Positions 1 through 55,781 of a stretch of DNA of 55,781 nucleotides are shown here, one piece after another. The notes under the pieces were generated by a model. It was not told where the DNA came from, did not search any database, and worked only from the letters and a program-made list of their open reading frames with translations. The stretch spans positions 1 through 55,781 of the forward strand of contig JAOZKI010000007.1 in the NCBI GenBank assembly GCA_029935455.1, read 5' to 3'. Numbering within the stretch: the first letter of the stretch is position 1; the number at the start of each line of letters is the position of its first letter. Origin of the DNA: Lysobacterales bacterium. Lineage in GTDB: Bacteria > Pseudomonadota > Gammaproteobacteria > Xanthomonadales > SZUA-36. The translations under genes were made by a program, and so were the position numbers.

Positions 1-1
1 G

Positions 2-2091
2 CCGCATCTCGCCGAGCAGGCCCTGACGCCCAACGCCTTTGTGCAAATCACCCCGGCCGGTGAGGTGCATTTTTATCTGCCCGCCTCGGAGATGGGTCAG
101 GGCGTATACCACGGGCTCACCACGCTACTGGCTGAAGAACTAAGACTGCCCCAGACCACATCCAGGTGCATGCGGCCGGGGTCCATGCCGCTTTTGCCAA
201 TCCGGCCATGGGCCGTCAGGCCACCGGGGGCAGCACCAGCATGGCCGGTTTCTACCAGCCCCTGCGCCGCGCCGGCGCCCAGGCGCGAGAACTGCTGCTG
301 CAGGCCGCCGCCGCCGAGCTGGGACAGCCGCTGGACCGGCTTGAGCTGCGTGACGGCCAGATTCACAGCGGTGACAGCAGCTATGACTGGGGCCGCTTTG
401 CCGAGCGCGCAGCCAGCTTGCCGGTGCCAGCGGAACCACAGCTCACCGCCCCGGCTGACTGGCGCTTTATCGGTCAGGATCGTCCGCGGGTCGATGCGCT
501 GGCCAAGGCCACCGGCACCGCCACCTTCGGTTTGGACGTGGACTTTCCCGGCCTGAAGCGGGCGGTGGTCAAACACGCACCGGTGATCGGCGCCAAGTTG
601 CTGCGCTATGACGCCAGTCAGGCGCTGGAAATGCCCGGCGTCATCGGTGTCTATCCCATCGCCGAAGGTGTAGGTGTCGTTGCTGAACACTACTGGCAGG
701 CCCGCAAAGCGGCGGACACGATTGCGCTTGAATGGGATGAGCCGCCGCTGGCTGCCTGGTCCTCAGAGGCGCTAGATGAGGCCATGATCAGCGCACTGGA
801 TCAGCCCGAGGCCGAGGAAGTTGAGCGGCGCGGCACGCCACTTGAGGCGCTGGCCACCGCGACCACGGTGGTGGAGGCGGACTACTCCGTGCCCTATCTT
901 GCCCACGCCGCCATGGAACCCATGAACTGCACCGTGCGTCTGGATGGCGACCACTGCGAAATCTGGACCGGCAACCAGGGGCCCCAGGGCATTCAGGGCA
1001 CGGCGGCCTTCCAGACCGGTCTGGCAGCGGACAAGATCACCGTGCACAGCACCTTTGTGGGCGGTAGCTTCGGGCGTCGCGCCTATGCGGATTTTGTGCG
1101 TGAGGCCCTGCAACTGGCCCAGGCCAGCGGCGAGCCGATCCAGCTCCTGTGGTCGCGGGAAGACGATATGCGCCACGATTTTTACCGGCCCGCCGCCCGC
1201 GCGCGCTTTCGCGCCGGCCTGGATGAGAACGGCCGCTTGCAGAGCTGCGCCGTCCGTCGGGCCGGGCCCAACGTGCTGAACTATGCGCTGGAAGAATTTG
1301 CCGGCAGCCTGGCCCCGGCCCTTATGCCGGATGCATTAGTGCGCTGGGCGGGGCAGCAGCTGCACCCGGTCTTTAATCGCTGGACCGTCGATCCGCTCAG
1401 CGTGGAAGGGCTGTTCGCCAATTACCAGTCACCCAGCCTGCTGCTGGAGCATGTCACCGTTGATCCGGGCCTGCGCACCGGCTTCTGGCGCGCCGTAGGC
1501 CACTCCTTCAGCGGCTTTTTCAAAGAATCGTTTATGGACGAAATGGCCGTGGCCACCGATCAGGACCCCCTGGACTTCCGGCTCAGCCACCTGCCGGCCA
1601 ACAGCCGGCTCGTGCCCGTACTCCAGGCTGTGGCAAAGCTGGCCAACTGGGGCCAGCCGGTACCCGGACGGGGACGGGGTCTGGCCGTCCACGAATCCTT
1701 TGGCAGCGTGGTGGCGCAGGTGGCCGAGGTCTCGGTCGCGCAGGGCCGCATCCGGGTGCATCGGGTCAGCTGCGTGGTGGACTGCGGGCTGGCCGTGAAT
1801 CCCCAACTGGTCCGCAGCCAGATGGAAAGCAGCATCGTCTACGGACTCAGCGCAGCGCTCTACGGACGTATCGATCTGGATCAGGGCGCCGTGCGCCAGA
1901 GCAACTTTCACGACTACCCACCAGTGCGCCTGCCGGAGGCACCCGAGGTCGTGGTTGAAATTCTGCCCAGTGAGCGGCCGCCCAGCGGGGTCGGCGAGCC
2001 GGGCTTGCCACCGCTGGCACCAGCGGTGGCCAATGCCGTGTATGCGGCCAGCGGCCAGCGCCTGCGGCATCTACCTTTGCAATTGGCATAA
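2..2091 (+). pseudogene. Molybdopterin-binding (IorB/XDH-type) oxidoreductase large subunit, partial and frameshifted
   Basis: This is the large, molybdopterin-cytosine-dinucleotide-binding subunit of a molybdenum hydroxylase, closest in style to isoquinoline 1-oxidoreductase beta (IorB) and aldehyde dehydrogenase-type enzymes. It lacks its N-terminus because the gene starts before the window. Visible family marks are EMGQGVY near base 90, TGGSTS near 220, GGSFGRR near 1060, and a C-terminal GVGEPG near 1990 that carries the catalytic glutamate of the family. The reading frame breaks: bases 2-152 read in frame 2, bases from about 150 onward in frame 1. Adding one C to the C4 run at 149-152 restores LAEEL-RLPPDHIQV, which fits the family. 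The [2Fe-2S] small subunit expected as a partner would lie upstream, outside the window. Either a true pseudogene or an assembly error. Confidence 0.85.
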
Positions 2092-2096
2092 AGCGT

Positions 2097-2114
2097 GCCC
2101 GCCTGGCGGCGGGC
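2097..2114. terminator. Hairpin between convergent genes
   Basis: A perfect 7-bp stem GCCCGCC/GGCGGGC with a 4-base loop sits in the 39-bp gap between the oxidoreductase stop and the RND permease stop. No good U-tract follows on either strand, so it is at best a weak shared terminator. Confidence 0.35.
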
Positions 2115-2130
2115 AGCTTTCGGAGGGTAA

Positions 2131-5100
2131 CTAGCCGGCCGTTTCGTCTACTACCGAACGGCCAAACAGGGCAGCCAATGCGCGCCGCATGCGCGCACTC
2201 AGACGGGTCACATCATCACCGACCGCGTACAGCGCTGGAATCAGCAGCAGCGTGACAAAGAAGGCCAGCAGCACGCCGAAGCACAGGGACACCACCACCG
2301 GAATCAGGAACTTGGCCTGAATCGAGCGCTCAAACAGCATGGGCGTCAAACCCACAATGGTGGTCACAGTGGTGAGCAGAATGGGTCGGAAACGCGCTAC
2401 TCCGGCGTTAATGACCGCCTCCCGCGCACTTTGCCCCTTGCTACGCAGCCGGTTCATGTAGTCGATGAGCACCAGGTTGTCGTTCACCACCACGCCCACG
2501 GCGGCGGCAATACCGAAATAGCTCATAAGCGACATACTCACATCCAGGGCCAGGTGACCGAGGATGGCGCCGGCGACCGCAAAGGGCATAGCCAGCGTGA
2601 TCAGCAGGGGTTGATGATAGCTGCGGAACGCCACGGCCAGCATGGCGTACATGGCAAAGATGGCGATCACATACAGCTTGAACAGCTCGCGCATAAAGGC
2701 CGCTTCGCCTTCAGCCTGACCGATAGAACCGCGTTGCACCCCGGGATAACGCTCTTCCCAAGCCGGAAAAAAGTTGGCTTCCAGGTCGTCCATGATGTCT
2801 TCACGCACATCGTCCTTGAGGTCCGCCGATACGCGGGCCGCACGATTGCCATTCCATCGCTGGATCCGTTTGATACCTGGCTCATATTCCAGGTCGGCCA
2901 CCGCCAGCAAGGGCACGGCACGGCCATCATTGGTGCGTACGCGGAAGTGCTTGAGGCTCTCAATGGAACGTCGTGATTCCAGCGGGTAATGCACCATCAC
3001 GCGCACATCCTGCCCATTCCGCGGCAACCGCTGCACCTCCTCTCCGTAGTAGGCCTGGCGCACCTGACGGGTCACCTCGGCCAGGGTCAGACCCAGCTGA
3101 TGGGCGCCCGGCTTCAGCTCGATACGGATCTCCTCAGACGCGCTCTCCAGATTGTTGCGGATATCGTAGAGCGCCTCGTAGCTCTGCAGCTGTTGCTCCA
3201 AATCCTGCACGGCACCGCGCAGCAGATTCAGGTCCGTATGGCGGATGGACAGCTCAAAGCCTGGATCACCACCGTCCTGACTGTAATCCACGGTGACGCT
3301 TTTCGCATCGGGCACATCGCCCATGAGCTCGCGCAAACGTAGCGCTGCTTCCTTGGCGGTTAGGTCTCGCACCTCCGGTGGGGCCAGCTTGACGATGGCG
3401 ATGACCGAGTCGCGCCGGGATCGCGTGTACCAGTTTTCAATCAGCTCGCCCTCGCCTTCCGTGCGCGCGCGCACCTCTTCCACCAGTGCCTCCTCGGCCT
3501 GCTGCAGCTGCGCCAGCACTTCCAGTGCACGGCTGTAGGGAGCGCCTTCGGGCATGATCACGTTAACAATAATCTGATCCGATTCCATTTCCGGCATAAA
3601 GCTCTTCTTGACCCAGCCGGTGCTGAGCAAGCCGAAGCTGACGACCAGAATGGCGGTAAAAACGCTGACAGTGAGGTAGCGATGACGCACTGCGGCCTCA
3701 CCAATGGCGCGGTAACGGTACTGGGCGAAATTCACGATGGCCCCGGCTATCTTCTTCTGAAAACGTCCGAAGGGACCTTGCCGGGATGACTCGCGGGGGC
3801 TCAGCTGGCGCAGGTGCGCCGGCAGAATAAACAGCGATTCAATGAGCGAGAATGCCAGCGCGAGAATCACCACCCAGGTGATGTGACGGGTAAATTCACT
3901 GGTCGAACCCGGCAGAAAGAGCCAGGGCAAAAAGGCGATCACGGTGGTCAGCACCGCGAAGATAACCGGTTTGGCCACCAGCTGCGCACCAGAGACCGCC
4001 GCCTTCGGACCGCCGCCGATCCGGTGCGATTCCGAATGAATCCCCTCGCCGACCACAATGGCGTCATCCACCACGATGCCCAGCACCAGCAGGAAGGCAA
4101 AGGTGGAGATCATGTTCAGGGACACGTCGACATAGGGCAGGAGCACAAAGGCACCCGCGTAGGCGGTCGCAATACCGAAAGCGACCCAGAATGCCACCTT
4201 TGGACGCAGGGTCAGCATCAGCACACCCAATACCAGCAACAGACCCAGCCCGGCTGAATTACCGATGGTGCTCATGCGACCACGAAAATCCTCGGCCTGG
4301 TCGGTCCAGAGGGTCAACTCGGCGCCGGGAGGCAGTGTGGACTGGCGCTCTTCGATCCAGCGACGAATGGAATCGGAAGCGCGCACGATGTCCATGTTCT
4401 CCGTGGTCATGACCTGCAGCAACACCGCCGGCTCACCGTTCAGCGTGGCCAGAATCGGATTGTCTTCAAAGCCGTCGATGACCGTGGCCACATCGCCCAC
4501 GCGAATCACGCCACCATCATCACTCTGACGAATCACGATATCGGCAAAATCCTGTTGCGTGTCGGCCTGGCTGCGAACGGCCAGCTGGTAGGTGCCCACT
4601 TCCGTGCGCACCGCTCCCGACGACTGGTTCAGCGAGTCACTGCGAATGGCAGCCGCCACGTCGTTAAAGCTCATGCTGTAGCGGCGCAGTTGGGCTTCAC
4701 TGACCTGAATTGATACTTCTTCGCGACGCGTGCCAAACAGCTCCACAATATTGACCGCCGGCAACGCCGCCGCCTCGCGCCGCAACTGCTCGGACAGGCG
4801 CTTGAGCTCGCGCTCCTCCAGATCGCCACTGATGGCCACACGAATAAATTCTTCGCGGTTCACCCACTGGCGCACCTGAGGCGGCTCAATATCTCGCGGA
4901 AAAGAGGAAATGGAGTCCACGCGCATCTTCACTTCGTTCATGAATTGCGTGAAGTCCGTACGCTGCTCGGCAAGGATGTAGACCCCGCCGTAGGATTCGG
5001 CCGAGGTGGAGCGAACCCACTCAATGTTGTCCAAGTCCCGAACCGATTCCTCGATGCGCGTAACGATCTGTTCTTCAATCTCCTGCGGCGCCGCCCCAGG

Positions 5101-5256
5101 CCAGATCACCTCGATTTCCAGCCCCGGAAAACGAACCTGTGGGTCCATTTCCCGTTCCATGGAGTTGAAGCCAAACACACCGGCCACGATGATGCCGACC
5201 ATCAACAGGTTGGCCGCCACCGGGTTGTTAACCCACCACCTAATCAGACCTTGCAT
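2131..5256 (-). CDS. RND efflux transporter permease (AcrB/HAE-like)
   Basis: Inner-membrane, proton-driven permease of a tripartite resistance-nodulation-division pump. At 1041 residues it has the usual family length. A transmembrane anchor opens the protein, a large periplasmic loop follows, and the same layout repeats in the second half. The proton-relay motif of TM4 reads VVDDAIVVGEGIH near residue 395. The TM10 counterpart near residue 925 reads VVNDNLVLIDYMNR. Its start lies 12 bp after the stop of the adaptor gene, with an AGGGGG ribosome site, so the two are one operon. No outer-membrane channel gene is nearby; a TolC-like partner encoded elsewhere is inferred. Substrate cannot be read from sequence. 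Confidence 0.93.
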   Translation of the reverse strand: MQGLIRWWVNNPVAANLLMVGIIVAGVFGFNSMEREMDPQVRFPGLEIEVIWPGAAPQEIEEQIVTRIEESVRDLDNIEWVRSTSAESYGGVYILAEQRTDFTQFMNEVKMRVDSISSFPRDIEPPQVRQWVNREEFIRVAISGDLEERELKRLSEQLRREAAALPAVNIVELFGTRREEVSIQVSEAQLRRYSMSFNDVAAAIRSDSLNQSSGAVRTEVGTYQLAVRSQADTQQDFADIVIRQSDDGGVIRVGDVATVIDGFEDNPILATLNGEPAVLLQVMTTENMDIVRASDSIRRWIEERQSTLPPGAELTLWTDQAEDFRGRMSTIGNSAGLGLLLVLGVLMLTLRPKVAFWVAFGIATAYAGAFVLLPYVDVSLNMISTFAFLLVLGIVVDDAIVVGEGIHSESHRIGGGPKAAVSGAQLVAKPVIFAVLTTVIAFLPWLFLPGSTSEFTRHITWVVILALAFSLIESLFILPAHLRQLSPRESSRQGPFGRFQKKIAGAIVNFAQYRYRAIGEAAVRHRYLTVSVFTAILVVSFGLLSTGWVKKSFMPEMESDQIIVNVIMPEGAPYSRALEVLAQLQQAEEALVEEVRARTEGEGELIENWYTRSRRDSVIAIVKLAPPEVRDLTAKEAALRLRELMGDVPDAKSVTVDYSQDGGDPGFELSIRHTDLNLLRGAVQDLEQQLQSYEALYDIRNNLESASEEIRIELKPGAHQLGLTLAEVTRQVRQAYYGEEVQRLPRNGQDVRVMVHYPLESRRSIESLKHFRVRTNDGRAVPLLAVADLEYEPGIKRIQRWNGNRAARVSADLKDDVREDIMDDLEANFFPAWEERYPGVQRGSIGQAEGEAAFMRELFKLYVIAIFAMYAMLAVAFRSYHQPLLITLAMPFAVAGAILGHLALDVSMSLMSYFGIAAAVGVVVNDNLVLIDYMNRLRSKGQSAREAVINAGVARFRPILLTTVTTIVGLTPMLFERSIQAKFLIPVVVSLCFGVLLAFFVTLLLIPALYAVGDDVTRLSARMRRALAALFGRSVVDETAG

Positions 5257-5268
5257 GTGTTGTGCCCC

Positions 5269-6456
5269 CTAGCCCTGGTTTGCACTGACGTCGCTGCGGT
5301 TCAGCGGCTGCACTTCCATACCATCAACCGCATTGGGCAGCGCGGAGGTCACCACCTGCTCGCCGGGCAGCACACCGCTGGCCACCAGTACCCGCTCCTC
5401 TGAGGTCGACAGCACCTCTACGGTACGGATGTCCAGGCGGTTCTCCTGATCAATCACATACACCTGATTGTCATTGCGCAGGGCCAGCCGTGGCATGACC
5501 ACTGCCTGCTGAATTTTGGGCGCATCGATACTGGCATCCACGAACAGCCCCACGGCCATGGGCATACCATTGCTGGCCCCCTCACCGTAAGGATCGGTAA
5601 CTTCTGCGGTGGCGTAGATCAGACGCGTCTCCCGGTCTACGGCGGCGCTGACGCGGGTGATATGACCCTGCCACTGGTACGCCTTGTTACCCATGAGGGC
5701 GCTGAAGGTCACTTTGGGCGCCTCGGTTGCTGACGGCGCTTCATAACCCAGAGTCAGGTTCAGCTCGATCAGCTGCTGATCGGTCAGTGGCAAGCGCACT
5801 TCCGCATTTGCGACGGAGAACACGCGGCCCAGGGGTGTCCCCGCCGTCACCAGCTGGCCGATGCTGACCTGCCGGTCCAGCACGCGCCCATGAAACGGTA
5901 CGCGAATCTCAGCCCGCTCCAGATCCAGCCGCGCTTTACGCAGCTCAGCTTCCGCCGAACGCAGCATGGCCTCGGCTTCCGCCACCTGCGTCAGATTGAG
6001 GGAAAAATCGGTCGGCACATCGTCCGGCTGGGCCTTGGCCTGCCATTCTCTGGCCTTGATAGCCTTGGTAGCCAGTTGCCGCTCAAGCTGGGTCTTGGCC
6101 TGCGCCACGGCCGCTTCGGCGCGCGCCAGAGCCAGCCGGTAGTCCGTGTCGTCAATTTTCAGCAACACGTCTCCTGGCTGGAATTCCGCGCCAGGATTAA
6201 AATGATCCGATAAAGCCACAATGCGGCCACTAACCTGTGGCACCAGCTCGATCTCAGTTTTCGCCCGGACTTCACCCTGGGTGAAAACAGACACACGGGC
6301 CTGTTCCTGCCGCGCTTCGTCCACATAGAGGGACACCAGACGGGTTTCCTGTTCCTTCCGTTCCGGTTCCGGACGCGCTGCGGCCAGACCCTTAACGACC
6401 ATGATGCCCAGCATCAGCACAAACACTGGCGCGGATATTTTCAGCAATTTTTTCAC
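5269..6456 (-). CDS. RND efflux periplasmic adaptor (membrane fusion protein)
   Basis: Periplasmic adaptor of the RND pump, 395 residues. An N-terminal hydrophobic signal or anchor (residues 1-25) is followed by a split lipoyl domain (around residues 60-105, with VPQVSGRIV and GDVLLKIDD) around an alanine/glutamate-rich coiled-coil hairpin (about 105-180). The second lipoyl half (IRVPFHGRVLDRQVSIGQLV) and beta-barrel regions come next. The start is GTG at 6456 with AGAGGA seven bases ahead. It is first in the operon with the permease and is transcribed away from the tetR-type gene, which is the likely repressor of this pump. Confidence 0.92.
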   Translation of the reverse strand: MKKLLKISAPVFVLMLGIMVVKGLAAARPEPERKEQETRLVSLYVDEARQEQARVSVFTQGEVRAKTEIELVPQVSGRIVALSDHFNPGAEFQPGDVLLKIDDTDYRLALARAEAAVAQAKTQLERQLATKAIKAREWQAKAQPDDVPTDFSLNLTQVAEAEAMLRSAEAELRKARLDLERAEIRVPFHGRVLDRQVSIGQLVTAGTPLGRVFSVANAEVRLPLTDQQLIELNLTLGYEAPSATEAPKVTFSALMGNKAYQWQGHITRVSAAVDRETRLIYATAEVTDPYGEGASNGMPMAVGLFVDASIDAPKIQQAVVMPRLALRNDNQVYVIDQENRLDIRTVEVLSTSEERVLVASGVLPGEQVVTSALPNAVDGMEVQPLNRSDVSANQG

Positions 6457-6785
6457 GACAATCCTCTTTTCTTTTGCACGGGGGGCAACCTCCCCTCATC
6501 TCTTAACGTCGAGCGCCGAGCGTCCCAACGGTATCTCCAGCACAGGCATCCGCTACCTGTGAGTCGGCCGGCGTTTATTTTTGGGTCTGTGTCTGGTCAC
6601 ACGCCCACGCCTGACGATGACAGTGGAACACGACCCCGGCGGGCTTACATGGGCCGAAAGTCAGGGCCCGACCAACATGGTGCACGCCCGGCGATTTTCA
6701 AGGCCGTCATTCCTAAATACTGTGGACGATGCAACCGACCAGAAAGTTACAATCCGCCCGCCGCAGCGCGCTTTCGTCACCGCTC

Positions 6786-6830
6786 AAGCGACCCTCAAAG
6801 AGTCGCTTTCCGACCGGCGCTTTGCGCCGG
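6786..6830. other. Tandem hairpins upstream of tetR-type gene
   Basis: Stem 1 is AAGCGAC (6786-6792) with GTCGCTT (6802-6808). Stem 2 is CCGGCGC (6814-6820) with GCGCCGG (6824-6830), loop TTT. Neither is followed by a U-run in either direction, so their role (RNA structure or protein site) is open. Confidence 0.4.
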
Positions 6831-6898
6831 AAAAGAGAATAAAATCTATTAACTTAAAGTTTCTACTTTATTGTTATTATTGATTTTAAAATTTCCTA

Positions 6899-6926
6899 TT
6901 GCATTATTTCTATAAGACTATAGAAT
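6899..6926 (+). promoter_or_regulatory. Candidate sigma-70 promoter of tetR-type gene
   Basis: TTGCAT (6899-6904) and TAGAAT (6921-6926) are separated by 16 bp. The -10 matches five of six consensus positions, the -35 only three. Transcription would begin near 6933, about 24 bases ahead of the ATG at 6957. Confidence 0.4.
6908..6925. promoter_or_regulatory. Candidate TetR-family operator
   Basis: An 18-bp inverted repeat, TTCTATA-AGAC-TATAGAA, lies 31 bp ahead of the tetR-type start and overlaps its likely -10 element. Perfect 7-bp arms, position and AT-rich setting fit an autoregulatory operator that could also control the divergent efflux operon. This is inferred from position and symmetry only. 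Confidence 0.5.
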
Positions 6927-6956
6927 TACGCGCCTCGTTCCTGTTTTGGCACCAAC

Positions 6957-7565
6957 ATGCAGCACCCTGACTCGCCCAAATACCAGCAGCAGAAGCTTTC
7001 CGCGATCCGTGCGGCAGCGGCCGTATTTGCGCGCAAGGGCTATCACGGCGCCAGCACCACAGACATCGCCAGTGAACTGGGCATCAAGCAAGGCAGTCTC
7101 TACTACTACTTCTCCTCCAAGGAAGAGGCGCTGGAGCAGGTATGCCTGTTTGGTATTCGCGATTACGTACAGCGCATGGAAGAAATTGCCGCCAGCGAAC
7201 AATCCTTTGAAGCCCAGCTGATGGCGACGGTTACCGCGCATCTGTCCAGCTACCGCGAAAAGAACGAAGCCTTGAAAGTACATAACGATGAGCGCCTGTA
7301 TCTGCCAGAGATCAAGCGCATAAAACTCAAACAGATGGGCAGCCACTACCGCGAGCTACTGGAAGGCATCTTCACGGCCGCCGTAGACCGCGGAGAGCTG
7401 CGCGCCAGCCTGGACTGCCACTTCGCGGCCCAGACCGTCATCGGAGCCTGCAATGCCTGGGGTGACCTGATCGTGCGCGACCACTCACTGGATGTATTTG
7501 AAGTGATCCAGAAACTGACCGATGTGCTGCTGTTCGGCTTTCGCCCGCAGCCCGCACAAGCCTGA
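6957..7565 (+). CDS. TetR/AcrR family transcriptional regulator
   Basis: DNA-binding repressor of 202 residues. The N-terminal helix-turn-helix is clear at residues 12-60, with AAAVFARKGYHGASTTDIA and then GIKQGSLYYYFSSKEEAL, the standard TetR recognition-helix signature. The remaining helical region is the ligand-binding and dimerisation half, which is variable and gives no ligand clue. It is divergent from the RND pump genes, the usual arrangement for a local repressor induced by pump substrates. An 18-bp palindrome over its promoter suggests autoregulation. Confidence 0.92.
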   Translation: MQHPDSPKYQQQKLSAIRAAAAVFARKGYHGASTTDIASELGIKQGSLYYYFSSKEEALEQVCLFGIRDYVQRMEEIAASEQSFEAQLMATVTAHLSSYREKNEALKVHNDERLYLPEIKRIKLKQMGSHYRELLEGIFTAAVDRGELRASLDCHFAAQTVIGACNAWGDLIVRDHSLDVFEVIQKLTDVLLFGFRPQPAQA

Positions 7566-7598
7566 ATGCTATGAACTCTGACCAAAAGGACTGACACC

Positions 7599-9311
7599 AT
7601 GGGTGCCAACAAAGAGCCGCACGGCGGCGAACTGAAAGACCTCTACCTGCCGGCTGCGGAAGCGGAAGCGGAAAAAGTCCGCGCCAAGGACTTTGTGTCC
7701 TGGGACCTAACTCCGCGCCAGCTGTGTGATCTTGATCTGCTGCTCAATGGCGCTTTTTCACCGCTCGAAGGATTTCTCGGCGAAGCCGATTACAACGCAG
7801 TCTGTGCCGATATGCGTCTGGTCAGCGGTGTGCTCTGGCCCATGCCAATCACCCTAGATGTAAGCGCAGAATTTGCCGCCAGCGTGGCCGTTGGCGACAC
7901 CATCGCCCTGCGCGACCAGGAAGGCGTGCTGGTCGCGACGCTGGAAGTCAGCGATAACTGGCAGCCCAACAAGGAACGCGAGGCCGAACAGGTGTTTGGT
8001 AGCACGGATGACACGCACCCGGCCGTCAACTTCCTGTTTAACCAGGCCGGCTCCCACTATCTGGGCGGCAAGCTGCGCGGCGTGGAAGCACCCACCTACT
8101 ATGACTTTAAAGGCCTGCGTGAATCGCCTGCAGAAGTGCGCGCGCGCATGGAGAAACTGGGCTGGCGGAAAGTCGTGGCCTTCCAGACCCGCAATCCCCT
8201 GCACCGGGCCCATCAAGAACTGACCTTCCGCGCCGCCCGCGAAGTAGAAGCCAATTTGCTGATTCATCCGGTGGTTGGCATGACCAAGCCGGGCGATATC
8301 GATCACTTCACCCGCGTGCGCTGCTACGAGCATGTGCTGGAACAGTATCCGGAGCAGACCACTACGCTGAGCCTGTTGAACCTGGCCATGCGCATGGGGG
8401 GGCCGCGTGAAGCCCTGTGGCATGCCCTGATTCGCAAGAACTATGGCTGCACCCACTTTATCGTTGGCCGCGATCATGCCGGCCCCGGCAACGACCGCAA
8501 CGGCGAGCCCTTCTACGGCCCCTATGATGCGCAGGACCTGTTCCGTGCTCATGAGGAGGAAATGGGCATTTCCATGGTGCCATTCAAAATGATGGTGTAC
8601 GTGGAAAATCGCGCCGAATACATGCCGGCCGACGAAGTGAGCGAGGACGACAAGGTACTGAACATTTCCGGCACGGAATTCCGCCGTCGGCTGCGTGACG
8701 GACTGGATATCCCGGACTGGTTCTCCTACCCGAAAGTGGTAGCAGAGCTGCGCCGGGCGCACCCGCCCAAGCACAAGCAGGGCTTCACGATCTTCTTCAC
8801 CGGCCTGTCTGGCTCCGGCAAGTCAACCATCGCCAACGCGCTGATGGTGAAGCTGCTGGAAGACGGTCGCCGACCGGTGACGCTGCTCGATGGCGACGTG
8901 GTGCGTAAAAACCTGTCCAGTGAGCTGACCTTCTCCAAGGAACATCGTGACCTGAACATCCAGCGCATTGGCTACGTGGCCAGTGAGATCACCAAAAATC
9001 ACGGTATTGCCATCTGCGCGCCCATCGCACCCTACACGCATACGCGGCGCCAGGTACGCGAGACCATTGAGCCGCTGGGCGGCTTCTTTGAAGTGCATGT
9101 GGCCACCCCGATTGAGGTCTGTGAGGAACGCGATCGTAAAGGCCTTTATGCCAAGGCGCGAGCCGGCATCATCAAGGGCTTTACGGGCATCGATGATCCC
9201 TATGAGGCACCGGAGGCGGCGGAAATCGTGATCGACACCAGCGAATTGAGCCCAGACCTTGCGGCCCATCGCATTCTGATCACGTTGGAAAAGCACGGTT
9301 ATCTCAAGTAG
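7599..9311 (+). CDS. Bifunctional sulfate adenylyltransferase / adenylylsulfate kinase
   Basis: Makes PAPS from sulfate and two ATP. The N-terminal ATP sulfurylase domain (about residues 1-385) contains the nucleotide-binding NPLHRAHQE motif near residue 200 and a GRDHAGPG segment near residue 288. The C-terminal APS kinase domain begins near residue 395 with Walker A GLSGSGKST and continues with LLDGDVVRKNL, a typical CysC sequence. Length (570) matches Sat-CysC fusions rather than the separate CysD/CysN proteins common in gammaproteobacteria. AAAGGA precedes the ATG by eight bases. Two hairpins, the second a textbook terminator, close the unit, so it is probably monocistronic. PAPS could feed sulfate assimilation or sulfotransferases. 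Confidence 0.95.
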   Translation: MGANKEPHGGELKDLYLPAAEAEAEKVRAKDFVSWDLTPRQLCDLDLLLNGAFSPLEGFLGEADYNAVCADMRLVSGVLWPMPITLDVSAEFAASVAVGDTIALRDQEGVLVATLEVSDNWQPNKEREAEQVFGSTDDTHPAVNFLFNQAGSHYLGGKLRGVEAPTYYDFKGLRESPAEVRARMEKLGWRKVVAFQTRNPLHRAHQELTFRAAREVEANLLIHPVVGMTKPGDIDHFTRVRCYEHVLEQYPEQTTTLSLLNLAMRMGGPREALWHALIRKNYGCTHFIVGRDHAGPGNDRNGEPFYGPYDAQDLFRAHEEEMGISMVPFKMMVYVENRAEYMPADEVSEDDKVLNISGTEFRRRLRDGLDIPDWFSYPKVVAELRRAHPPKHKQGFTIFFTGLSGSGKSTIANALMVKLLEDGRRPVTLLDGDVVRKNLSSELTFSKEHRDLNIQRIGYVASEITKNHGIAICAPIAPYTHTRRQVRETIEPLGGFFEVHVATPIEVCEERDRKGLYAKARAGIIKGFTGIDDPYEAPEAAEIVIDTSELSPDLAAHRILITLEKHGYLK

Positions 9312-9318
9312 GTCTTCC

Positions 9319-9338
9319 CTGCCGGCTCCGGCCGGCAG
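9319..9338 (+). other. Hairpin downstream of sat-cysC
   Basis: CTGCCGG (9319-9325) pairs with CCGGCAG (9332-9338) across a 6-base loop. It stands just ahead of the terminator and may stabilise the mRNA end. Confidence 0.5.
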
Positions 9339-9351
9339 AAACTTACCTTTC

Positions 9352-9378
9352 AGGGCGCCCCTGCGGCGCCCTTTTTTT
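9352..9378 (+). terminator. Rho-independent terminator of sat-cysC
   Basis: AGGGCGCC (9352-9359) pairs perfectly with GGCGCCCT (9365-9372) across CCTGC, followed directly by a run of seven T. Clear intrinsic terminator on the plus strand. Confidence 0.92.
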
Positions 9379-9587
9379 GGGCCGCTTAGCGAATCTGACC
9401 AGCTCCCGGGCGATATGCATGCAGCCATTGAGCCGCGTTGAAAAACTTGCCATGCTGTCAGCTGGCCGGGGGCGGTCACGCAATTCACTGGCCCCCTCTT
9501 ACCGAATGTTATGCTCGCGACCTGACGGCGACAAAGAGACCGGCATAAAGTCCGATAAGCCGCGCAAGAACCTTGGGAGACAAAGCA

Positions 9588-10799
9588 TTGAGCGACACCA
9601 CCGTCATCGTTGGCGCCGGACAGGCAGGCCTGCAGACCGCCGTGTCCCTGCGTCAGGGCGGCTATGCGGGCCGACTCTTGTTGCTGGGCAGCGAAGCTCA
9701 CCTGCCCTACCAGCGACCGCCACTGTCCAAGCAGGTTCTCAAGGGCGAATTCGATGCGGACCGCTGTACGCTTCGGGGCGCCGATTTTCTCGCTGCACAG
9801 GAGATCGAGTTTCGACCACACAGCCGAGCCGAAGCGCTGCTGTCGGATCAGCAGCAGCTCCGCCTTGCCGATGGACAACTCCTGAGCTATGACGCGCTGG
9901 TGATCGCCAGTGGCGCGCGCCTGAACCGATTGCACCTACCCGGCTCTGAGCTCGATGGCGTGTTTTACCTGCGCACCATTGACGACGCGCTGACGCTACG
10001 TGAGCGCTTGCAAGCCCAGCCTCAGGTGCTGATTGCCGGTGCCGGCTATATCGGCCTGGAAGTAGCCGCCTCCGCGCGCGCGCTGGGCTGCAAGGTCCGC
10101 GTGGTCGAGGCCCAGCAGCAACTTATGCAGCGCTCAGCCTTGCCCGCCATTGCCGACTTTATGCGCGCCCGCCATGAACAGGAAGGCGTTGCTTTTCATT
10201 TTGGCCGCAAGCTGGCGGCCATTCATGGCCAGCGCCAGGTGCAGCGCGTGGGCCTCGACGACGGCACGGAACTGGATGCGGAACTGGTCGTCAAGGGCAT
10301 CGGCGTGCGACCGGATCTGCGCTGGCTGGAGGGCAGCGGACTGGCGACTGCCCGCGGCATCCTGGTTGATGACCAGTGTCGCACCAACCTGGCAAATGTC
10401 TATGCAGCCGGGGACTGTGCGGAAACGCAGCACCCACTCTACTCCGAGCCGGTGCTGCTGGAATCGGTCCAGAACGCGGTCAGCCAGGGCAAGACCTGCG
10501 CGGCAGCCATCCTGGGGCAGGACACGAGCTATAGCGATGTGCCCTGGTTTTGGTCCGAGCAATTTGACTGCCGCATACAACTGGCCGGCTTACCGCAGCC
10601 ACAGGATGAACTTGTGGTTCGCAGCGATGCCCCCAACTCAATGACCGTGCTGGCACTGGGAGCGGACCGGCTGCATGCGATTCAATGCATCAATGCACCC
10701 CGTGACTACATGGCCGCACGTAAAATCATTGCCCTGGGCGATGCAATCGATAGGGACCGCCTGCGCAATCCGAAAACAGAACTGAAGGAACTGCTGTGA
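9588..10799 (+). CDS. FAD-dependent ferredoxin reductase (putidaredoxin/rubredoxin reductase type)
   Basis: Flavoprotein that passes electrons from NAD(P)H to a small iron-sulfur or rubredoxin partner. Two Rossmann motifs are visible: VIVGAGQAGLQ at residues 5-15 for FAD and LIAGAGYIGLEVA near residue 147 for NAD(P)H. VYAAGDCAE near residue 280 is the usual FAD-binding site late in the domain. About 403 residues is normal for the family. I choose the TTG at 9588 because GGGAGA lies seven bases upstream; the alternative at 9573 has none and would add a non-conserved tail. Its stop overlaps the ferredoxin start, so the two proteins are a redox pair. No oxygenase or P450 gene is adjacent. Confidence 0.9.
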   Translation: MSDTTVIVGAGQAGLQTAVSLRQGGYAGRLLLLGSEAHLPYQRPPLSKQVLKGEFDADRCTLRGADFLAAQEIEFRPHSRAEALLSDQQQLRLADGQLLSYDALVIASGARLNRLHLPGSELDGVFYLRTIDDALTLRERLQAQPQVLIAGAGYIGLEVAASARALGCKVRVVEAQQQLMQRSALPAIADFMRARHEQEGVAFHFGRKLAAIHGQRQVQRVGLDDGTELDAELVVKGIGVRPDLRWLEGSGLATARGILVDDQCRTNLANVYAAGDCAETQHPLYSEPVLLESVQNAVSQGKTCAAAILGQDTSYSDVPWFWSEQFDCRIQLAGLPQPQDELVVRSDAPNSMTVLALGADRLHAIQCINAPRDYMAARKIIALGDAIDRDRLRNPKTELKELL

Positions 10800-11110
10800 T
10801 CAAACTCAAGGTGACCGACCGGGACGGTCAGAAACATGAAATTGAAGCTCAGGAGGGTGACACGTTGATGGAAGCCCTGCGCGAGCACGATTGGGGCGTG
10901 TCCGCTATCTGTGGCGGCATGTGCTCCTGCGGCACCTGCCATGTCTACCTGAACGAAGAAGATGGTGGCAAGTTTCCACCCGTTGATATCGACGAGGAAG
11001 ACCTGGTCGATATGCTGGAATTTACCCGTGAAAGCTCGCGCCTCAGTTGCCAACTGACCCTGAGCGCCGAACACAACGGTGTCAGCCTGGAACTGGCTCC
11101 GGAAGAATAA
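10796..11110 (+). CDS. [2Fe-2S] ferredoxin (adrenodoxin/putidaredoxin type)
   Basis: Small acidic electron carrier of 104 residues. Cluster ligands follow the C-X5-C-X2-C...C pattern: Cys39, Cys45, Cys48 and Cys85, within AICGGMCSCGTCHVY and LSCQL. An extra cysteine, Cys43, lies inside the loop and is not one of the usual ligands. The GTG start overlaps the reductase stop (GTGA), so translation is probably coupled. Acidic patches (DIDEEDLVDMLEF) match the partner-docking helix of the family. Likely electron donor to a P450 or other monooxygenase encoded elsewhere. Confidence 0.93.
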   Translation: MIKLKVTDRDGQKHEIEAQEGDTLMEALREHDWGVSAICGGMCSCGTCHVYLNEEDGGKFPPVDIDEEDLVDMLEFTRESSRLSCQLTLSAEHNGVSLELAPEE

Positions 11111-11125
11111 GCCGCCCTCTAGCGC

Positions 11126-12268
11126 TTAAAAGAACAGGCTGATCAGCAGCAGGCTGACAGCCCCTACCAATAACGCGGAAAACAGACCAACGGCGCAGGG
11201 CTTCAGGCCAATAGCCTGGAGTCCGCGCAGGGATGTGCCCAGACCTACAGCAGCCATGGCAATGGCCAGCAGCAACTCGGCCAGGGACTTCGTCTGCGCA
11301 ACCAACCACTGCCAGTCCGCACGAGCCAGCACACCAAAGGCCTGATCGCCCATATCTCCCACGGTACGAAACGCACTCATGAGCGCGAAGCCGATCACGA
11401 ACAGCGGCACCATGCGATACCAGGGGGTTGCCGCCACGCTGTCACTGGCCTGGCGCTGATAGAGAAAACCCAGCAGCGGAATTACCACCAGCATGCCCAG
11501 ATTACGCACCAGCTTGGTCACCGTCGCCGTATCCAGCGCCTGTTGACTGCTGTAGAGCTCCTGGTAGACCAGGCCAGCCCCCGCGACCTGCGCCGTCTCA
11601 TGCACGGAAGTACCAAGAAAGAGACCGGCCTTGAGCGCATCACCCGCAAAGAACCAGTGCGCCAGAAACGGATACGCCAGCATGGCGGCCACGCCGAACA
11701 CGGTAATGCAGGCTATCGCATAGGCAGTTTCATCATCGCGCGCCCGGATGGTGGGCGACAGGGCCACTATGGCCGTCGCTCCACAGATGCCAGTACCCGC
11801 TGCAATCAGCGTACCGAGACGCGCAGAGAGCCCAAGACGCTTGCTCAGCCAGGTGACCAGCACCAGAGCCGCCGCCACACAGCCAATAATGACCGGCAAA
11901 GCCTGAAGTCCGATGGTACCGGCCTGCCCCAGCCCTAGACGAATGCCCAATAGCACGATACCGAGCCGCAGCAAACGCACCAGACTAAAGCGAACCCCGG
12001 CATCAGCCCAGGCCGGCAGGCCCAGCGTGTTGCGCAACAGCATGCCCAGCAGGATAGCCATCATGATGGGGCTGACGGGACTTTTCGGCATGTCCATCAA
12101 GTCCTTGCCCAGCCAGTCGGCCAGCGCGTGACCAGCCAGGGCCAGCAACAGCGCCAGCAGCACTCCGGGAACAGGTTGCAATAACCGGTTCTGCCCCTTG
12201 CGTAAGGACTCAAAATTGGGCCGGCGCAAGCCTACCTGCTCCGCGCCTGAAATTAAACGACCGTGCAT
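11126..12268 (-). CDS. YeiH family (UPF0324) membrane protein, putative sulfur oxyanion exporter
   Basis: Multi-spanning inner-membrane protein of 380 residues. Family features include SPIMMAILLGMLLRN near residue 65, AAGTGICGATAIVALSP near residue 155 and GTSVHETAQVAGAG near residue 215. Members are annotated as putative sulfate exporters on limited evidence. A PAPS-making enzyme lies 2 kb away, which is weak contextual support only. It converges on the ferredoxin gene with a 15-bp gap and is divergent from the kinase-like gene. Confidence 0.85.
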   Translation of the reverse strand: MHGRLISGAEQVGLRRPNFESLRKGQNRLLQPVPGVLLALLLALAGHALADWLGKDLMDMPKSPVSPIMMAILLGMLLRNTLGLPAWADAGVRFSLVRLLRLGIVLLGIRLGLGQAGTIGLQALPVIIGCVAAALVLVTWLSKRLGLSARLGTLIAAGTGICGATAIVALSPTIRARDDETAYAIACITVFGVAAMLAYPFLAHWFFAGDALKAGLFLGTSVHETAQVAGAGLVYQELYSSQQALDTATVTKLVRNLGMLVVIPLLGFLYQRQASDSVAATPWYRMVPLFVIGFALMSAFRTVGDMGDQAFGVLARADWQWLVAQTKSLAELLLAIAMAAVGLGTSLRGLQAIGLKPCAVGLFSALLVGAVSLLLISLFF

Positions 12269-12356
12269 TGCCCGGCCACGATCTTTTTCAGGGTGGTCAT
12301 GGGGAACTGTGCCCTGGCCTTGCGGTCAATTGTGGCGTCACCACCTTAAACTGCTT

Positions 12357-13028
12357 ATGCTCTCCCTCATGACCGATTCAGCATCACCACAACCGGACGC
12401 ACTGAACCCGGAGACCGAGGGACTGCAATTACCCGCTGGCATCGCGCTATTGGCGAAGGTCGGGACGGGACGTACGGGCACCGTATACAAAGCGCAGTTT
12501 CAGGGTGAAACGGTGGCCCTGAAGGCCTACAAGCCAGAGGCAGTGGACTGGTATCGAAAAAAGATCGACAAAAATATTGCGGTCTTTGAAATGATGCAGA
12601 ATCGCTCCCTGCGCGCGCAGCCGGCGCTCACCGCCTACACGGCCAAGCCAATTCGGGTCATCGGCCAGGACGGCAAAACCAGTCTGTGCTTCTTACAGGA
12701 GTTCGTGGAAGGCATCAGCATCAAAGACCTTGGCCGTCGCTACGGCAGCATTCCTGAGTATCTCATGCGTACGGCAGAAGCCATCGCGCGCACCTGTGAT
12801 GAACATTCGATCACGGGCATTGATGAGTTTATGGCCAGCGCCAAACTGCGGCAAAGCGCCAGCACCTGGATGCCCGTCATGTTTGATTTCAAACACATTC
12901 CCGGGACCAGAGCGGCGCCAGCGCAACGCAGTTTTCTGCAGCGCATTGGACTGAGCAAACAACCCACCGGACCGGGTGGCTTTCTGGGCAATTGGCAGGC
13001 GCTGGCCCGCAGGCTGGAGCGCGACTAG
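12357..13028 (+). CDS. Kinase-like protein lacking a recognisable catalytic loop
   Basis: About 223 residues. The N-terminal part resembles a protein kinase lobe: a glycine-rich loop VGTGRTGTVYKAQ near residue 32 followed by VALKAYKPE, with a lysine in the ATP-site position, and a glutamate-containing helix (KIDKNIAVFEMM). The C-terminal lobe is short. I see no HxD catalytic loop; VMFDFKHIPG could be a degenerate DFG-like element. It may be a pseudokinase or a divergent small-molecule kinase. The frame extends to 12198, but that would overlap the divergent yeiH-like gene; ATG 12357 or 12369 is likelier, neither with a clear ribosome site. It ends just before a strong terminator. Confidence 0.6.
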   Translation: MLSLMTDSASPQPDALNPETEGLQLPAGIALLAKVGTGRTGTVYKAQFQGETVALKAYKPEAVDWYRKKIDKNIAVFEMMQNRSLRAQPALTAYTAKPIRVIGQDGKTSLCFLQEFVEGISIKDLGRRYGSIPEYLMRTAEAIARTCDEHSITGIDEFMASAKLRQSASTWMPVMFDFKHIPGTRAAPAQRSFLQRIGLSKQPTGPGGFLGNWQALARRLERD

Positions 13029-13043
13029 ACGCCAGCAAAAATA

Positions 13044-13070
13044 AAAAGGCCGGCAAATTGCCGGCCTTTT
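13044..13070. terminator. Bidirectional rho-independent terminator
   Basis: AAAAGGCCGGCAA (13044-13056) and TTGCCGGCCTTTT (13058-13070) form a near-continuous palindrome. It gives a GC stem with a U-tail on both strands, placed between the kinase-like gene (+) and nhaD (-), which converge on it. Confidence 0.9.
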
Positions 13071-13083
13071 CTTTGCTCGCTAG

Positions 13084-14535
13084 CTACGCTCCGGGCGGTG
13101 CGTTGAGCAGGAAGTGTACCCAGATACTGGCGAAGTAACCCAGCATCACGGCCCAGGCAAACTTGAGGTGCGAGAAGAAGGTGTAGATGCCACGCGCCTG
13201 GCCCATAACGGCCACACCAGCCGCGGAGCCAATTGACAGCATGGAACCGCCCACGCCCGCAGTCAGGGTCACCAGCAGCCACTGGAAAAGATCCATTTCA
13301 GGTTTCATTTCCAGCACTGCGAACATCACCGGAATGTTATCGACGATAGCAGAGGCAAAGCCGACGATGATGTTGGCAACGGTGGGACCCAGATCCGTGT
13401 AGGTGAACTGAGAACCCACGGCCAGGTAACCAAAGGTACCCAGACCGCCCACGCAGAGAATAACGCCGTAGAAGAACATCAGCGTATCCCACTCGGCGCG
13501 CTGCAGGTTGGCGTAAATGTTGTAAACACCCGGCGCCGGACCATGACCATGGCCCATGGCCTGCTCTCCCATACCATCACCCAGATCAGCACCGCTCTGC
13601 TGCAGTTTCATGTCGCGGCGCTGCAAGTAATAGCCGAACAATTTCAGGAAACCAAGACCGGTCATCATGCCCAGCACCGGCGGCAGATGCAGCAGGTTAT
13701 GCGCAGAAACTGCCATGCTGATGGTGAGGATGAACAGGCCCACCACAAACCAGGCGCCATATTTCAGCTCCGCAGAATCCTTGACCGGCGGCGGCATATC
13801 ATTGCTCACCCACAGGGAGATAATGCCGGCCGTCACCACCCAGTTCACCACCGATGGGACGAACAGGGCAAAGAACTGCTGAAACTCCACCATTTCGGCC
13901 TGCCAGACCATCAGGGTGGTGATGTCTCCGAAGGGGCTGAACGCACCGCCCGCGTTGGCGGCAACCACGATATTCAAACAGGCAATGGCCACAAACTTGT
14001 GGTTCTGCTGACCGACCGCCATGACCACCGTCGCCATGAGTAGCGCCGTCGTCAGGTTGTCCGCAATCGGTGACAGGAAGAACGCAATGACGCCGGTGAT
14101 CCAGAAGATCTGTCGCAGCGTAAAGCCACGGGTTACCAGCCAAACGCGCAGCACATCAAAAACGCCGCGCTCCTCCATGGTATTGATGAAGGTCATGGCC
14201 GCCAGCAGGAACAGGAACAACTCCACAAACTCAAGCAGGTTGTGCTCCAGCACTTTTTCCGGGGTACTGATGTCGCCCATGCCTGCGTAGGTAATGGCTA
14301 CCAGAGCCCAGATCAGACCGGCCGCCACAATCACTGGCTTGGATTTCTGCAGATGCAGCTTCTCCTCCATGATCACGAGCGAGTAGGCCAGCACAAAAAT
14401 CACCAGCGCCGTAATGCCCAGCGGGCTGCTGATTAGGTTCATGTCACCACCGGCCGCAAAAGCCAGACCAGGTGCCAACATGAGTACCAGGACCGCGAGG
14501 AACCGTGGCAAAGACAGTGAGGAGGAAAGCGTCAT
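13084..14535 (-). CDS. nhaD: NhaD-type sodium:proton antiporter
   Basis: Inner-membrane Na+/H+ antiporter of the ArsB/NhaD ion-transporter superfamily, 483 residues from the chosen ATG. A signal-like first helix ends near AFAAGGD, and the rest is hydrophobic segments. Diagnostic motifs are SPIADNLTTALLMATVV near residue 160, NAGGAFSPFGDITTLMVW near residue 195 and VDNIPVMFAVLEM near residue 400. The longer frame to 14652 is rejected because it would include the promoter. A perfect TATAAT on the minus strand sits 61 bp ahead of the ATG. It supports sodium tolerance and pH homeostasis in salty habitats. Confidence 0.93.
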   Translation of the reverse strand: MTLSSSLSLPRFLAVLVLMLAPGLAFAAGGDMNLISSPLGITALVIFVLAYSLVIMEEKLHLQKSKPVIVAAGLIWALVAITYAGMGDISTPEKVLEHNLLEFVELFLFLLAAMTFINTMEERGVFDVLRVWLVTRGFTLRQIFWITGVIAFFLSPIADNLTTALLMATVVMAVGQQNHKFVAIACLNIVVAANAGGAFSPFGDITTLMVWQAEMVEFQQFFALFVPSVVNWVVTAGIISLWVSNDMPPPVKDSAELKYGAWFVVGLFILTISMAVSAHNLLHLPPVLGMMTGLGFLKLFGYYLQRRDMKLQQSGADLGDGMGEQAMGHGHGPAPGVYNIYANLQRAEWDTLMFFYGVILCVGGLGTFGYLAVGSQFTYTDLGPTVANIIVGFASAIVDNIPVMFAVLEMKPEMDLFQWLLVTLTAGVGGSMLSIGSAAGVAVMGQARGIYTFFSHLKFAWAVMLGYFASIWVHFLLNAPPGA

Positions 14536-14595
14536 AATTATCTCGTCCCAAAAATCAAAAACAAAGTCGCCGACCTCCTTGGCCAGCGGCGCCGC

Positions 14596-14601
14596 ATTAT
14601 A
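14596..14601 (-). promoter_or_regulatory. -10 element of nhaD promoter
   Basis: Minus-strand TATAAT, exact consensus, placed so that transcription would start about 54 bases ahead of the nhaD ATG. No good -35 is visible at 16-18 bp. Confidence 0.5.
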
Positions 14602-14682
14602 GCGGATTTGATGCGCCCAGTGCGGTAGCAGCGGTGGAAACAGCCGCGGCACCGGAACGGGCGCTCGTGCAAGCGATAGCGT

Positions 14683-15846
14683 TTAGAAAGCGTTTACGCC
14701 CGTCAGTTCTTTACCGACCACCAACTGATGTACCGACTCCGTGCCTTCATAGGTGATGACGCTTTCAAGGTTCAGCGCATGGCGAATGGCACCGTATTCC
14801 ACACTGATGCCCGCACCACCCAGCAGGTCACGACAATCGCGGGCAATATCAATGGCCATGCGAATGTTGTTCCACTTGGCCACCGACACCTGGGTGGGAT
14901 GCAGCTTTCCGGCATCTTTTAGCCGCCCAAGCTGCAGGCTAAGCATCTGCGCGGCCGTAATGCGGCGCCCCATATCCGCCAGCCGCAACTGCACCGCCTG
15001 CGTGTGATTGAGAGGCCGCCCAAACATTTCGCGCGTTTCCGTATAGTCCAGCACCTCAGCCAGACAGGCCTGGGCCGCACCGATGCCACCCCAGGTGATA
15101 CCGTAGCGGGCCTGGGTCAGACAGCTCAATGGACCTTTCAAACCCTTGATGTCCGGCAGCATATTGGCCGCGGGAATCCGCACATTGTCGAAAAACAGGG
15201 ACGAGGTGATTGACGCGCGCAGAGAGAACTTATGCTCAATCTCTGGCGCCTCAAAGCCCGGCGTGCCTTTTTCCACCAGGAAACCGCGTACGCCGTCTTC
15301 CGTCATGGCCCAGACCACCGCCACATCAGCAATGGTACCGTTGGTGATCCACATTTTGGCGCCATTGATAATCCAGTCATCCCCGTCACGACGCGCGGTG
15401 GTCTTCATATTGGCCGGGTCCGAACCGCCGTGCGGCTCCGTGAGACCAAAGCAACCGATCGCTTCGCCGCTCGCCATGGCCGGCAGCCAGCGTTCTTTCT
15501 GCTCCTCAGAGCCATAGCTGTAGATCGGATACATGACCAGACTGGACTGCACGGACACGAAGCTGCGCAAGCCGCTATCGCCGCGTTCCAGTTCCTGGCA
15601 GATCAAGCCGTAGGCCACGCCGTTCAGGCCCGCGCAACCGTAGCCTTCCAGGGAACTGCCCAGCAGCCCCATAGCGGCGATCTGCGGCACCAGTTCCGCC
15701 GGAAAACGACCGTGTTCGAAGCATTCGCCGATAATCGGCAGAACCTCATCATCAACGAAACGGGCTACCGTGTCCTGCACCATGATCTCTTCTTCCGAGA
15801 GCATGGAGCGGACGTCATAAAGATCGAGAGGATTGAGTTTTTGCAT
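14683..15846 (-). CDS. gcdH: Glutaryl-CoA dehydrogenase (acyl-CoA dehydrogenase family)
   Basis: FAD enzyme that oxidises and decarboxylates glutaryl-CoA to crotonyl-CoA in lysine, tryptophan and benzoate degradation. 387 residues, the usual length. GcdH-like segments include SGLRSFVSVQSSLVMYPIY near residue 92, CFGLTEPHGGSDP near residue 132, KFSLRASITSSLFFDNVRIP near residue 205, and a C-terminal TYEGTESVHQLVVG near residue 365 whose glutamate is the expected catalytic base. A 6-bp hairpin lies in the leader. It precedes nhaD on the same strand, but nhaD has its own -10, so the two are probably separate units. Confidence 0.9.
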   Translation of the reverse strand: MQKLNPLDLYDVRSMLSEEEIMVQDTVARFVDDEVLPIIGECFEHGRFPAELVPQIAAMGLLGSSLEGYGCAGLNGVAYGLICQELERGDSGLRSFVSVQSSLVMYPIYSYGSEEQKERWLPAMASGEAIGCFGLTEPHGGSDPANMKTTARRDGDDWIINGAKMWITNGTIADVAVVWAMTEDGVRGFLVEKGTPGFEAPEIEHKFSLRASITSSLFFDNVRIPAANMLPDIKGLKGPLSCLTQARYGITWGGIGAAQACLAEVLDYTETREMFGRPLNHTQAVQLRLADMGRRITAAQMLSLQLGRLKDAGKLHPTQVSVAKWNNIRMAIDIARDCRDLLGGAGISVEYGAIRHALNLESVITYEGTESVHQLVVGKELTGVNAF

Positions 15847-15859
15847 GTTGGGGCTTCCA

Positions 15860-15875
15860 CTCCCTGAGCAGGGAG
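15860..15875 (-). other. Leader hairpin ahead of gcdH
   Basis: CTCCCT and AGGGAG form a perfect 6-bp stem with a GAGC loop, ending 14 bases before the gcdH ATG. It sits next to the GGAAG ribosome site and might affect translation. Confidence 0.35.
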
Positions 15876-15907
15876 GCTGGTGATGAAAACCCGCTTATTG
15901 TACAGGC

Positions 15908-15913
15908 TATAAT
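15908..15913 (+). promoter_or_regulatory. -10 element of TRAP operon promoter
   Basis: Exact TATAAT 42 bp ahead of the first TRAP operon start (15956). No convincing -35 at the standard spacing. Confidence 0.5.
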
Positions 15914-15955
15914 GCCGCTTTTGTGGCTTATAGCGACGGCCTGTTCGCGAACATC

Positions 15956-16816
15956 ATGAACCCAGCACCCTTTCCACGCATCCCGCTGCTGCTCACGCTC
16001 GCCCTGCTGGCAGGCTGTGCCACCGTGGTAGACAACGCGACCAGCCAACTCACGGATCAGCTGGGCGCTGCCATTCTGAATCAGAACGATCCGGAGACGG
16101 TGCGTGATGGCGCGCCGGCGTTCCTTCTGGTTCTCGATAGCCTGGCCGCGGGCGATTCGGACAACCCCGAACTACTCGCCACCACCGCAGAGCTTTACGC
16201 CGCCTATGGCACATTGTTTGTGACCGAACCGGATCGCTCCGCACGGCTGACGGAACGGGCTTTCGACTATGGCCAGCAGGCACTGTGCGCCAGCAATGGC
16301 GCTGCCTGTAGCGCCGATCAGTTACGCTACCAGGAGTTTCTTGGCACCCTGGACGAACTGACGCCGGACGATGCGCCCGCTCTCTACAGTTACAGCCTGG
16401 CCTGGCTGGCACAGATCCGAAGCAATGCAGGTGACATGTCGAGCTTGAGCAAGCTTCCGCGGGCCAAGGCCGCGCTGGAGCGGGTAGCTACGCTGGACCC
16501 TGACTTTCGTAGCGCAGATGTGGCCCGTTACCTCGGAATCGTGGCCACGATCCGGCCGCCGGCCCTGGGCGGCGACTTTCCGGCCGGCAAAGCGTATTTT
16601 GAGCGCGCGCTGGAACTTTCTGACGGCAAGGATTTATCGGTTCCCGTGGACTACGCACGCTACTATGCGCGCACGCTTTACGACCGTGAGCTTCATGACC
16701 AGCTGCTGACCAAGGTCCTGGCCGCGGACCCGGTGGCGCCGAAGCTCACACTCATGAACACTTTGGCCCAGCGCGATGCGCGGGAACTGCTAGACAGCGC
16801 AGACGACCATTTCTGA
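15956..16816 (+). CDS. TRAP transporter TatT component family lipoprotein
   Basis: About 286 residues. The signal peptide ends in the lipobox LLAGC, giving an acylated cysteine at about residue 21. The body is alanine- and leucine-rich helical sequence, consistent with the TPR-like fold of TatT (the periplasmic T component described with TatP in Treponema). It is first in an operon with DctP, DctQ and DctM homologs. That order supports a TatT role: an envelope lipoprotein that cooperates with the substrate-binding protein. I start at ATG 15956 because the 15923 frame adds residues before a clean signal peptide. Confidence 0.82.
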   Translation: MNPAPFPRIPLLLTLALLAGCATVVDNATSQLTDQLGAAILNQNDPETVRDGAPAFLLVLDSLAAGDSDNPELLATTAELYAAYGTLFVTEPDRSARLTERAFDYGQQALCASNGAACSADQLRYQEFLGTLDELTPDDAPALYSYSLAWLAQIRSNAGDMSSLSKLPRAKAALERVATLDPDFRSADVARYLGIVATIRPPALGGDFPAGKAYFERALELSDGKDLSVPVDYARYYARTLYDRELHDQLLTKVLAADPVAPKLTLMNTLAQRDARELLDSADDHF

Positions 16817-16827
16817 TGAGGGGAACT

Positions 16828-17859
16828 ATGAGCTTTTTCAAATCGCTTCTGGCCGCGACCCTGCTGGCCCTTATGGGACTCGTTCCAGCTACCGAAGCCG
16901 CTGCCAAGGTGACGCTGAAAATTGCCACCATTGTCCCAGATGGGACCGACTGGATGGCAACCTTGCGCGCCACCACCGATGAAATCGAACGCCGCACGGA
17001 AGGGCGGGTCAGTTTCAAGATCTACGGCGGCGGCGTGCAGGGTAATGATGCCCAGGTACGACGCAAGATGCGGGTCGGGCAATTACACGGTGGCGTCTTC
17101 ACCTCCGGCGGCCTGCGCGCCTTCTTGCCAGAGGCAGAAATCTACGCGCTGCCCATGCTGTTTCGTGACTATGACGAGGTCAGCTATGTGCGCGAACGCG
17201 TTGACCAGTTGCTCTATGAGCGACTTGATGAGGCGGGCTATGTGACCTTTGGTTTTGCCGGTGGCGGCTTTGCCTATCTTATTTCCGCCACCCCCCTGGA
17301 CACCCGCGAATCCATGCAGGGCGTCAAGGTGTGGATTCCCGAAGGCGACAAGGTCGCCGTCGCAGCCACGGAAACCCTGGGTGTCTCCGGTGTCCCCCTG
17401 CCGCTGACGGACGTGCTCACCGGCTTGCAGACCGAGCTGATCGATACGGTCATGGGCCCGCCGGTAGGTGTGATCGTTATGCAGTGGCACACGGTCATGA
17501 ATTATCTGACTGATGTGCCACTGGCCTATGTTTATGCCGGGCTACTCATTGATAAACGCCACTGGAACAAGATTGCGGACGAGGACCAGGCGCTGATCCG
17601 CGAACTGATGACGGACATTTACCGTGGCTTTGATGAGCAGGGCATTGCGGACGACCGAGCCTCGCTCCAGGCGCTGGCGGAGGAAGGCATTGAAACGGTC
17701 CGTGTCAGTGCTTCAGAACGTGCCGCCTGGGCACAGCAGTTTGCCGCAGCCAACAGCGCCAGCGCCAACGCGGGTGTGGTGAACGCAGAACTGCTGCAAA
17801 CCATCAACTGTCACTTGCAAGCCTATCGTCAACAAACCGCAGACCGCTGCTCTGACTGA
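16828..17859 (+). CDS. TRAP transporter substrate-binding protein (DctP family)
   Basis: Periplasmic solute receptor of about 343 residues. A signal peptide (residues 1-24, ending near TEAAAK) precedes VTLKIATIVPDGTDWM, a normal mature start for the family. GVKVWIPEGD near residue 165 and QTELIDTVMGPP near residue 203 correspond to the ligand-cleft region. AGGGG sits at 16819-16823, so the ATG at 16828 is preferred over 16816, which overlaps the previous stop. The ligand is unknown: paired with a TatT-like lipoprotein, it may bind something other than the usual C4-dicarboxylates. Confidence 0.9.
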   Translation: MSFFKSLLAATLLALMGLVPATEAAAKVTLKIATIVPDGTDWMATLRATTDEIERRTEGRVSFKIYGGGVQGNDAQVRRKMRVGQLHGGVFTSGGLRAFLPEAEIYALPMLFRDYDEVSYVRERVDQLLYERLDEAGYVTFGFAGGGFAYLISATPLDTRESMQGVKVWIPEGDKVAVAATETLGVSGVPLPLTDVLTGLQTELIDTVMGPPVGVIVMQWHTVMNYLTDVPLAYVYAGLLIDKRHWNKIADEDQALIRELMTDIYRGFDEQGIADDRASLQALAEEGIETVRVSASERAAWAQQFAAANSASANAGVVNAELLQTINCHLQAYRQQTADRCSD

Positions 17860-17862
17860 GCG

Positions 17863-18369
17863 ATGAGCGCCGTGCTGCAAGGCCTGGAACGCCTGGGGCG
17901 CTGGTTTGAAGACCTGCTGCTGAGCGGTCTGCTGCTAGCCATGATGGGGCTGGCCTGCTGGCAAATTCTCGGTCGTAACGGTTTTGGTCAGGCCTTGACC
18001 AGTGGTGACGAACTCCTGCGCATGATGGTGCTGTGGCTGACTCTTGCCGCGGCCATGGCCGCTAGCCGGGCGGACAAGCACATCGCTATTCCGCTGCTGG
18101 ACCGCTTTCTTCACGGCTGGCAGCGCCGACTCGCACGCCTGATCAGCCAACTGTTCACCGCTGGCGTGTGCGCGGTGTTGGCCTGGTATAGCTGGCAGTT
18201 CGTCATGACCTCCCGTGAGTTCCAGGACACGCTGCTGAACGGCACGCCGGCCTGGTGGCTGCAGCTACCCATGCCCCTAGGCTTTGCGATCATGAGCTAC
18301 CGCCACGCATTACGCGCGGCGGGGCTGCTGTGGCGGAGCGGGGCCACGGCCGAGGAAGTTGTGTCATGA
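17863..18369 (+). CDS. TRAP transporter small permease subunit (DctQ family)
   Basis: 168-residue inner-membrane subunit with four hydrophobic segments (about residues 19-37, 49-67, 90-112 and 128-150). It carries the family-typical region DELLRMMVLWLTLAAAMAASRADKHI (26 residues, starting near residue 49), here split across the second helix. It lies 3 bp after dctP and overlaps dctM by four bases (ATGA). It forms the membrane complex with the large subunit. Confidence 0.88.
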   Translation: MSAVLQGLERLGRWFEDLLLSGLLLAMMGLACWQILGRNGFGQALTSGDELLRMMVLWLTLAAAMAASRADKHIAIPLLDRFLHGWQRRLARLISQLFTAGVCAVLAWYSWQFVMTSREFQDTLLNGTPAWWLQLPMPLGFAIMSYRHALRAAGLLWRSGATAEEVVS

Positions 18370-19619
18370 GCTGGTTGACGCCGGTGCTGGTGCTGCTGGC
18401 CATACTGGGCGCGCCCCTGTTTGCCCTTATCGCAGCCAGCGCCCTGTGGAGTTTTTATCAGGCCGATATCGACCTGCAGGTGGTGGCCATCGAATTCTGG
18501 GGCATCGCCGAGATGCCGATCCTGCTGGCCATCCCGCTGTTTACCTTCGCCGGCTACCTGCTCAGCGAAAGCCAGGCGCCGCAGCGACTGGTGCGTCTTA
18601 CCACGGCCCTGATTGGCTGGATGCCCGCCGGCCTGGCTATCGTCGCCCTGGCTGCCTGCGCTTTCTTCACCGCCTTTACCGGTGCCTCGGGCGTTACCAT
18701 CGTTGCCCTCGGCGCTATCTTGTTTCCGGCCATGCAACAGGCGGGCTACGGCGACCGCTTCAATCTGGGGCTGGTCACATCCGCCGGCAGCCTAGGGCTA
18801 CTCTTCGCTCCCTCACTGCCGCTGATCCTGTACGGCGTCGTCGCCGAAGTGCCCATCGACCAGCTCTTTCTGGCCGGACTTCTGCCGGGCTTTCTCATGC
18901 TGCTGGTGCTGAGCGCCTACAGCGTGTGGCAAAACCGCGCCATCCGCACCCCGCTGGCGGACTTTTCCTGGCGAGAGGTTTGGGCAGCAAGCCGCGCTGC
19001 CTGCTGGGAAATACCCCTGCCCATCGTGGTCCTGGGTGGCATCTATTCTGGCACCTTTGCCATTTCGGAAGCGGCGGCCGTGACGGCGGCCTATGTGCTG
19101 CTGGTCGACGTGCTGATTCTGCGTGAGGTCAAGCTGCGCGAACTGCCGCGGATCATGCGCGAGTCCATGATTCTGGTGGGCGGCATCATGATTATTCTCG
19201 GTGTATCGCGGGCCTCAACCAATTACATGGTTGATGCGGGTGTGCCGCAGCAGCTGCTGGCCTGGGTATCGGGCATGGTGGACAGCCCCCTGGCTTTCCT
19301 GCTCATGCTGCTGCTGTTTCTGCTGATACTGGGCGCCATTCTGGATATTTTCTCGGCCATTGTGCTGGTGGTGCCCCTGATCTTGCCCGTTGCGCAGCAG
19401 TTTGGGGTGCATCCGGCACATCTGGGCATTGTGTTTCTGGCCACCATGCAGCTGGGTTATCTCACGCCGCCCGTTGGGCTCAACCTGTTTATCGCCGCCT
19501 ATCGCTTTGAGCGCCCCATTGGGGAAATTTATCTCGCCACACTACCGTTCTTCATCGCTCTACTGCTGTCAGTGGCCCTGATCACTTTCTGGCCCTGGCT
19601 CTCGCTGGCCCTGCTGTGA
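18366..19619 (+). CDS. TRAP transporter large permease subunit (DctM family)
   Basis: 417-residue polytopic membrane protein that carries the sodium-coupled transport path. Signature regions are AIPLFTFAGYLLSESQAPQ near residue 57, FTAFTGASGVTIVALGAI near residue 102 and GYLTPPVGLNLFIAAYRF near residue 370, the conserved C-terminal block of DctM. The upstream frame to 18255 is rejected because the ATG at 18366 overlaps the DctQ stop in the usual ATGA manner. Its 3' end overlaps the opposing nucleotidyltransferase gene by 51 bp. Confidence 0.92.
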   Translation: MSWLTPVLVLLAILGAPLFALIAASALWSFYQADIDLQVVAIEFWGIAEMPILLAIPLFTFAGYLLSESQAPQRLVRLTTALIGWMPAGLAIVALAACAFFTAFTGASGVTIVALGAILFPAMQQAGYGDRFNLGLVTSAGSLGLLFAPSLPLILYGVVAEVPIDQLFLAGLLPGFLMLLVLSAYSVWQNRAIRTPLADFSWREVWAASRAACWEIPLPIVVLGGIYSGTFAISEAAAVTAAYVLLVDVLILREVKLRELPRIMRESMILVGGIMIILGVSRASTNYMVDAGVPQQLLAWVSGMVDSPLAFLLMLLLFLLILGAILDIFSAIVLVVPLILPVAQQFGVHPAHLGIVFLATMQLGYLTPPVGLNLFIAAYRFERPIGEIYLATLPFFIALLLSVALITFWPWLSLALL

Positions 19620-20621
19620 TGACCCGTCAGCTGGAAACTCAGCCGCACTCAGCACAGACCAGCGCTGGTAATTCGCTTCGAGCAAGCGGAAATCTTCCTC
19701 GTCATCCACATCAAGACTGAGCCCGCCATAGGGCGTCACAACCACGCGCACCGGCCCACCCAGTACCGTACTGACACCTCGCTCAACCTTGGTCAAGGTA
19801 TTGCCGGCGCGCAGGCGTCGGTACCAGCGACCCTTGCCGTGACGCAGCATGGCGGTCAGCTGTAAACGACAAGTCATCCAGGCCGCAAACCAGCCACCGG
19901 GCTGACGAAACAGGGAAAACACCAACTTCGCCACGTTATGCCAGTCTTTGGCCTTGCGATAGGAAAAGCTGGTCTGTAGGAATTCGGAATGCTGCAGATT
20001 CCGCGGCCGCGAGACATAGATGTTGGACAGACGAAACAGGCCTTCCTGCATCTGCACCAGAGGTCGCACAATCCCCTGCTCGGCCTCGGCGCCGTAGAAG
20101 GGCTTCAACCCCGGCTCGTCTGCAACCCCGACCAACATGGCGTTATTGCTCCCGCTGGCAGCATCCACCTGTGCTGCCCGCTCCACAAAGTCATCGATGG
20201 CTACGGGCGAGGCCAGCGGCAGATCACAGGACACCAGCAGCACCGGCCGCGTTGTTGAATCTGACTCAGCCTGCTGCCTGCGATGCGCTTCCACCGCTCG
20301 AATAGCGGCCCAACCGTTACTCAGCAGCTTGCCTTCCTGGGGCACGCAATGCACCTCGGGGCAATCGGACAGTACCGACGCCAGTTCATCGGCCGGACCG
20401 ACCACAAAAATTTCGCTGATGTGACGCGCAGCGCGCAGCGCGTCTACCACGTGTCGAACCAGGGGACGGCCGTCTATCTCAAGAAATGCCTTGTTACGTC
20501 CGTTAACCAGACGGCGCGGATTTTGATGGGTGCCGGACAGCACAACCGCCTCAATCGCGCCGCCAAAGCCCGCCGGCTCACGCTCCGCAAGATGCCTCGT
20601 CACAACAGATTCACTCACCAT
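19569..20621 (-). CDS. MobA-like NTP transferase domain protein
   Basis: 350 residues with a nucleotidyltransferase domain in the N-terminal two thirds: AVVLSGTHQNPRRLVNG near residue 26 (a divergent form of the LAGG nucleotide loop), NKAFLEIDGRPLVRHVVDAL near residue 43, and VLLVSCDLPLASP near residue 125 with the metal-binding aspartate. The C-terminal third includes GGLSLDVDDEEDFRLLEA. The family covers molybdenum cofactor guanylyltransferases and sugar- or CDP-alcohol-forming enzymes. The altered loop (SGTHQNPRR) argues against simple MobA, so no substrate is assigned. Confidence 0.75.
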   Translation of the reverse strand: MVSESVVTRHLAEREPAGFGGAIEAVVLSGTHQNPRRLVNGRNKAFLEIDGRPLVRHVVDALRAARHISEIFVVGPADELASVLSDCPEVHCVPQEGKLLSNGWAAIRAVEAHRRQQAESDSTTRPVLLVSCDLPLASPVAIDDFVERAAQVDAASGSNNAMLVGVADEPGLKPFYGAEAEQGIVRPLVQMQEGLFRLSNIYVSRPRNLQHSEFLQTSFSYRKAKDWHNVAKLVFSLFRQPGGWFAAWMTCRLQLTAMLRHGKGRWYRRLRAGNTLTKVERGVSTVLGGPVRVVVTPYGGLSLDVDDEEDFRLLEANYQRWSVLSAAEFPADGSSQQGQREPGPESDQGH

Positions 20622-20843
20622 TTAACAGCCAGATATATCCAATGACACCGCTGACAGCTTCCCAGTCATCACCATGGCTGATGGCATGCTGCATCCCTCT
20701 GGTCTCGCCAGTGCGGGTCCGACTTTATTATGCACGCATTGTCTTACAGGGTCGCCAGTGATACCACCACCCCCTTGCCGGCTTCCCTAAGCTGATTAGC
20801 AATCAGGCTGAAAAGGCATTCGCTTTATCGCAAAAATTTCTGC
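20622..20843. other. Intergenic stretch upstream of DnaA boxes
   Basis: I see no gene, terminator or repeat in this part. It separates the divergent nucleotidyltransferase start (20621) from the DnaA-box cluster and RNA candidate and presumably holds the nucleotidyltransferase promoter. Confidence 0.4.
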
Positions 20844-20920
20844 TTATCCACAGCCCCGCAAACGAGGTTTCATAAACTTGTATTTTCCACATAAAGTGAT
20901 CGTTCAAAATCTGTGGATAA
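20844..20920. promoter_or_regulatory. Cluster of three DnaA boxes
   Basis: TTATCCACA at 20844-20852 (+, perfect R-type box), TTTTCCACA at 20883-20891 (+, fits TTWTNCACA) and TGTGGATAA at 20912-20920 (perfect box on the minus strand) lie within 77 bp. The setting is locally AT-rich. The gene context is not that of oriC. A DnaA-controlled promoter or a datA/DARS-like DnaA-binding site is inferred. Confidence 0.65.
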
Positions 20921-20936
20921 GGTGGCTGGCTGCTCT

Positions 20937-20965
20937 TTGACAGAGCCCGGGCGTAGGAGTAGTTT
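20937..20965 (+). promoter_or_regulatory. Possible promoter of structured RNA
   Basis: Exact TTGACA (20937-20942) followed after 17 bp by TAGTTT (20960-20965). The -10 is poor, and the -35 also lies in the loop of a small hairpin (GCTCT/AGAGC, 20932-20946), so this is tentative. It begins 16 bp after the last DnaA box. Confidence 0.3.
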
Positions 20966-20971
20966 GAATCC

Positions 20972-21382
20972 CCCGTTACAGGAATCCCACCGGCTGAAAA
21001 GTCGGGTCGGAGCAGAGACTGAGAAGATCGAAAGATCGGCTCATGGCTCGCCCCGAAGCGGCACTGGGCCGACCCGCCCGCTGTCGCTGAGGCCTAACGA
21101 AACGGCCAATGCCCGGATGGTACCGGGTAGGTCACCCGGACCGGGTTCTGCGATAAATCGGTCGTACCATGGAGGTGACTCGAAGAAGATTCGCGATCTT
21201 CCGAGATAGACGCTCCGGCGTCGATAAAGAACGGCGGCGGGAAGGGCCGCGACCAGCAACCGCAGGCAGAACAGAAGCGGGGCGGGTCTGAATTGGAAAG
21301 GCCTAGGGCGGGTCTGCAGCCAGCCAGAGACGGAGTTCCAATCTTTCATAGGCCGGGAAAACTCGTTTTTCCCGGCCTTTTT
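20972..21382 (+). ncRNA. Candidate structured non-coding RNA of about 0.4 kb
   Basis: No plausible coding frame, but many perfect local and nested pairings, and a strong terminator at the end. Hairpins: CCGGCT-GAAA-AGTCGG (20990-21005, GNRA loop); GATC-GAAA-GATC (21026-21037, GNRA loop) inside a possible GGGTCGG/CCGACCC helix (21004-21010 with 21069-21075); CCGGGT/ACCCGG (21123-21139) nested in ATGGTA/TACCAT (21117-21122 with 21165-21170); CTCG..GAAGAT/ATCTTC..CGAG (21179-21205); GACGC-TCCG-GCGTC (21209-21222, UNCG loop); GCGGC/GCCGC (21234-21250); ATTGGAA/TTCCAAT (21292-21298 with 21336-21342). GNRA and UNCG loops together argue for selected RNA structure. It does not match the conserved cores of RNase P RNA, tmRNA, 6S or SRP RNA as I know them. 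The exact 5' end is uncertain. Confidence 0.6.
21351..21382 (+). terminator. Rho-independent terminator of RNA candidate
   Basis: GGCCGGGAAAA pairs with TTTTTCCCGGCC across CTCG, followed by five T. It works only on the plus strand and lies more than 90 bp before mlaF, so it must end a transcript that begins upstream within the non-coding stretch. Confidence 0.9.
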
Positions 21383-21510
21383 AGTGGGCGCATTTTCTTG
21401 CCGGGGCAGGGTTCAGCGGCAACAGACCGATGCGCTGTGACTTATTTCACCTGCCGTTACGCCCAACAAGGCCTACAATGGCGGCTAGCAAATTAGAAGA
21501 ACACCCATTC

Positions 21511-22314
21511 ATGCAAGCGACCGAGAGCTCAGCAGAGGCTCTGATCAAAGTACGCGGCCTGACTTTTCGGCGCGGCCAGCGACGGGTTCTAAACCACGTG
21601 GACATGGATATTCCGCGCGGCAGCGTCGTGGCCATCATGGGCCCCAGCGGCGTGGGCAAAACCACCATTCTCAAGCTGATTGCAGGTCAACTGCAGCCGG
21701 ATGCCGGCTCTGTCACCATCAATGGAAAGGCCGTAACCGGGCTTAATCGCCGTGAACTCTTCGCCCTGCGGGAGGACATGGGCTTCCTGCTCCAGAACGG
21801 CGCGCTGTTTACCGACCTGACCGTGTTCGAAAATGTGGCCACGCCCCTGCGTGAGCACCGGCGCATGAAGGAAGAAGAAATTGCTGTACGTGTGGAAGAA
21901 AAGCTCCATGCGGTAGGACTGAGCGGCACGGGCGAATTGATGCCCGATGCCCTGTCCGGCGGTATGGCGCGACGCGTGGCCCTGGCCCGGGCAGTGGTGC
22001 TCAACCCGTCCATCGTGATGTTTGACGAACCCATGGCCGGACTGGATCCGATCGCGGTCAGCACCATCAACCAACTGATCCGGCAAACCAACGACGACCT
22101 GGGCCTGACCAGCATCGTGGTTACCCACGATGTCGAACAAATGAGTCGCCTGGTTGATTATTGCTACATCATTGCTGATGGACGCATTGCCGGCCAGGGC
22201 CATCCCGATGAACTGCGCGGCAGCGACAACCCCGCAGTCAAGCAGTTTATGAATGGTCACGTGGATGGTCCGATTCCCTTTCATTACGATCAGGCCAGCG
22301 GCGCAGCGTCATGA
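21511..22314 (+). CDS. mlaF: Phospholipid transport ATP-binding protein MlaF
   Basis: ATPase of the Mla ABC system, which moves phospholipids between outer and inner membranes. About 267 residues. Walker A GPSGVGKTT near residue 47, Q-loop FLLQNGALFTDLTVFENVA, signature LSGGMARRVALARAVV and Walker B IVMFDEPMAGLDP are all intact, and the tail FMNGHVDGPIPFHY is the MlaF-typical C-terminus. Starts at 21430 and 21478 are also in frame; I prefer the ATG at 21511 by comparison with MlaF length. The stop overlaps the mlaE start by four bases. Confidence 0.9.
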   Translation: MQATESSAEALIKVRGLTFRRGQRRVLNHVDMDIPRGSVVAIMGPSGVGKTTILKLIAGQLQPDAGSVTINGKAVTGLNRRELFALREDMGFLLQNGALFTDLTVFENVATPLREHRRMKEEEIAVRVEEKLHAVGLSGTGELMPDALSGGMARRVALARAVVLNPSIVMFDEPMAGLDPIAVSTINQLIRQTNDDLGLTSIVVTHDVEQMSRLVDYCYIIADGRIAGQGHPDELRGSDNPAVKQFMNGHVDGPIPFHYDQASGAAS

Positions 22315-23063
22315 AAGAAGCGATGCTAAGCCCCATCACGGAAGCCGGGCGCTGCGCCCTGTTTCTGCTGCGCATGCTGGCCGGTCTGCGGCCCGGCCCG
22401 GCCCTGCTACGCAATGTGTTACAGCAGACCTTTCTTATCGGCGCCCGCTCACTGGTCATCATCATGGTATGTGGATTCTTTGTTGGCATGGTGCTGGCAT
22501 TGCAATCCATCAACGCACTGCAACAGTTTGGGGCCTCCGACCAGGTCAGTCTGCTGGTAGGCAAGTCGCTGTTCCGGGAACTGGGCCCGGTACTGACCGC
22601 CCTGCTCTTCGCCGGCCGCGCGGGAACGTCCATTGCTGCTGAAATCGGCCTGATGAAGGCGACCAGCCAGATCGACGCCATGGAACTCATGGCCATCGAC
22701 CCGGTGCAGCGTATTGCGCTGCCACGCTTCCTGGCCGGACTGCTGTCCGTACCGCTGCTGACCGCCATGTTTAATGCGCTGGCCATTCTCGGCGCCGTGG
22801 TATTTTCCATCGGTGTCATGGGCCTGGACGCGGGTGTGTTCTGGTCCAAGCTGCAAAACGGCGTTTACTTTCAGCAAGACTTTATGAGCGGCGTCTGGAA
22901 AAGTCTGGTTTTCGGTGGCATCGTCAGTCTGGTTGCCGTTTGGTATGGCTTTTCCAGCAAGCCCACCGGCGCCGGGGTTGGCACCGCGACCACCAATACC
23001 GTCGTGGTCAGCTCCGTGCTGGTACTGATCTTTGACTTCATACTTACATCATTTATGACCTGA
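22311..23063 (+). CDS. mlaE: Phospholipid transport permease MlaE
   Basis: 250-residue inner-membrane permease of the Mla complex. GARSLVIIMVCGFFVGMVLA near residue 43, SLFRELGPVLTALLFAGRAG near residue 85, and EIGLMKATSQIDAMELMAID near residue 112 are hallmarks of the MlaE/YrbE family, including the coupling-helix region that contacts MlaF. The ATG overlaps the mlaF stop (ATGA), and mlaD follows 15 bp later. Confidence 0.93.
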   Translation: MKEAMLSPITEAGRCALFLLRMLAGLRPGPALLRNVLQQTFLIGARSLVIIMVCGFFVGMVLALQSINALQQFGASDQVSLLVGKSLFRELGPVLTALLFAGRAGTSIAAEIGLMKATSQIDAMELMAIDPVQRIALPRFLAGLLSVPLLTAMFNALAILGAVVFSIGVMGLDAGVFWSKLQNGVYFQQDFMSGVWKSLVFGGIVSLVAVWYGFSSKPTGAGVGTATTNTVVVSSVLVLIFDFILTSFMT

Positions 23064-23078
23064 GAGCATCGCGCCATC

Positions 23079-23555
23079 ATGAAAGCGAATTACAAGGTAG
23101 AACTGGCGTCCGGAATTTTTCTTTTGCTGGGCGTGGGTGCCCTGCTGTGGCTGTCCACCAAAGCCACAGATTTTGGCAACGAACTGGGTGACCAGAGCTA
23201 TTCGGTTACCGCCCGCTTCACGAACGTGGCGGAACTCAAGCCACGGGCACCGGTGAAGATCGGTGGCGTCGCGGTTGGCATGGTTCAGAGCATCACGCTA
23301 GACCCCATGTCCTTTGAGGCAGTGGTGACGCTTACGCTGGACCAGCGTTATAACGAAATACCGCTGGACACGAGCGCATCCATCCTCACCAGTGGCGTGC
23401 TCGGAGATCGCTATGTTGGCCTGGAACCCGGGGGCTCTTTTGAGGTCCTTGAGGAAGGTGATGAATTAATGCTGACCCAGTCCGCTGTTGTGCTGGAACA
23501 ACTGATCAGCAAATACCTGTTCAACGCGGGCGAAACGGAGGGAGAAGACCCATGA
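23079..23555 (+). CDS. mlaD: Outer membrane lipid asymmetry protein MlaD (MCE domain)
   Basis: 158-residue single-pass inner-membrane protein with one MCE domain. A transmembrane helix (about residues 8-28) precedes SVTARFTNVAELKPRAPVKI and GGVAVGMVQSITLD, the start of the MCE fold. GDRYVGLEPGG near residue 108 belongs to the conserved pore-loop region. It forms the hexameric lipid channel on top of MlaE. It overlaps mlaC by four bases. Confidence 0.92.
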   Translation: MKANYKVELASGIFLLLGVGALLWLSTKATDFGNELGDQSYSVTARFTNVAELKPRAPVKIGGVAVGMVQSITLDPMSFEAVVTLTLDQRYNEIPLDTSASILTSGVLGDRYVGLEPGGSFEVLEEGDELMLTQSAVVLEQLISKYLFNAGETEGEDP

Positions 23556-24160
23556 AACGCCTTTTGCTATCGCTGCTACTCAGCGCCCTATGCTGCACCG
23601 CAGCACTGGCCGAAGAGCAAGGCCCAGAGGAACTGATCCGTTCCGTTGCCGGCAGTCTGCTGCAGAAAATTGGCACCAATGAGGCCCAGTATCGCGCCAA
23701 TCCGTCACTGCTCCAGGACCTGGTGCGCACGGACCTGCTGCCCACCATGGATGTGCGCTATTCCGCGCGACTCATTCTCGGGCGCGCTGGCCGCGGCATC
23801 AGTGAGGAGCAACTCACCGCATTCGCCGACACCATGAGTGAAGTGCTGATCAGTCGCTACGCCGATGGCATGCTGGAGTATCGCAATCGCGACCAGTTGG
23901 AGGTACTCCCCCTGCGCGGTGAGCTGAATGAAAAGGCGCAGCGCGTGCGTACCCGGGTACGTACGGAAAATGGCACGCAGATTCCGGTGGACTATGTGTT
24001 CCGCAAAACCGACCAGGGCTGGAAAGCCTTTGACGTCGTGGTGGAGGGCATCTCCTATGTCACCACCTATCGCAATCAGATCATGCCCCAGGTGCAGGAA
24101 GCGGGCATCGACGCAGTCACCGAGCGCCTGGCGCGTGGTGAACTGAAGCTCAGCGAATAG
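23552..24160 (+). CDS. mlaC: Periplasmic phospholipid-binding protein MlaC
   Basis: 202-residue secreted lipid shuttle. A clear signal peptide (residues 1-20, ending ALA) is followed by a helix-rich N-terminal region and an NTF2-like half. RYADGMLEYRNRDQLEVLP near residue 106 and VPVDYVFRKTDQGWKAFDV-type sequence near residue 145 fit the MlaC/Ttg2D family. It ferries phospholipid between MlaA at the outer membrane and MlaFED. The STAS protein MlaB, often next in this operon, is absent here; the next gene is mlaA. Confidence 0.92.
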   Translation: MKRLLLSLLLSALCCTAALAEEQGPEELIRSVAGSLLQKIGTNEAQYRANPSLLQDLVRTDLLPTMDVRYSARLILGRAGRGISEEQLTAFADTMSEVLISRYADGMLEYRNRDQLEVLPLRGELNEKAQRVRTRVRTENGTQIPVDYVFRKTDQGWKAFDVVVEGISYVTTYRNQIMPQVQEAGIDAVTERLARGELKLSE

Positions 24161-24167
24161 TCAGCCG

Positions 24168-24920
24168 GTGCACCCTACAACACGCAAGGCAAGAGCCTGG
24201 CAACGGTTGCTGATTTGCGCCCTCGCGGTGGCATTCCTGAGCGCCTGTGCCGGCACCCAGAGTCGCAACACGGATCCGATCAATGACCCCTGGGAAGGCT
24301 ACAACCGCAAAATTCATGCCTTCAATATGGGCGTGGATCGATATGTAGCACGCCCGCTGGCCAAGGGCTATGACACGGTTACGCCCGCACCCATCAAGCG
24401 CGGTATCGGTAACTTTTTCCGCAACCTGAACTATCCGGTGACGGCCTTTAACCAGATTATGCAGGGTAAATGGCAGGAACTGGGCGAAAGCACGGACCGC
24501 TTCCTGGCCAACACGATTTTTGGCCTGCTGGGCTTTTTTGATATTGCCTCCCGGGCGGACCTGCCCTACCACCGGGAAGACTTTGGGCAAACGCTGGCCG
24601 TATGGGGCTGGAAGGACAGCAACTATCTGGTCATGCCCTTCCTGGGACCCTATACCACGCGGGACCTGCTCGGCCGAAGCTTCTACGGCTACCTCCACCC
24701 GATTTCCTACGCCGCGCGCGAGGGCGTCTACTGGCCTATTCCCGCGGAATTGATTCAGCTGCGGTCGGAACTGCTGCCGCTGGATGCGGAAATCGACGCA
24801 CAATATGATCCCTACGTCTTTATTCGCGATGCCTGGCTGCAGAGGCGAACCAACTTGATCTATGATGGCAGTCCACCGGAACTGGATTACGAAGCCATGT
24901 TGGAGGATTTTGAGGAATGA
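24168..24920 (+). CDS. mlaA: Outer membrane lipoprotein MlaA (VacJ)
   Basis: 250-residue lipoprotein of the outer membrane that extracts misplaced surface phospholipid for MlaC. The lipobox is LSAC near residue 25. NDPWEGYNRKIHAFN near residue 41, the region NFFRNLNYPVTAFNQIMQGK and the loop GFFDIASRADLPYHREDFGQTL are characteristic of VacJ proteins. The GTG start lies 7 bp after mlaC. Its presence directly in the mlaFEDC run makes a near-complete Mla system in one operon. Its stop overlaps the next gene by four bases. Confidence 0.93.
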   Translation: MHPTTRKARAWQRLLICALAVAFLSACAGTQSRNTDPINDPWEGYNRKIHAFNMGVDRYVARPLAKGYDTVTPAPIKRGIGNFFRNLNYPVTAFNQIMQGKWQELGESTDRFLANTIFGLLGFFDIASRADLPYHREDFGQTLAVWGWKDSNYLVMPFLGPYTTRDLLGRSFYGYLHPISYAAREGVYWPIPAELIQLRSELLPLDAEIDAQYDPYVFIRDAWLQRRTNLIYDGSPPELDYEAMLEDFEE

Positions 24921-26725
24921 AGTCAGACAGCACCCTGCGCCTCGCGCTGGCTGTGCTGCTCCTGTCCCTTCAAACCGCTTGCAAGGATGCAGCGGACTCG
25001 GCAGCCGACCTAACCGAGCCAAAGCGTTACGTGCATTCGCTGGACGGAGTACCCGCCTCGCTGGATCCGGCTCAGGCCGGCACACGCTACGCTAAATTTC
25101 TGGTTCTCAATCTCTACGATACGCTTTACCGCTATCGCTATCTGGCCCGCCCCTATGAGCTGGCGCCCAATCTGGCCGCTGCCATGCCCGAGCTCTCCAA
25201 GGACGGGCTCACGCTCACCATCCGCCTGAAACGCGGCGTGCATTTTATCGACGACCCGGCCTTCGCCGACGGCAAGGGGCGGGAGGTCACGGCGCAGGAT
25301 GTGATCTATTCCCTGCAGCGCCACTTCGATCCAGCAACCCGTTCCCAGGGCGCCTGGCTGTGGCAGGGGCGCATCGAGGGTCTGGACGCGTGGAAGGACC
25401 AGGGCAGCAACTATGAGCAGCCGGTCAGCGGGCTGCGAGCGCTCGATCGCCATACGCTGGAAATCCGACTGACCCAGCCATACCCCCAGTTCGTACACAC
25501 GCTGGCGCAGGGCTTTGCCGGCGTGGTGCCGCGTGAAGCGGTGACTGCATATGGGCTTGAATTGGGACGCCGTGCGGTGGGCTCGGGGCCGTTTCGCCTG
25601 CAGAGCATCGACAGCGCCCGCGCGCGCCTGGTCCGCAACGAGCGTTTTCGTCAGGAAACCTTTGATCTGGCGCTGGAGGGCTTTGATCCAGAACGCGATC
25701 AGGGGCTGGGACTGACCGCCCTCGACGGTCGCAGCTCACCTTTTATTGATGAGCTGGAGGTAGAGTTTATCCCCGAGGACGCAGCGCGCTGGTCCAGCTT
25801 CTACAGCGGTCTCACGCAGTTTACCAAGGTCCCCGTAGCGCAATTCGGCCAGGTGCTGGAAAGCACCGCTCCACCAACGCTGAAGCCCGAACTGCAAGAG
25901 CGTTTCCAGCTCCAGGCGGCGCCGGAACTGGGCTTTGTCTATACGTCCTTTAATATGGCCGATCCGGAGATCGGCTACAGCGAAGATCCGCAGCGCAACG
26001 CCCGCAACCGGGCCCTGCGCTGTGCCATCGTGAAGGGTTTTGACTGGACGCAGCGCAACCAGCGCTTTTTTGGCGGCATCGGTGAGGTGTTCCCCGGCGT
26101 TATTCCGCCGCGTCTGCCAGAGTACGATCCAGAACAGGACCGCGGTTCCACCGAAGCCGACCCGGCCGCGGCCCGCGCCCTGCTCGCTGCCGCAGACTGG
26201 GATGCCGGCAATCTGCCCGTACTGGAGTATGGTTTTCCTGCCAGCGTGACCGAACGGCAACTGTTCGAACAGTTCCGCGGCTTTATGGAAGCCATCGGCT
26301 ATCCACGGGCGAAGATTCAGCCCCTGTCCTACGCCAGCTTTGGCGACTACTACCGGGCCTACAGCCAGGGCCAGGTAATGCTCATCACCAGCGCCTGGAC
26401 CATGGATTATCCCGATGCCGAAAATACCGTGCAGCTGTTTTACGGCCCGCATCGTGCCCCAGGAGCCAACGCTGCGAGCTTTGATGACCCGCAATTCAAT
26501 ACCGCCTTCAGCGCGGCCGCCACCTTGCCACCCTCGCCCCAGCGCACCGAGCTCTATCGGGCCGCCAACCAGCGGGTCATAGATGAGTGCGCAGCGATAA
26601 CGGGGCTGGTGCGCCGGCTGGTTTTACTCTGGGACCGCCAGGTGATTCTGCAACCGGACTGGGCCTTCGTGGGCGGCTATGCCATGCGCTTTGTAGATCT
26701 GCGCGACCCTGCCGGGCAACGCTAA
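24917..26725 (+). CDS. ABC transporter substrate-binding protein, family 5 (peptide-type)
   Basis: Extracytoplasmic solute-binding protein of 602 residues. An N-terminal signal ends in LQTAC, a slightly unusual lipobox, so it is probably a lipoprotein. VHSLDGVPASLDPAQAGTRY near residue 38 and DGLTLTIRLKRGVHFIDDPAF near residue 95 are the SBP_bac_5 opening motifs. LITSAWTMDYPDAENTVQLF near residue 493 is the typical late motif of peptide-binding members. Coupled to mlaA by a 4-base overlap and to the permease by a 1-base overlap. Ligand is probably an oligopeptide, but nickel, glutathione or other ligands occur in this family. Confidence 0.88.
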   Translation: MKSDSTLRLALAVLLLSLQTACKDAADSAADLTEPKRYVHSLDGVPASLDPAQAGTRYAKFLVLNLYDTLYRYRYLARPYELAPNLAAAMPELSKDGLTLTIRLKRGVHFIDDPAFADGKGREVTAQDVIYSLQRHFDPATRSQGAWLWQGRIEGLDAWKDQGSNYEQPVSGLRALDRHTLEIRLTQPYPQFVHTLAQGFAGVVPREAVTAYGLELGRRAVGSGPFRLQSIDSARARLVRNERFRQETFDLALEGFDPERDQGLGLTALDGRSSPFIDELEVEFIPEDAARWSSFYSGLTQFTKVPVAQFGQVLESTAPPTLKPELQERFQLQAAPELGFVYTSFNMADPEIGYSEDPQRNARNRALRCAIVKGFDWTQRNQRFFGGIGEVFPGVIPPRLPEYDPEQDRGSTEADPAAARALLAAADWDAGNLPVLEYGFPASVTERQLFEQFRGFMEAIGYPRAKIQPLSYASFGDYYRAYSQGQVMLITSAWTMDYPDAENTVQLFYGPHRAPGANAASFDDPQFNTAFSAAATLPPSPQRTELYRAANQRVIDECAAITGLVRRLVLLWDRQVILQPDWAFVGGYAMRFVDLRDPAGQR

Positions 26726-27675
26726 TGCTGGGCCGCTTTCTGGCCTTACGCAGCTTTTACGCACTGTCGCTATTGCTTGGCGTCACGCTGCTCACATTTG
26801 CCCTGATGGTTTGGTTCGGCCCCGATCAGACCTACGAGCTTATCGGCCGCAACAGCACGCCGGAACAGATTGACGAACTCCGCGCCGAACTGGGCTATGA
26901 CCAGCCTTTCTGGAACCGCTATGGGCACTGGCTGGTGGAACTGGCCAGCGGCGATCTGGGCCTTTCCAATCGCTCGGGCGAATCCGTCAGCACGCTGCTG
27001 CGGCGCGCTTTACCGGTGACCGCAGCGCTGGTGCTTCCGGGTTTTCTTCTCGGTAATCTGCTTGGCCTGGCGGCCGGCCTGTGGGCTGCCTGGCGCCGGG
27101 GCAGTCTTTGGGATCGACTGATTCTGGGCGCATCGGTGACCGGGCTCAGCCTCAGCTTCCTGGTTATCATCATCGCGCTCCAGCTGTTGCTGTGCACGCC
27201 CTATGGCCTCAACTGGTTCCCCGCACGCGGCTGGCGCATGGATTCGCTGGGCGCCTATCTGCTGCATGTGACCGTACCAACGCTGGCGCTGCTGCTGGTG
27301 ACCCTAGGCTATAACACGCGCTTTTATCGTGCCGTCGCTGCGGAAGAACTGCAACGGGATCACGTGCGCACCGCCCTGGCTTACGGTGCCACCCCACTGA
27401 GCCTCCTCAGCGGCCCGGTGCTTCGTAACTGCCTGGTACCCGTGATCACGCGGGTGCTCTATTCCATCCCCCTGGTACTGGTCTCGGGCAGCCTGCTGCT
27501 GGAGACCTATTTCGGCATCCCCGGCATCGGCCGCGTGACCTTTGATGCCATTAGCAGCGGTGACCAACCGGTGCTTCTGGCTGTGGTCACTCTCACGGCC
27601 GCCCTGTTTGTGGTGGTGCAGCTGCTGGCGGAGTTTGCCTGCCGCCTTGCGGATCCGCGCGGGAGGCTGCCATGA
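26725..27675 (+). CDS. Peptide-type ABC transporter permease (DppB family)
   Basis: 316-residue inner-membrane permease. GPDQTYELIGRNSTPEQIDE near residue 32 and ELGYDQPFWNRYGHWLVE near residue 54 are the normal first periplasmic loop of DppB/OppB proteins. The EAA coupling loop is seen at EELQRDHVRTALAYGATPLS near residue 207. The ATG shares one base with the binding-protein stop; the upstream in-frame extension to 26587 is rejected for that reason. It pairs with the following permease. Confidence 0.9.
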   Translation: MLGRFLALRSFYALSLLLGVTLLTFALMVWFGPDQTYELIGRNSTPEQIDELRAELGYDQPFWNRYGHWLVELASGDLGLSNRSGESVSTLLRRALPVTAALVLPGFLLGNLLGLAAGLWAAWRRGSLWDRLILGASVTGLSLSFLVIIIALQLLLCTPYGLNWFPARGWRMDSLGAYLLHVTVPTLALLLVTLGYNTRFYRAVAAEELQRDHVRTALAYGATPLSLLSGPVLRNCLVPVITRVLYSIPLVLVSGSLLLETYFGIPGIGRVTFDAISSGDQPVLLAVVTLTAALFVVVQLLAEFACRLADPRGRLP

Positions 27676-28511
27676 GTCCCGAATGGTTACGCATTCTGTG
27701 GCGTTCGCCGGGCGGACGCACTGGCTGCCTGCTGATTTTTCTGCTGGGCCTGCTCGCAAGTTTCACCAGCATGGGCTGGCTGGGACAGGGGTGGTCTGCG
27801 GGATCCGATATTTCCTGGGGCGAGGTCAGCGCCAGCCACTGGTTCGGGACCAATCGCCTGGGACAGGACATTTTTGATCGCGCCCTGGTGGCCACCGCGA
27901 CGGCCTTTCGCGTTGGCCTGCTGGTGACCCTGGGCGCTATCGCGATTGGTGCTTGCCTGGGCGGTCTGGCTGGCTGGCGCCATGACCGCTGGCCGGACCA
28001 TTGCGTCATGTGGCTGGCTGGCGTACTCGATTCGGTGCCGGTCTTCCTGCTGGCCGCAGCCCTGGCCTTTGCCTTTGGCGGCGGTGAGGCGGCCATGTAT
28101 CTGGCCATGATCCTGTCATTCTGGACCACGACCGCGCGCCTGGTTCGCGCCGAAGTCATGCGTTTGCGCGGGCAGGATTTTGTCCTCGCAGCCCGCGCTA
28201 TCGGTTTGCCCGGACAGCAAATCTTGCGGCGCCATCTGCTGCCCAACACCATGCATCTGCTTCTGGTGCAGGCCAGCCTGACCTTCGTTGCTGCCATCAA
28301 GACCGAGGTGATTCTCAGTTTTCTCGGTATCGGCCTTGATGACGGTGTCAGCCTCGGCCTGATGTTGGCGGAGGCAACGCAGGATATTCTCGCCGGGCAC
28401 CTGGGTAACTTTCTGGCCGCCTCCGGCTGCCTCTTCCTCCTGCTGCTCGGGCTTAACCTGGCCGCTGACGCGCTGCAGGATGGTGTCGATATGAAGCAGG
28501 CACCCTCATGA
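27672..28511 (+). CDS. Peptide-type ABC transporter permease (DppC family)
   Basis: 279-residue second permease. After a first helix comes HWFGTNRLGQDIFDRAL near residue 57, the conserved DppC segment (normally GTDxLGRD). The EAA loop is EVMRLRGQDFVLAARAIGLP near residue 160. Late sequence SFLGIGLDDGVSLGLMLAEA fits the family. Overlaps with both neighbours are four bases. Confidence 0.9.
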   Translation: MSPEWLRILWRSPGGRTGCLLIFLLGLLASFTSMGWLGQGWSAGSDISWGEVSASHWFGTNRLGQDIFDRALVATATAFRVGLLVTLGAIAIGACLGGLAGWRHDRWPDHCVMWLAGVLDSVPVFLLAAALAFAFGGGEAAMYLAMILSFWTTTARLVRAEVMRLRGQDFVLAARAIGLPGQQILRRHLLPNTMHLLLVQASLTFVAAIKTEVILSFLGIGLDDGVSLGLMLAEATQDILAGHLGNFLAASGCLFLLLLGLNLAADALQDGVDMKQAPS

Positions 28512-30130
28512 CCGCCTGTCTTCAGGTGCGCGGCCTGAGCGTAGACATCAAGGGAGGCCAGAAGCACCAACCGCTGGTGCAGGGGCTTGACTTCGACTTG
28601 CCGGCTGGCTCGCTCACGGGGCTGGTGGGCGCCTCGGGTAGTGGCAAGTCCCTGACGGCGCTGGCCTTGCTGGATCTGCTTGACCCCCGCCTGTTTACCT
28701 ATCGGGCCGACCGCCTGCAGCTGGGTGACACCGACTTACTGACACTGAGCGCGCGAGCGCGTCGACGGCTACGTGGGCAGGGCATGGCCGCGATTTTTCA
28801 GGACCCCGCCACCGCGCTGGATCCGGTCAGCACCATCGGCCGCCAATTGCAGCGGGTCGTCAGCCGACAACTGAACCTATCCACCACGGATGCGCGCAGC
28901 ACCGTGTTGCAGGCGCTGCAAACGGTGGGCTTCGAAGATCCGCAGGCCATCGCCCGTAGCTGGCCGCACGAGTTATCCGGCGGCATGCGGCAACGCATCA
29001 TGATTGCCCATGCGCACGCTTTGCGGCCACGTTTATTGATTGCCGATGAACCCACCACCGCTCTGGATACGGGCCACAAGCAGCGCATACTGGCACATCT
29101 GCAGAAGCTCCAGACCGAGCACGGCACCGCCATCCTGCTCATTACCCATGATCTGCGTCTGCTTCCGCGCCTGGCCGATCAGGTGCTGGTCATGCGCGGC
29201 GGCAGGCTGGTAGAACAGACCCAGACCCGGGCACTCTTTCAGACACCGCAGCATGAATACAGCCGCCAGCTGCTGGCTGATTTGCCACCAGCGGTCCGCA
29301 AGGGGCCACCCCCGTCCGCGGTCCGCAAGCAAAACGCCCTATTAACGGTTGAAGGGCTGACGGTCACCCATCGCAGCAACAAGCACCGCCGCATCACCGC
29401 CGTGCATGGAGTTTCCTTTGAGCTCCTGGAGGGTGAAATTCTTGGTCTGACGGGCGTCTCGGGTGCGGGTAAGAGCACGCTGGCGCGCACCCTCCTGCAG
29501 CTCCATAGCCCCGATCAAGGCAGCATCAGGCTTCGGGGTCAGGAGCTCATCGGTGCGAATAAGGAACAGCTGCAGGCGGCCCGGCGCGCCATGCAAATCG
29601 TTTTTCAGGATCCGCTCACCGCCTTGAGCCCCAGGCGCAGCATCTATCAACTGCTCCAGGAACCGGCCCGACATTTTGGGCTGGATGCCAGTTATGAGCA
29701 CTGCGTGGCCTGCCTGGCTGCGGTGGAACTTGAGGCGGATGTGCTGCAGCGCAGGCCGGCGGCCTTCTCATCGGGTCAACGCCAGCGCATCGCGCTGGCA
29801 CGCGCACTGATCAGTGATCCGGCCCTGCTGATTGCGGATGAAACGCTCTCAGCGCTTGATGTATCCGTGCAGCAGCGTATCGTGCGCCTGCTCCAACGGC
29901 TCTGCCGTGAGCGGCATATCAGTCTGCTACTGGTTTGCCATGACCTGGCGCTGCTGCAGCAACTGGCCCACCGTACGGCCGTTATGCAAGCCGGCAAACT
30001 GGTGGAACTGGGGCCCACGCGGCAGCTGATGGATCAACCCATGCATGCGCACACGCGCGAACTGGTGGCCGCACAGCTTGCGCTGGATTCGACCCGGCCA
30101 GCAGCGTTAACTCGCGCTGTGGAGCCCTAG
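28508..30130 (+). CDS. Double ATPase of peptide-type ABC importer (DppD-DppF fusion)
   Basis: 540 residues with two nucleotide-binding domains in one chain, so a single gene replaces the usual pair. Domain 1: Walker A GASGSGKSLT near residue 39, signature LSGGMRQRIMIAHA near residue 157, Walker B LLIADEPTTALD. Domain 2: Walker A GVSGAGKST near residue 317, signature FSSGQRQRIALARAL (S for the first G) and Walker B LLIADETLSALDVS, where the usual proline is replaced by threonine. Similar fusions occur in YejF and GsiA. It is the last gene of the run that begins with mlaF. Confidence 0.9.
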   Translation: MTACLQVRGLSVDIKGGQKHQPLVQGLDFDLPAGSLTGLVGASGSGKSLTALALLDLLDPRLFTYRADRLQLGDTDLLTLSARARRRLRGQGMAAIFQDPATALDPVSTIGRQLQRVVSRQLNLSTTDARSTVLQALQTVGFEDPQAIARSWPHELSGGMRQRIMIAHAHALRPRLLIADEPTTALDTGHKQRILAHLQKLQTEHGTAILLITHDLRLLPRLADQVLVMRGGRLVEQTQTRALFQTPQHEYSRQLLADLPPAVRKGPPPSAVRKQNALLTVEGLTVTHRSNKHRRITAVHGVSFELLEGEILGLTGVSGAGKSTLARTLLQLHSPDQGSIRLRGQELIGANKEQLQAARRAMQIVFQDPLTALSPRRSIYQLLQEPARHFGLDASYEHCVACLAAVELEADVLQRRPAAFSSGQRQRIALARALISDPALLIADETLSALDVSVQQRIVRLLQRLCRERHISLLLVCHDLALLQQLAHRTAVMQAGKLVELGPTRQLMDQPMHAHTRELVAAQLALDSTRPAALTRAVEP

Positions 30131-30175
30131 GCCTTAAGCTTCATTTTCAACCAAGAGCACCCGGAGATACGACCC

Positions 30176-30646
30176 ATGCCCGATGCGCAACGGCTACTGA
30201 GCTTTCTGCTGTTGGCGACCGCCTGCTTGTTGCTGGCCTGCAGCAGCAACCAAATAAAAGGCGAGCCGCCCTTCGCTCAAATCATGAGCTGGACCCAAAG
30301 CGATGGGCGTCTGAGCGTTGAGCTCAGATTGCGCAACGTCAATGATGAAGCACTGGAGATCGACGCGATAGCGCTGCGCATCATGCTGCCGGACAATGGC
30401 GTATTGGAGCATGCGCCCAGCAATCTGAATGTCAGTTTGCCCGCTGGGGGCTCCGAGCGACTGACGCTGGACCTTACCGCCAACAGTCCGGCGCTGGAGC
30501 AATTTTTGGCGCTGGAATCAGGCACGATTGGTAGCCTTTCCTATGAACTCACAGGCCAACTGTTACGCTCGGGCCGAAAATCACTGACGCTCAATCGGGA
30601 AGGTTTTATTTATCCGGTACCCGGGCGCTCCGGTCAGTTCCGTTAG
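30176..30646 (+). CDS. LEA type 2 (WHy domain)-like lipoprotein
   Basis: 156-residue predicted lipoprotein. The signal peptide ends in LLLAC near residue 22. The mature part has the beta-rich pattern of a water-stress/LEA14 domain: VELRLRNVNDEALEIDAIALR near residue 50 and LNVSLPAGGSERLTLDL near residue 85. Bacterial members are associated with desiccation or envelope stress, but no function is shown here. Separate from the ABC operon by 45 bp with a CCGGAG-type ribosome site. Confidence 0.7.
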   Translation: MPDAQRLLSFLLLATACLLLACSSNQIKGEPPFAQIMSWTQSDGRLSVELRLRNVNDEALEIDAIALRIMLPDNGVLEHAPSNLNVSLPAGGSERLTLDLTANSPALEQFLALESGTIGSLSYELTGQLLRSGRKSLTLNREGFIYPVPGRSGQFR

Positions 30647-30750
30647 ATCGCGCCAGCGCCGTGACCGCTACAACCATTTCGCAATTGACCACTTTTGCCG
30701 CGTCCAGTTAGGCTGGCCACGCGCTTTATTTGAGTAGGAAGCAAACCCTG

Positions 30751-31308
30751 ATGATTATTTCCTTTGAACTCACTGAATCCGATCTGGAGCGGCTGCAGCA
30801 GCTCATGACCGAGGCCCGGCAGAATGCCAAGAACCGGGATCTGGACGATATTGTGAAGGCCGCCGATAGCCTGCTGCAGGAAGTGCGTCGGTCCGATGCC
30901 AGTGGTTTTATTCGCGACCGCATGAATACGCTGGAGATCCTTATTGGCATGGTGACCGACAGCAGCTGGGGGCTGATCGAGGAAGACAAGCAACGGGTGA
31001 TCAACGCGCTGGCCTATTTTTCTGAAGCAGACGATTTGATTCCCGACGAAATTCCCGTACTGGGCTATCTCGATGACGCCATCATGATCGAAATTGTCAG
31101 TCTCGAACTGCAGCATGAGATTCAGGCCTACCGTGATTTCGTCATGTATCGCTCGGTGGAACTGGCCCGTCTGGGTGATGCGGCGGCAGCGCCAAATCGG
31201 GCCCAGTGGCTGGAAAGCCGTCGCCAGCAATTACATTCGCGCATGCGTAGACGACGTCGTCGCGGAGAGAAATCCCAGCAGGGCCGGTCGCCCTTCTCCC
31301 TGCTCTAA
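30751..31308 (+). CDS. DUF1232 (YkvA-like) domain protein
   Basis: About 185 residues. The diagnostic segment is DDLIPDEIPVLGYLDDAIMI near residue 90, which matches the DUF1232/YkvA helical motif. The N-terminal half is acidic and helical; the C-terminus is a very basic tail (RMRRRRRRGEK) that could bind nucleic acid or membrane. AGGAAG stands 9 bases ahead of ATG 30751, so the earlier TTG at 30730 is not used. Function of the family is unknown. Confidence 0.7.
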   Translation: MIISFELTESDLERLQQLMTEARQNAKNRDLDDIVKAADSLLQEVRRSDASGFIRDRMNTLEILIGMVTDSSWGLIEEDKQRVINALAYFSEADDLIPDEIPVLGYLDDAIMIEIVSLELQHEIQAYRDFVMYRSVELARLGDAAAAPNRAQWLESRRQQLHSRMRRRRRRGEKSQQGRSPFSLL

Positions 31309-31335
31309 GCCTAACAACCACCGGACACCAGACCG

Positions 31336-32469
31336 ATGAGTCAGCAACAGCTACCCTTTCTGATTGCAATCGAAACGGATCCTCTGCGCTATCACGGTGA
31401 GCATGGGCATCGACCCACCGTTCTGGAAAGCCCAACCGCCGAACAACTGCTGGCGCGCGTGGCCGCTGATTTGGGCAACTTGCTGCCCGATGCGCACCGC
31501 ACCCACTTTAGTCTCGTTGGCGCCCTCTATGATCAGGCGCAGCTGCTGCGACCCCAGTGGCCACTCTACAGCGCCATGGAAAAGGTCAATCGCGCCCGCC
31601 TGGGCGGCAATCTGGATGGCGCTTCCCTACTGAGCATCGGCGCCGCGGATGGCGATCTGCCCATGACGGAACTGGTGCCGGACAACAGCTTGCCGCCGGG
31701 TATTCTCCAACTGCTGCCCTGCATGCTGATGGGCGACCCAAACCTGTTGGCGGCGCTTGAAGCGGAGATGGAGCACCGTTTCTTCGAAGAAGGCCAGCTA
31801 TCGGCAAAAACTGCGCAGGCTCTGGAACTGGATTTTGGCATCGGTATCGCGCACGCCCGCTTTATGACCGTGACCGATCTGCGGGCCATGCTGAAACTGC
31901 AGCTGGACCACTTTGGCTTTGGCAGCCTCTGGACCCTGCTGGATGCGGCATTGGAAGGCGACGCAGCGGGCGCGCCGGTACAGGGTGCGGTCGGTCAGCG
32001 TTTCACCTGGGACGGCAGCCAGGTCAGGGCAGACTTTGAGACCTTCGATTACTGGGCCAGTGACGGCTCCGGCAAGGACGTTGAAGACCAGCATTTGGCC
32101 ACCGCCTATGCCGACTGGACTCGCGAGTATCGCCAGTATCTGGTGACGCTGGAGGCCCATGGCATTAACGTTGCGCAGCAGTTAGCCCGCGACGGTAGCG
32201 CGCTGGAAGGTAGCTTTTTCGTGGAAGACGCCGGCGCGATTGATGATGAACTGGCCAGTATTACGGAACAGGGTGTTGAGGAACTGGGCGTGGTCGCGGT
32301 GACGCTGGCCCATGCAGGGCGGCTGCAACACTTCTACCCGCTGCAGGCGGAAGGCCTGAACCACATCCATGATCGCATTCGTGCACTGGGGTCAAGCCAG
32401 CTGGCTCTGGCCTTCCCCGGCGGGCTCAGTCTGGACGTTCTAAGTCGGCGCCTGCGGCCCGATGGCTAG
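31336..32469 (+). CDS. Uncharacterised 377-residue protein
   Basis: I do not recognise the family. The protein is acidic, cytoplasmic by appearance (no signal or membrane segments), and begins with FLIAIETDPLRYHGEHGHRP. The middle is helical and the last third contains several acidic loops (FFVEDAGAIDDELASITE) before a basic end. It follows the DUF1232 gene by 27 bp on the same strand and precedes the Grx4 fusion by 80 bp, so it may share a transcript with the first. Coding is convincing: a long frame with even composition and clean spacing. Confidence 0.65.
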   Translation: MSQQQLPFLIAIETDPLRYHGEHGHRPTVLESPTAEQLLARVAADLGNLLPDAHRTHFSLVGALYDQAQLLRPQWPLYSAMEKVNRARLGGNLDGASLLSIGAADGDLPMTELVPDNSLPPGILQLLPCMLMGDPNLLAALEAEMEHRFFEEGQLSAKTAQALELDFGIGIAHARFMTVTDLRAMLKLQLDHFGFGSLWTLLDAALEGDAAGAPVQGAVGQRFTWDGSQVRADFETFDYWASDGSGKDVEDQHLATAYADWTREYRQYLVTLEAHGINVAQQLARDGSALEGSFFVEDAGAIDDELASITEQGVEELGVVAVTLAHAGRLQHFYPLQAEGLNHIHDRIRALGSSQLALAFPGGLSLDVLSRRLRPDG

Positions 32470-32549
32470 CCCGCGCATCCTGCCGCGCTTGATTCAAGCC
32501 ACCGCGGCCCCATCTTCTGTGCAACAGACAGCCTAAGCCGGAGTAAAAC

Positions 32550-33473
32550 ATGGCGCTCGACGACGCAACCCGGGATCTTATCGAACAACAGATCAACAGC
32601 CACCGCGTGGTGCTCTACATGAAGGGCAATCCACGCCAGCCCATGTGCGGCTTTTCCGCCAAGACTGCCGGCATGCTCGACAGCGTACTGGAAGACTATG
32701 TCCATGTGGATGTCATGCAGGATGAAAGCATCCGCGAAGGCATCAAGGTCTACGGCCAGTGGCCAACCATCCCCCAGCTGTACATCGATGGGGAACTGGT
32801 AGGTGGTTGCGACATCGTCACGGACATGTACAACTCCGGTGAACTGCACGCCATGCTGGGCCTGGAAGCACCTGATCGCACGCCACCGGAAATCACCATT
32901 ACCCCCAAGGCGGCGGAAAAGATTCAGGAAGCCATGGAAGGTCACAGCGGCATCAGCCTGCATCTGCAGGTTGACCCTGATTTCCAGGCGCGTTTCCAAC
33001 TGGCGCCAGCTCAGGGTGGCGAAATCGCGGTGTCCGCCAGCGGCATCAATGTCCTGTTCGACGTCGCCTCTGCGCAGCGCGCCCGTGGCGCGGCCATTGA
33101 CTGGGTGGAGACCATGCAGGGCGAAGGCTTATCCATCAACCTGCCGGAAGCCCCCGCCGCCATACCCCAGCTGAGCGTGCGGGAACTGCAGACTCTGCTG
33201 GAAGAAGAGCGCGTGCTACTGGTGGATGTGCGCTCCGATGAGGAGCGCCTGAAAGCCAGCATCGCCAGCGCGCAACCCATGAACGCGGCCCTTATGGAGC
33301 AGTTGGAAGCCATGCCGAAAGACACGGCCCTGGCTTTTATCTGTCACACGGGTCAGCGCAGCCAGGTCGCGGCGGAACATTTCCGACGTCAGGGCTTTAG
33401 CGCAGTCCACAATGTGGCCGGTGGTATCGACGCCTGGTCGAAGGAGATCGACCCGAGCGTGCCCACCTACTGA
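32550..33473 (+). CDS. Monothiol glutaredoxin-rhodanese fusion (Grx4 family)
   Basis: 307 residues in three parts. Residues 1-105 are a monothiol glutaredoxin with the CGFS active site (Cys33) and KVYGQWPTIPQLYIDGELVGG, the Grx4 glutathione and Fe-S binding signature. Residues about 112-200 resemble the HesB/IscA fold (ITPKAAEKIQEAM) but have no cluster-binding cysteines. Residues about 205-307 are a rhodanese domain with active-site loop CHTGQRS (Cys265). Grx4 proteins carry and deliver [2Fe-2S] clusters; the added sulfurtransferase suggests handling of sulfane sulfur next to a cluster carrier. Opposes xthA with a 40-bp gap. Confidence 0.9.
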   Translation: MALDDATRDLIEQQINSHRVVLYMKGNPRQPMCGFSAKTAGMLDSVLEDYVHVDVMQDESIREGIKVYGQWPTIPQLYIDGELVGGCDIVTDMYNSGELHAMLGLEAPDRTPPEITITPKAAEKIQEAMEGHSGISLHLQVDPDFQARFQLAPAQGGEIAVSASGINVLFDVASAQRARGAAIDWVETMQGEGLSINLPEAPAAIPQLSVRELQTLLEEERVLLVDVRSDEERLKASIASAQPMNAALMEQLEAMPKDTALAFICHTGQRSQVAAEHFRRQGFSAVHNVAGGIDAWSKEIDPSVPTY

Positions 33474-33513
33474 GGCGCGACGGGAAAAGGCCTGCGGCCA
33501 GCGCCCCCGGGGC

Positions 33514-34290
33514 CTAATCCGAGAACTCAGCCACCACCGGCGTGTGGTCGCTGGGACGCTCCTGGCGCCTCGGTTCTACGTCAATCCAGGCGCCGGTGCA
33601 GCGCGCCCGCATGGCTGCACTGGCCAGCACCAGATCAATGCGCATGCCGAGATTGCGGCGGAAAGCAGCCTGCCGATAATCCCACCAGCTGAATGACGGT
33701 TCTGGCTGTTCAAACAGGCGCAGCGTGTCGGTCAGCCCCAGGCCCTCAATGCGTTGCAGCGCTTCCCGCTCGGGATCCGAGCAAAGGATTTTGCCGGCCC
33801 AGGCCTCCGGGTCATGCACATCCCGGTCTTCTGGCGCAATATTGAAATCGCCCATGACCAGCACCTGTTCATGGCGCGCCAACTCTTCCTGGATCCAGGC
33901 CGTCACGTGCTCCAGCCAGTGGAGTTTGTAGGCGTATTTGTCCGACCCCACCTCGCTGCCATTGACCACATACAGGTTGATAATCCGCACGCCGTCGATG
34001 GTGACGCCAAGAATGCGACGCTGGGGGTCATCAAGGCCGGCGACATCGGTAACAATATCTTCTGCCAGCGCCGGCTTACGACTCAGTACGGCCACACCGT
34101 TATAGGTTGGCTGACCGGAAAACACGGCGTGATAGCCCGCTTCCTGCAGCGCTTCCACAGGAAATTTTTCATCCACCATCTTGGTTTCCTGCAGGCCCAG
34201 CACATCGGGCTGGGCGCTGGCACACCAGTCCAGCACATGGGGCAGGCGCACGTTCAGGGAATTGACATTCCAGGTGGCAACTTTCAGCAT
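33514..34290 (-). CDS. xthA: Exodeoxyribonuclease III
   Basis: Base-excision repair nuclease (AP endonuclease and 3'-phosphodiesterase), 258 residues, the normal size. Motifs of the EEP family run in order: VATWNVNSLNVR near residue 4, LGLQETKMVDEKFP near residue 32, NLYVVNGSEVGSDKY near residue 106, VMGDFNIAPEDRDVHDP near residue 145 and SDHTPVVAEF at the end with the catalytic histidine. It stands alone, divergent from dgkA with about 180 bp between them. Confidence 0.93.
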   Translation of the reverse strand: MLKVATWNVNSLNVRLPHVLDWCASAQPDVLGLQETKMVDEKFPVEALQEAGYHAVFSGQPTYNGVAVLSRKPALAEDIVTDVAGLDDPQRRILGVTIDGVRIINLYVVNGSEVGSDKYAYKLHWLEHVTAWIQEELARHEQVLVMGDFNIAPEDRDVHDPEAWAGKILCSDPEREALQRIEGLGLTDTLRLFEQPEPSFSWWDYRQAAFRRNLGMRIDLVLASAAMRARCTGAWIDVEPRRQERPSDHTPVVAEFSD

Positions 34291-34471
34291 AGATCTATCT
34301 CGGCGGTAAGCGGGAAAAGGCGGATGGTAGCACGCCGGAGGCTGATTTCAGTGAGTTTCAGCCGCGCCGGGAACCAGCCTCGCAGCCCATCGGGCAGCAC
34401 CGCAAACTACGTCGGAGACCAGGCCGATCAGACCCTGCATCTGACCGCCAAAGCCATCGGGAGCGAAGCCC

Positions 34472-34843
34472 ATGAAACCAGGAAAAACCGGCCTGCGTCG
34501 CCTTGTTAATGCCACCGGCTATAGCTGCAAGGGTTTGCGCGCCAGCTGGCAGCATGAAGCCGCTTTTCGGCAGGAGCTGCTGCTGACTGTGGTACTTGTT
34601 GCTGCCAGCTTCTGGCTGGCGCAAAGCGTGCTGCAGTGGCTTGCCCTCATTACCCCATTGCTGCTTTTGCTCATCGTCGAATTGCTCAACTCAGCCATCG
34701 AGGCCGTAGTAGACCGCATCGGCGACGAGCATCATGAACTGGCCGGCAGGGCCAAGGACATGGGCTCAGCCGCCGTGCTATTGTGCCTGCTGTTGGTTGC
34801 CCTCGTCTGGGGGGCACTGTGCTACGAGAGGTTTTTCGCATGA
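34472..34843 (+). CDS. dgkA: Diacylglycerol kinase
   Basis: Small inner-membrane kinase of 123 residues that phosphorylates diacylglycerol released by envelope glycan synthesis. ATGYSCKGLRASWQHEAAFR near residue 11, the three hydrophobic segments, and the catalytic region LLIVELLNSAIEAVVDRIGDE near residue 67 are unmistakable. GSAAVLLC-type sequence closes the active site. Its stop overlaps the start of the Kazal lipoprotein gene. Confidence 0.95.
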   Translation: MKPGKTGLRRLVNATGYSCKGLRASWQHEAAFRQELLLTVVLVAASFWLAQSVLQWLALITPLLLLLIVELLNSAIEAVVDRIGDEHHELAGRAKDMGSAAVLLCLLLVALVWGALCYERFFA

Positions 34844-35109
34844 TGAAATATCTGGCCCTGACCACGGCGCTGCTATTGCTGGCCGCTTGCCACTCAGACA
34901 CCGCTCGGGAGGCGCCGGCAGAAGCGCTGGAAGCTCCAGCGCAAAGCAGGGATTGCGAATTATCAAAACCGGATCCTAATCGTGTCTGCACCATGGACTA
35001 CCGACCGGTCTGCGGCTGCGACGGCAAAACCTACAGCAATGCCTGCATGGCTCAGGCTGCCGGTGTGCCCCATTCAGAACCTGGCGCCTGCCCTGGCGAG
35101 GGAGGCTGA
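34840..35109 (+). CDS. Kazal-type serine protease inhibitor domain lipoprotein
   Basis: About 89 residues. A short signal peptide ends in LLLAAC, so it should be lipid-anchored. The mature part holds a single Kazal domain: VCTMDYRPVCGCDGKTYSN and then ACMAQAAGV...GAC, with the spaced cysteines of the fold. Such domains inhibit serine proteases in animals; bacterial ones are little studied and could protect the envelope from predators or host proteases. ATG 34840 and 34843 are both possible, overlapping the dgkA stop. Confidence 0.85.
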   Translation: MMKYLALTTALLLLAACHSDTAREAPAEALEAPAQSRDCELSKPDPNRVCTMDYRPVCGCDGKTYSNACMAQAAGVPHSEPGACPGEGG

Positions 35110-35112
35110 AGC

Positions 35113-35532
35113 ATGTACCGGATCCTTCGAGCCCTACTGCTGCTCTTGCTGATCTCTTGTCTCTCGGCCTGCGTGCCACCAAAACGTGATAAGGCGCTGG
35201 AGCCGCGCCTGCAGCAATATGAATCCATGGTGCGCTGGAGTCAATGGGACGGTGCTGCGACGTTTCTTGCGCCTGAGTATCTGGAGGAAAGCCCGCCCAG
35301 CAATCTGGACATGGAGCGCCTGCGCCTGTTCAAGGTGACCAACTACACGATTCGCTCTGCCGCCCCCCTGGGCGAGGGTGATCAATTCACGCAGATGGTG
35401 GAGATTCGCATGTTCAACCGCAATCAGGCGGTGGAGAAGGTGATCGTCGACCAACAGTTGTGGAAATACGACGAGGAAACGGAAAACTGGTGGCTGCACT
35501 CGGGCCTGCCGAACGTCCTGCAACGCTACTAG
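35113..35532 (+). CDS. Uncharacterised lipoprotein
   Basis: 139 residues. The signal peptide ends in the lipobox LSAC at about residue 20. The mature sequence is a small alpha/beta protein with WSQWDGAATFLAPEYLEESP near residue 42 and a conserved-looking end DQQLWKYDEETENWWLHSGLP, reminiscent of NTF2-like lipoproteins. No function known to me. It starts 3 bp after the Kazal gene, so the dgkA-Kazal-lipoprotein run is probably one operon. Confidence 0.7.
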   Translation: MYRILRALLLLLLISCLSACVPPKRDKALEPRLQQYESMVRWSQWDGAATFLAPEYLEESPPSNLDMERLRLFKVTNYTIRSAAPLGEGDQFTQMVEIRMFNRNQAVEKVIVDQQLWKYDEETENWWLHSGLPNVLQRY

Positions 35533-35551
35533 GCAGCGGACGCCTCTAGGC

Positions 35552-36604
35552 ATGTCAGCCACCGATGCCGACAACTGGTTTGAAACGGCACCCCCGCGAC
35601 TGGATCGGCAGACCGCGCAGGCGGTGGTACAGGCCAACTGGGGCCTTGAGGGAAGGCTGAGCCCGCTCTACGCTGAGCGAGACCTCAATTTTCGACTAGA
35701 TGACCGCAACGGCCATAGCTGGCTGCTGAAGTTTTCGAATGCTGACGCTGCCCCGGCCAATCTGGCCCTGCAGCGCCGCGTCCTGCTGCATCTGGCACGG
35801 CACGCACCGAAGCTACCCGTACCGCGTTTACACCCGACCCTTGCGGGGCAGCATTACTGCCAGTTTCAGTCTGCCAGCCAGACCCACTGCGTGCAGCTTT
35901 TGAGCTGGCTGCCGGGTGAGCGCCTGGAGCTGGCAAAAGCCGGCTCCGACGCCTGGGCGCGTCGGGCCATTGGCAGCACGCTGGCCGAACTGAGTCTGGC
36001 ACTGGCCGATTGCGAAGCGGATGGCGCGCCGGAAGACCTGCCCTGGGACCTGCGTCAGCTGACCCAGCTGACGCCACTGGCCAGCGCTTTGGAAGGAAAC
36101 CCTGTGCACGCACTGGCTATGGCCGCGCTGGCAGACCATCAGCAGCGGCTCCTGCCAGCCCTACAGCAATGGCCGACTCAGCTGATCCACAACGACGCCA
36201 ATCCCGGCAACCTGCTGTTCGACGTGGAGCGCAAGACTCTCACCGGCCTGTTCGATTTCGGAGACATGATCGAAGCGCCGCTGATCTGTGAGTTGGCTGT
36301 GGCCTGCGCCTATCTGGTTACCCTTGGCGACAACCCGCTGGAACCGGCCTGGGAACTGGTCGCAGCCTGGCAGGCTATCCGCCCTCTGGCCAGCGCCGAG
36401 CTGGAGCTTTTGCCCGCTTTGATACGCAGCCGGATTCTGACCACGCTGCTGATTCAGGGCTGGCGCGTCCACCGCGGCCTCGATCCGAACGGCGGCTTAC
36501 GGGAAGATTATGAGGAAGCCAGCCAGCGACTGCAGGCACTCGCCGCGCTGGGTAATGATGCCGCGATTCAGTCCTTACGGGCACGGCTAGAAGCCCAGCA
36601 CTGA
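35552..36604 (+). CDS. APH/choline kinase-fold phosphotransferase
   Basis: 350-residue kinase of the aminoglycoside phosphotransferase superfamily, SrkA/YihE-like in overall form. [20 protein letters not shown] near residue 38 carries the ATP-site lysine; [14 protein letters not shown] near residue 210 is the catalytic loop (HxDxxPxN); [20 protein letters not shown] follows with the metal-binding aspartate. In many bacteria a close homolog is fused to aminotransferase domains; here it stands alone. Small-molecule or protein substrate not known. Its end overlaps the opposing SDR gene by 18 bp. Confidence 0.85.
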
Positions 36605-37354
36605 AAACCCCCCATCAATGGCCAGTGTCTGACCGGTGATATAGCTGGCCGCGGGCATACACAGGAAAGCCACGGTACGCGCCACCTCCGCGGGCTGCCC
36701 CACACGGCCCAGGGGGGTCCGCGCCAGCACCTCGCGGGCATAGTCCGGATCGTCCAGCACCTGTCGCGCCAGCGGCGTCTCGATGTACCAGGGCGCGACC
36801 GCATTGACGCGAATATGGTCGCGGGCCCACTCCACGGCGAGGTTACGCGTGAGCTGCATCATGGCCGCTTTGCTCATGCCATAGGGTGCCCCGGTGCGCA
36901 GATGGGTCATCCCAGCCACCGAAGCGTTGTTGACTACGGCGGCGGCCCGATCCGCTGTGGCTGCTGCGGCCAGCTGCGGATAAAGGCGACGACACAGTTC
37001 GAAACACGCATCCAGATTGATGCGCATCACGGTGCGGAATTCCGCCGCCGTTAGCGAGGCCACGGGCTTGCGAATGTTGCTACCCGCGTTGTTGATCAAC
37101 AGATCCAGCGGCCCCAGCTGGGTCACAGCGCGCTCCACCGCGTCGAGGCCGGCGTCGGTCGCCAGGTCAGCAGGGACAATCGACACCTCACCCGCCAAAT
37201 CCGCTGCCACCTGTTCCAGCGCTTTTTTACCCCGCGCCACCAGAATCAGACGTGCACCCAGGCGGGAGAACTCCTGCGCCGTGGCCAGGCCCAGACCGCG
37301 GCTGGCGCCTGTAATCAGGGCGCGACGCCCGCGCAAACTCCAGGCATCATTCAT
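36587..37354 (-). CDS. Short-chain dehydrogenase/reductase (tropinone reductase-like)
   Basis: 255-residue NAD(P)-dependent classical [21 protein letters not shown] near residue 13 is the cofactor-binding glycine motif; [10 protein letters not shown] follows; the catalytic Ser is in [11 protein letters not shown] and Tyr-Lys in [11 protein letters not shown] near residue 157; GGFSVLGF closes the protein. The ATG at 37354 overlaps the sppA stop (ATGA); the GTG four codons earlier is less likely. Resemblance is to plant-type tropinone reductases and gluconate 5-dehydrogenases; substrate open. Confidence 0.88.
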
Positions 37355-39207
37355 CGCACACGGCACATGCAGTGGGCAGCGACAGTAAATGTGCCATCCT
37401 GGGCAGCGAGGCGCTCCAGATCATGCAGCAGGTCCGCGACGAAGCCACCCGGTGCACCCACTGTTGGACCATAGCTAAGGGGCAGATGTGCGGCCACACT
37501 GCCGAGCCACTCCTGCAGCATCATATCCAGCGGTGAAAGCAAGGGCTGATGGTAGCCCACACGATAGTTGGAGCCGAGTCCGGCCATGCGCGCGGCAGCG
37601 TCTACCGCTTCATCGAGACCGCCGAGCCGGTCCACGAGACCTCGCTCCAGAGCCTGCTCGCCACTCCAGACCCGCCCCCGCGCCACGGCATCCACGGCGT
37701 CTTCGCTCATGCTGCGGTGCCGGGCAACCCGCGCAATAAAGTCCGCATAAACCCGTTCCGTGGTGGCCTGGAAAATTCTTCGCATACCGTCATCAAGCGG
37801 GCGATCCAGACGCATGGTTCCAGCCAGCTCCGTGGTACCGACGCCATCGGTGCTAATGCCCAGCCGACTCAGGGTGCGGTCAAAGGTAGGCAGCATCCCG
37901 AACACGCCGATCGAACCGGTGATGGTTGATGGACTGGCCCAGATTTCGTCCGCCCCCATGGCGATCCAGTAGCCACCGGAGGCGGCCACATCCCCCATGG
38001 AAACCACCACTGTGGTGCCGTTATCCTGCAGCGCCTGAAGTTCACGCCGAATCTGTTCTGACGCCTGCGCATCACCGCCCGGACTGTTGATGCGCAGCAC
38101 CAGCGCCCTAAGCTGCTCATCACGCCCCAGCTCCCGCAACTGTTCGCTCAACTGGTCGGCACTGATGGTGCCCGCGCCCAGACGACCGCGAACAATTTCG
38201 CCCTCCGCCACCAACACCTTGATGTCATGGCGCGCTGGCAATCCTGCTGGCGGGGTAATCAGGGCCAGATACGCATCGCTGCCGATGGCGCGATAACCAT
38301 CGCCAGCGGCATTGGCCGCGCCCCGGAGCGCCAGGGTCTGGCGTGCTTCCGGCCGGCTAATGACCCGGTCTACCAGCCCCGCTTCCAGGGCGACCTGTGT
38401 GAAATCTCCATCCGCTGCCTCGATACGCTCGGGCAATTCGCGCAGGGCAGCCCCCAGGGCTTGCGGGCGAATGCCGCGCTGCATGGTCACGCTCTCAAGA
38501 TAGGTCTCCCACAAACTACCCAGCCAGTAGGCGGCAGCCTCGCGCGCTTCCGGTGACATGTCGTCGCGAATAAAGGGCTCTATGGCCGACTTGTACTCGC
38601 CCACGCGGAACAGGTTGATGTCGACCGCCAGTTTCTCCAGACCGGTGCGGAAGAACTGGCGCATATTTGCATAGCCATCGATCCAGACCATGCCGCCGGG
38701 CGCCAGCCAAACCTCATCGGCAAAGGAAGCGAGCAGGTACTGATGCTGGCTCATGGCATCACCCATGGCCACCACCGGCTTGCCCGATGCCTTGAAACGC
38801 TCAATGGCATCACGCAAATCGAGTAAGGCCGCCAGACCAGCGCCTTGCATGGCGTTCGTATCAATGAATAGCTGCGTAATGCGCGTGTCCTTGGCCGCCG
38901 TATCCAGCACCTTCACCAGGTCCCGCAGGCGGGTTTCAGGGCGCCCCTGATCCAGCGCTTCCTGTAACGCCCGGTCCAAGGGCGTACTGCTGTATTCCTC
39001 GACCAGTTGCCCCTGGGGCCGCAGCACCAGCGTGGTTTGCGGTTCGATGGTCACCTCTTCCGCCGATCCGAACAGGGACAGGAGGAACAGACCAAGAAAA
39101 AAGAAAAAGACCAGATTGAGGACCACCACGCGCGTGGTGTTAAGTCCCCGACCCAGAGCACGGAGCAGGCGCATCAAGAGGCCTGAGTTTTGCGGTTCGG
39201 TTGCCAT
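37351..39207 (-). CDS. sppA: Signal peptide peptidase SppA, 67 kDa type
   Basis: Membrane-bound serine protease that degrades cleaved signal peptides. 618 residues with one N-terminal membrane helix (about residues 25-45) and a tandem duplicated fold. The catalytic lysine is in [10 protein letters not shown] near residue 207 and the nucleophile serine in [14 protein letters not shown] near residue 411, both close to the positions in E. coli Spp[14 protein letters not shown] follows. First of a two-gene unit with the SDR. Confidence 0.93.
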
Positions 39208-39276
39208 GAGCAGGCTGCCTAAATGTAGCGTGACCTTATGCTACAGAACATTAGCCAGCGCCGCATGGGCCGCTAC

Positions 39277-40128
39277 TCAGGGTATTTTCGCGGGCTTGCG
39301 AATGCCTGCCAGCAACTCCTTCAGACCAGAGCGGGCGCGCATATCGCCCGCTGGAGCCAGTGCCGTGGGCGCGCTGCCCTGGAGGTCCGCAGGCGCTGCA
39401 CCCTCCGCTTCCTGCAGCCGCAGCACATTGCCGGCCACGGCTGTGCGTAATGGCTCGAGCCCACTGTTTTGCAAGCGGTTGGCAAAATCGCGCTGCTGCT
39501 GTGCCTCAGCGACCTGCATGTCATAGCCGTTAATTACCTCCGCATCAGCGCGAAAACAGGAACTGCTGTCACTGCTCCAGTAGCGCTGCCCCGGCGTATC
39601 ACGTTGCAGCCACTCACGGACCATGGCCAGCGGACCACGCTGCAAATGCTGCTTCACCCAGTCCGGGCTGATCATTTCCAGCCAGCTGTCATCAAACATG
39701 CGCGCATCAGCAATGGTGGTGGCATTGACCTCGGCAGTCAGTGCCCCGTCCAGGGGCAGGCAGTCGCCGTAGGCGAAAAACCCATAGTCCGCCTTCGCGA
39801 CATGCGCCTCGATAAAACCGGGATGGGAAATACAGTTGCCACCGAAAAACACCAGATATTCCGCGTCCGTGGAGGCAATCGCCGCATTCAGCACCCGTCC
39901 GTTGCTGACCGGCTCACCGGGAGCATGAATGTGCCGCAGGCGGTCGCCGAGATGCTTTTTATGCAAGTCCAGTACCGCATCATGGCGGTCATCAAGGTAA
40001 CGATCAGCCAGCAACACCTCAAAATCCCCGAAACTCTGCTGATACAGCGATGCAAGGCACAGATCGAGCGCGTCCGGTCGGGGCGGCGACAGAATGATGA
40101 CAGCGACAGGCTTGGGGGCTTTGGACAT
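39277..40128 (-). CDS. Family 2-like glycosyltransferase
   Basis: 283 residues. The N-terminal half has the GT2 pattern: VIILSPPRPDALDLCLASLY near residue 9, NGRVLNAAIASTDAEYLVF near residue 85 and, in place of the classic DxD, a GGNCISHPGF region. WSSDSSSCFRADAEVINGYD near residue 185 resembles the acceptor-side motif of GT2 enzymes that build polysaccharide or glycan chains. No other polysaccharide genes are adjacent, so the acceptor is unknown. Transcribed alone. Confidence 0.75.
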   Translation of the reverse strand: MSKAPKPVAVIILSPPRPDALDLCLASLYQQSFGDFEVLLADRYLDDRHDAVLDLHKKHLGDRLRHIHAPGEPVSNGRVLNAAIASTDAEYLVFFGGNCISHPGFIEAHVAKADYGFFAYGDCLPLDGALTAEVNATTIADARMFDDSWLEMISPDWVKQHLQRGPLAMVREWLQRDTPGQRYWSSDSSSCFRADAEVINGYDMQVAEAQQQRDFANRLQNSGLEPLRTAVAGNVLRLQEAEGAAPADLQGSAPTALAPAGDMRARSGLKELLAGIRKPAKIP

Positions 40129-40254
40129 GGATCCGTTATTGTTACTAGCTCAGGCGCAAGGGTACCCCAGCGCCCGCGCTGGCACCATGCACAGGCGCTT
40201 TCACCGGCTCATGGGCTGCCGTAAACTGGATTCCCCCCTTCAAGGAATTTTCCT

Positions 40255-41628
40255 GTGCCCTACGCCACTGACGCTACCGCTGCCACCATCCCGCTGATCC
40301 CCGTCACGGCTGAACAGCTGCACGATGTACTGAACGCGCTCCCGAAATCCCAGCGCAACTGGGCTGAGACTCAGGGTTTCGCAGCACGATCCGGACAGCA
40401 CTGTTGCCTGCCCGACGATCAGGGCCAACTGGTTGGCGTCCTGTATACGCCGCCGGCGCAGAATGACCTGCTGCAGGTTGCCGCTCTGGCCAGCGCGCTG
40501 CCGGCCGGCACCTACCGCCTGCCGGAGGGACTGACAGCACAGCAAGAGCAGCTCGCGGCGCTGGGCTGGGGCCTGGAGAGCTACCGCTTTGATCGCTATC
40601 GACAACGCCGAAAACCGTTAGCCACGCTGCTGCTGGATGCGGACTGGGCGGACGAAGTGCGCGCCCTCTGCGAAGCGCAATGGCTGGTCCGTGACCTGGT
40701 CAATACGCCAACCGAAGACATGGGCCCGGAGACGCTGGCCCAGGCCTTGATCAGTGCCGGTGATGCGCATGGCGCCGAGACAGAATGCCTGCGCGGCGAG
40801 GCGCTTCTGACCGAGAACTATCCCGCGATTCATGCCGTGGGCCGCGCTGCCAGCACCCCGCCATTGCTGGCTAAGCTACGCTGGGGCAAAAGCGAACATC
40901 CCCTGCTGGTGCTGGTGGGCAAGGGAGTGGTATTCGATAGCGGCGGCCTGAACATCAAGCCGGGCGGTTCCATGGCGTTGATGAAGAAAGACATGGGCGG
41001 TGCCGCGCATGTGGTCGCGCTGGCGCAGTTGATTATGCAAGCACGCTTGCCCGTGCAGCTGCTGGTGCTCATGCCCTGCGTGGAAAATGCCATCGCCGGC
41101 AATGCCTATCGTCCCGGTGACGTGATCCATACGCGGCTGGGCAAGACCATCGAGATTGGCAATACCGATGCGGAAGGTCGCATGATTCTTTGCGATGCAC
41201 TGGCTGAGGCCATGGAGTTGGAGCCTGACCTGGTGCTGGATTACGCCACGCTTACCGGCGCGGCACGCGTGGCCATGGGACCGGACATCCCGCCCATTTT
41301 CGCCAACGACAAGGCGCTGGCACGCGGTCTTATGGACGCCGGCGAGGCGGTGGCTGATCTGCTCTGGGAATTGCCCCTTCATGCGCCCTATCTGGACATG
41401 ATGAAGAGCGATATCGCGGATCTTAACAACGCCGGCAAGGGTGGATTTGCCGGCGCCATCACCGCCGCCCTGTTTCTGCAGGAATTCGTCAAGCCGGACA
41501 TCCCCTGGTGTCACTTCGATACCTTTGCCTGGAGCCCCAAAGCGCAGCCGGCGCGACCTCTTGGCGGCGAGGCGCTCGGACTGCGCGCCAGCTTTCGCTA
41601 TCTCCAACCGCGCTTGGGCTCAGGCTAA
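40255..41628 (+). CDS. M17 family leucyl aminopeptidase
   Basis: Dizinc aminopeptidase of 457 residues. The catalytic C-terminal domain shows all M17 marks: GKGVVFDSGGLNIKPGGSM near residue 222, KKDMGGAAHVVAL near residue 244 and NTDAEGRMILCDALAEAME near residue 303, with metal-binding Lys, Asp and Glu in place. The N-terminal domain is short and differs from PepA, so it belongs to the PepB/leucyl aminopeptidase-like group rather than E. coli PepA. GTG start with AAGGA eight bases ahead. Its end overlaps the opposing DUF3667 gene by 4 bp. Confidence 0.9.
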   Translation: MPYATDATAATIPLIPVTAEQLHDVLNALPKSQRNWAETQGFAARSGQHCCLPDDQGQLVGVLYTPPAQNDLLQVAALASALPAGTYRLPEGLTAQQEQLAALGWGLESYRFDRYRQRRKPLATLLLDADWADEVRALCEAQWLVRDLVNTPTEDMGPETLAQALISAGDAHGAETECLRGEALLTENYPAIHAVGRAASTPPLLAKLRWGKSEHPLLVLVGKGVVFDSGGLNIKPGGSMALMKKDMGGAAHVVALAQLIMQARLPVQLLVLMPCVENAIAGNAYRPGDVIHTRLGKTIEIGNTDAEGRMILCDALAEAMELEPDLVLDYATLTGAARVAMGPDIPPIFANDKALARGLMDAGEAVADLLWELPLHAPYLDMMKSDIADLNNAGKGGFAGAITAALFLQEFVKPDIPWCHFDTFAWSPKAQPARPLGGEALGLRASFRYLQPRLGSG

Positions 41629-42807
41629 CCCCGTATAAAGCCCACAATCAGCACCAGACTGAAAGCGACCGTGAGCAAAGTAAAATAGCTGGCGGAGATG
41701 GCCCCGGCTTTAAAAAGGGTCATGAGCCAGCCCTGGCCGTAGACGCGTTTCAGTGCCAGCAGTAGATAGAGCGGCAGCCAGATCGCCACGCCAATGGACA
41801 GCCACAGCGTGATCTTTTGCAACCAGACCAGGTCGTTTGTGTGCGCCATACCGTCCATAAATTCCAGCAACAACAGGCCGATCAGGCACACAAAGATAAA
41901 CACGTGCACATGCAGCGCGAAGATGAGATGCTCGAAATAGAAACGCTTCGCAAAGCTGTACCAGAACTTAAGGATCAGCGCCGCCAGTGGCAGCATGATA
42001 AACATGGTGGCCGGCAGCAGATCGAAGATCTCACCGACGATGAGCGCCGGGTCCTCTCCAATCTGGCGCATTTTCTGCGGCATATTTTCCGCTTCCGCGT
42101 TCAGTCGGTCATTGAGGGCCTGGGGCCACCAGCCAACGGCAATCGGATTGGTGACCGGATCCCAGGGCTCATCGCCGAAAAAATATAAATTCCCATCCCG
42201 AAAGTCACTATCCAGCTCCACCCCCTGGACGAGGGCCTGATCCAGATTAAACAGTTCCTGCTGCTCCGGTGGCAAATCGGCCAGCACCGTTTTCAGGCGC
42301 TCCAACTCCTGTTCAGAGCTGACCGATACCTGCACCGGTGGTGGCTCCGCGTCCTGCCCAAATTCGATGCTTACCAGATCGGAAGCGAGCAGAAAGGGCA
42401 ATAGGAAAACCGCCAGACTGCTAAAAAGAAAGAGTCGCAGCGGCGGCGTATAGCGGTACCGTCGGCCGCTGAGAAAGTCGCGCGTTAATCGACCCGGATG
42501 CAACAGCAGGGCGCGCATGGTGCGCGCGAAACGCCCATCAACTTCGAGAAACCCCGCGCAGCAGCGCCGGAAAAAAACGCAGAAAATGATAGTCCGGCTG
42601 ACCACAGTGATGGCAGTAGGGGCCAGCCAGCACGCTGCCGCAATTGCCGCAGTGTGAGGAGCCCGCCAGCCGACCAGCCGGCAGACTCAGTTTCGGATCC
42701 GGCCGCGCAGCGGCCCTGGCCTCGACCGGCCCATCCGCTTCCACATGGTCAGGAACCGGTACCGGCTTGACGACCGCATCCAGGTCATCACCGACCCCAT
42801 CGCTCAT
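41625..42807 (-). pseudogene. DUF3667 membrane protein, frameshifted
   Basis: The N-terminal piece (42538-42807) encodes a zinc ribbon, HCGNCGSVLAGPYCHHCGQ, and ends abnormally. The C-terminal piece (41625-42605) encodes VDGRFARTMRALLLHPGRLTRDFLSGRRYRY (split here by no stop) and several membrane helices. Together they match DUF3667 proteins, which have exactly this order. Removing one C from the C4 run at 42552-42555 (GGGG on the coding strand) joins them as ALLRG-FLEVDGR. So this is one gene with a single-base insertion, real or from assembly. The ATG at 42807 overlaps the stop of the upstream epimerase gene. Function unknown. Confidence 0.8.
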
Positions 42808-43793
42808 GCCAGCAGACCCTCAGCTTGCATCCAGCCACAGGTGTCCTCCAGCAATTGGCGCGGGGGCGTGTAACGATAGCCCAGCTCCTGCTGTGCCTTG
42901 CTAGAATCGGCATGCATGTGCCGAACCACCATGGCTGCCCCCTCAGGCGTCAGGTCCGGCGCCTTGCCCGTAAGCGCTGCCAGCGCCGCCCCCAGGCGCG
43001 CGGCCAGCGTCAGCTGCCAGGCCGGCGAAGCCTTGGCTGGAACCGGCTTATTCAGCAATTCGCCCATGATCCCGATCAGTTCCAGGAAGGACAGAATCGG
43101 CCCGCCGAGAAGATAGTTTTCGCCCGCCCGACCGCGTTCCCAGGCAGCCAGATGCGCGCGCGCCACCTCACGCACATCGGCAAAGGCGCCGCTTCCGGGT
43201 GGCACACCCGGCAGCTTGCCGCTGTTCACCAGTCGGATCATGCGTGACCAGTTGTAGCGGTCGCCGGGCCCAAGGATATGGCCCGGATTACAGATCACTG
43301 CATCCAAACGCCCATCCCTCACCGCTTGCTTGATCAGCCGCTCCGCCACCCGCTTGGTGCGCAGATAGTTGATCCACTCGTCTTCGGTCCCGGTCCAGGG
43401 TGTGGCCTCGGTGAGCGTACCGGGCTGAAAGCCCCACACCACAAAGCTCGAGGTGTGGATAAAACGCCGCGCACCGGCCGCAACGGCTACGTCAATCAGA
43501 TTCTGGGTGCCATCGATGTTAATGCGTGTCTGCAGCGCTTTTTCACGCGACCAGATACTGGTACTGGCACCCACGTGAAAAACCGCATCCGGCTTCTCAG
43601 GCATCGCCGCTCGCAGCGATGCGGCATCGGTCAGATCCCCGGTACGCAGATCCAGCGACAGGCCTTCAAGCGGGCTCAAATCCGAGCTCGCGCGGACCAG
43701 GGCAGTGACTTTCCAGCCGGCGTCCAGCAACTGATGCGCCAATTCCGCACCCAAAAAACCCGTGGCTCCGGTCAGGAACGCAGTATGTGTCAT
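42804..43793 (-). CDS. NAD-dependent epimerase/dehydratase family (extended SDR)
   Basis: About 329 residues. The Rossmann motif FLTGATGFLGAELAHQL opens the protein at residue 6; DVAVAAGARRFIHTSSFVVW near residue 110 holds the active-site Ser region; the YxxxK pair is replaced by YLRTKRVAERL (Y-x-x-x-K conserved) near residue 143. NPGHILGPGDRYNW near residue 170 is typical of dihydroflavonol-4-reductase-like enzymes. ATG 43793 has AGAGGA-like sequence ahead; the frame from 43817 is less likely. Divergent from the MATE gene, and its stop overlaps the DUF3667 start. Confidence 0.88.
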   Translation of the reverse strand: MTHTAFLTGATGFLGAELAHQLLDAGWKVTALVRASSDLSPLEGLSLDLRTGDLTDAASLRAAMPEKPDAVFHVGASTSIWSREKALQTRINIDGTQNLIDVAVAAGARRFIHTSSFVVWGFQPGTLTEATPWTGTEDEWINYLRTKRVAERLIKQAVRDGRLDAVICNPGHILGPGDRYNWSRMIRLVNSGKLPGVPPGSGAFADVREVARAHLAAWERGRAGENYLLGGPILSFLELIGIMGELLNKPVPAKASPAWQLTLAARLGAALAALTGKAPDLTPEGAAMVVRHMHADSSKAQQELGYRYTPPRQLLEDTCGWMQAEGLLA

Positions 43794-43843
43794 GCTTCTA
43801 ATCCTCTGCAGGTACAATCCGCTTTTGCACTCGGATCGGCGCC

Positions 43844-45229
43844 ATGCAGTCTAACATTTCAGCCTCAGGTTTGGCCTTTGAAGTGCGCCGTACGCTGCAG
43901 CTGGCGGCACCTGTGATGATCGGCTTGTTCGCCGGTTTCGCCATGAATTTCATCGACACGGTAATGGCCGGCAGGTTGCCGGAGAAAGACATTGCGCTGG
44001 CCGCTCTGGCCACCGGCGGAGCGCTCTGGTCTGCCGCGCTGATGATCGCTCTGGGTCTGCTCATGGCAGTGCAGCCCGCCGTGGCTCATCTGGATGGTGC
44101 TGGCGACCCGGACGGTGCCAGTGCAGTTACCCGCCAGGGCATGTGGCTGGCCATGGCGCTGGGCGTGCCCTTCTTTTGCGTGGTTTACTTTGGCGAGTCC
44201 ATTCTGCGCTGGCTGGCGGTCACAGCGGATATTATTCCGGTAGCCGGTGGTTATCTTCGAGCCCTCGCCTTTGGCGCCCCATTGCTTTGCCTGCAGCTAT
44301 CGCTGCGTTTCTTTTCCGAAGGCTCGGGACACACGCGGCCGACCATGTACATAGGCATTGGGGGTGCGTTGTTAAATATCCCCTGCAACTATGTTTTGAT
44401 GTACGGAAAATTTGGCTTTCCGGCCCTGGGCGCCGTGGGCTGCGGCTATGCAACCGCCTTTGTGATCGCCCTGCAGACGCTGGGGCTGCTGCTGTACGTG
44501 CGGCGCCACCCGCACTTCAGACCCTTTGCCCTGTTCGCACACTGGGAATGGCCCCAGTGGTCACGCTTGCGGGAGCTGCTTCGTGTGGGTCTGCCCATCG
44601 CCGGCACACTATTCGTTGAAGGCAGCCTGTTCGTGGCCGCAGCGCTGCTCATCGGACGGCTGGGCGCCATGCAAACCGCGTCCCATCTCATTGCGATCAA
44701 CTACTCGGCCTTGCTGTTCATGATCCCCTTGGGCCTCGGCAGCGCAGTCACCACGCGGGTGGGCAATGCGCTGGGACGTGGTGAGCCCATGGCGGCACGC
44801 CATGCAGGGCTAGTGGGAACGGGTATCGTGCTGGTCACGCAATGTCTGAGCGCCACGCTGATGCTGCTATTTCCCAGCGCTATTGTGGCCATTTACACCG
44901 ATGACCCGCAGATCGCTGAACTGGCCGTATCACTACTGTTCCTGGCCGCCCTGTTCCAATTGCCGGACGGCATTCAGATTTGCATGGCCGGTGTGCTGCG
45001 TGGCTACAAGGACACGCTGGTGCCCATGGTCATCAACGTGCTGGCCTACTGGCTTATCGGTCTGACCCTGGGCTACTGGCTGACCTTCCACTATGGCCTG
45101 GGGCCGGCTGGCATGTGGATCGGCATGATTGCCGGACTCAGCGCCGGCGCCATTCTATTGAGCTGGCGCTTTGTCTGGCGCAGCCACCGCAGCATCATCG
45201 ACCATGCTAGCGCCGTTCCATACCCCTGA
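43844..45229 (+). CDS. MATE family multidrug efflux transporter
   Basis: 461-residue membrane protein with the twelve-helix MATE plan. APVMIGLFAGFAMNFIDTVM near residue 23, GLLMAVQPAVAHLDGAGD near residue 68 and LRFFSEGSGHTRPTMYIGI near residue 150 are typical of the NorM branch, and the second half repeats the pattern (LGSAVTTRVGNALGRGEP near residue 300). It exports cationic drugs against a sodium or proton gradient. Its end overlaps pspC by 23 bp. Confidence 0.92.
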   Translation: MQSNISASGLAFEVRRTLQLAAPVMIGLFAGFAMNFIDTVMAGRLPEKDIALAALATGGALWSAALMIALGLLMAVQPAVAHLDGAGDPDGASAVTRQGMWLAMALGVPFFCVVYFGESILRWLAVTADIIPVAGGYLRALAFGAPLLCLQLSLRFFSEGSGHTRPTMYIGIGGALLNIPCNYVLMYGKFGFPALGAVGCGYATAFVIALQTLGLLLYVRRHPHFRPFALFAHWEWPQWSRLRELLRVGLPIAGTLFVEGSLFVAAALLIGRLGAMQTASHLIAINYSALLFMIPLGLGSAVTTRVGNALGRGEPMAARHAGLVGTGIVLVTQCLSATLMLLFPSAIVAIYTDDPQIAELAVSLLFLAALFQLPDGIQICMAGVLRGYKDTLVPMVINVLAYWLIGLTLGYWLTFHYGLGPAGMWIGMIAGLSAGAILLSWRFVWRSHRSIIDHASAVPYP

Positions 45230-45512
45230 TTTTCCGCTCCAGTGCATCAATGCGCTCCTGTCGCTGTTGCAGGGGCTCGGCGTTCAGGCGCTGCTTATCA
45301 GCCGCCCGGTCGGCACCGGGCTGTAGAAACAGCCCGACCAGCAAAGCCGCAATCAAATAGCCCACGATCACCAGCGGCGCGGACGCCACGAGCAGCGCAA
45401 CCAGGACGAGGCGCAAGGCCCAGACACTCCAGCCGGTGCGTTCCGCCAGCGCCGCACAGACGCCGGCCAGCAGCGCCTGCTCAGGGCGATAGAGTTTTCG
45501 CGGTGACTTCAA
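45207..45512 (-). CDS. pspC: PspC domain protein
   Basis: 101 residues. RPEQALLAGVCAALAERTGW near residue 9 is the PspC domain opening, followed by two hydrophobic segments and a charged coiled-coil-like tail (QRQERIDALERKIRGMERR). The TTG start overlaps the pspA stop (TTGA), so it is translationally coupled. In enterobacteria PspC senses membrane stress at the inner membrane and influences PspA. No pspB-like gene lies between, which is common outside enterobacteria. Confidence 0.88.
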   Translation of the reverse strand: MKSPRKLYRPEQALLAGVCAALAERTGWSVWALRLVLVALLVASAPLVIVGYLIAALLVGLFLQPGADRAADKQRLNAEPLQQRQERIDALERKIRGMERR

Positions 45513-46231
45513 GGATTCTCACCAGCCTCAGCCGGGGCGACCTGCTTTGCGCTGACCTCTTGCTGGCCCGCCACACGCGCTTTCAAGGCGTCCAGCTCGG
45601 CTTCCAGTGCCGGGTCGTCGGCCGCTTCAACGGCTGCCCAGGACACAGGTTCCGCACCGCCCACCTCGTAAGAACGAACCCGCGCTTCCAGCCGTTCCAC
45701 CTGACTTTGCAGCCGGTCGAAGCGACCCATGGCCTGACGAAGCTTGCGCTCATGCCGGCCCGCTTCCTGCTCCGCCACAGCAGGCGGCGACTGACGCATT
45801 TGCTGACGCGTGTGGAGCGAGCGCAGTTTGCTCTTCGCCTCTGCCAGCTTGCCCTTCAGGGTCGTCATATCCGTTTCAAGCTGAGCCACCCGTGCGTTCA
45901 GCATCGCCTGTTCCTCACGAGTACCGCGACGACGTTCGTCACATTCCTTGTGGGCTTTCAGAGCAGCGCGGGCCAGATCGTCACGACCCGCCTCAACGGC
46001 TTTCTCCGCACGCTCCTGCCATTCACCTGACTCCCGTTCCAGTCGTGCAAGCACCCGTTCTAGATGCTGCTGTTCTGCCAGCAGATCGGCGGCTGCAAGG
46101 CGCGCATCTTCGCCCGCGTCTTCCATCTCACGGATCAGCGCCCGCAGCAGCTTTTCCGGGTCTTCTGCCTTTTCCAGCAAGGCATTCATATTGGCCGCGA
46201 TGACGTAGCGGATACGAGAAAATGTGCTCAT
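45509..46231 (-). CDS. pspA: Phage shock protein A (PspA/IM30 family)
   Basis: 240-residue, almost wholly coiled-coil peripheral membrane protein that assembles on stressed inner membranes. The opening STFSRIRYVIAANMNALLEK and then EDPEKLLRALIREMED are family hallmarks, followed by long heptad-rich helices. AGGAG lies ahead of the ATG, and a sigma-54-like promoter is 40 bp upstream. It forms an operon with pspC. Confidence 0.93.
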   Translation of the reverse strand: MSTFSRIRYVIAANMNALLEKAEDPEKLLRALIREMEDAGEDARLAAADLLAEQQHLERVLARLERESGEWQERAEKAVEAGRDDLARAALKAHKECDERRRGTREEQAMLNARVAQLETDMTTLKGKLAEAKSKLRSLHTRQQMRQSPPAVAEQEAGRHERKLRQAMGRFDRLQSQVERLEARVRSYEVGGAEPVSWAAVEAADDPALEAELDALKARVAGQQEVSAKQVAPAEAGENP

Positions 46232-46270
46232 GTCACAGCTCCTGTGCTGTTGTGGTCGTTACCGATGTTT

Positions 46271-46287
46271 ATGCAGGTTCCATGCCA
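46271..46287 (-). promoter_or_regulatory. Candidate sigma-54 promoter of pspA-pspC
   Basis: On the minus strand: TGGCAT-GGAAC-CTGCAT. The invariant GG and GC dinucleotides are at the exact -24/-12 spacing, with two mismatches at less conserved positions relative to TGGCAC-N5-TTGCAT. Transcription would start near 46260, about 30 bases before the pspA ATG. psp operons are sigma-54/PspF controlled in enterobacteria, so site and gene agree. Confidence 0.7.
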
Positions 46288-46444
46288 TAGTTTTTTATCG
46301 TTATTTTTCAGAAGGTTAAGGTTTTGGCAAAAGCCCCTCTCCGCTTCAGGTGGCGAAATCCGCCGGCAAACGGTCGGGGTGACGCGGCTGCTTAAAACGG
46401 CGACAATAGGGGTTCAGGCTGCCCTAATCGAAGATGCCAAGCAC

Positions 46445-47506
46445 GTGAACCCGCCCCTTTTCCATGATCCCAATCATCCCGCCGCTACCCTGGCCATGGC
46501 CTTGTCCATGGCGCTGGCTGCGGTGCAGGGTGAGGTCCGGGCAGCGACAACGGAGCCAGGCAAGCTGTCTGTTGAGGTTCTGCTCAAGGATCGCGTGAGC
46601 TGGGACGGCACCGAGCTGCCTGCGTATCCGGACGGGGAGCCGGAAATCACCATCGTGCGGCTCACGGTCCCGCCCGGCCAGGCCCTGCCGGATCATCAAC
46701 ACCCGGTAATCAATGGCGGCGTGCTGCTGAGGGGCGAATTGACCGTACGCAGTGAGCAAGGCGTCGAGCGGCGTCTGCGCGCTGGAGATGCGCTACTGGA
46801 AGTGGTCGACAGCTGGCATGCCGGCCACAACTCCGGTAGCGAGCCTGCCGTTGCCATCGTGTTTTACGTCGGCGCACGCGGCCTGCCGAATCGAATTTTG
46901 CGCAGTGAAGCTGAAGCCAGCGCGCCGGCCCCCCTCAACAGCGAGCGCATCGCCGCCACCTTTGGCAGTTATGGTGTGGAACTACTGCATCAGGAGGGCC
47001 GCTGCCGGGTCTCCAATCTCTACAGCATCCACGGCGGGGAAACCATCACCCGTACGCTGGCGGTGGTCGATCTGCCCATGGGGGTGCCGACAGCCCTGGC
47101 CGAAGCTCACGCCGAGATTCTCGCTGGCGCTTCTCTGGGGGCCACGCTCAAGGCAGCGGGTTGGTCGATCGACAAGCGACTGCTATGGCAAGGCATGCTG
47201 GAAGCACCCGCCCCGGGCAGCTGGCTGGAGCAGCTTATGCAACTGCAGCAGTCAGCGCCGCTGGCCGCCGAACTCTACCGACTGGACCTGGAACGAGACG
47301 GTGTCCGTTTCAGTTACGCCAGCATCGCTGAGATTCATCATCCCGAGCACCGCGACTCCGTGCAGGGAAGCGCTGCTGACAGCGCACTGCAGCGCGCTGG
47401 CGACGCTGGGTTAAATCAACTGACCCGCGGGCCGCGTCCGGGCACCGATGGCTCAGTCGATCCGTGCGATATAGGCTTCCCCCCCACGTCGAAGCTGCAG
47501 CAATAG
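46445..47506 (+). CDS. Cupin domain protein with unassigned C-terminal domain
   Basis: About 353 residues from the GTG at 46445; the exact start is uncertain (ATG 46496 is an alternative). The first 30 residues look like an export signal ending near VRAATT. A cupin_2 barrel follows: VPPGQALPDHQHPVINGG near residue 75 with metal-ligand histidines, then GDALLEVVDSWHAGHNSG. The second half (FGSYGVELLHQEGRCRVSN onward) is a separate alpha/beta domain I cannot name. The last 54 bp overlap the degQ gene on the other strand. Likely a periplasmic protein. Confidence 0.65.
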   Translation: MNPPLFHDPNHPAATLAMALSMALAAVQGEVRAATTEPGKLSVEVLLKDRVSWDGTELPAYPDGEPEITIVRLTVPPGQALPDHQHPVINGGVLLRGELTVRSEQGVERRLRAGDALLEVVDSWHAGHNSGSEPAVAIVFYVGARGLPNRILRSEAEASAPAPLNSERIAATFGSYGVELLHQEGRCRVSNLYSIHGGETITRTLAVVDLPMGVPTALAEAHAEILAGASLGATLKAAGWSIDKRLLWQGMLEAPAPGSWLEQLMQLQQSAPLAAELYRLDLERDGVRFSYASIAEIHHPEHRDSVQGSAADSALQRAGDAGLNQLTRGPRPGTDGSVDPCDIGFPPTSKLQQ

Positions 47507-48793
47507 CCTGCCCGGACGCGCTACCAGCAGCGCTTGAAACGCCTCCATGCTATGCACGCGCTGTCGGTTCACAGCGGTAATCACGTCACCCGGGCGCAGT
47601 CCCTCATAAGCCAGCCGACTGTCACGCTCCAGCGACTCCAGCAGCACACCACTAAGCCCTCGGGCCCGGTCACCCGCATCGAGCTCCGTAAACACAGCGC
47701 CACGCAGACGCGCATCCAGCTCGGCACCCTGCACACGCGGCGTGGGTTCCAGCTGTAAGCGGCTTTCACGATTGTGCCCATCACGCAGATAGGACACGGT
47801 CAGTGGCTCACCGACCGGAGCCTGACCTTCCGCGTTCATGAAATCCTGCGCATCACGAATGGGACGCTGCGCCAGGCTGGTGAGCACATCCCCCGGCTGC
47901 AGGCCCGCCGCATCGGCCACGCTGCCGCTCAGGACCTCAGCCACCAGTACGCCGCCCCCCGGTGGCACGGAGAAGGCTTCGGCCAGTTCTGGTGACAGAT
48001 CCTGGACACTCACACCGAGCGTGCCACGCCGGACCTCACCGAATCGGATGAGCTGATCCAGAACATAGCGCGCCATTTGCGAAGGAATGGCAAAGCCAAT
48101 GCCCACATTGCCCCCGCTGGGCGTGAAGATAGCGCTATTGATGCCAACCAGCTCGCCCCGCAGGTTGATCAGTGCACCACCGGAATTGCCGGGGTTGATG
48201 GAGGCATCAGTCTGAATGAAATTCTGAAACTCCAGACCACGAACGCCCGCCCGGCCCAGCGCGCTGACGATGCCGGAAGTGACCGTCTGGCCGAGACCGA
48301 ATGGATTACCAACAGCCACCACAAAGTCACCCACGCGCAGTTCGCTGGAATCGGCCAGCGGCAGAGCACGCAAGCCTTCAGCGGGAATGCGAATGACGGC
48401 CAGATCCGTATCCGGATCGCGCCCCACCAGCTCGGCCTGCAAGCTACGCCCGTCTTGCAAAGACACGGCGATATCGTCCGCGTTCTCGATCACATGATTA
48501 TTGGTCAGCACATAGCCGGCTGCCGCATCCACAATGACGCCCGACCCCAGGGACTGGGAAACCCGTTCCTGAGGCACGTCTGGCAGCCTGAAGAAACGCC
48601 GGAAGAGCGGGTCATTCATCAACGGACTGCGCACCTGGACGCGGGTACGGGTATAGACGTTCACCACGGACGGCGTCACCTCCTCCAGAACCGGAGCCAG
48701 GGAGGGTAGCGGCTGCCCATGGACGGCACTGGGCAGCGCGGCGAATAGCTGGCAGGTGACAGCCAACAACACAATAAACAGGAGTTTTCTCAT
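47453..48793 (-). CDS. DegQ/DegP-type periplasmic serine protease
   Basis: Trypsin-fold HtrA protease of 446 residues with signal peptide (residues 1-25) and two PDZ domains. The triad is visible: His in YVLTNNHVIENADD near residue 97, Asp in DPDTDLAVIRIP near residue 129 and Ser in NPGNSGGALIN near residue 201. PDZ1 starts near residue 255 (GTLGVSVQDLSPELAEAF) and PDZ2 near residue 365. Lacking the long LA loop of DegP and of DegQ-like length, it is probably a DegQ homolog working in periplasmic protein quality control. Confidence 0.92.
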   Translation of the reverse strand: MRKLLFIVLLAVTCQLFAALPSAVHGQPLPSLAPVLEEVTPSVVNVYTRTRVQVRSPLMNDPLFRRFFRLPDVPQERVSQSLGSGVIVDAAAGYVLTNNHVIENADDIAVSLQDGRSLQAELVGRDPDTDLAVIRIPAEGLRALPLADSSELRVGDFVVAVGNPFGLGQTVTSGIVSALGRAGVRGLEFQNFIQTDASINPGNSGGALINLRGELVGINSAIFTPSGGNVGIGFAIPSQMARYVLDQLIRFGEVRRGTLGVSVQDLSPELAEAFSVPPGGGVLVAEVLSGSVADAAGLQPGDVLTSLAQRPIRDAQDFMNAEGQAPVGEPLTVSYLRDGHNRESRLQLEPTPRVQGAELDARLRGAVFTELDAGDRARGLSGVLLESLERDSRLAYEGLRPGDVITAVNRQRVHSMEAFQALLVARPGRLLLQLRRGGEAYIARID

Positions 48794-48946
48794 AACAGGA
48801 CTCGATATCAGCTATCGCTGAATTGTTACAGAAAAGTCCCTGTGCGTGCATGACCAGCCGGTAGGGCTGCGGTGGGATCGATTGGCGGGCTGCTGAATTT
48901 CTTGCGCCGCGGCACAAAAAACGATATACAGCACTTAACGGAAAAT

Positions 48947-48970
48947 AAAAACACAAGATGTTGTGTTTTT
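48947..48970. repeat. AT-rich inverted repeat ahead of HNH gene
   Basis: AAAAACACAA (48947-48956) and TTGTGTTTTT (48961-48970) are perfect 10-bp arms around GATG. It lies between the divergent degQ-type and HNH genes, 26 bp before the HNH start. It could be a regulator site or a weak bidirectional terminator; the A/T ends favour either. Confidence 0.5.
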
Positions 48971-48995
48971 CTGATTTCCGGGAGGGCTTGATGCA

Positions 48996-49613
48996 ATGAG
49001 TCATGACAAGCTCCAGCTGCAGGTGCTGCGAACCGATGTGTCGGGCATGCCGCTGGAATGGATCGGCTACCAGGACGCGGCCCGGCTGATCAGCCTGGAC
49101 CAGGTCAGCTACAGCCTCGGACGCAAGCTGTTCACCATTCACGGCGGCATCAATGCCCTCAGCGGACGCCAGAGCCGCATCGAGGTCAACGCCATTCTCG
49201 CCACCACCGGCCATCATCCTCACAAACATCTTTTCGCCAACGGCTACGTGCCGCCGCTCAGCAACAAGGCCCTGTTTCGCCGCGATCAAAACCTCTGTCT
49301 CTATTGCGGCGTGCGCTTTCCCAACTACCAGCTTTCCCGCGACCATGTGAGCCCCGTCAGCAAAGGTGGACAGGACATCTGGGCCAACGTGGTAACGGCC
49401 TGCAAGCGCTGCAACAACCACAAGGCCAGCCGCACGCCGGAAGAGGCCGGCATGCAATTGGTAGCGATTCCCTTCACACCCACCCACGCGGAGTATATTT
49501 ATCTCCAGGGTCGGCAGATCCTTGCTGACCAGATGGAATTCCTGCTCGCGCATTTTCCGCGGACCAGCGTCTTACGGCGGCGCGTGGAAGCCGGAGGTGA
49601 ATTACTTAGTTAA
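48996..49613 (+). CDS. HNH endonuclease family protein
   Basis: 205 residues. The HNH/treble-clef core is near residues 99-146: CLYCGVRFPNYQLSRDHV, then SPVSKGGQDIWANVVTACKRCNNHK, with two CxxC zinc pairs and the His-Asn-His active site. The N-terminal 90 residues form a separate domain (DAARLISLDQVSYSLG). This type of stand-alone chromosomal HNH protein is widespread and is not tied to an intron, phage or restriction gene here. GGAGG about 11 bases ahead of the ATG. Confidence 0.85.
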   Translation: MSHDKLQLQVLRTDVSGMPLEWIGYQDAARLISLDQVSYSLGRKLFTIHGGINALSGRQSRIEVNAILATTGHHPHKHLFANGYVPPLSNKALFRRDQNLCLYCGVRFPNYQLSRDHVSPVSKGGQDIWANVVTACKRCNNHKASRTPEEAGMQLVAIPFTPTHAEYIYLQGRQILADQMEFLLAHFPRTSVLRRRVEAGGELLS

Positions 49614-49642
49614 GGCCCGTGCCTGCCTGCTATGATCGCCGC

Positions 49643-50530
49643 ATGAGCCTCACACCCGTCTACCTGGTCGACGCCAGCATTTACCTGTTCCGGGCCTGGC
49701 ATTCCATGCCCGACGAATTCCAGAACCATCACGGTCAGCCCACCAATGCGGTCTACGGCTTTACCGGCTTTCTGTGCACGCTGCTGGAACAGACCGCCGC
49801 CAGCCACGTAGGCATTGCCTTTGACATCGCGCTCACCAGCAGCTTCCGAAATGATATCTATGCGCCCTACAAGGCCAACCGCGAACCCGCGCCAGAGGCT
49901 TTAAGTCGCCAGTTCGCCTGGGCGCGCGAGGTGGCCGAAGCCATGGGTTTCCGCTGCTATGGTGACGAGCGCTTCGAAGCCGACGATTTGATTGGAACAC
50001 TGGCACGCTACTGGCAGCAGCGTGGACATCCGATTGTGGTGGTGAGCGGGGACAAGGACCTGGCCCAACTGCTCACAACGCGTGACAGCTGGTGGGATTT
50101 TGCGCGCAACAAGCGCTATGACAGCGATGCGGTGTATGAAAAGTTTGGCGTTTATCCGGAACAGATTGCCGACTATCTGGCCCTCACCGGTGATGCGGTT
50201 GACAATATCCCGGGCGTACCCGGCATCGGGCCAAAAACGGCTGCGGCGCTGCTCACCCACTTCGGCACGCTCGACGCGCTCTACGCACGACTGGATGAGA
50301 TACCCCATCTGAGTTTTCGCGGCGCCAAAACCATGCCCGCCAAGCTGCGGAAACACCAGCAGGACGCCGTGCTGGCGCGGCGCCTAACCGGTATTGAGTC
50401 GACCGTTGAGTCGGTGCTAGCGACGCCTGACATTCAACGTCATGATCTGGATGAAGCGCGACTCAACCGCTTATTCGATGAACTCGCTTTCGGCGCCATG
50501 CTGCGCCGCCGTTGCCTGGACTGCCGCTGA
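49643..50530 (+). CDS. 5'-3' exonuclease / flap endonuclease (Xni-like)
   Basis: 295 residues, similar to the 5' nuclease domain of DNA polymerase I but without the polymerase, as in Xni/ExoIX. LVDASIYLFRAWHSMPDEF opens it; DIYAPYKANREPAPE near residue 70, ADDLIGTLARYW near residue 113 and VSGDKDLAQLL near residue 133 carry metal-binding acidic residues; TGDAVDNIPGVPGIGPKTAA near residue 188 is the helix-hairpin-helix DNA clamp. ATG 49643 is preferred over GTG 49619. Its partner role is probably flap processing in repair. Confidence 0.88.
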   Translation: MSLTPVYLVDASIYLFRAWHSMPDEFQNHHGQPTNAVYGFTGFLCTLLEQTAASHVGIAFDIALTSSFRNDIYAPYKANREPAPEALSRQFAWAREVAEAMGFRCYGDERFEADDLIGTLARYWQQRGHPIVVVSGDKDLAQLLTTRDSWWDFARNKRYDSDAVYEKFGVYPEQIADYLALTGDAVDNIPGVPGIGPKTAAALLTHFGTLDALYARLDEIPHLSFRGAKTMPAKLRKHQQDAVLARRLTGIESTVESVLATPDIQRHDLDEARLNRLFDELAFGAMLRRRCLDCR

Positions 50531-50573
50531 TCCGCAAGCAGCCCGTCGGGCTCTAATACGCTCTTAAGCGCCC

Positions 50574-51974
50574 TCAACCGCTGTTTTCAGGCGGCCGTTC
50601 CTTACCGGTTTTTTCGTAGTAGTCGTCCCAGAATTTATCCATATCCGGGGCCGATAGTTCCTGATCATCGTCGATTTTAGCGGACCCAATGCGCACCGGT
50701 CGTCGCGCGATTTTCTCCCGCACCGGCTGCTGATTGGCCATAAAAAACAGCTCATCATCAACCAGCACACCCGCATTCGGGGCATCGAAAAACTCCATGG
50801 CAATGGCCAGTGGTACCACGCCCTCGACCGTACCGCCGGTCGCATCGAGGTTCAGGCGCATAATGCGTTGCGGTGTAATCCCGCTCTGCACAACCACCAG
50901 CGCATTGTCCGTGATGGCCAAACTCTCAATACCCCCCATATTCAGCGTTTCAGGCACTGCCAGAGCAAGTGCTTGCTGAGCCCGCAAATCAATAATCTGC
51001 ACGCCTTGCTCATAGTCAGACACATAGAGCAGTTGACGCGCCTCATCAGCAACCAGGCCCCGCAGCAAAACGCTTTGTGTGAGGGCAATGAACGGTCGCA
51101 CCCGGTCCTCACCGGCCGTAAGGCGGTAAAGAATCGGACGATAGGCACCAATCGAGTAGAGATCATCGCCCAGCTTCACCACCTCGCCCAGGCGATGCGG
51201 CAGACCATCCGCAGCAACGGGGTATTTTTTGACCAGCTTCAGATCATCCAGCGTGAACTCAAACAGACCCGCGCGACCGGCCTCAGCGGGATCAATCTCC
51301 GCATGGATACGGGAAGCGCTGGATGAGACCCACAGGCGATTGTTTTCCGCATCAACCAGCAGCCCAAAGATGGACCAGAGGCCCGTATCCTCATCCGCGA
51401 ATGCGAGCCGCCGTGTCTCACCGGAACGTTCTACCTGCCACAGCCCGCCCTGACTGGCATCACCCACCAGAAATGCCTCACGGGACGGATCCCATACCAG
51501 TGCGGTGGGCAGCACGACCTCTGCGGGAAGCGTGAAACGCAGCTCAGCAAAACCGTTGGGTTCACCGGCACGGACCATCAGATCATTAATGTAATCATAG
51601 GCCTCTGTACCGCGCACATTGGATGAGTCTTGACTGCTGTTGAAATCGTAGGACAAGCCCTGGCGCTGCATGGTCAGCATCATGTTGTAAGCATTTTCAC
51701 GATCGCCATTTAGCGCATGTGCGTAAACCAGCTGCGTCATATACTGCTGGTTATAGGGAAACAACGCGTGTAGCTGTGCAACAAGATCTCGAAACTGCGC
51801 GTAGTCTTTACTGACATAGGCCTTATTCGCCTCGGCGCGTAATGTTGAAACCGCCACCGCGAGCGGTTGTCGCTGCGTCGGTTGCTGATCAGCCGATTGC
51901 GCCTGAGCCAGTGTCGATCCGGTCACAAGCAGGCAGGTAGTAAGTAGGAAGAGGCGCATGGTTAGCATTTTCAT
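50574..51974 (-). CDS. Exported protein with TPR-like start and beta-propeller-like region
   Basis: 466 residues after the chosen ATG. A signal peptide (residues about 1-24, ending AQAQ) is followed by a helical, TPR-like stretch (EANKAYVSKDYAQFRDLVAQ near residue 45). From about residue 130 onward come repeated blade-like segments resembling SMP-30/NHL propellers, e.g. PTALVWDPSREAFLVGD, DTGLWSIFGLLVDAENNRLW and LARDEARQLLYVSDYEQG-type sequence. Probably periplasmic. The frame extends upstream to 52058 but lacks a signal there. Ligand or partner unknown. Confidence 0.65.
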   Translation of the reverse strand: MKMLTMRLFLLTTCLLVTGSTLAQAQSADQQPTQRQPLAVAVSTLRAEANKAYVSKDYAQFRDLVAQLHALFPYNQQYMTQLVYAHALNGDRENAYNMMLTMQRQGLSYDFNSSQDSSNVRGTEAYDYINDLMVRAGEPNGFAELRFTLPAEVVLPTALVWDPSREAFLVGDASQGGLWQVERSGETRRLAFADEDTGLWSIFGLLVDAENNRLWVSSSASRIHAEIDPAEAGRAGLFEFTLDDLKLVKKYPVAADGLPHRLGEVVKLGDDLYSIGAYRPILYRLTAGEDRVRPFIALTQSVLLRGLVADEARQLLYVSDYEQGVQIIDLRAQQALALAVPETLNMGGIESLAITDNALVVVQSGITPQRIMRLNLDATGGTVEGVVPLAIAMEFFDAPNAGVLVDDELFFMANQQPVREKIARRPVRIGSAKIDDDQELSAPDMDKFWDDYYEKTGKERPPENSG

Positions 51975-52136
51975 TGGAGATCTCTGCGTGGTTACTGGCC
52001 AAAAGACGCTGGTAAGAGCGCCGTGCTCCGATTTGGTTCCCACCCGAACGAATTTCAATGGCGCTTGTGGCGGTCGCAGCCATCCGGATCACACCCTGCG
52101 TACTATACTTCAGCCGTTTATTCGACGGGTGGGCAG

Positions 52137-52688
52137 ATGGGCAATAAAAGACGATTTGAAGGTGCTTTCCTTGGCATTGATGAGCGGGACAACTGGGAGT
52201 ACGTGACGCGCGTCAACGCCCGGGGTGTGGTCGTCATTATCCCGCTCACCCGCGCCGGCGAGCTAATCTTCGTGCAACAGTTTCGCGTTCCGGTCAACCG
52301 CGAGGTCATTGAGTTTCCCGCAGGACTGGTGGGTGATCATGATGACCCGGATGAAGCCTTGATCGTGGCTGCCGAACGCGAACTGCTGGAAGAAACCGGT
52401 TTCAAGAGCCAGCGCTTACGGTGGCTGACCCGATGCCCCAGCTCGCCCGGAATGAGCGATGAATTGCTGGACTTCTTTCTCGCGGAAGACGCCGTTCAGG
52501 TGGGTCCGGGCGGCGGCGAAGGCCGTGAAAACATCACGGTACACAAAGTGCCGTACGGTCAGGTTGATACCTGGTTAGCCGCCCAGCAACGCGCCGGCCA
52601 GACCTATGACCCGAAAATCTACACGGCCCTCTACTGGCTGGAACGGCGCGAGCAGCTTGCCACTATGCTGCCAGGAACCACAGATTAA
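52137..52688 (+). CDS. Nudix hydrolase (ADP-ribose pyrophosphatase-like)
   Basis: 183 residues. The Nudix box is intact near residues 61-85: GLVGDHDDPDEALIVAAERE continuing LLEETGF, with the GX5EX7REUXEEXGU spacing (two residues longer in the first gap). ELIFVQQFRVPVNREVIEFP before it is characteristic of ADP-ribose pyrophosphatases such as NudF. It would hydrolyse ADP-ribose or related diphosphates. ATG 52137 with GGTGGG ahead. Its end overlaps the MAPEG gene by 26 bp. Confidence 0.88.
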   Translation: MGNKRRFEGAFLGIDERDNWEYVTRVNARGVVVIIPLTRAGELIFVQQFRVPVNREVIEFPAGLVGDHDDPDEALIVAAERELLEETGFKSQRLRWLTRCPSSPGMSDELLDFFLAEDAVQVGPGGGEGRENITVHKVPYGQVDTWLAAQQRAGQTYDPKIYTALYWLERREQLATMLPGTTD

Positions 52689-53052
52689 GCAGCGCACTGG
52701 CCAGCAGCATGAGCCAGGTCAGTAGCGTGCCCCAAAAGCGTCCGAACATGCGTTGTTCCGCCGCGGCCAGGCCATAGCCATGCAGGCAGCGACCCAGCAG
52801 TAACATAGCCCCCAAGCCGTAAAGCAGCCACAGCGGTGGGGCCTGAAGCTCCAGCAGCAGCAACAGCAGCAACGCCAGCGGGACATACTCGATAAAGTTA
52901 CCCTGGGCGCGAATGCGGCGCTCCAAAAGTCCATGATCTCCATGCCCCAAACTGACCCCGGCGGTTTGCCGCACGCGCACAATCAGATAGGACAGGAAGA
53001 GCAGCAGCAGCCCCAGACTGGCGGCAAAAAACGTGGTGACGGGCAGTTGCAT
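52663..53052 (-). CDS. MAPEG family membrane protein
   Basis: 129 residues with four hydrophobic segments. RVRQTAGVSLGHGDHGLLER near residue 26 and IRAQGNFIEYVPLALLLLLL near residue 47 are the MAPEG signature region, with the RAQGNFIEYVP stretch very close to bacterial glutathione-transferase-like members. Such proteins bind glutathione at the inner membrane; substrate unknown. GGAG seven bases ahead of the ATG. Confidence 0.9.
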   Translation of the reverse strand: MQLPVTTFFAASLGLLLLFLSYLIVRVRQTAGVSLGHGDHGLLERRIRAQGNFIEYVPLALLLLLLLELQAPPLWLLYGLGAMLLLGRCLHGYGLAAAEQRMFGRFWGTLLTWLMLLASALLNLWFLAA

Positions 53053-53136
53053 AGGAGCACTCCAAATGGCGAACCGCCAGCGTAGCCAGACCTTGGCTGG
53101 ATCACAAGCACCCGCGCTGCGGCCGGGCGAAGACGT

Positions 53137-53982
53137 CTAGGCCTGTGTCTGCTGAATACGTTGCCAGATCTTCATGGTCGCATTGGCCCGGTTCAGCGTG
53201 TAGAAATGCAGCCCCGGCGCACCACCGGCCAGAAGCTGTTCGCACAACTCGCTAATCACATCCAATCCGTAGGCTCGTAGCGACGCCCCGTCATCACCGA
53301 ACTCCTGCAGTCGCTGCTCCAGCCAGGGCGGGAGGCTTGCACCACAGCGGGCAGAAAACCGAGCCAGCTGGGTGTAGTTGGTGATGGGCATGATGCCCGG
53401 CACAATGGGAATGGTAATGCCCGCATCACGACAACGCTCAACAAACTCAAAATAAGTGCCGGGCTCAAAAAAATACTGCGTGATCGCGCCCCGCGCACCC
53501 GCGTCCACCTTGTGCCGAAACCAGCGTATCTCCGCATCCATGTCCACAGACTCGGGGTGAATTTCGGGATAGCAGCCGACCTCAACGCGGAACCAGCCTT
53601 CGTGGCGCTCGTGCACATAGGCCACGAGATCACTGGCATAGTGAAACACCGGTTTGAAAGCGGAATCCGTCGGCAGATCGCCGCGCAACACCACCAGACG
53701 CCGAACGCCTTTACCACGGTAGCTGTCGAGCAGTTGATCAAGGGCCGCGCGCGATGGCGCCATGCAGGAAATATGCGCCGCAACCGGCACATCGGTGAGC
53801 TGGATAAGATCCCGTACCGTTGCGCTGGTGGCCTCCTGAGCGGAACCACCGGCACCGAAGGTAACCGTCAGATATCGCGGCTCTAGCAACGCCAGTTTCT
53901 GCCAGGTAGAACGCAGAATCAGCGCCTGCTCCTCGTTGCGCGGCGGGAAAAACTCAAAAGAGATCGGCGGTGAGAGGTTCAT
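53137..53982 (-). CDS. metF: 5,10-methylenetetrahydrofolate reductase
   Basis: FAD TIM-barrel enzyme making 5-methyltetrahydrofolate for methionine synthesis. About 281 residues. SFEFFPPRNEEQALILRSTW near residue 8 with the catalytic glutamate, YLTVTFGAGGSAQEATSATV near residue 40, VVLRGDLP near residue 98 and VPGIMPITNYTQL near residue 200 fit bacterial MetF. I start at ATG 53982 because the in-frame GTG at 54045 falls inside a leader hairpin. Follows ahcY by 90 bp on the same strand. Confidence 0.92.
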   Translation of the reverse strand: MNLSPPISFEFFPPRNEEQALILRSTWQKLALLEPRYLTVTFGAGGSAQEATSATVRDLIQLTDVPVAAHISCMAPSRAALDQLLDSYRGKGVRRLVVLRGDLPTDSAFKPVFHYASDLVAYVHERHEGWFRVEVGCYPEIHPESVDMDAEIRWFRHKVDAGARGAITQYFFEPGTYFEFVERCRDAGITIPIVPGIMPITNYTQLARFSARCGASLPPWLEQRLQEFGDDGASLRAYGLDVISELCEQLLAGGAPGLHFYTLNRANATMKIWQRIQQTQA

Positions 53983-54010
53983 GCGGAGCGGCGGCCTGGC
54001 GAAAGCGGGC

Positions 54011-54056
54011 CGGCTGCTGCCGACCCGCGAGCTACCCTCAGCCACTGGCTGAGGGT
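54011..54056 (-). promoter_or_regulatory. Two-hairpin leader between ahcY and metF
   Basis: ACCCTCAGCCA (54034-54044) and TGGCTGAGGGT (54046-54056) make an 11-bp near-continuous stem. A second stem lies beside it: GCGGG/CCCGC with an inner CGGC/GCCG. No U-run follows, so not a simple terminator. It could limit read-through from ahcY into metF or shape metF translation. Confidence 0.4.
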
Positions 54057-54072
54057 TCGCAGTCAGTACATA

Positions 54073-55503
54073 TCAGTAGCGGTAGTGCTCCGGCTTATAG
54101 GGGCCTTCCACTTCCACACCGATATAAGCGGCCTGCTCCGGCGTCAGCTCGGTCAGATTCGCGCCAATGCGCTCCAGGTGCAGCTGCGCCACTTTTTCGT
54201 CCAGGTGCTTGGGCAGTACGTACACCTGGTTATCGTAGTCATCACCTTTCTGCCACAGTTCAATCTGCGCCAGCACCTGATTGGTGAACGAGTTGGACAT
54301 GACGAAACTCGGATGGCCCGTGCCACAGCCCAGGTTCACCAGACGGCCTTCGGCCAGCAGGATGATGCGCTTGCCATCTGGGAAGATCACATGGTCTACC
54401 TGGGGCTTGATGTTTTCCCAGCCGTAGTCTTTCAGGCTAGCTACATCGATTTCGTTGTCGAAGTGGCCAATATTGCACACGATGGCTTCGTTTTTCATGG
54501 CAGCCATATGATCGTGCGTAATCACGTTGTAATTACCTGTTGCCGTCACGAAGATATCCGCTTCCGACACCACGTCTTCCATGCGCACCACGCGGTAACC
54601 TTCCATGGCCGCCTGTAGCGCACAAATGGGGTCGGCTTCTGTGACCCACACATTCGCGCCCAGGCCACGCAGGGACTGGGCACTGCCCTTACCCACGTCA
54701 CCAAAACCGGCCACCACAGCAATCTTGCCCGCCACCATAACGTCCGTAGCACGCTTGATACTGTCCACCAGCGATTCGCGGCAGCCATAGAGGTTGTCAA
54801 ACTTGGACTTGGTCACCGAGTCATTAACGTTGATGGCCGGGAACGGCAGGGTGCCTTCCTGAGCCAGTTTGTAAAGACGCTTAACGCCAGTGGTGGTCTC
54901 TTCCGTCACACCCTGCACGGCAGCCAGTGCGCGCGCATACCAGCCGTGACGGGTATCCAGGCGCTTCCGGATAGCGGCAAACAGAGCCACCTCTTCTTCG
55001 CTGCCGGGGTTATCAAGCACGGACGGGTCCGATTCTGCCTGCGCACCGAGGTGCAGCAGCAGCGTTGCATCACCGCCGTCATCAAGGATCATGTTGGCGT
55101 AGGTCTCATTGCCCGCGTCATCAACCCAGTCAAAGATGCGATGCGTGAATTCCCAGTACTCATCCAGCGTTTCGCCTTTAAACGCGAATACCGGTGTGCC
55201 GCCGGCAGCGATCGCTGCAGCGGCGTGATCCTGCGTCGAATAGATGTTGCAGGATGCCCAGCGCACATCAGCACCGAGCGCCTCCAGCGTTTCGATCAGG
55301 ACCGCAGTCTGGATGGTCATGTGCAGGCTGCCCGCGATGCGCGCACCCTTGAGCGGCTGGCTGCTCGCGAATTCTTCGCGAATGGATACCAGGCCCGGCA
55401 TTTCCGTTTCTGCGATGGCAATTTCCCGACGACCGAAATCGGCCTGCGACAAATCTGCCACGTGGTAATCATCTGTTTTCAGTTTTTCAATCACTGCGTT
55501 CAT
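54073..55503 (-). CDS. ahcY: Adenosylhomocysteinase (SAH hydrolase)
   Basis: Splits S-adenosylhomocysteine into homocysteine and adenosine, closing the methyl cycle and removing an inhibitor of methyltransferases. 476 residues. Features in order: [17 protein letters not shown] near residue 50, [17 protein letters not shown] near residue 78, [20 protein letters not shown] near residue 233, the NAD-binding [18 protein letters not shown] near residue 268, and C-terminal [12 protein letters not shown] 55503 has GGAGA ahead. The gene lies behind an SAH riboswitch, so it should be switched on when its substrate accumulates. Confidence 0.96.
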
Positions 55504-55521
55504 TTCACTGTCTCCAGTCAA

Positions 55522-55605
55522 AGGTCTGCAAGCGCCGTTCAATTCAAAACGCGACCTGACCGAGCCTCGCCTGCTCCCATGGGCAGACTGCAGCGCTCCT
55601 CGGCA
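55522..55605 (-). promoter_or_regulatory. S-adenosylhomocysteine riboswitch
   Basis: On the minus strand the leader contains CCGAGGAGCGCTGCA near 55590-55603, GAGGCTCGG about 35 bases later near 55559-55567, and AACGGCGCTTGC near 55528-55539. These are the conserved core elements of the SAH (ahcY) riboswitch: CCGAGG pairs with GCTCGG, and GAGCGC region pairs with GGCGCT to form the pseudoknot. It stands between metK and ahcY, exactly where this class occurs in proteobacteria. SAH binding turns on ahcY. Confidence 0.92.
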
Positions 55606-55622
55606 GGTACGCCATGCCGGTT

Positions 55623-55781
55623 TCAGAGACCGGCTTGATCCCGTAGTTGTTCTTTCCTGTCGGTCCGCTCCCAGCTGACATCCAGATCTTCGCGACCCAG
55701 ATGGCCGTAGGCAGCCAACGGGGCGTAGATCGGCCGCAGCAGATCCAGGGAGGTAATGATGCCGTAGGGGCGCAGATCAAA
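55623..55781 (-). CDS. metK: S-adenosylmethionine synthetase, 3' end
   Basis: The last 53 codons of metK; the rest lies beyond the right edge. The sequence [20 protein letters not shown] followed by [18 protein letters not shown] and ending LRDQAGL is the MetK C-terminus. It makes S-adenosylmethionine from methionine and ATP. With ahcY and metF downstream on the same strand this is a methyl-cycle cluster. Confidence 0.92.

Follow-up and report, generated by a model that had tools for sequence, protein, structure and literature searches.

A candidate stand-alone structured RNA gene beside mla-type genes in a family of Gammaproteobacteria

Positions 20972-21383 of the window, the whole 55,781-nucleotide stretch of Lysobacterales DNA analysed here, look like a noncoding RNA gene rather than a run of chance hairpins; no transcript data are available. 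Computation demonstrates a conserved locus, its spread among genomes and selection acting on the overall secondary structure. Our best explanation, which we judge somewhat better than even when taken whole, fold and scaffold role included, is that this is an independent RNA gene, served by a sigma-70-type promoter and an intrinsic terminator of its own; its transcription is inferred. No Rfam 15 class was matched, and the RNA is therefore new at the level of the RNA family; more broadly, it is one more large stand-alone noncoding RNA. The first-pass annotation of this DNA had put forward a structured RNA, possibly undescribed and ending in a terminator of its own, a proposal supported by the lack of an Rfam match at gathering score, by family-wide relatives and by the sum of compensatory changes.

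Distribution of the locus

Homologs were found across one bacterial family, the GTDB family to which the window belongs (f1). Searching 61 genomes at the DNA level gave matches in 29, 28 of them in f1; the sole match outside f1 (L029) covers only 28 bases and was dropped. A pattern scan of named genomes yielded 19 stretches, all in MAG records, whose titles name Lysobacterales, Xanthomonadales, Oceanospirillales, Chromatiales or Gammaproteobacteria. R1, a covariance model built from 17 sequences of the core, detected the RNA in 33 of 39 f1 genomes, and in 21 of the 22 with completeness of at least 90% and contamination of at most 5%. The one good-quality f1 genome without the RNA (G008) was also missed by a second model.

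Across 299 genomes of the order, R1 gave 37 matches, comprising the 33 in f1, three in a second family (f5) and a chance match in G234. A wider model (R2) matched 36 of 398 genomes of the order, namely the same 33 from f1 and three from f5. R2 was built with rows from f5 and from the genus g8, so its matches in those groups partly follow from construction. R1 contains no f5 or g8 rows, and its E values run from 8e-5 to 2e-6 for the f5 sites and from 6e-7 to 8e-9 for the three g8 sites. Another f5 genome, G060, had no match to the RNA. When R2 was run on 369 genomes drawn from the class, three matches were returned: the window's own and two without the architecture. The weak matches in G234 (L093), in G465 and G605 (L111-L113), and in G044, G032, G052, G050 and at a second site in G040 (L128-L133) were all judged to be chance, as they lack the conserved motifs and the architecture. 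The set of 33 loci used below comprises 27 loci plus three from g8 and three from f5, and excludes L005, L030, L097, L098 and the G062 match.

One genome, G061, carries two differing copies of the RNA, L097 and L098, each close to a contig end. Terminator-like sequence upstream of one copy suggests that they form a tandem pair; mixed strains are also possible.

Gene boundaries and neighbors

Unless stated otherwise, the features described here and below lie on the plus strand. The RNA gene spans approximately 410 nt (20972-21383), its 5' end being inferred from the promoter and its 3' end from the terminator. The proposed promoter comprises a -35 element, TTGACA (20937-20942), and, after a 17 nt spacer, a -10 element, TAGTTT (20960-20965), which fits TATAAT at three of six positions. 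All 33 loci contain TTGAC, and 27 contain TTGACA. The loci were themselves located via the TTGAC motif, and the -35/-10 spacing is the more independent evidence: the TA of the -10 element occurs at the same spacing in 31 of the 33 loci and is shifted by one base in the other two. A generic promoter scan detected no promoter at the 5' side of the RNA. Because 20937-20965 reads as a promoter, we place the start of the RNA near 20972; an element had previously been drawn at 20932-21382, and the RNA is indeed present there, with its start moved downstream.

At its 3' end the RNA has a G+C-rich hairpin followed by T's, forming an intrinsic terminator (21350-21383, with the stem at 21350-21378). Six of ten pairs of this helix have changed on both sides (alignment A4, described below). 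The terminator lies 132 bp upstream of the ATG at 21511, taken as the mlaF start, which confirms the earlier description of a strong intrinsic terminator more than 90 bp before mlaF.

The absence of a plausible gene on either strand, as first annotated, is also supported for the two longest overlapping frames. In the nearest relative, L002 (88% identical), these frames, 20913-21209 on the plus strand and 21041-21349 on the minus strand, each hit a stop, and the 44 differences between the window and L002 show no clear codon-position bias. The protein-coding reading of these two frames was rejected because of the stops; other frames fell outside this comparison.

Upstream of the promoter, the DNA element TTCGCTTTATCGCAA (20819-20833) has similar sequences upstream of the RNA in several relatives, as judged by eye. 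Its exact 15-base pattern has four matches in eight genomes, one of which is the window itself. The other three are in other genomes, on contigs that do not carry the RNA gene, and the element was rejected as a regulon marker, no regulon having been found. By eye, a TTCGCTTYRTCGCA-like element stands upstream of the RNA promoter in the window (20819-20833), L003, L018, L027, L028 and L094-L097, and closer to the promoter in g8. It may bind a regulator.

Family searches identified an ABC ATPase, MlaE, MlaD and MlaC downstream of the RNA in the window, and a MobA-like domain protein upstream on the other strand. The best NCBIfam match of the ATPase is MlaF, below its cut-off. In 11 f1 loci outside g8, mla-type genes follow the RNA on the same strand, beyond the terminator; these neighbors were assigned by family search in the window and L100 and by eye elsewhere, only for loci with downstream sequence. 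Such an arrangement could be expected of a cis-acting leader of the mlaFEDC operon, either a riboswitch or an attenuator, a reading to which we attach very little weight. In three g8 and three f5 loci the core motifs are kept and the next long reading frame is convergent. The best family match upstream in L090 is mnmC, and that downstream in L092 is glnE. Furthermore, 22 of 27 loci have TACAAT downstream of the RNA, where shuffles expect approximately 6% per 300 bp; in the window it lies at 21474-21479, outside the RNA, probably as the -10 element of a promoter that serves mlaF separately. We could place the mlaF P-loop in 20 of the 27, and in 17 of those TACAAT stands before it. The convergent neighbors in six loci and the TACAAT after the RNA suggest that the RNA is probably its own gene, and not the leader of the mla operon.

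In L090 and L091, a frame containing YHVSNRG lies about 0.6-1.6 kb upstream of GAGATAGACG, a conserved segment of the RNA; we take this motif to be typical of REP-associated transposases.

A mobile or phage-borne element would account for array lengths that vary between species and for the two differing copies in one assembly (L097 and L098). No blastn match to the RNA was found in phage and plasmid records, however, nor any exact pattern match in viral contigs, and the position beside mla is common to many f1 genera; we consider this origin barely worth entertaining.

Comparative evidence for the fold

None of 100 dinucleotide shuffles folds as well as the strand (z -3.84; z -3.29 for 20972-21383 alone), and its complement also beats its own dinucleotide shuffles (z -4.20). 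Since the complement folds equally well, folding energy alone proves little. Single-sequence folding was therefore set aside as proof, and comparison with relatives was needed. An end-to-end pairing of GGTGGCTGGCTGC with GCAGCCAGCC was also discarded, as it begins before the promoter and probably arises by chance.

Four alignments were compared. The core alignment (A1) holds 17 of 29 homologous loci, leaving out nine with a long array B (L018, L020-L027), the distant L028, and L005 and L030, which are cut by contig ends. The 5' alignment (A3) holds 13 loci, 11 of the 29 plus L097 and L098, without those that have a long array A or lack these hairpins. The 3' alignment (A4) holds 26 loci, without L028, g8 and f5. 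The wider alignment (A2) consists of 17 chosen rows including g8 and f5; the helix H2 is out of register in its distant rows, and was hence uncounted there. The same sequences served both for drawing the helices and for testing them.

Within A1, 96.8% of cells are paired, and changes on both sides occur in 20 of 57 pairs, versus 1 to 6 when the structure is slid along the alignment as a control. The corresponding values are 15 of 19 pairs in A3 (2 to 6 slid) and 16 of 30 in A4 (0 to 7 slid). RNAalifold, run on A1 with no structure supplied, recovered nearly the same nested helices, with 42 pairs, 17 of them with double changes. In A2, the helices H1 and H4 covary, with 40 cells carrying double changes versus 5 to 7 slid. 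Because relatedness can mimic covariation, compensatory events were also counted on trees. These number 13 in A1 (null maximum 4), 13 in A3 (null maximum 4) and 20 in A4 (null maximum 5), where the null comprised 300 simulations per alignment in which every branch retained its substitutions. With slid structures the count is 0 to 3 events. Per pair, a G-test under the tree null, modelled on the covariation check suggested in the first-pass annotation, left all 87 proposed pairs without significance (none with E below 0.05); the top-ranking pair among all columns (E 0.46) is not one of those proposed. The summed-event test was devised after these per-pair tests came out non-significant. Covariation is thus supported when summed over the structure, above both the tree-based and the slid controls, and not for any individual pair.

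The proposed fold would have three parts: a 5' domain, a central core that two pseudoknots probably hold together, and a 3' domain. The 5' domain would be closed by a long-range helix, P1 (20973-20977/21101-21105), which is 92-100% paired across 26 sequences and, being nearly invariant, has no covariation support. Two hairpins with GAAA loops follow: P2 (20990-20995/21000-21005), with both-side changes in five of six pairs, and a second at 21026-21029/21034-21037, with both-side changes in three of four. In some relatives, array A sits at the region of 20990-21037. The P4 stem (21058-21062/21083-21087) has changed on both sides in four of five pairs, with 88.7% of cells paired, and encloses the near-invariant GGCCGACCCGCC (21067-21078).

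The core begins with the H1 stem (21109-21114/21125-21130), in which all six pairs have changed on both sides, in A1 and in A2 alike. Its loop contains the 5' strand of pseudoknot 1, UGGUAC/GUACCA (21118-21123/21164-21169), which is 99% paired and invariant in A1. In A2 it is 96% paired, with one-sided changes only (zero of six pairs with a double change) and with inner pairs lost in two f5 rows; no alignment counted contains a double change. H2 (21131-21137/21173-21179; two of seven pairs changed on both sides in A1) encloses H3 (21139-21143/21159-21163), which is nearly invariant, with both-side changes in zero of five pairs. Pseudoknot 2, GUUCUGC/GCAGAAC (21145-21151/21266-21272), is 97% paired, with two of eight pairs changed on both sides; on the tree it shows one compensatory and three breaking events, against null means of 0.12 and 8.3. 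It is a probable pseudoknot that rests on few changes. The details of both pseudoknots are inferred, and they are the least secure part of the fold.

Further along, H4 (21185-21189/21197-21201) has both-side changes in four of five pairs in A1 and double changes in three of five in A2. H5 (21209-21213/21218-21222), a hairpin with a TCCG loop, has both-side changes in one of five pairs in A1, and its loop is the site of array B in other species. The conserved GAGATAGACG, within 21180-21222, is invariant across the 17 A2 rows, as are UGGUA and GAGAUAGACG, and a GUCGAUAAA-like segment is widely kept among the loci. H6 (21234-21238/21246-21250) and H7 (21253-21256/21283-21286) have both-side changes in A4 in two of five and three of four pairs, respectively. 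The 3' domain contains P10 (21294-21298/21336-21340), with both-side changes in one of five pairs, and P11 (21307-21312/21320-21325), with such changes in four of six and 85.9% of cells paired. The P11 loop is the palindrome CTGCAG (21314-21319), present within the final 190 nt in 29 of the 33 loci. It is absent from L008, L011 and L028; the fourth exception, L026, has CUGUAG, in which self-pairing is still possible via two G-U pairs.

Several of these elements had been noted in the first-pass annotation. The hairpins with two GAAA loops and a TCCG loop are present in the sequence at 20990-21005, 21026-21037 and 21209-21222. The letters of ATGGTA/TACCAT, described as nested around CCGGGT/ACCCGG, appear to pair as the pseudoknot 21118-21123/21164-21169, not as an enclosing helix; in relatives, the letters of the CCGGGT/ACCCGG region fall mainly within the helices H1 and H2. 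Two occurrences of GGGCGGGTCTG are found at 21280 and 21306 as reported, and the repeat is absent even in the closest relative, L002.

Two sites in the fold accept long insertions. The 5' arm, from the assumed start to GGCCG, measures 99, 99, 155, 156, 213 and 435 nt in six loci of the genus g9, in steps of approximately 57 nt. In L007, L012, L013 and L015, each step of approximately 57 nt adds about two hairpins. In other genera, nine loci have an H5 loop of 198 to 557 nt instead. Hairpins with GNRA or UNCG tetraloops are more numerous than in all 100 mononucleotide shuffles in 10 of 13 long arms; in the arms of L018, L021 and L022 their count merely equals the best shuffle. These species-specific tandem hairpins may be tolerated extensions.

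Relation to known RNAs and possible function

At gathering threshold, Rfam 15 detects only an SAH riboswitch in the whole window (55523-55607, minus strand), and only one tRNA, outside the RNA, in 18 related loci. Searching the RNA region alone up to E 10 returned four weak, irrelevant matches far below thresholds, the best being mir-92 on the terminator hairpin. No description of this RNA was found in the literature, which is weak evidence given that most subscription journals were not covered. The RNA is similar in size to RNase P RNA or tmRNA, and might be taken for a known housekeeping RNA that has diverged strongly. The same genome, however, has an RNase P RNA match (RF00010) on another contig, C42, with none in the window, and a full-length tmRNA match (RF00023) on contig C68; ARAGORN found no tmRNA in the window. 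The 6S RNA (RF00013), on another contig in this genome, was found elsewhere in all eight genomes searched. We regard a housekeeping origin as scarcely credible.

Larger bacterial RNAs offer closer likenesses. Rfam has profiles for OLE, GOLLD and ROOL, according to PMC12286853, and none of the three matched the window, the region alone (to E 10) or the 18 related loci. OLE is likewise a bacterial RNA that is large, ornate and stand-alone, with a function that is poorly understood; it is described from Gram-positive extremophiles, whereas the present RNA has no Rfam match. GOLLD and ROOL are similarly large, with elaborate conserved folds. They are reported to assemble with kissing loops; it is also stated that they are encoded in phages and prophages and that GOLLD often exceeds 800 nt (PMC12286853). 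Unlike these phage-borne RNAs, the RNA described here has no phage, viral or Rfam match. The raiA-motif RNA (ModT) is also a conserved structured bacterial RNA, but is reported from Bacillota (PMC11706538). Our RNA has no Rfam match at gathering score, and the presence of a raiA model in Rfam 15 is unconfirmed.

Sponges of the CsrB/RsmZ type likewise have several hairpins and a terminator. They carry repeated GGA in hairpin loops, and they differ from this RNA, which has probable pseudoknots. A base-pairing regulatory RNA or protein sponge could act mainly via exposed segments such as GGCCGACCCGCC or GAGATAGACG, with the fold serving as presentation. Several segments drawn unpaired are nearly invariant, and many GGA triplets are read, uncounted, in the purine-rich linkers of the arrays. 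Set against this, the arrays are missing from many loci, and GGA is irregular in the conserved hairpin loops, occasional near the H1 loop (by eye in A1, A3 and A4, with array hairpins excluded and no statistics). To our knowledge, RNAs of this kind seldom show a compact covarying fold, and we consider this function rather unlikely. The size, probable pseudoknots and invariant core segments would also suit a ribozyme or an enzyme's RNA component, but no cleavage or splicing product can be inferred and no Rfam match reaches gathering score; we rate this option lower still, as distinctly improbable.

Action in trans as a structural scaffold, alone or with proteins, is the most likely mode by inference, and is the reading we prefer; no transcript or partner is known that would substantiate it. 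The self-complementary CUGCAG in the 3' hairpin loop may let two copies of the scaffold kiss into a dimer. CUGCAG is kept while the P11 stem changes, which is what a kissing dimer would need, but the motif might just as well bind a protein or make a contact within one molecule. We infer dimer formation only as a possibility well short of even. Assembly into homo-oligomers, as in OLE, GOLLD and ROOL, is hinted at by the conserved palindromic loop alone. We therefore offer only tentatively the proposal of a new class in Gammaproteobacteria: a pseudoknotted chromosomal RNA that dimerizes via a CUGCAG kissing loop and whose arms of tandem tetraloop hairpins are specific to the species. It would resemble OLE, GOLLD and ROOL without matching any of them.

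Large structured bacterial RNA classes are few. Those known include ribozymes, RNA-protein machines and RNA-only assemblies (PMC12286853 and general background). The present RNA occurs in 33 of 39 genomes of its host family, which is known here from MAG records, and it has a covarying fold; its short form, at approximately 400 nt, is of a size that permits probing and cryo-EM.
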